Part shown: positions 1 through 21,898 of the stretch, in pieces
Layout: every line of letters begins with the position of its first letter
How positions within the stretch are numbered: position 1 is the first letter of the stretch
IMG/VR virus record: IMGVR_UViG_3300047462_000179
Span: 1 to 21,898 of that record
Direction: 5' to 3' (one strand)
Length of the DNA stretch: 21,898 nt
DNA from: a virus
The notes under the pieces: generated by a model
What the model was told of the DNA's origin: nothing
What the model saw: the letters and a program-made list of their open reading frames with translations, nothing else
Database searches by the model: none
Made by a program: the position numbers and the translations under genes

Positions 1-155
1 CAACACCAGCACGTCATGTTCCAGTTGATGAGGATGACGCTCCAGCACCAGTTGCTAAGTCAACTCCTAAGGTTGAAACCCCACCACCTGCCGATGAAGA
101 TGATGGTGAGGAAATCCTCGCTATGATCAAGAATCGTCGCCAGAGCAAGGTCTAA
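1..155 (+). CDS. 3' end of an upstream gene, acidic/proline-rich tail
   Basis: An open frame enters at the window edge (codons from position 3) and ends with TAA at 153-155. The visible 50 residues are rich in Asp, Glu, Pro and Ala (DEDDAPAPVAK, PPPADEDDGEE) and finish with a short basic peptide, KNRRQSKV. This is a disordered acidic linker with a C-terminal peptide. Such tails occur on T4 gp32-type single-strand DNA binding proteins, and the position before uvsX would suit one, but no OB-fold is visible here, so the identity is only a guess. The reading frame is supported by its clean stop just before a hairpin and the next ribosome binding site. Confidence 0.7.
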   Translation, partial: TPARHVPVDEDDAPAPVAKSTPKVETPPPADEDDGEEILAMIKNRRQSKV

Positions 156-171
156 ACACCACATTGATACT

Positions 172-190
172 TGGGGAGGCTTCCTCCCCA
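172..190 (+). terminator. Perfect 8-bp hairpin between the upstream gene and uvsX
   Basis: TGGGGAGG (172-179), loop CTT, CCTCCCCA (183-190) form a perfect GC-rich stem 17 bases after the upstream stop. It looks like an intrinsic terminator stem. The downstream bases (TCGTATCC) are not a U-tract, so it may only attenuate, or may stabilise the 3' end of the upstream mRNA. Confidence 0.55.
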
Positions 191-213
191 TCGTATCCTA
201 TTAGGAGAAAAAT

Positions 214-1323
214 ATGGCAGATTTAAGTTTTTTGAAGGGATTCGAAAAGGATCTCGAGGATCTTGAACTTGATGATGGGGCTGCAGAGCCACCAACTTAC
301 TGGTTCTCTACTGGCAATTATGTTGCTAACAAAACACTATCAGGTAGCTTCTTAAATGGTATTCCACAAGGTCGCGTTGCGGCATATGTAGGTCCATCAG
401 GTTGCGGTAAGTCATTCTTACTTGCAAATACAATGCGCGAAGCTCAGAAAAATGGTGCATTTATTGTTGCAATTGATAGCGAAAATGCATTGGACAATGA
501 GTTCGTTGGTAAGATTGGAGTTGATACATCAAGAAGTGCTTACAAGTACGTTGATGTTGATACTATTCCAGATGTCGTACGAGTTGTATCTTCGTTTCTA
601 AAATCTTACAAAGCAGCATATGAACCAGGAGATCCAGAAGCACCAAAGGTGTTAGTTTGTATTGATTCCTTAAATATGTTGAGTACAGAAACAGAGGCTG
701 AAAACTTTGAGAAGGGAATAGCCAAGGGCGACCAAGGTCAAACCAACAAGCAGTTAAAGTCAATGTTGAAGTCATTCGTTCGTGCAATCAAACACTACAA
801 TATTTCTATCGTTTGTACAGCCCACGTTTATAAGAATCAGGATGTATTAAATGGTGAAGGTGTATGGATTGTTGCAGATGCTATTAAGTACGCTCTTTCA
901 CACGTTGCATTACTTACAAAATTAAAGCTACGTGCTGGTGAAGGTGCTAAGCGTGTTGCAGTTGGAATCGAGTTGAAGGTTGAAGGATATAAGACTCGTT
1001 TCACTCGTCCATATCAAACAGTTAAAATTGAAGTACCATACGAAACAGGTATGGACCCTTACAATGGTCTGTTTGATGTTGCCTTAGAGTTAGGTATCAT
1101 TACAAAGAAGGGAAGCTGGTACGTTATTGGCGACGGTGAAAACTTCCGACAAGATGATTTCTATACTGAAGAGTTTGCTTCAATTCGTAGTGATGTTTTG
1201 ATTAAATGTGAAGCATCAACAACGAAGTTTCTTGAAGCAAACTTGAAGGATATGGAAGAAGTTCTCGACGAAGAGAACCCATCACCAAAATCAAAACGAA
1301 AAGAAAAACACGATAGCAAATAA
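214..1323 (+). CDS. uvsX: UvsX RecA-like recombinase
   Basis: Phage homologue of RecA. It polymerises on single-stranded DNA with ATP and drives strand exchange for recombination-dependent replication and repair. The 369 residues are close to T4 UvsX (391). Walker A is GPSGCGKS at residues 60-67. Walker B ends in hydrophobic residues then CIDS, with Asp151. A glutamine/lysine-rich stretch around residues 172-188 matches the DNA-binding loop region of the family. The C-terminus is acidic and then basic, as in a regulatory tail. The start is supported by TTAGGAGAAAAAT directly upstream. It is followed 12 bases later by a small membrane-protein gene with its own strong ribosome binding site. UvsW and a UvsY candidate follow further downstream. 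Confidence 0.95.
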   Translation: MADLSFLKGFEKDLEDLELDDGAAEPPTYWFSTGNYVANKTLSGSFLNGIPQGRVAAYVGPSGCGKSFLLANTMREAQKNGAFIVAIDSENALDNEFVGKIGVDTSRSAYKYVDVDTIPDVVRVVSSFLKSYKAAYEPGDPEAPKVLVCIDSLNMLSTETEAENFEKGIAKGDQGQTNKQLKSMLKSFVRAIKHYNISIVCTAHVYKNQDVLNGEGVWIVADAIKYALSHVALLTKLKLRAGEGAKRVAVGIELKVEGYKTRFTRPYQTVKIEVPYETGMDPYNGLFDVALELGIITKKGSWYVIGDGENFRQDDFYTEEFASIRSDVLIKCEASTTKFLEANLKDMEEVLDEENPSPKSKRKEKHDSK

Positions 1324-1335
1324 GGAGAGATTGAA

Positions 1336-1539
1336 ATGACTAACGAAACTGGACAGGCTGGAACTCCTAAGTCTTATGTCCCTGATCCGAAGAAGCACTT
1401 AGTCGTTTCATTGGTGAAGTCAGGTATTCGAATTGTCGGATACCTGCTTCTCCTTGGAATACCATCACAATATGCAATTGCAGCTTCAATCATACTTGTA
1501 CTTTCTGAAGTTGTAGGTATTGTGGAAGAACTTGTATGA
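1336..1539 (+). CDS. Small membrane protein (67 aa), function unknown
   Basis: Preceded by AAGGAGAG at good spacing. The first 25 residues are polar with a Pro/Lys cluster. Residues from about 26 to 65 are hydrophobic with a central Gly-Ile-Pro turn, consistent with one or two membrane helices. It is not a family I recognise. It lies 12 bases after uvsX and its stop overlaps the next start as ATGA, so it is probably co-transcribed and translationally coupled. A role in anchoring replication at the membrane would be speculation. Confidence 0.8.
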   Translation: MTNETGQAGTPKSYVPDPKKHLVVSLVKSGIRIVGYLLLLGIPSQYAIAASIILVLSEVVGIVEELV

Positions 1540-1670
1540 AAGATTGTTCACACTACATCAAACCCAAATATCCTGCATGGGATATGTTTCAACGATTTGT
1601 TCAAAGTCCTAAAGGTGCTGAATGGTTAGCTAAGGCGCTACAAGAACAAAAAAAGCGAGAACAAAAATGA
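1536..1670 (+). CDS. Very small hypothetical protein (44 aa)
   Basis: ATG at 1536 overlaps the previous stop (ATGA), and its TGA at 1668-1670 overlaps the next ATG at 1667 in the same way. This tight fit on both sides is the main support for a real gene. The product begins MKDCSHYIKPKYPAWDMF and ends in a highly charged helix rich in Lys, Glu and Gln. There are no cysteine pairs or catalytic motifs. Function unknown. Confidence 0.65.
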   Translation: MKDCSHYIKPKYPAWDMFQRFVQSPKGAEWLAKALQEQKKREQK

Positions 1671-2233
1671 GACACGATGGAACAAACGAAGGTGCAATGA
1701 CTCGATTGAGTCAGATTGTTGCGAAACTTGCATTACAAGATTTGTTGTCTGAAAATTCTCTTATCGAATACGAAAAGTTTGTAAAGGCAAATAATGAAGT
1801 TAATGGTGTTGCACAACCAAATATGAAATGGTCTGATGTTAACATTCGTGGTGGTTTTGAGAATACTGTTCCTGGTATTACTGCTGAATTAATTGCACAA
1901 GCAAATGTTGGTACAATTGTTGGAAAGGAAAACATTACTATCCCTCAAGATAAACAAACTCAACACGATGAAAAAATTGACTTCGTAGTTAATGGTGTTG
2001 ACACATATCAAGTAAAGTCCTTCTGCTATAAAGGACAACGAGCAATTATCGATAAAAAGCATACGAAAGGTATTGCAAAATTTATCGTTCTTGTAGACAT
2101 TGATGACAAGCTCTGCTACGTTGTTGATCGTGAAGTGCTTGAACAAGCACGAATTGAAAACAAGGGATATTTTTACCCATACAACTTCGAAGAAATTTGG
2201 ACACATCAATTCAACAATAAAGACCTGTATTAG
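1667..2233 (+). CDS. Putative PD-(D/E)XK-type nuclease
   Basis: 188 residues. The middle of the protein has the spacing of a PD-(D/E)XK nuclease core: an acidic residue in a helix (Glu74 in GITAELIAQ), Asp105 in the strand KIDFVV, then QVK (Gln115-Val-Lys117) in the next strand, YQVKSF. Q for E in the (D/E)XK position is known in the superfamily. The family includes phage exonucleases, Holliday-junction resolvases and restriction enzymes; no subfamily can be assigned. The ATG overlaps the previous stop, and ATG at 1697 (residue 11) is an alternative start. It lies in the uvsX transcript, so a DNA-repair role fits, but this is an inference from motif and context. Confidence 0.6.
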   Translation: MRHDGTNEGAMTRLSQIVAKLALQDLLSENSLIEYEKFVKANNEVNGVAQPNMKWSDVNIRGGFENTVPGITAELIAQANVGTIVGKENITIPQDKQTQHDEKIDFVVNGVDTYQVKSFCYKGQRAIIDKKHTKGIAKFIVLVDIDDKLCYVVDREVLEQARIENKGYFYPYNFEEIWTHQFNNKDLY

Positions 2234-2250
2234 TTGACAAATAGGTCAAC
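2233..2250 (+). repeat. 6-bp inverted repeat overlapping the -35 box
   Basis: GTTGAC (2233-2238) and GTCAAC (2245-2250) are perfect complements with a 6-base gap. The left arm contains most of the -35 hexamer of the promoter at 2234-2263. It could be an operator for a dimeric repressor or an RNA hairpin on read-through transcripts. Confidence 0.4.
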
Positions 2251-2263
2251 CCCTAGGTACAAT
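2234..2263 (+). promoter_or_regulatory. Sigma70-like promoter, probably leaderless
   Basis: A perfect -35 (TTGACA, 2234-2239) and a 5/6 -10 (TACAAT, 2258-2263) are separated by 18 bases, starting right after the stop of the nuclease gene. Counting the last -10 base as -7 puts +1 at 2270, which is the A of the ATG of the next gene. No Shine-Dalgarno sequence lies at useful spacing, so the mRNA may be leaderless. Confidence 0.6.
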
Positions 2264-2269
2264 ATAAAC

Positions 2270-4384
2270 ATGAAAGCTCGCACTGCAAAACAATTAATGG
2301 TATCGAATCTCCTTGTTAAGCACAAAGCAGGTTCACACGCTTACGGCACCAATATCGAAACATCTGACAAGGATTTCCGTGGAATTTTCTGCGCAGATCC
2401 AATAAATGTACGAACCCCATTCTTTCGTGTTGATGAAGCAAAAGATACGGACGAAGAAGATACAGTCCTTTACGAACTTGCAAACTTCATGAAGCTATGT
2501 TTGGATTGCAACCCAAACATAATCGAAACTCTTTGGGTTCACGAAGACGATATTGTTAAGTCTTCGCATGGGTATGAAGCATTGCGTGCAAATCGACAAG
2601 CATTACTATCATCGAAGATTGCATTCACGACGAGTGGTTATGCACTTGCACAACTTAAGCGTATTCGTGGACACAAGAAGTGGATTAATCAACCACAACC
2701 TGAACAACAACCAAAACCATGTGATTACTTATCTGTTGTTCAATGGCTTGGTGAAGAGAAGAACTTAAAGCCAGCTTTATCAGAATATCACAAAGATCAT
2801 CGTCTTATTCCATTTGGAAACGACATGTTTGGTATTGTCCATGCTCCAAATTTCTCACTATGGTCTTCAAACGAAGGAAATTTAAACGATAAGTTTGATG
2901 GTGATCGTGCAGAGCACAACAATACATATTTAATGGTTGTTAAGTGGAATCGAGATGAATTTAAGATTGCGCTTGAGAAGTGGCAGCAGTACTGGACGTG
3001 GAGGAAAGAACGCAATAAGACTCGTTCAGCACTCGAAGAGGAGTTTGGTTACGATTGTTATACGGAAGATACAGAATTTTTAACATCAACTGGTTGGAAG
3101 AAATTTGATAATGTGTTAGATACTGATACAATAGCTACATTCAATCAATTTTCTCAAAAACTCGAATATCAACTGCCTTATGAAAAAATTGATAGTACAT
3201 ATACAGGTCATCTATATCACTTAACTGGATACCATGTTGATACGTTAGTATCTGCTAATCATAATATGTACGTTCGCCCGTATTCAAGAACACTAAAAAA
3301 GGAAGATGTGTGGCAGTTTCAACGAGCAGCAGAATTGTCAGAAACGTTTGATACGTTAAATATTATTCGTCCTAAAATTAACAGGCAACTTCTCCCACCA
3401 GGCATAAATCATACTTTATTTAGTCACGTTTCAATGTTAGACTATATGAGACTAGTTGGTTGGTATGTGAGCGACGGAACAATTCAATTTTACGAGTCTG
3501 GGAAAGTTAAAACCATGATGATTTCACAATCCAAACCACAATCAAAATTAACGCAAACATTATCAAAACAAATCAATAGTGGAAAAATTAAATGTAACGA
3601 ATATGTAACAGAACCTGGTAAGTTAGCTAATTATCCTGAAAAGCGTTGGCATTTTAACCAAGAATTATCTCAAATTATTTTTGAAGATTGTGGACATGGT
3701 AGTGCTACGAAACGATTACCAAAATGGTGTTTCTTTTTAACAAGAAGAGAAATGACAGCATTGTTGGTCGCTGCTATTCAAGGTGATGGTACAAAGAAGG
3801 ATCATCAAAATCACACATATGTTTATTATTCAATAAACAAATTGTTGGCAGATGATATTCAACGGCTTGCATTTTTGTGCGGATTTGAAACTTCTTTGTG
3901 TGGTCCATTTGAGATTAAAAGTATGTTTGAAACAAAGAATCAAATGTATCATGTACATATCAACATGCGTCCATCTACAACAAGACGTCACACAAGAAGT
4001 GCAGCAGTTAAAAAAATTCCTGTAGTTAATCAACGTATTGTTTGTTTTATGGTAAAAAACTATACGTTAGTTACTCGTCGTAATGGACATATTGGATTGC
4101 ACGGAAATACCAAGCATGCTATGCATCTTGTACGCCTATTGCGAATGGGTGTTGAAGCATTGCGTGATGGTGTAATCAATGTTCGTCGTCCAGATGCAGC
4201 AGAATTGCTCGAGATACGTAATGGTGCTTGGACATACGAAGACCTTGTCGCTTATGCAGAGGATATGGATAAGCAGGTTCGTGAAGTTTGGTACTTTAAA
4301 ACTGATCTTCCAAAAACACCTGACCTTAACTTTGCAGCAGAACTTCTTATGGATGTACAGGATATTGTATGGGACAAGTGGTAA
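2270..4384 (+). CDS. COG3541-type nucleotidyltransferase with in-frame intein
   Basis: Member of the nucleotidyltransferase (Pol beta-like) superfamily related to bacterial YcgL/COG3541. The signature GSHAYG (residues 21-26 from this ATG) is followed by SDKD (Asp33, Asp35), the metal-binding pair. The far C-terminal extein has TKHAMHLVRLLRMG, a conserved motif of this family. Between Asp262 and that Thr lies a 351-residue intein, leaving an extein of about 353 residues after splicing. The substrate of this family is not established. The frame is open back to a TTG at 2234, but that TTG is the -35 box; ATG 2270 fits the promoter and the family start. Its 3' end overlaps the next gene by 16 bases. 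Confidence 0.85.
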   Translation: MKARTAKQLMVSNLLVKHKAGSHAYGTNIETSDKDFRGIFCADPINVRTPFFRVDEAKDTDEEDTVLYELANFMKLCLDCNPNIIETLWVHEDDIVKSSHGYEALRANRQALLSSKIAFTTSGYALAQLKRIRGHKKWINQPQPEQQPKPCDYLSVVQWLGEEKNLKPALSEYHKDHRLIPFGNDMFGIVHAPNFSLWSSNEGNLNDKFDGDRAEHNNTYLMVVKWNRDEFKIALEKWQQYWTWRKERNKTRSALEEEFGYDCYTEDTEFLTSTGWKKFDNVLDTDTIATFNQFSQKLEYQLPYEKIDSTYTGHLYHLTGYHVDTLVSANHNMYVRPYSRTLKKEDVWQFQRAAELSETFDTLNIIRPKINRQLLPPGINHTLFSHVSMLDYMRLVGWYVSDGTIQFYESGKVKTMMISQSKPQSKLTQTLSKQINSGKIKCNEYVTEPGKLANYPEKRWHFNQELSQIIFEDCGHGSATKRLPKWCFFLTRREMTALLVAAIQGDGTKKDHQNHTYVYYSINKLLADDIQRLAFLCGFETSLCGPFEIKSMFETKNQMYHVHINMRPSTTRRHTRSAAVKKIPVVNQRIVCFMVKNYTLVTRRNGHIGLHGNTKHAMHLVRLLRMGVEALRDGVINVRRPDAAELLEIRNGAWTYEDLVAYAEDMDKQVREVWYFKTDLPKTPDLNFAAELLMDVQDIVWDKW
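3056..4108 (+). mobile_element. LAGLIDADG homing-endonuclease intein (351 aa)
   Basis: Block A begins at Cys1 (CYTEDTEFLTSTGW). Block B has SANH with His69. Two LAGLIDADG helices are visible: LVGWYVSDG (residues 133-141, Asp140) and LLVAAIQGDG (236-245, Asp244). The C-terminal blocks read NYTLVTRRNGHIG then LHGN, with terminal Asn351 and Thr as the +1 extein residue. The usual penultimate His is Gly here, a known variant. Splicing would rejoin EFGYD to TKHAMHL. Both endonuclease aspartates and the splicing residues are present, so it looks active for splicing and for homing. The insertion point is in a conserved family motif, as expected for inteins. Confidence 0.9.
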
Positions 4385-4875
4385 AGAAGCCTAAAACATT
4401 AGTTGATTTATTTGTTGTGCGCGAAAAGGCAGTTAACCGTGCAACAAAGAAAATCTTTGACTCTCTATCAGTTGCAATTGACGCAATTAGTATTATGATG
4501 GACGTCGAAACAATCAATAAAGAAGGTGGAAAAATTGTATGGGATGATGTCTCTTTGGTTGGTGAAGAGGAAGATCCATTTGTAATTTTAATAGGATATG
4601 TTTCCTATCCTGTTGGAAGTGAACTAACGACACCTCGAGGCGATAAGGTTAAAATTACTGAAACAACTCAACCATATTTTCGTCGTTTAATTCGAGCAGG
4701 ATTTCCTTCTTCTTTGACAAGTAAAACCAAAGAAGAGATTGTCGAGTACTTCAAAAAACTCGAGGAAGAAAAATTTGAACAAATGGATGTAGAACCAGAA
4801 TTTGATTTGTCTCAACTAACCGAAGAACAACGAAAGGCTTACGAGTCTGTTAATTTCAAGATTGGAAAGGCATGA
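4369..4875 (+). CDS. Hypothetical protein (168 aa)
   Basis: The start overlaps the nucleotidyltransferase by 16 bases and the end overlaps the next start by 4 bases (ATGA), so it is likely translated by coupling. Residues 8-60 are predicted helical. A middle section (IVWDDVSLVGEEEDPFVILIG) looks like beta strands. The C-terminal 40 residues are charged helix ending FKIGKA. I do not recognise a family or catalytic motif. The context is recombination genes, downstream of uvsX and upstream of uvsW. Confidence 0.8.
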   Translation: MGQVVKKPKTLVDLFVVREKAVNRATKKIFDSLSVAIDAISIMMDVETINKEGGKIVWDDVSLVGEEEDPFVILIGYVSYPVGSELTTPRGDKVKITETTQPYFRRLIRAGFPSSLTSKTKEEIVEYFKKLEEEKFEQMDVEPEFDLSQLTEEQRKAYESVNFKIGKA

Positions 4876-5354
4876 GTAAAATACCAGATTTGGGTAATCA
4901 AAAGGCAACGGAGCTAAAGGAACGATACAAAAATCTTCCTGACATTCTTGCTACCTACGATAACGAACTAAAGAATTCTGAACAAGACCTTATTATTAAG
5001 GGCAAGACACTTGAACATGCAAATAAAGAAAATGCTCCATTGTATCATTACTACGATCAGCGTCGCCAAGAGTTAAAAACTCTTGTTGATTTTATGGAGA
5101 ATCAAGTCCAACGTGTTCGTGGACGTTTGTTTCGTTCATTTACTGAAAACCACAATCGTGAACTTTCTGATCGTGCAAAAGACAAGTACATTGATGGTGA
5201 ACAAGCGTACCTTGATATTTTTGAAATCTACCAAGAAGTAAAAGACATCTATCAACAATACGAGTCGGTTGTCGAAGCATTTAAGCTACGAGGCTATGCT
5301 CTTAAAAACATAACAGAAATACGAGTCGCACAACTAGAAAATGAGTTCCTCTAA
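4872..5354 (+). CDS. Coiled-coil protein, possible UvsY-type mediator
   Basis: 160 residues, almost entirely charged helix with heptad-like spacing (about 30-75 and 100-145) and a C-terminal helix KNITEIRVAQLENEFL. No cysteines and no enzyme motif. The length is near T4 UvsY (137), which is helical, multimeric and loads UvsX on gp32-covered DNA, and which in T4 is adjacent to uvsW. Here the gene overlaps uvsW by 14 bases and lies downstream of uvsX. The primary sequence does not obviously match T4 UvsY, so the assignment is by size, helix content and position only. A structural coiled-coil protein is an alternative. Confidence 0.75.
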   Translation: MSKIPDLGNQKATELKERYKNLPDILATYDNELKNSEQDLIIKGKTLEHANKENAPLYHYYDQRRQELKTLVDFMENQVQRVRGRLFRSFTENHNRELSDRAKDKYIDGEQAYLDIFEIYQEVKDIYQQYESVVEAFKLRGYALKNITEIRVAQLENEFL

Positions 5355-6885
5355 ACCTTGCACAATTCGAATACTCGATGAAGTGAATTGTGTATTTGTC
5401 GGTCTTCATCCTGATCATTTAGGCTATCTTTCAGAAGAGTACGCTGTTTTTGCTGCCGGTTATTTTTACAACTGGAAGTTTAAACTTGGTCAGTGGGATG
5501 GAAAGATTCGCTATTTCCATAAAACTGGAAAGACGTTTGTTAACCTTCTTGATGAGATTATTCCTCGAGTAATCAAACTTGGATACAAACTAAAGATAGA
5601 GGATCTACGAAAAACCGAACGTGTTCGTCCAGTAGATTTAACCGAAGACTTCTTCAGTTATGTTAATGATTCACGAACAAACCAACCTTGGAAAATGCGA
5701 GATTATCAAGTTGAACTTGTTAATACTTTGTTCGAAGCTGGTAATGGTATTGCTATTGCTGGTACTGGTGCAGGAAAGACTTCAATGTGTGCAGCACTTG
5801 CTCTTTCGTATGAGAAGGCTGCAAATTTTAAATCTTTAATCATTGTTCCTGATAAGAATCTAACTACCCAAACTCGTAATGAGTATGCAAAATTTGGACT
5901 TGATGTTGGTGAGTATTCAGGTACAAATAAAGACTTTAAACACATGCATGTTGTCGCAATTTGGAAAGCATTAAGAAATAATCCAATGATAGTACAAGAG
6001 TTTCAGACAATTATTGTTGATGAATGTCATGGGTTGAAAGGAAATGTCCTAACAGAACTCTTAAATCAATATGGTAAGGATATTCCATATCGTTTTGGCG
6101 TTACAGGAACATTACCCAAAGAAGAGAGTGATAAGATGGCTTGTATTGTTGCTGTAGGATCTGTGAAATACAACATACCTGCTCACCAACTTATCGCAGA
6201 AGGTCATCTTGCACAACTTCATATCGATATTGTCCAAACTGAAGTTAACTTAAAACCTCAATACGATCGTTATATTGCTGATGGAGACTTCTTTGATTCT
6301 CTTGGTAAGGCTCGTACCTATATCCAATTCTGTGAATCTTACTTACCTGATTGGTCAACTGAAAAACGATATCTACAACAGGACGAGAAGCGACTTGAGT
6401 GGATATGTGATTATTTAGCAAAGAAGAAAGACGAAAAACTTGGTAATACGCTTGTTCTTGTAGATGGTATTTCCTTTGGTAAGAAACTGTCCACAATGAT
6501 TGATGGGGCAATCTTCCTTCAAGGAAAGGACAAGATGAAGGAACGTCAAAAGGTGTACGATGCGTTTAAAACCAACGACAACTTAATCATTATTGCAACG
6601 ATTCAGATTGCAAGTACAGGACTCGATATACCTCGTATTTTTAATATGGTTTGCATTGACGTTGGTAAATCATTCGTTCGTGTTATTCAATCGATTGGTC
6701 GTTCCCTTCGTAAGGCAGAAGATAAGGACCGAGCACATTTCACGGATATTTGCTCAAATCTTAAATATAGCAAACGACATATTCGTGAACGTATGAAGTT
6801 CTACAAAGAAGCAAAGTACCCTTATACAAAGAAGGTGGTTGATCTTTCGACGATCTACCAGTATGGTACGGATGCCTTAAAATAA
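5341..6885 (+). CDS. uvsW: UvsW superfamily 2 DNA helicase
   Basis: ATP-dependent DNA/RNA unwinding and branch-migration helicase that dismantles R-loops and processes stalled forks in T4. The 514 residues compare with T4 UvsW at 503. Motif I is GTGAGKT (141-147), motif II is DECH (227-230), motif III is VTGTLP, and motifs V/VI are seen in STGLDIP and QSIGRSLRK near the C-terminus. An N-terminal region of about 110 residues before the MRDYQ (Q-motif-like) segment corresponds to the UvsW DNA-binding domain. It starts inside the end of the coiled-coil gene (14-base overlap). The downstream gap of 19 bases contains a weak AGGAT ribosome binding site for the next gene. Confidence 0.93.
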   Translation: MSSSKPCTIRILDEVNCVFVGLHPDHLGYLSEEYAVFAAGYFYNWKFKLGQWDGKIRYFHKTGKTFVNLLDEIIPRVIKLGYKLKIEDLRKTERVRPVDLTEDFFSYVNDSRTNQPWKMRDYQVELVNTLFEAGNGIAIAGTGAGKTSMCAALALSYEKAANFKSLIIVPDKNLTTQTRNEYAKFGLDVGEYSGTNKDFKHMHVVAIWKALRNNPMIVQEFQTIIVDECHGLKGNVLTELLNQYGKDIPYRFGVTGTLPKEESDKMACIVAVGSVKYNIPAHQLIAEGHLAQLHIDIVQTEVNLKPQYDRYIADGDFFDSLGKARTYIQFCESYLPDWSTEKRYLQQDEKRLEWICDYLAKKKDEKLGNTLVLVDGISFGKKLSTMIDGAIFLQGKDKMKERQKVYDAFKTNDNLIIIATIQIASTGLDIPRIFNMVCIDVGKSFVRVIQSIGRSLRKAEDKDRAHFTDICSNLKYSKRHIRERMKFYKEAKYPYTKKVVDLSTIYQYGTDALK

Positions 6886-6904
6886 TAACTAAAATAGGAT
6901 ACCC

Positions 6905-7390
6905 ATGCTAATATTCGATGAGAAGGATCAAGCTGTTATTCTTGATAGCATCTATTCCCCTTGTATTACAGATTTTTTCTGGGTCCTTGATCTTAACCTA
7001 CTTGACTTTAAGTTAACACCACTTGGTATTCTTGAACAGATTGATGCACCAACATTACTTGTATCGATTGATGGATTTGAGTTCCCATTGCCTGCTCCTT
7101 GGAATATATTGGTAGTTGATGAAGAATCAATGGTACTGGATGTTATCCAACTCGAAGAAGCAGCAGGACGTTCGTTTAGAGCAATGGTGTATGGTCCTAA
7201 TATGCCAATGGCAAAAACGTCTGAAATTTCCGTAAAACAATACTATCCTTCTTATCCAAATGTAGCACCTGCATTGAATAAGCACCAAATGTTATGCCAT
7301 CCAATTGCCCCAGGAAGTTGGATTTGTATTTCAAGTTCTGACACCTATAACAAATATCTTAAAGATAAGGTTGTTGGCGATTTGATATGA
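6905..7390 (+). CDS. Hypothetical protein (161 aa)
   Basis: ATAGGAT precedes the ATG. The product looks globular and beta-rich with many prolines (FPLPAPWNILVVDEES, CHPIAPGSWICISSSD) and a C-terminus KYLKDKVVGDLI. I do not recognise the family. Its stop overlaps the start of the broken endonuclease gene as ATGA, the same sort of junction as found elsewhere in the window. The clean end suggests that the endonuclease gene was inserted just behind an intact gene. Confidence 0.75.
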   Translation: MLIFDEKDQAVILDSIYSPCITDFFWVLDLNLLDFKLTPLGILEQIDAPTLLVSIDGFEFPLPAPWNILVVDEESMVLDVIQLEEAAGRSFRAMVYGPNMPMAKTSEISVKQYYPSYPNVAPALNKHQMLCHPIAPGSWICISSSDTYNKYLKDKVVGDLI

Positions 7391-7890
7391 AAAAGTTGTA
7401 TGCGACAGAAGAAGAGCGAAAAACTCAACGCGCTGCATATCAACGAGCATGGTGACTACAAAATCCAGAGAAGGTCAAAGAACAACGAACTAAAGGGGGC
7501 AAGGAACGCTCTCGAAAATATTATGTAAATAATCGCAATAAGGTTGATGCCTACAAACATAGACACAGACAAGAGAATAAAGAAGAATATAACAAAAGAC
7601 AGCGACAGCGGTATAAGGAAAACCCTCAACGTACGAGAGAATCAGTTTGGAGATGGAAGTATAAAATTACACCACAACAAATTGAAGAAAAGTTAATAGC
7701 ACATCACAATGCGTGTGAAATATGTTGTAAACCTTTTATCAAAACGTTTCAAGTTGACCATTGCCATACCACTGAAAAAGTAAGAGGCTTACTTTGCGGT
7801 CCGTGTAATAGAGCGTTAGGATCTGTAAACGATAACATCGCTATTTTGGAAAACATGATAGCATACTTAAAAAGGTATAATACTTTATGA
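7387..7890 (+). pseudogene. Endonuclease VII-type HNH homing endonuclease, broken by TGA
   Basis: Reading from ATG 7387, codon 23 is TGA (7453-7455), after which the frame is open to TGA at 7888-7890, 167 codons in all. The downstream part has the endonuclease VII fold: zinc cysteines Cys110/Cys113 and Cys137/Cys140, and the active site VDHCH (Asp124, His125) with Asn141 in CGPCN. The N-terminal half is very basic with repeated Arg/Lys/Tyr segments, typical of free-standing phage homing endonucleases. No in-frame ATG, GTG or TTG follows the stop until near the end, so it is probably inactive. All catalytic residues remain, so the damage appears recent. Read-through or a sequencing error are alternatives. 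Confidence 0.8.
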
Positions 7891-8366
7891 AGAAGATCAA
7901 TTTGCTGAATCACCAAGGACTTTCTTTCGAAGGTTTCAAAACGTGGCTAAATCAACTTATTCTTGATAAGAAAGGTGCATTGCCAGACTTAAATGATTGG
8001 AAGGAAATTAAGGCAAATCTTGATCGTGTAAGTGTTCCAAAGGAAGACAAACAAAACCTATCACCAAAGCCAAAGGTATGGGTAGATTACACAAATATTA
8101 AAAAATCTGACGATCGTCCTTATATTCCATGGATGTCGTCGATTGAAGATGAAATGTGCGCTACTATCGATGACGATATGGATATGCATATGGATCTTCT
8201 TGAAGAACTTGAATACTACTTGGATAAAGTAGAAACTGGAACTTCTGTTCCTGCATCGTATTTGATTAACACGACGTACAACGGAAATCCAGTACAATTG
8301 GAAATGAATTATGACAAAGCAAAAGAAAACGACAACAACCTCAACAACAGCTGCAGTGGAACCTAA
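7887..8366 (+). CDS. Hypothetical protein with W-x(n)-P-x(n)-W module
   Basis: 159 residues. The N-terminal segment FEGFKTWLNQL followed by ALPDLNDWKEIKANLDRV matches a small helical module that recurs in many phage proteins; the next gene has a second copy. The rest is acidic (DDDMDMHMDLLEELEYYLD) with a flexible tail. The start overlaps the pseudogene stop (ATGA). AAAGG lies 11 bases upstream and TATAAT at 7876-7881 could be a -10, but no -35 is convincing. The last 18 codons overlap the next gene in another frame, so the C-terminus may be constrained mainly by that overlap. Function unknown. Confidence 0.75.
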   Translation: MKKINLLNHQGLSFEGFKTWLNQLILDKKGALPDLNDWKEIKANLDRVSVPKEDKQNLSPKPKVWVDYTNIKKSDDRPYIPWMSSIEDEMCATIDDDMDMHMDLLEELEYYLDKVETGTSVPASYLINTTYNGNPVQLEMNYDKAKENDNNLNNSCSGT

Positions 8367-8730
8367 AGTAAAGACACAAACTCTTCGTGAGTTTCGTGCT
8401 TGGCTTTCTGGTGTAGAGGAAATGCAATCAGACGATTGGTCGCCTGATCTTACTCAATGGCGAAGAATTCGCGAACGAATTGAGAATATTTCGGAACCAA
8501 AAAATTCTTTTAAGTCGGGTGGAACTGGTCCATCGGACGAAGACTTTCATCCAGTAGCACCGATGCCTGTACGTGCATCAGGTCCATCTGCATTTGCAGC
8601 ACCAGCAGTGTTAATGGCTCCTCCTGCACCTCTACCAACGTTTATGAATACTTCTGGTGTTGAAGGTGCACGAGTTAAAACTCCTAACGTAGATTCAAGT
8701 AGTGGACAATTTACCTCAAGTCTTGAGTAA
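8311..8730 (+). CDS. Hypothetical protein, paralogous module, proline/alanine-rich tail
   Basis: 139 residues. A Thr/Lys-rich start is followed by LREFRAWLSGVEEM and DLTQWRRIRERIENI (about residues 25-62), aligning with the first module of the preceding gene. The remainder is low-complexity Pro/Ala/Ser (FAAPAVLMAPPAPLPTF) and likely disordered. GGA lies 8 bases upstream of the ATG within the preceding gene; the overlap of 56 bases is unusually long. It may be an adaptor that binds another phage protein through the tryptophan module. No known function. Confidence 0.7.
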   Translation: MTKQKKTTTTSTTAAVEPKVKTQTLREFRAWLSGVEEMQSDDWSPDLTQWRRIRERIENISEPKNSFKSGGTGPSDEDFHPVAPMPVRASGPSAFAAPAVLMAPPAPLPTFMNTSGVEGARVKTPNVDSSSGQFTSSLE

Positions 8731-9250
8731 TACGAAACTCAAAAACCGAACGCTGTGGTTCGACGGTGATACCTCCTATCCCTCTGACAACATCCACACA
8801 GTGTTTGGTTCTGATTATAGTCCTGTGTTTGTTGATGAGATGAACAAGGATATTGAACAGTTTAATAAACTTGTTCCAGCTGAAAAGAAGATTCAAGTAA
8901 AGACAGAGAATAGACCGTTTGATTTTAAGTGGAATATTCCTGACGAATATAAGAAGATTAATGTTGTTGAATATGTGGTAGAAAAATTGTCTCAACAGAA
9001 TATTTCTGACCAAGTAGAACTTAAGAAGAGAGCGGTTAGGGTGGCTAAAGAGCTAAAACTCTATCAACAGCACGATTTACTTGATGTTTTGCGAGTGCTT
9101 ATTTATGTCATAAATACACTGGATAGCAACCAAGTTGTCTGGGGTGTTGGACGTGGTAGTAGTGTTTCTTCATATGTACTCTTCTTGATAGGTGTACACG
9201 ATGTAGATAGCGTGAAGTACGAACTTGACATCGAAGACTTCTTGCATTAA
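8702..9250 (+). CDS. N-terminal half of a split Pol III alpha-like palm
   Basis: 182 residues from a GTG at 8702, with TTG 8723 or ATG 8840 as other possible starts. The last 35 residues carry the bacterial DNA polymerase III alpha (C-family) palm signature: GVGRGSSVSSYVLFLIGV (148-165) corresponds to GRGSAAGSLVAYxLGI, followed by VDSVKY and IEDFLH, matching DPLRY and FERFLN. The preceding helical region (about 88-145) corresponds to the segment before GRGS in Pol III alpha. The protein stops exactly where Pol III alpha would continue with the catalytic PDxDxDF motif. That motif opens the gene at 20949. There is no PHP domain. It could act with that second gene as a two-chain enzyme or be a degenerate binding protein. 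Confidence 0.7.
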   Translation: MDNLPQVLSNTKLKNRTLWFDGDTSYPSDNIHTVFGSDYSPVFVDEMNKDIEQFNKLVPAEKKIQVKTENRPFDFKWNIPDEYKKINVVEYVVEKLSQQNISDQVELKKRAVRVAKELKLYQQHDLLDVLRVLIYVINTLDSNQVVWGVGRGSSVSSYVLFLIGVHDVDSVKYELDIEDFLH

Positions 9251-9265
9251 CGGAGAAATAACTAT

Positions 9266-9568
9266 ATGCCAAGAACAAGAAGCGCAAAAGGTCAACTTGT
9301 AGATTTTGATCTATTGAAGATCAGACAGAAACTTGCTGCACAGCCAGTTTCAATCGACGTAAAGGCTCGTGAAGATTTTATCGATAAGAAACTAAGTCGT
9401 CGTCGTATGCGAAAAGTAAAGACCGCAAACACTCCTCTTGATGGAACAGTTGATAGTGAAGCACTTGTTTCAATTGAAACATCAGAAGCAGCACCTTTGA
9501 TTGATCCACCAAAAGTAGAAGTCAAAGAACAAAGCAAGCAAAAACACAGACCACCAGTCAAGGGATAA
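9266..9568 (+). CDS. Basic hypothetical protein (100 aa)
   Basis: GGAG lies 11 bases before the ATG. The first 55 residues are basic and helical (LVDFDLLKIRQKLAAQP, then DFIDKKLSRRRMRKVK), resembling a small nucleic-acid or protein-binding element. The rest is a flexible acidic-then-basic tail. It is reminiscent of small conserved proteins of T4-like marine phages, but I cannot name it. Three bases separate its stop from the next ATG. Confidence 0.7.
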   Translation: MPRTRSAKGQLVDFDLLKIRQKLAAQPVSIDVKAREDFIDKKLSRRRMRKVKTANTPLDGTVDSEALVSIETSEAAPLIDPPKVEVKEQSKQKHRPPVKG

Positions 9569-9571
9569 TAG

Positions 9572-9817
9572 ATGACAAACGAAGAAATGTTGAAAGATAT
9601 TAAGCGAATGAATGCCGAATCGATTGAATCAATCAAGCGATCAAAAGAGATTTTTCGTGAGCTTTCGAAGGAAGTGGGTTTTCCTGTAAACGATATCGAA
9701 GATATTATTGATGACACATTAAAAATAGCAGAAGAAAATCTCGAAACCGTTTCAACAATTATTCGTGATAATGCATATCACGACGCAATGGATTCTGTAA
9801 TTCCAAAATCAAAATAA
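9572..9817 (+). CDS. Small helical hypothetical protein (81 aa)
   Basis: AAGGG lies upstream of the ATG, within the end of the previous gene. The product is charged and entirely helical (MLKDIKRMNAESIESIKRSK, IIDDTLKIAEENLETV). Its C-terminus, NAYHDAMDSVIPKSK, resembles the YDRAMG-type tail found on the genes at 12128-13485, though less closely. No known family. Confidence 0.7.
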   Translation: MTNEEMLKDIKRMNAESIESIKRSKEIFRELSKEVGFPVNDIEDIIDDTLKIAEENLETVSTIIRDNAYHDAMDSVIPKSK

Positions 9818-9843
9818 CATATAACAATATAAGGTATAATAAA

Positions 9844-10185
9844 ATGGCTACAAAAAAGTGTCCTCTCCGTGTATTTCATAACGATGTTCTCTTTCACTTT
9901 GAAGATGAAGAGACAACATTCGTTGATGGCAAACTCAAACAAACTGGCTTCAAGGAAAAAACATCTTGGGGATTTGTGTATAAAGATACAAACAAGAGCG
10001 CAGCAGATTCTCGTTGGGGTATTGTAGATGCTATTGGTCCTGATATCGACACCAACGATATTAACATCGGTCGTCGTATTCTTGTCGAAAATTTGAAGTG
10101 GACAACTGGTTGCGAATTTGAGAAGAAGAAGTATTGGAAGACTACTGACGAGTTTGTTCTTGCAGTGGATCCAACAGAAGACTAA
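9844..10185 (+). CDS. Small beta-rich protein, possibly GroES/gp31-like
   Basis: 113 residues, with AAGG 9 bases upstream of the ATG. The central segment GIVDAIGPDI, then INIGRRILVENLKWT, a glycine turn, and a final DEFVLAVDP follow the order seen in GroES-type co-chaperonins (GxVxAVGxG, VGDxVLF, DILAV). T4 gp31 contains a comparable VGPDV turn. A co-chaperonin works with host GroEL to fold the major capsid protein. The similarity is only of pattern: the mobile-loop region is not clearly recognisable, and the length is slightly above GroES. Another small beta-barrel protein is possible. Confidence 0.7.
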   Translation: MATKKCPLRVFHNDVLFHFEDEETTFVDGKLKQTGFKEKTSWGFVYKDTNKSAADSRWGIVDAIGPDIDTNDINIGRRILVENLKWTTGCEFEKKKYWKTTDEFVLAVDPTED

Positions 10186-10187
10186 CA

Positions 10188-11153
10188 ATGGGCTTTATAA
10201 TCGTAATGTTTTTAACGACCCTGTCAATTGCAGGATCGGCAGCGTTTTTTAGTGTAATTGGTCTTGCACGAGTATTTTCTGGTGCATACTGGTCAATTAT
10301 TCTAATGGGTAGCTCTCTTGAAGCTGGTAAACTAACAACAGCTTCATACCTTTACCGACATTGGAATACGATGTCTAAAATCATGAGAGGATATCTCGTT
10401 GCTGCTGTAATGGTGTTAATGGCAATTACGTCGATGGGAATCTTTGGTTATCTTTCTTCAGCATTCCAAAGTAATGTCCTTCCTTATCAAGAACAGCAAC
10501 AACAAATTGAGTTGCTTGTAAACGACAAGACCGAAGCAGAGAAGTTAAAAACTGAACGATTGTCTCGCGAAGATCAAATTAACAAGCAGATTGCAAATCT
10601 TCCTGATAATTTTGTACATGGTCGTAGCACACTAATGGATGCAAACAAGCAAGAGCTTGAACAAATTCGTACTGATATTGCTGAATATACTGAACAAATC
10701 CGTTCTGATACAACGAAGATTGCAACTCTTAAAAGTCAAGTTCTTGAAGAGACAGCTCATATTGGACCAATTATTTTTATAGCACAAGTATTTGGTGCAG
10801 ATGTTAACCAAGCAATTAAATGGTTAATTATGATGATAGTCTTTGCATTTGATCCATTGGCTGTTATGCTTACTGTTGGAACAAATGCTGCTATTCTTAA
10901 ATGGAAAGAGGATAAGAAACCCAAAGAAGTCCCTCTTCCAGAACCAACATACTATCCACCAATGCCTGAAATTCCACCTCCAGCACCAGCACCAGCACCT
11001 GAACCAATTGTTATTCCAACATTACCCGATAGCTTATTTGCAAGAGCACATGAACTCTTTAGCAGCCCTAATTTAACTGAACATGAGAAGAATGTAGCAA
11101 AGACCCTCGAAGAGACTATTAAACTTCACATGAAGACAATAGGGAAAGGTTGA
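10188..11153 (+). CDS. Membrane protein with central coiled coil
   Basis: 321 residues. Hydrophobic segments lie at about 3-27, 32-43 (perhaps re-entrant) and 68-92; a coiled coil rich in Gln/Glu/Lys spans about 100-190; two more hydrophobic segments lie at about 192-236 and include FDPLAVMLTVGTNAA. The C-terminal region has a Pro-rich linker (PPAPAPAPEP) and a short helical tail. The topology suggests an inner-membrane protein with a soluble helical hairpin. Similar architectures occur in T4-like environmental phages, but no function is known to me. It starts 2 bases after the previous stop. Its stop codon overlaps the -35 box of the gp44 promoter. Confidence 0.8.
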   Translation: MGFIIVMFLTTLSIAGSAAFFSVIGLARVFSGAYWSIILMGSSLEAGKLTTASYLYRHWNTMSKIMRGYLVAAVMVLMAITSMGIFGYLSSAFQSNVLPYQEQQQQIELLVNDKTEAEKLKTERLSREDQINKQIANLPDNFVHGRSTLMDANKQELEQIRTDIAEYTEQIRSDTTKIATLKSQVLEETAHIGPIIFIAQVFGADVNQAIKWLIMMIVFAFDPLAVMLTVGTNAAILKWKEDKKPKEVPLPEPTYYPPMPEIPPPAPAPAPEPIVIPTLPDSLFARAHELFSSPNLTEHEKNVAKTLEETIKLHMKTIGKG

Positions 11154-11177
11154 CTTACATAAGCTGAACTGTATAAT
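11150..11177 (+). promoter_or_regulatory. Sigma70-like promoter for the clamp-loader operon
   Basis: TTGACT (11150-11155) and a perfect TATAAT (11172-11177) are separated by 16 bases. Transcription would start near 11184, leaving a short leader with GAGGAG before ATG 11205. The sequence ACTGTATAATA around the -10 is identical to that of the promoter at 20937. Confidence 0.7.
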
Positions 11178-11204
11178 AGTATATTCACGAGGAGAATAAC
11201 TATA

Positions 11205-12131
11205 ATGAGTGCATCCAAACTTTGGTCCGAGTTTTACCGCCCCAAAACACTTAAAGATTACGTTTTCCACGATACGGGGTTGCAGAATGCCGTTCAGAAA
11301 ATGCTTAACGAGAAGTCAGTTCCTCACCTACTCCTATCAGGTATTCAAGGAAGTGGCAAAACAACGTTAAGTCTTGTCCTTATCAATGAACTTGGTGTTG
11401 ATCCAATGGACGTATTGACGATCAATGCATCCGATGAGAATGATGTTGAAACGATGCGAACGAAGATTAAGTCGTTTATCTCAACATATGCAATGGGACC
11501 ATTTAAGGTTGTTCGTTTAGAAGAGGCTGACCGTCTTACACCTCACGCGCAAGATGCACTCCGTGCAATGACTCAAGATTATGTTGATGTTGCTCGTTTT
11601 ATTCTTACTTGCAACTACGAGAACAAAATTACTCCACCTCTTAAGTCAAGAATGCAACATTTTAGATTTGCAAAACCAGATCGAGATGCAGTACTTGAAT
11701 ATGCAGCAACTGTTCTTGTTCAAGAGCATGTTAAATTCACTGCTGATTTACTTGATAAATATGTTTCAGTTGGCTATCCAGATATTCGAAAGATTATCAA
11801 TCTCGTTCAACAAAATACTCACGAGAAGAGATTGCAACCATTGCAACAGGCTGGCGAGAATGGAGATTACAAATTTAAGCTGTTAGAGTTAATTGAAACT
11901 GGTTCGTGGGTTGAAGCCAGATTGCTTGCTTGTGCTGAAGTTGCACGAGAAGAGTGGGAGGATGTTTTTAGGTTCCTATATGAGAACCTACACAAATCAC
12001 CTTCGTTTAGTACGAGGGATAAATGGGAAGCTGGTATTGTTATCATCGCTGACCACCTTTACAAACACGGTATTGTTGCTGATCCAGAGATCAATGCAGC
12101 AGCTATGTTTATTCGCTTGGATCAAATATGA
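11205..12131 (+). CDS. 44: Clamp-loader ATPase subunit gp44
   Basis: AAA+ ATPase subunit that with gp62 opens and loads the sliding clamp (gp45) onto primer-template DNA. It has 308 residues against 319 in T4. Walker A is GIQGSGKT (46-53). The Walker B acidic box reads EEAD (106-109) in place of the classic DExD, as in several phage loaders. Sensor 1 is the TCN in FILTCNYENK. The SRC-type arginine finger is SRM (Ser148-Arg149). The C-terminal collar region is helical. GAGGAG precedes the start, and its own promoter lies upstream. The stop overlaps the next gene (ATGA). The partner gp62 is separated from it by six other genes, unlike the adjacent 44-62 pair of T4. Confidence 0.93.
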   Translation: MSASKLWSEFYRPKTLKDYVFHDTGLQNAVQKMLNEKSVPHLLLSGIQGSGKTTLSLVLINELGVDPMDVLTINASDENDVETMRTKIKSFISTYAMGPFKVVRLEEADRLTPHAQDALRAMTQDYVDVARFILTCNYENKITPPLKSRMQHFRFAKPDRDAVLEYAATVLVQEHVKFTADLLDKYVSVGYPDIRKIINLVQQNTHEKRLQPLQQAGENGDYKFKLLELIETGSWVEARLLACAEVAREEWEDVFRFLYENLHKSPSFSTRDKWEAGIVIIADHLYKHGIVADPEINAAAMFIRLDQI

Positions 12132-12535
12132 CATGTGCTTATGATAGGATTAATACAAATAGACTAACTGAATATATTCGTGCTTGCATTGGTGGTGTTC
12201 TTGAACAATTTGTGTATGAGCCAAACGATGCATTAACAAGAAGTATGATCGTTAGTGCATTACATAGTTTTTGTTTGAATATTAAAGATCGTGGTAGTTT
12301 GTACGATTATGCTATCGTTTGTGATAAAAACAATAATCCATCAAGTATCGTTGAAAACAACATGTTAGTTTGTGATGTTTACATTAAACCACTTCACCTT
12401 GTCGATACACCATTTGTCAATGTGCGTGCAATTATTAACTCTGGATCTGAACTTGTATTGAAGGCTTCAGGGATAACAAAAGAAGATCATTACGCTCGGT
12501 ACGAATACGCAATGGGTGTCCTTGCAAGGAAATAA
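12128..12535 (+). CDS. Stand-alone tail-sheath C-terminal domain protein
   Basis: 135 residues. The order INTNRLTEYI, YEPNDALTR, SLYDYAIVCDKNNNP, IVENNMLVCDVYIKP matches the C-terminal domain of phage tail-sheath proteins (RLxxYIE, FEPND, cd..nN, vdv.ikP). That domain is normally the end of a protein several times longer; here it starts directly at the domain, with a normal coupled start (ATGA overlap with gp44). The last residues, YEYAMGVLARK, carry the tail shared with nearby genes. It could cap or regulate sheath assembly, or be a repurposed fold. The clamp-loader operon context gives no structural partner nearby. Confidence 0.7.
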   Translation: MTCAYDRINTNRLTEYIRACIGGVLEQFVYEPNDALTRSMIVSALHSFCLNIKDRGSLYDYAIVCDKNNNPSSIVENNMLVCDVYIKPLHLVDTPFVNVRAIINSGSELVLKASGITKEDHYARYEYAMGVLARK

Positions 12536-12536
12536 A

Positions 12537-12722
12537 ATGGTTCAACATAATGTATGTAAACATAAAATGATCGATGGTAGTATTGTGGTTGATCCAAATA
12601 CGTTTATTCCATTTTGTACAGTTTGTAAAACAAAGTTTTCAAATTATCCAAATCTAAATGATGAAAAGGAAAATGCAAACGATGCTTATGATAGAGCAAT
12701 GGGCATTGTAGGAAAAAGATAA
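12537..12722 (+). CDS. Small zinc-ribbon-like protein (61 aa)
   Basis: ATG at 12537 is preceded by AAGGA at 6 bases; a GTG at 12516 extends the frame but has no such site. Cys7 and His9 (CKH) with Cys27 and Cys30 (CTVC) form a plausible C-x-H...C-x2-C zinc site. The C-terminus is NDAYDRAMGIVGKR, the clearest copy of the tail shared with the neighbouring genes. A role in nucleic-acid or protein binding is likely but unproven. Confidence 0.7.
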   Translation: MVQHNVCKHKMIDGSIVVDPNTFIPFCTVCKTKFSNYPNLNDEKENANDAYDRAMGIVGKR

Positions 12723-12723
12723 T

Positions 12724-13302
12724 ATGTTGATCGCAGGTATGTTGGAGCCAAAACCAGTTAATCATAATGTAGGAGACTACTGGTATTGCTATGCAAATAG
12801 AGATCTATATGAACTGAAAAGTTTTGTATTGGGATCCCAATGGATGTTGCTTCCATCTGGCACGTTTGTATCTCCTGCTCCACCTCCTGTACTTGCACTT
12901 CCACACCTACCACCACGTCCGTTATGGATTAAACATGGTGATCTAAATCGTATCCCACACTTATATGATTTGCAAGCTCAATATTGGATTCCGATTGTCC
13001 CAATGGGATTTAAGTTTCCTCCACTTAATCCAATAATTGGAGCACAATGGTTTAATTCAAACACAATGTACACGTATCAATACAATGGTGCAAAGTGGAT
13101 AGATATTACTCCACCAAGTCCTGTTGGATCACAAGGCGCAACTGGTCAACAAACAGTTCACCATGCTCCTATTCAAGGACAACTTAATATTAAACCGATA
13201 ACTCTTCCACCAACTAACGTACAAGCAGGTACACCAAAAACTCAACCAGATATGAAACCAAAATATAGCGATTACGATCGTGCAATGAAAGGAATAAAAT
13301 GA
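12724..13302 (+). CDS. Proline-rich protein with a fibre-like W-module
   Basis: 192 residues. Proline-rich stretches (SPAPPPVLALPHLPP) alternate with aromatic segments. Residues 106-128 (GAQWFNSNTMYTYQYNGAKW) resemble the G-x-x-W-F...NG-x-x-W module present in the two tail-fibre genes at 16067 and 17430. The C-terminus is SDYDRAMKGIK, a member of the shared tail. It is probably a structural or virion-associated protein. The start is 1 base after the previous stop, and its own stop overlaps the next ATG (ATGA). Confidence 0.7.
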   Translation: MLIAGMLEPKPVNHNVGDYWYCYANRDLYELKSFVLGSQWMLLPSGTFVSPAPPPVLALPHLPPRPLWIKHGDLNRIPHLYDLQAQYWIPIVPMGFKFPPLNPIIGAQWFNSNTMYTYQYNGAKWIDITPPSPVGSQGATGQQTVHHAPIQGQLNIKPITLPPTNVQAGTPKTQPDMKPKYSDYDRAMKGIK

Positions 13303-13485
13303 ACTTATTCAATGATTCAGATAATAGAAATAGATTAATGGTTATTGATTCAGATAATAGATTAATGGAGTATTTGAAGCCTTACCTTGAAAAAGGGATT
13401 ATACAATCTCTTGATGTAAAGTACGGTTGATCAAGAGAAACAATCAGAACAAGCATACGAACGAGCAATGGGAGTAATAAAATAA
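13299..13485 (+). pseudogene. Frameshifted small gene ending in the shared YxRAMG tail
   Basis: From ATG 13299 (overlapping the previous stop) the frame runs 43 codons to TGA 13428-13430. The adjacent frame, open from 13420, encodes DQEKQSEQAYERAMGVIK and stops at TAA 13483-13485, which overlaps the next ATG by one base. Joining the two frames needs a +1 step near GGT TGA. The conserved tail in the second frame shows that one gene of about 61 codons once existed. It is either a one-base mutation, a sequencing error, or less likely a +1 programmed shift at the slow TGA. Confidence 0.6.
13314..13368 (+). repeat. Short tandem duplication inside the frameshifted gene
   Basis: GATTCAGATAATAG occurs at 13314-13327 and again at 13347-13360, each followed by an ATTAATGG copy. 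The encoded peptide repeats DSDNR...LM. This looks like a recent 33-base duplication with small changes. Confidence 0.7.
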
Positions 13486-13826
13486 TGGCACGTCGGAAGA
13501 AAAATGAAATTGAAACACTTGACGAAACAACAGAGCGTCGTGTAAAGGAAGAAATTTCAAATAATGCAAATCGCAGCGAGAAGACATCGTGGAATCGCAA
13601 GATGGATAACATGGTAAAATTACTTGCTGAACTTCGCCCTATTGAAGATCAGATTATTGCACTCAACGAAAAGAAGATTCCAATCTTCGACGAAATTCAA
13701 AGTCTTCGCAAGCAAATGGTTGCTGATTGTGTGCATCCGTATGAGTATTTGTTAGTTGAAAAAGATCATTCCAAATGCAAATTTTGTGAAAAGCTACTTT
13801 CATTGCCAAATATCGAAGAAATGTAA
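13485..13826 (+). CDS. Coiled-coil plus zinc-knuckle protein (113 aa)
   Basis: Residues 1-80 are charged and helical, with a probable coiled coil at about 38-80 (MVKLLAELRPIEDQIIALN). The end has Cys82 and His84 (CVH) then Cys98 and Cys101 (CKFC), a C-x-H...C-x2-C zinc site like that of the gene at 12537. The start overlaps the preceding TAA by one base (TAATG). It lacks the shared YDRAMG tail. It could be a transcription or assembly accessory factor, but I do not recognise it. A possible second ribosome binding site (TAGGAGG) downstream lies too far from the next gene to serve it. Confidence 0.75.
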   Translation: MARRKKNEIETLDETTERRVKEEISNNANRSEKTSWNRKMDNMVKLLAELRPIEDQIIALNEKKIPIFDEIQSLRKQMVADCVHPYEYLLVEKDHSKCKFCEKLLSLPNIEEM

Positions 13827-13845
13827 TAGATAGGAGGCAGTAGAC

Positions 13846-13853
13846 TCTAAATA
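13846..13853 (+). promoter_or_regulatory. T4-type late promoter (TCTAAATA)
   Basis: TCTAAATA matches the T4 late consensus TATAAATA at 7 of 8 bases. The same variant occurs at 21517. Transcription should begin about 6 bases downstream, near 13859, inside the 5' arm of the hairpin at 13851-13881. Confidence 0.6.
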
Positions 13854-13881
13854 ATAGTAAACCCCAAAGGATTACTATTAT
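13851..13881 (+). promoter_or_regulatory. RNA hairpin sequestering the lipoprotein start codon
   Basis: ATAATAGTAA (13851-13860) is perfectly complementary to TTACTATTAT (13872-13881), with an 11-base loop holding AAAGGA. The 3' arm includes AT of the ATG at 13880. Read-through RNA would form a 10-bp stem around the start; RNA from the late promoter would lack most of the 5' arm. Confidence 0.65.
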
Positions 13882-14863
13882 GAACCTTAAAATTGCATTA
13901 TTGTGTTTGCTTCTTGCAGGTTGTGGTAGTTCAAGCGTAAGCGTTACAACAAAACCTCCTGTTGTGACTCCACCTCCAGTAGTAGTTACTCCACCTCCAG
14001 TAGTCACTCCTCCTGTTACGAAGCCACCTGTTGTAACACCTCCAGTGGTAACTCCACCAGTAACAAAACCTCCTGTTGTGACTCCACCTCCAGTAGTTGT
14101 TCCTCCAGCGGCTCCTACGTTAAAGATTGCCGCTAATCCTACTACTGTAGTTTTGGGTAGTTCTTCAACGCTTACTTGGTCATCAACCAACGCCACTACA
14201 TGTACTGCTTCGGGTGGATGGACAGGCAAACAAGCAACAAGTGGTTCTCTTACTATTACACCAGCAAGTACTACAACTTATTCTCTAACTTGTGCAGGTG
14301 CAACAGGAACTACTCCAGCTACTCAAAGTGTAAGCATTACTGTTAATCCACCGCCAGCACCTACATTAAAATTTACTGTAAATCCTACAGTTATTGTATC
14401 GGGTAATTCTTCAACACTAACTTGGTTATCAACAAATGCTACAGCATGTACTGCTTCAGGTGGTTGGACTGGTAGTGAACTACTAACTGGTTCACTTATT
14501 GTTTCACCTACAACAAATACCACATATTCGCTAACTTGTGTAGGTGCAAAAGGAACTACCCCAGTAAGTAATAGTGTATCGTTAACCGTTAACCAACCGC
14601 CACCTGTTGTTAACACCGCTAACCTATCGTGGACTGTACCCACAAATAATACAGATGGATCTATTGCATCTCTTTCTGGTTTTATCGTATACTATGGACA
14701 AGATATGTCAAACCTAACGTCCACAATAAACATTGCAGGTGCAACGACAGATACAGCTGAAATAACAAACTTGACCAAAGGTACGTGGTACTTTGTTGTA
14801 GTTGCTGTTGGAACAGATGGAATGGATAGTGCGGATAGCAACGTAGCAATGAAAACATTCTAA
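13880..14863 (+). CDS. Lipoprotein with proline-rich stalk, Ig-like repeats and Fn3-like domain
   Basis: 327 residues. A lipoprotein signal ends in LLAGC with Cys15, so the mature protein should be lipid-anchored. Residues 25-76 are a PPVVTPP repeat stalk. Two Ig-like repeats follow (about 79-156 and 159-238), each with the pattern STLTWxSTNAT, CTASGGWTG and TTYSLTC. A final region (about 243-327) resembles a fibronectin type III domain (LSWTVP, YYGQD, WYFVVVAV). The start has AAAGGA at good spacing inside a hairpin loop. Phage lipoproteins of late or early expression often block superinfection; an adhesive surface role is an alternative. The Pro-rich stalk may cross the cell wall or periplasm. 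Confidence 0.85.
   Translation: MNLKIALLCLLLAGCGSSSVSVTTKPPVVTPPPVVVTPPPVVTPPVTKPPVVTPPVVTPPVTKPPVVTPPPVVVPPAAPTLKIAANPTTVVLGSSSTLTWSSTNATTCTASGGWTGKQATSGSLTITPASTTTYSLTCAGATGTTPATQSVSITVNPPPAPTLKFTVNPTVIVSGNSSTLTWLSTNATACTASGGWTGSELLTGSLIVSPTTNTTYSLTCVGAKGTTPVSNSVSLTVNQPPPVVNTANLSWTVPTNNTDGSIASLSGFIVYYGQDMSNLTSTINIAGATTDTAEITNLTKGTWYFVVVAVGTDGMDSADSNVAMKTF
13952..14107 (+). repeat. Low-complexity Pro/Val/Thr codon repeat
   Basis: Imperfect tandem units encoding PPVVTPP and PPVTKPP make up the stalk of the lipoprotein. Repeats such as CCTCCTGTTGTGACTCCACC recur with small changes, so unit number could vary between relatives. Confidence 0.75.
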
Positions 14864-14864
14864 T

Positions 14865-15353
14865 ATGGAAAAGAAGTACGCGCTTGATATTTTTAAGGTC
14901 CTCGAGAAGTTAAACTTTAAGGATCAAAAATATTTTGATGAACTTTCAGAAGAAGATCTGAAAGGTTTGCATCCTCTTGTTCTTATGAGATGGATGAGTG
15001 GTACATCTGAAGCAAGACAAGTGTTCTTCCTAAATGAACTTGTCAATCCAATGGTATTTCCATTAACGAAGCACAAACAATTACTCTTGAGATTATTAAT
15101 GATCTCTGGACCTGGTAAATCTCGACGATATAGTTGGAATAAGGCAAAGGGAAAGAAGTCATCCAACACACCAAAGACTTTAGCTATGGTCAAACAACAT
15201 TATGGGTATAATACGGATCACGCGTTAGATGCATTGAAGATTTTAACCAATGAAGATATACTGGAACTCGCTGAATACCTCGGAAAGCAACCCGATGAGG
15301 TTAAAGAGATTGCAAAAGAGATCAAGGGTCGTGGAATATTGGTGAATGAATAA
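14865..15353 (+). CDS. 62: Clamp-loader small subunit, gp62-like
   Basis: 162 residues (T4 gp62 has 187). In the C-terminal half, GPGKSRRYSWNKAK, then an alpha-helical segment leading to YGYNTDHALDALKILTNEDI, matches the order in T4 gp62 of a GKRYGKW segment and NTNDAINYKSILT. The N-terminal half, with FFLNELVNPMVFPLTKHKQL, is helical. gp62 completes the gp44 clamp loader as the single non-ATPase subunit. It begins one base after the lipoprotein stop, in contrast to the adjacent 44-62 order in T4. Translation may depend on the upstream gene, as no strong Shine-Dalgarno sequence is seen. Confidence 0.7.
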   Translation: MEKKYALDIFKVLEKLNFKDQKYFDELSEEDLKGLHPLVLMRWMSGTSEARQVFFLNELVNPMVFPLTKHKQLLLRLLMISGPGKSRRYSWNKAKGKKSSNTPKTLAMVKQHYGYNTDHALDALKILTNEDILELAEYLGKQPDEVKEIAKEIKGRGILVNE

Positions 15354-16036
15354 TGATGAAGGAAGCAAATTTTAGTTGCAATCATTGCGGTCGATCATTT
15401 GTTTACGAAGATCGACTTCTTAAGCATAAGTGCAAACAAATGCTTCGCAAAGAAGAATTTGCAACACCAATGGGACAGGCTGCTTGGCAGTATTTTCAAT
15501 TTTGGATGAAGGCAGGACACAAGTTTGTTCAGCCTGCTAAGGCATTCTTACATTCGAAATATTATGGCGCATTTATGCGATTTGCAAAGTTTGTAAAGGA
15601 TGCACGAATTCCTGACCCTGAACTATATTTGCGCTTTATGATTAAGCTGGATATGCAGCCAGTCATGTTTACAAACAATCAAGTCTACGCTGCCTTTATT
15701 GAGGAAATGGACAAGAATGTACCAGCGTTAACTAACGCAAAAATCACAATTGATACGCTGTTTAACGTTGCAGATGATATCGGTTGTCCTGTTGATCAGG
15801 TATTTGATATGATAGAACCAAACGATTTGATTAAGTTGCTGATCCAGCGTAAAGTCTCTCCTTGGTTGTTACTTCGATCGCCAAAATTTAATAGATTGTA
15901 CAAAGATCGAATGTCAATAGATCAGAGAATGGTTCTCGAAACTATCATTATCCCGAAGATTTGGGCACGAAAATTGAAGGAAAATCCCCAAGACGTCCAA
16001 CAGATAGAGGCATTCGTAAAAGCCCTTGATCTATAA
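15353..16036 (+). CDS. Conserved-looking phage protein with N-terminal zinc finger
   Basis: 227 residues (ATG 15353 or 15356). Cys9, Cys12, His25 and Cys27 (FSCNHCGRSF...LLKHKC) form a C2HC zinc finger. The rest is helical with aromatic clusters (WQYFQFWMKAGHKF, SKYYGAFMRFAKFV). It resembles an uncharacterised T4-like phage protein of similar layout. A transcription or packaging accessory role is only possible. The start overlaps the gp62 stop by one base. The stop TAA (16034-16036) lies within the late promoter octamer of the fibre operon. Confidence 0.8.
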   Translation: MMKEANFSCNHCGRSFVYEDRLLKHKCKQMLRKEEFATPMGQAAWQYFQFWMKAGHKFVQPAKAFLHSKYYGAFMRFAKFVKDARIPDPELYLRFMIKLDMQPVMFTNNQVYAAFIEEMDKNVPALTNAKITIDTLFNVADDIGCPVDQVFDMIEPNDLIKLLIQRKVSPWLLLRSPKFNRLYKDRMSIDQRMVLETIIIPKIWARKLKENPQDVQQIEAFVKALDL

Positions 16037-16039
16037 ATA
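16032..16039 (+). promoter_or_regulatory. T4-type late promoter (perfect TATAAATA)
   Basis: An exact match to the T4 late promoter octamer, overlapping the stop codon of the zinc-finger gene and just before the fibre genes. Expected transcription start is about 16045, within the first arm of the hairpin at 16040-16061. It implies that the phage encodes a gp55-type sigma factor and gp33/gp45 co-activation elsewhere. Confidence 0.85.
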
Positions 16040-16061
16040 CTTCTCACACAATTGTGAGAAG
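16040..16061 (+). promoter_or_regulatory. RNA hairpin sequestering the fibre gene ribosome binding site
   Basis: CTTCTCACA (16040-16048) and TGTGAGAAG (16053-16061) are perfectly complementary with a CAAT loop. The 3' arm contains GAGAAG, which with the two following Gs is the Shine-Dalgarno sequence for ATG 16067. RNA starting from the late promoter would lack most of the 5' arm. Confidence 0.7.
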
Positions 16062-16066
16062 GGTCA

Positions 16067-17428
16067 ATGGCAACATCAACAACGTTCATTATCTATAATA
16101 CTGCGGGTTCCCCAATTTCGGCTATCGTTCCTAATACTTTAGACGGACCTGGAGGTGTTCAACAAAATAGCGACCTCCGCATGTATGGTCTTGGATTCGC
16201 AAATTGGGGTGAAGGTGTAAACGAAAACGAATACCACCTCGTTGAAAACTTCGCTTGCCCACCACTTTCTAATTATCCAAACTCTGCCAGATATGCTCTG
16301 CTTGGTGCAACTGTTGCCGCAAAAACACCAGCTGGTCAAGCATCAGATGAACTTGGTACAGGAAATGGTATTAATGTCCCAGTTGTTGGTCAATTTTGGT
16401 ATAACACGACAACACAAACTCTTTATATTAATAATGCTGCATATCCAAATGCATCATGGACAACTGTAGGTACGCAAGCTGTATCTACTGGTTCACAGCC
16501 AGCATACCCACTAAATGGTACATTGTGGTTTGATGAACTAACATCACCACACCAGTTAATGATTTACGATTCTTCTGTTCCTGGATTTGTTTCAGTAGCA
16601 GCAAATTATTTACCACTAACAGGTGGTACATTATCTGGCGCATTAACGATGTTGTCTACTATTACAATGAGTGGCAACAAGATTACCAATCTTGGTACGC
16701 CAACAGTTTCAACCGATGCCGCAACTAAAGGATATGTAGATACTGCAATCACAGCCGTAAATGGATACCTACCACTCTCTGGTGGTACTATGAGTGGCAC
16801 GATCAATATGAACTCTCATGCAATTTCAAACGTAAGTTCATTAACTGTTAACGCTGGCATACAAGCAACAGGTGGTTTAATTTTATCCGGCGGTGCTGGA
16901 CTTACCGTATCGGGAGCAAATCCATCTATTAATGCAGGTGGTGGAACAGTTTCAAATATTGGCTCACCTGCAACAGTATCTGATGCTGTAAACAGCACAT
17001 ATGGAGATACACGTTGGTTGAACAAAACACTTACAACCGCACAATCTGTTCAAGGACCTATAACATTTTCAAACCCAATAACAATTCCTCTTACACCAAC
17101 AGTAAGCACACAGGCTGCAAGTAAAGGATATGTTGATTCATCTATTTCAACATTAAATTCTGGATTCACAGGAAGCATAGGAACAAACGGATATCAGAAA
17201 TTCCCAACTGGTTTAATACTTCAGTGGGGACAAGGATCATCAGGTGGTACAACAGCATTTCCAATACCATTTCCTCATGCAGTATTTTCTGTAATAGTTC
17301 AAGCTCAAGCGGCAACTGGCGCAAATCCAAGAATTGTTTATATTGATGGTCAAACTGCAAGTGGATTCACAACTGGTAGTAGTGATAGTGCTGGGGATGC
17401 ATTCAACTGGTTAGCAACTGGATATTAA
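16067..17428 (+). CDS. Tail fibre protein with GYVD repeats
   Basis: 453 residues, rich in Ser, Thr, Gly and Asn. It contains W-modules starting at residue 108 (GQFWYNTTTQ) and at GTLWFDE. Fibre-type repeats follow: YLPLTGGTLSG and YLPLSGGTMSG, and NLGTPTVSTDAATKGYVD with its later copy TPTVSTQAASKGYVD. The C-terminal domain (YQKFPTGLILQWGQG to the terminal NWLATGY) resembles fibre-tip domains with a conserved aromatic end. Such proteins trimerise and contact the host surface. It lies at the head of the late operon, with its ribosome binding site in the hairpin. One base separates it from the next fibre gene. Confidence 0.88.
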   Translation: MATSTTFIIYNTAGSPISAIVPNTLDGPGGVQQNSDLRMYGLGFANWGEGVNENEYHLVENFACPPLSNYPNSARYALLGATVAAKTPAGQASDELGTGNGINVPVVGQFWYNTTTQTLYINNAAYPNASWTTVGTQAVSTGSQPAYPLNGTLWFDELTSPHQLMIYDSSVPGFVSVAANYLPLTGGTLSGALTMLSTITMSGNKITNLGTPTVSTDAATKGYVDTAITAVNGYLPLSGGTMSGTINMNSHAISNVSSLTVNAGIQATGGLILSGGAGLTVSGANPSINAGGGTVSNIGSPATVSDAVNSTYGDTRWLNKTLTTAQSVQGPITFSNPITIPLTPTVSTQAASKGYVDSSISTLNSGFTGSIGTNGYQKFPTGLILQWGQGSSGGTTAFPIPFPHAVFSVIVQAQAATGANPRIVYIDGQTASGFTTGSSDSAGDAFNWLATGY

Positions 17429-17429
17429 A

Positions 17430-19475
17430 ATGACAACGCCATATACAATTACAAAATCTAACGGAAACACACTAACTCTTATCTATCCAAATGAATCAGT
17501 TGGTCCATCACCAGGTGCAACGGGTTCTCTTTCTACACCTTTCCAAGTTGGTTGTCGTTATGATATTCCTATTGAAACTAGTACAGCTGGACAAATTATC
17601 CTTGCTGGTAATGTTGCGACATTGTTTGGTGTTGGTTTTAAATTTACGATTACTGGTTCGTCTGCGTCAGCAAACAATACAACATTTACTGTTGCAACTT
17701 CGACTTATAGTGTTGGTCCTAATCAAACGATTATTACCGCAAGTGGTTTAGCCGCCGCTGCAACTCCTGGTACTTGCCAACTTCAAGTTTTTACAGTAGC
17801 TGGAGATCAAACACAAGCGCCTGATCGTTTTGTTTCTGGATTCTCGTTTAACATAACAAATCCTACAAATTCAAGTGCAGCAGATGTTGGAACTTATACA
17901 GTTCTAGCAGGACACAATGCAGTATATGATTCCGTTTCAACATACACAGCAATTCCTGTTGCTGGTCCAATTGCACAATCAAGTCCCTTTGTTCAAGCAC
18001 AATACCAATTGCAATATACATTAAGTGGAACTCCTCCGTCCGTTATTGAAATGGTTGGACAAGATTCGTTGAATTGGGGAGCAAAGATTTGGGAAAACAT
18101 GGTTCGAATGTTGGAGAACTTTGCGTATACAACTTCTCCTGATGTGAACCCAAACATTGGAAACAACACACCACTATTTGGTCAGATTTGGTTTGATACA
18201 ACAACAGCTGCAGGCGAATACAAGTATTGGAATGGTACTACATGGAGTCCATTTAGCGATGCTATTGGTCCATTTCCAGGTGGTGTTGTAAATGAAATTA
18301 TTGCAGGAACAAACGTAACAATTTCGTCTACTGGTACAGGTGGTACAGGTGATGTTACGATTAATGCAACTGGAAATGTTTTGGCTGTATCTGGCACAGC
18401 AAACGAAATTGTAGTCTCTCCAACAACAGGTGATGTTGTTGTTAGCCTCCCACAGAATATTATTCTCCCAACACCATCAAGCGGTATAGCATTGACTGTA
18501 AATGCAGCAGGTAATGCTCCAGCTGCTGAATTTAAGACAAGCAATTTATCTTATGCAGGAGACGTATCAACATATTCAACGTTGGTTTTAGCAAATGCTA
18601 GCACACAAGCTCAAACAATGTTAGACTTTACTGTTGCTGGGGCACTTGGTGGACGTATTCGTAATGACTATGTAGGTAATATGACTTACGTATCAACTGG
18701 TAGTGGTGGTGTACACACATTTTATGTTAATGGAGACGTTAGTGTAGGTTCTAATGGTATGACACTTGGATCAAGTGGAGTTACTGTTGGTAATCCAAGT
18801 GGTGGATTTAAAGGAGCAGGAACACTAAATGCTCAAAACCTTTACGTTAATGGTGTTGCTGTTGGATCAAATGCTGGAACCGTTACAAGTGTTAACGTGG
18901 CAAGTGCAAACTCTGCATTAACATCCACTGGTGGTCCAATTGTATCAACAGGCACAATTACACTAACAGTAAATTCATCTGTTGTTGGTTTCCTTGCAAA
19001 TACAAACACTTGGAGTGGTGTACAAACATTTGGAACAATGCACGCAACTACTGGTGATATTACAACTCTAAATTCTACAACAATTGCAAACACAGGAAAC
19101 ATTGGAACGGCTTCATTATCAGCAACTGGTGCAATTACTGCCAACGGAAACATTACCGCTTACAATTCGTCAGATAGATCATTAAAGACAAACATTGTTA
19201 ATATTTCAAATGCCCTTGAAAAAGTATCACAAATAAACGGTGTTGAGTTTGATTGGACAAATGAATACATCCTCTCTCAAGGTGGAGACGATGGATATTT
19301 TGTACGTACACATGATGTTGGTGTTATCGCTCAAGAAGTTGAACTTGTTCTTCCAGAAGTTGTTGCAACTAGAATCGATGGTACTAAGGCTGTCAAGTAC
19401 GATAAGATTGTTGCACTATTAATTGAAGCAATTAAGGATTTGAAAGCAGAGATTGATATACTAAAGGGCAAATAA
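17430..19475 (+). CDS. Tail fibre with C-terminal S74 self-cleaving chaperone
   Basis: 681 residues. The N-terminal part is beta-rich with a W-module at residue 251 (GQIWFDTTT...WNGTTW) and a segment (residues ~200-230) with WGAKIWENMVRMLENF. The middle is repetitive beta structure (TLNAQNLYVNGVAVG). From about residue 580 (SSDRSLK, Ser580-Ser581-Asp582) to the end is an intramolecular chaperone of the peptidase S74 type: ISNALEKVSQINGVEFDW, HDVGVIAQEVELVLPEVV and a final coiled coil LIEAIKDLKAEIDILKGK. In this family the domain drives trimer folding and is then released by autocleavage next to the serine. AAAGGG near its end serves the next gene. Confidence 0.93.
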   Translation: MTTPYTITKSNGNTLTLIYPNESVGPSPGATGSLSTPFQVGCRYDIPIETSTAGQIILAGNVATLFGVGFKFTITGSSASANNTTFTVATSTYSVGPNQTIITASGLAAAATPGTCQLQVFTVAGDQTQAPDRFVSGFSFNITNPTNSSAADVGTYTVLAGHNAVYDSVSTYTAIPVAGPIAQSSPFVQAQYQLQYTLSGTPPSVIEMVGQDSLNWGAKIWENMVRMLENFAYTTSPDVNPNIGNNTPLFGQIWFDTTTAAGEYKYWNGTTWSPFSDAIGPFPGGVVNEIIAGTNVTISSTGTGGTGDVTINATGNVLAVSGTANEIVVSPTTGDVVVSLPQNIILPTPSSGIALTVNAAGNAPAAEFKTSNLSYAGDVSTYSTLVLANASTQAQTMLDFTVAGALGGRIRNDYVGNMTYVSTGSGGVHTFYVNGDVSVGSNGMTLGSSGVTVGNPSGGFKGAGTLNAQNLYVNGVAVGSNAGTVTSVNVASANSALTSTGGPIVSTGTITLTVNSSVVGFLANTNTWSGVQTFGTMHATTGDITTLNSTTIANTGNIGTASLSATGAITANGNITAYNSSDRSLKTNIVNISNALEKVSQINGVEFDWTNEYILSQGGDDGYFVRTHDVGVIAQEVELVLPEVVATRIDGTKAVKYDKIVALLIEAIKDLKAEIDILKGK

Positions 19476-19477
19476 TC

Positions 19478-20911
19478 ATGACAATGGTTCCTGCTTTTGA
19501 TCGTATTAGTCTTGGTGGAAATGCTACAACTCCTGGTACTGGCTATGGTACATTATCATATTCATTTACAGTTGAAACTCGTGCTGTTGGTAGAGGTGGT
19601 GGTGCTATTGTAGGATTTGATCCTGCTATATTTTTCGGTCAAACAATTTCTCCAGCTACAACAACAATTGGTGGCGGATCAGCAATTACAGAACTTATTT
19701 GGAACTCAAACACAGAAAATGTAATTCTAACAATTACTGGTGCAAGTAATACTGGTTGGAATTACTTAAACATAGGTGGAACAATTTTTGTACGAACCGA
19801 TGCAACATTTACAAGTAATACCTGGACTTGGGCAGGAATTACTACAAACCCATTTCCAACTGGTAGTACAACAGTAGTGTTTGGTGGAGTTCCAGGAACT
19901 ACAGTTAATTTAAATCAAAGTGCTGAAGTTGAATTATACAGTACATATGGTAGTGCAAGTGGAACATTACCAATCTCGCTTAACGATGCAGCTGTCAGAG
20001 CATTAGCAGGTTCAGGATTTACAACTCCTGGAAGTGCAATTTCCATGTCTGATCTTTACGGAAAAACGGCAGCGTTTACATATAATTATAACCTGGCTTC
20101 TGGAAGTTATGATACCAATTTTGATTTAACAACAAAACTTTACATTGCAGGTTGGAATGGCTCATCTCCGGTTAATGCAACAATTACTGTTGGTGGTGTC
20201 CTTGGAGCAACAGATATTTCACACTATGCGTTTCAAACGGATACAACATATCCAACTGGTTCAACAATTACTGTTTATGTAAACCTTGGTGCATTTATTA
20301 CAGGTGCAGGTGGTGGATCAGCATCGGGTCCATCTACTGGTGGTTCTGCAATGCTACTTCAACATGCAATTACTCTTCATAATAGTGGTGTAATTCAAGG
20401 TGGTGGTGGTTCTGGAGATGCTGGAAATGATAACTTTGCTGGAGCTGGTTGTGGTTATCAAGTAAGTTCAGCAAATACAATTGGTACACCTATAATTGCT
20501 AGAATGCCAAAACGTGGTTCCGCTCCATACTTAGTTCCAGTTGGTGGATTAACTTCAGATCCATTAGGTCCAGTTGCTGGATACGATGTATCTGCTAGTG
20601 GTGTGATTGCTTCAGCATCTGCACAAATTTACGCAACAATCGAATCGGGTGGTAGTTATGCTCGAGACGATGCTGGTGGTTCAAATAATGGTGGTACTGG
20701 TGGTAGTTGGGTAGCTGGTGTTGGTTCTACTTCAGGTGGAACATTTACGTATGCACCAGTATTAGGAGGTGGTGGTTATGGTGGTACAAGTCCTGGTGAA
20801 GGTGAAGGTTCAACGGGTGTAGCAGGATCACAGGGTCCAGGTCATTCTATAGATGGTGTAGCTAACATTTCCAATGGAATAAACGGCACAATTAGAGGCG
20901 CAACTACGTAA
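19478..20911 (+). CDS. Receptor-binding adhesin with glycine-rich C-terminus
   Basis: 477 residues. The segment NDAAVRALAG to ISMSDLYGK (about 167-200) is a phage structural module (RxLAG..S..ISMSDFYGK). It is followed by a domain starting LTTKLYIAGWNGSSP and then a C-terminal half very rich in Gly and Ser with runs such as GGGGSGD, GGTGGSW, GGGGYGG. Glycine-rich repeats of this kind form polyglycine II bundles in gp38-type adhesins of T2-like phages. Its place as last gene of the fibre operon also fits an adhesin at the fibre tip. The variable loops between glycine runs would determine host choice. RBS AAAGGG lies at 19464. Confidence 0.82.
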   Translation: MTMVPAFDRISLGGNATTPGTGYGTLSYSFTVETRAVGRGGGAIVGFDPAIFFGQTISPATTTIGGGSAITELIWNSNTENVILTITGASNTGWNYLNIGGTIFVRTDATFTSNTWTWAGITTNPFPTGSTTVVFGGVPGTTVNLNQSAEVELYSTYGSASGTLPISLNDAAVRALAGSGFTTPGSAISMSDLYGKTAAFTYNYNLASGSYDTNFDLTTKLYIAGWNGSSPVNATITVGGVLGATDISHYAFQTDTTYPTGSTITVYVNLGAFITGAGGGSASGPSTGGSAMLLQHAITLHNSGVIQGGGGSGDAGNDNFAGAGCGYQVSSANTIGTPIIARMPKRGSAPYLVPVGGLTSDPLGPVAGYDVSASGVIASASAQIYATIESGGSYARDDAGGSNNGGTGGSWVAGVGSTSGGTFTYAPVLGGGGYGGTSPGEGEGSTGVAGSQGPGHSIDGVANISNGINGTIRGATT

Positions 20912-20930
20912 GGTTCTCTTATTCGTCGAT

Positions 20931-20950
20931 ATACTGTATAATACCAGTAT
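20931..20950 (+). promoter_or_regulatory. -10 element inside an inverted repeat, leaderless start
   Basis: TATAAT (20937-20942) puts +1 at 20949, the A of the ATG. No convincing -35 lies upstream (TTCTCT at 20914 is weak). ATACTG (20931-20936) and CAGTAT (20945-20950) are inverted repeats flanking the -10 and reaching into the ATG. They could bind a repressor, or fold in read-through RNA and hide the start. Confidence 0.55.
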
Positions 20951-21521
20951 GGACGTCGATATAGACTTTAAGCTCGACTTTGATCCACTCAAATACTTTA
21001 AGGAAGCTACACGAGCTTCAATGGTAAAGAATGGTGAGTTAGTTAAACATTCGGTTGGTGTTTATTTTCAACCAATTCCTGTTGATCCAATTACAGGTCT
21101 TGCTGCTATTCCTTATGAACAAGCGGAAGAAGTTGGATATTTCAAAATTGACTTCCTTCATTTATCGATACTAGATTACTTCGACAACAAACAACAAATT
21201 AGAACCCTTTTAAAGAAGGAACCTGATTGGACTCTACTACAAAATCCAAATGTAGTTGAAAAACTGTTTCAGATTCACAAACACTATAATCTACTAGTAG
21301 AATTAAAACCACAATCTGTACAGCAACTTGCTGATGCAATCGCACTTATTAGACCTGGAAAACGCCATCTTCTACAAGCATACAAAAAGGCACCCGATAT
21401 TGTTCGTAAAGAACTCTACAAGAAGCCAGACGAAGGCTATTACTTCAAAAAATCGCACGCGATTGCTTATTCATTAACCATAGTTCTTCAATTGCATCTT
21501 GCAAAGGCTCAAATTATCTAA
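20949..21521 (+). CDS. C-terminal half of a split Pol III alpha-like palm
   Basis: 190 residues. It opens with MDVDIDF, equivalent to the Pol III alpha catalytic motif PDxDxDF (E. coli Asp401, Asp403). Next is KHSVGV (His34; HAAGVV in Pol III alpha), then VGYFKIDFLHLSIL, with Asp68 at the position of the third catalytic aspartate (GLVKFDFLGL). ALIRPGKR (132-139) corresponds to ALYRPGPM, and FKKSHAIAYSL (166-176) to FNKSHAAAYxL. All three catalytic aspartates are retained, but most of the fingers and the long segment after the first motif are missing. The gene starts exactly where the product of 8702-9250 stops. No Shine-Dalgarno is present. Whether it polymerises DNA is unknown. Confidence 0.7.
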   Translation: MDVDIDFKLDFDPLKYFKEATRASMVKNGELVKHSVGVYFQPIPVDPITGLAAIPYEQAEEVGYFKIDFLHLSILDYFDNKQQIRTLLKKEPDWTLLQNPNVVEKLFQIHKHYNLLVELKPQSVQQLADAIALIRPGKRHLLQAYKKAPDIVRKELYKKPDEGYYFKKSHAIAYSLTIVLQLHLAKAQII

Positions 21522-21524
21522 ATA
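21517..21524 (+). promoter_or_regulatory. T4-type late promoter (TCTAAATA)
   Basis: The same TCTAAATA variant as at 13846, overlapping the stop of the preceding gene. Start of RNA would be near 21530, just ahead of GAGGAGA and ATG 21547. Unlike the other two late promoters, no clear start-sequestering hairpin surrounds it. Confidence 0.55.
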
Positions 21525-21546
21525 CTGAAACTCGAGGAGATTTTAC

Positions 21547-21898
21547 ATGAAACTTATTAAAGAACTTGATCATTATTCCAAACTTCGTGAGGATTTGAAC
21601 CAATTTGTACCTGACGAAGGAAATGTACCAGAAGGTGAATTTACCGTCTATAAAGCAACTGGACAAAATACTGCAAAAACATTTTATGGTTGGGTTAAGG
21701 GAACAGGCGAAGATACAATTCGTAAGAGTTTCCTCGTACAAGCAAATCGCCAAGGTGATGATTCGGATCGTCGCGGTGTACAACAACTTATTGCAGCAAA
21801 TGGTGGCGATGCTGATGATATTGAGTTTGAAGAACTTGCAATTGTTGATAGTGCGATCGATGCTCACCAACTTCGAAACGATGAACGTGCCGCAGATC
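21547..21898 (+). CDS. 5' part of an unknown gene, cut by the window edge
   Basis: A strong CGAGGAGA ribosome binding site lies 6 bases before ATG 21547. The frame stays open to the window end (117 codons). The product begins MKLIKELDHYSKLRED, continues with a beta-type segment (GEFTVYKATGQNTAKTFYG), then TIRKSFLVQANRQGDD and RRGVQQLIAANGG, which are helical and charged. It is acidic towards the visible end. I do not recognise it. The late promoter in front suggests late expression, possibly a virion protein. Confidence 0.8.
   Translation, partial: MKLIKELDHYSKLREDLNQFVPDEGNVPEGEFTVYKATGQNTAKTFYGWVKGTGEDTIRKSFLVQANRQGDDSDRRGVQQLIAANGGDADDIEFEELAIVDSAIDAHQLRNDERAAD

Follow-up and report, generated by a model that had tools for sequence, protein, structure and literature searches.

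The capsid targeting sequence (CTS) of phage T4 is an N-terminal peptide of about 10 residues that acts in late prohead assembly and is removed by gp21, and it has been discussed as a possible route by which T4-like phages load varied proteins (PMC9026906). The C-terminal tail analysed in this work resembles the CTS as a short peptide that is carried by unrelated small phage proteins and has moved between genes in evolution. However, it is C-terminal, its carriers in G005 show no late-promoter motif upstream, and a CTS-like gene set coexists with it in the same phage. In encapsulin cargo loading and in the encapsulation peptides of microcompartments, a short terminal segment placed after a flexible linker docks cargo proteins to a common receptor. 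The tail, for which docking is proposed, would similarly be a short terminal segment for a common receptor, but its carriers are mostly non-enzymes and include virion-protein fragments. To our knowledge, there is no sequence relation between the tail and these peptides. T4-type clamp-binding C-termini (polymerase gp43, gp33 and gp55) are also short docking segments of hydrophobic and acidic character, as the tail would be. Yet the tail has another motif and is carried by other proteins, while the polymerases of the phages concerned end in SLLDF. Finally, ssrA-like and other C-terminal degrons are portable C-terminal peptides as well; unlike them, the tail is gene-encoded in each protein and is independent of the exact C-terminus. 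A search of the literature for C-terminal tags common to several phage proteins returned nothing relevant.

The window corresponds to an entire IMG/VR record (21,898 bases) and probably represents part of a T4-like phage genome. Its first-pass annotation had reported that four consecutive genes end alike, the fourth being frameshifted, with a weaker copy of the ending further upstream. All of these tails are indeed present, YEYAMGVLARK of the first gene included (Table 1), and the weak copy is kept as AYTDAMGSV (16.5 bits) in the ortholog of the relative L011, a protein that ends AYTDAMGSVLPNNK. The small CxxC protein (gene 2), read as ORF 12516-12722, has AYDRAMGIVGKR as its full C-terminal tail; its ATG at 12537 is a more likely start than the GTG at 12516. 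This protein is also weakly similar to the C-terminal segment of gp23 (E about 0.01 to the gp23-like paralog L100). As for gene 4, its tag has no start codon of its own. Since no convincing slip site for a programmed frameshift was seen at 13430, a sequencing error or a pseudogene is preferred. At L142:3396-3467, a 23-residue ORF consists of little more than the tag, which likewise lies in another frame than the ORF before it; either out-of-frame tag may reflect a sequencing error, a pseudogene or a frameshift.

Table 1. Genes and C-terminal tags in and around the tagged interval of the window.
Feature	Position	Strand	Basis
Tagged gene 0, ending in AYHDAMDSV (weak tag YHDAMDSV, 9776-9799)	9572..9817	+	L011 ortholog
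Large subunit of the clamp loader, similar to T4 gp44; landmark preceding the tagged genes	11205..12131	+	PHROG 168 E=1.5e-64; 52 IMG/VR relatives
Tagged gene 1, stand-alone tail-sheath C-terminal domain + tail	12128..12535	+	Pfam PF17482 E=2.4e-8; Foldseek
Tag YEYAMGVL, then ARK (gene 1)	12500..12523	+	22.6 bits
Tagged gene 2, small CxxC protein (zinc protein of the first-pass annotation)	12537..12722	+	ORF 12516-12722
Tag YDRAMGIV, then GKR (gene 2)	12687..12710	+	25.6 bits
Tagged gene 3, proline-rich, fibre-type GxxWxxxxxxxxYxYxGxxW segment	12724..13302	+	fibre-protein likeness E 3e-3
Tag YDRAMKGI, then K (gene 3; tail DYDRAMKGIK)	13273..13296	+	22.3 bits
Tagged gene 4, broken, frame-shifted	13299..13485	+	frame 0 stop at 13430; tag in +1 frame relative to ORF 13299-13430
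Tag YERAMGVI, then K (gene 4; tail AYERAMGVIK)	13456..13479	+	sequence read
Conserved untagged gene, MARRKK... with C-terminal CxxC; closes the tagged interval in most relatives	13485..13826	+	gene order

The tag recurs far beyond chance. Its consensus is [F/Y]-[D/E]-x-A-M-x-[I/V/L]-[V/L/I]; over 56 8-mers, position 1 is F/Y in 54 and W in 2, position 4 is A in 55 and position 5 is M in all 56, while position 2 is mostly D/E, position 6 G/K/E, position 7 I/V/L and position 8 V/L/I. Every tag lies within the last 18 or so residues, none being internal, and the 8-mer is followed by no residue in 18 of 47 cases, by one in 14 and by two to seven in the remaining 15. The regular expression [FYW][DENH].AM.hh gave 33 C-terminal and 0 internal matches over 11 contigs, these being partial and their genes being called as longest non-overlapping ORFs. 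With a position matrix that was trained on the tags themselves, 51 tags scored 16.2-25.6 bits and the best internal site 12.6 bits among 353,769 positions. Because of this training, residue triples were also counted without any motif at C-termini, at N-termini and in mid-protein. In the 363-kb contig G005, F..AM and AM.I rank first, at C-termini only; at the C-termini of G009, D.AM comes first, and at those of G006, FE..M and F..AM are second and third. No comparable triple leads at N-termini or in the middle of proteins, and in G017, a relative without the tag, none leads at any position. At the DNA level, the pattern has 43 matches in 39 whole records, a few of them internal, versus 3 for the reversed pattern.

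About 50 distinct tagged proteins were found across contigs of one uncultured T4-like clade, with about 13 copies in G005, eight in tandem plus one in G009, and four each in G006 and G008; the gene directly after gp44 often has the same ending in relatives. The C-terminal enrichment that the first-pass annotation had named as support is strong in the clade of the window (the 33 versus 0 matches above), but it does not extend to T4-like phages in general. The 12 isolate phages picked by clamp-loader or sheath similarity are all devoid of true copies: nothing matches in ten of them, and RAS14 and Atu_ph07 have three matches between them, all at internal positions. The relatives G015 and G017 (179 kb) are also without the tag, and in wider DNA pattern scans of IMG/VR, matches outside the clade are mostly internal and probably due to chance. 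Given its absence from the isolates and from G017, the tag seems confined to one uncultured clade, for which a gp44 search of GTDB genomes aimed at finding the host gave no match. The gene that follows gp44 in G017 (L131:10931-11566 = L022:10939-11574) contains a portal-like piece (E=5e-4), and its ...SSIMKTF end is perhaps a decayed tag.

Both the portability of the tail and its conservation are borne out by comparisons between carriers. All-against-all phmmer searches grouped the bodies into many unrelated families, with homology only in some subfamilies and tandem arrays, which excludes simple gene duplication as a general cause of the shared endings. Tag codons and flanks vary widely, whereas the residues are held in orthologous pairs that are 38-47% identical; conservation therefore acts at the protein level. 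In the tandem family of G009, whose bodies are about 30% identical, few columns are invariant, and D76, A78 and M79 of the tag belong to them; this supports, for at least one family, the earlier suggestion that the tail is the most conserved part. Gene 3 of the window (12724) and its counterpart at L011 10091 share residues 1-128 and the tag, with the middle replaced, and a MIDAS-like protein is tagged in one phage but has a degenerate tag in the ortholog of another. Between near-identical pairs, dN/dS leans towards purifying selection (dS 0.015-0.036, dN 0.006-0.014, five changes each). That the shared 3' ends were simply spread by recombination or duplication, the tail being functionless, would fit with the existence of tandem paralogs (L108:619-2583) and with the fast turnover of tagged genes. 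Nevertheless, we hold it to be most improbable in view of the divergent codons and flanks around residues that persist in orthologs of about 40% identity, and of tag columns that are the most conserved ones in the tandem family.

An enrichment of the carriers for pieces of virion proteins had been missed by the first-pass annotation. Partial matches to sheath, portal or gp23 are present in 8 of 64 tagged versus about 9 of 2,032 untagged proteins (odds ratio 32, p about 1e-8), a comparison that treats related contigs as independent and includes one doubtful case among the eight (L222, 28 residues of portal). In the mosaic L095:3295-4602 (435 aa), a sheath C-domain (residues 185-284) is followed by segments of gp23 (310-332) and of portal (336-390), and the protein ends with FDDAMELVK. 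The same portal segment is found in L023 and L030; L026, L106 and gene 1 of the window contain the sheath domain. A gp23 paralog (Gp23 E=2.7e-53), L100:3016-4188, is shortened, with about 110 capsid-protein residues missing, and its counterpart in G031 has a decayed tag at its end. Other carriers are small KOW-like (a label from our own reading of the sequence), CxxC and DUF6794 proteins, many of which have no detectable tie to virion proteins. Searches with defence-system models gave no convincing match for ten carriers. Besides, many untagged partial paralogs of the major capsid protein and of sheath are scattered outside the structural cluster, which is a separate phenomenon; examples are gp23-like (L085:4225-5121, L110:6280-7164, L109:8637-9275, L166:706-2001) or sheath C-domains (L158:7446-7760, L110:12116-12391, L120:15024-15356).

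AlphaFold2 models of two unrelated carriers consist of a confident body with a low-confidence tail outside the folded domain. For 12128-12535, a separate C-terminal helix is predicted at 118-134 (pLDDT about 56-68 versus 85-94 for the core). The PF17482 match of its body is over the curated cut-off, and the top Foldseek matches of the model are tail-sheath complexes of T4 and Klebsiella phages, with one chain of 9mkb, the portal-neck-tail complex of T4, ranking best (E=2.6e-5).

The setting of the carriers bears on when they may act. In several contigs, they follow gp44 or lie between gp46-like and RuvC-like genes (both labels being ours). In G005, the carriers have no TATAAATA within 120 bases upstream, while the sheath and other structural genes have this late motif; yet, since only 33 of 571 genes carry it, its absence from about a dozen carriers is not significant alone. 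The same phage (L084-L102) displays a second portable peptide, of the MKxxDILxE type, which starts several unrelated genes (e.g. 14661-15155, 53951-54778, 124426-124674 and 326595-327233; 12 regular-expression matches, not all convincing) and resembles the T4 CTS. Three of these genes have the late motif and none is tagged. The head-loading signal is thus probably this N-terminal peptide, and the C-terminal tail does something else.

These observations weigh against virion incorporation, one of the roles initially envisaged for the tail. As a C-terminal counterpart of the CTS, the tail would load small proteins into the prohead for injection, following the logic of T4 internal proteins, in which one short peptide targets unrelated proteins (PMC9026906); moreover, one carrier is a gp23 paralog, although it is short of about 110 capsid-protein residues. 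We consider such cargo loading unlikely because carriers adjoin replication genes, show no late-promoter motif in G005 and are distinct from the genes starting with the N-terminal peptide. The scaffold protein was rejected as a source of the tag, its C-terminus being LDYLRKLAGIN or LDHIRKLAGIK. The position of tagged genes after gp44 and gp46 could instead evoke a tail that binds the sliding clamp or the clamp loader, but ...TDSLLDF, with which the B-family polymerase terminates in both G005 and G004, resembles T4-type clamp-binding ends and differs from the tag. The tag is thus distinct from the clamp-binding C-terminus of the polymerase, and docking to the replication machine is improbable; a Pfam search for the sliding clamp had no match anywhere, controls included, and is therefore uninformative. 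A proteolysis tag, also put forward initially, would expose early proteins to rapid turnover by a protease of the host or the phage, and the constant near-C-terminal position, the hydrophobic end and the variety of carriers are in line with it. Since up to seven residues may follow the motif, a degron read at its carboxylate is unlikely, and the strict F/Y, A and M positions look less like a loose hydrophobic end than like docking into a groove; we therefore view degradation as quite unlikely. The tolerance for trailing residues and the SLLDF end of the polymerases favour a docking handle for a shared partner, which is the only initial proposal left standing; that this partner is a single one, we infer.

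Our preferred reading, to which we would give about an even chance and which draws on contigs that are related rather than independent, is that the tail is a portable docking peptide recruiting varied, fast-changing proteins to one common partner, as adaptors or decoys. The tail would form an amphipathic helix of eight residues, one face of which presents F/Y1, A4, M5 and the aliphatic residue 8; placed beyond the folded body and close to the end of the chain, it would dock into a groove of a partner from the phage or the host. Recruitment would most likely take place inside infected cells, ahead of the expression of late genes, and not in the virion; the constant tail would serve as a handle, and the variable body would bind the prey or act as a decoy. 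Mimics of late proteins, made early, may thereby engage the recognisers of these proteins, either sensors of the host or partners in assembly, and the mimic-recogniser complex would be brought by the tail to the common partner. Adaptor or decoy use appears the most likely in view of the excess, among carriers, of pieces from the sheath, portal and major capsid proteins of the phage itself. However, decoys do not account for all carriers, since many have no detectable link to virion proteins, and the untagged gp23 and sheath fragments of the same genomes count against them. Late virion proteins are triggers of bacterial sensors (Avs, CapRel, Lit), which makes an anti-sensor role attractive, albeit unproven. 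In its most specific and rather doubtful form, mosaics of conserved portal, capsid and sheath pieces, and other fast-evolving baits, on the constant tail would be early adaptors that capture host sensors tuned to late virion proteins and hand them beforehand to a neutralising partner.

A constant handle on changing modules would mark phage proteins that work through one partner. The tag offers a sequence rule for extracting this protein set from uncultured phages, as well as a single bait peptide for the search of the partner. Should the mimics of virion proteins prove to be decoys, they would reveal how large phages forestall the sensing of their portal, capsid and tail proteins. Outside the tagged interval, two other genes of the window deserve mention. 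A 716-aa ORF (2234-4384) has an intein-like middle part, from about CYTEDTEFLTSTGWKKF, in a nucleotidyltransferase-like protein. Finally, the product of 13880-14863, located between replication genes, is lipoprotein-like, with a proline/threonine/valine-rich repeat stretch and later repeats.
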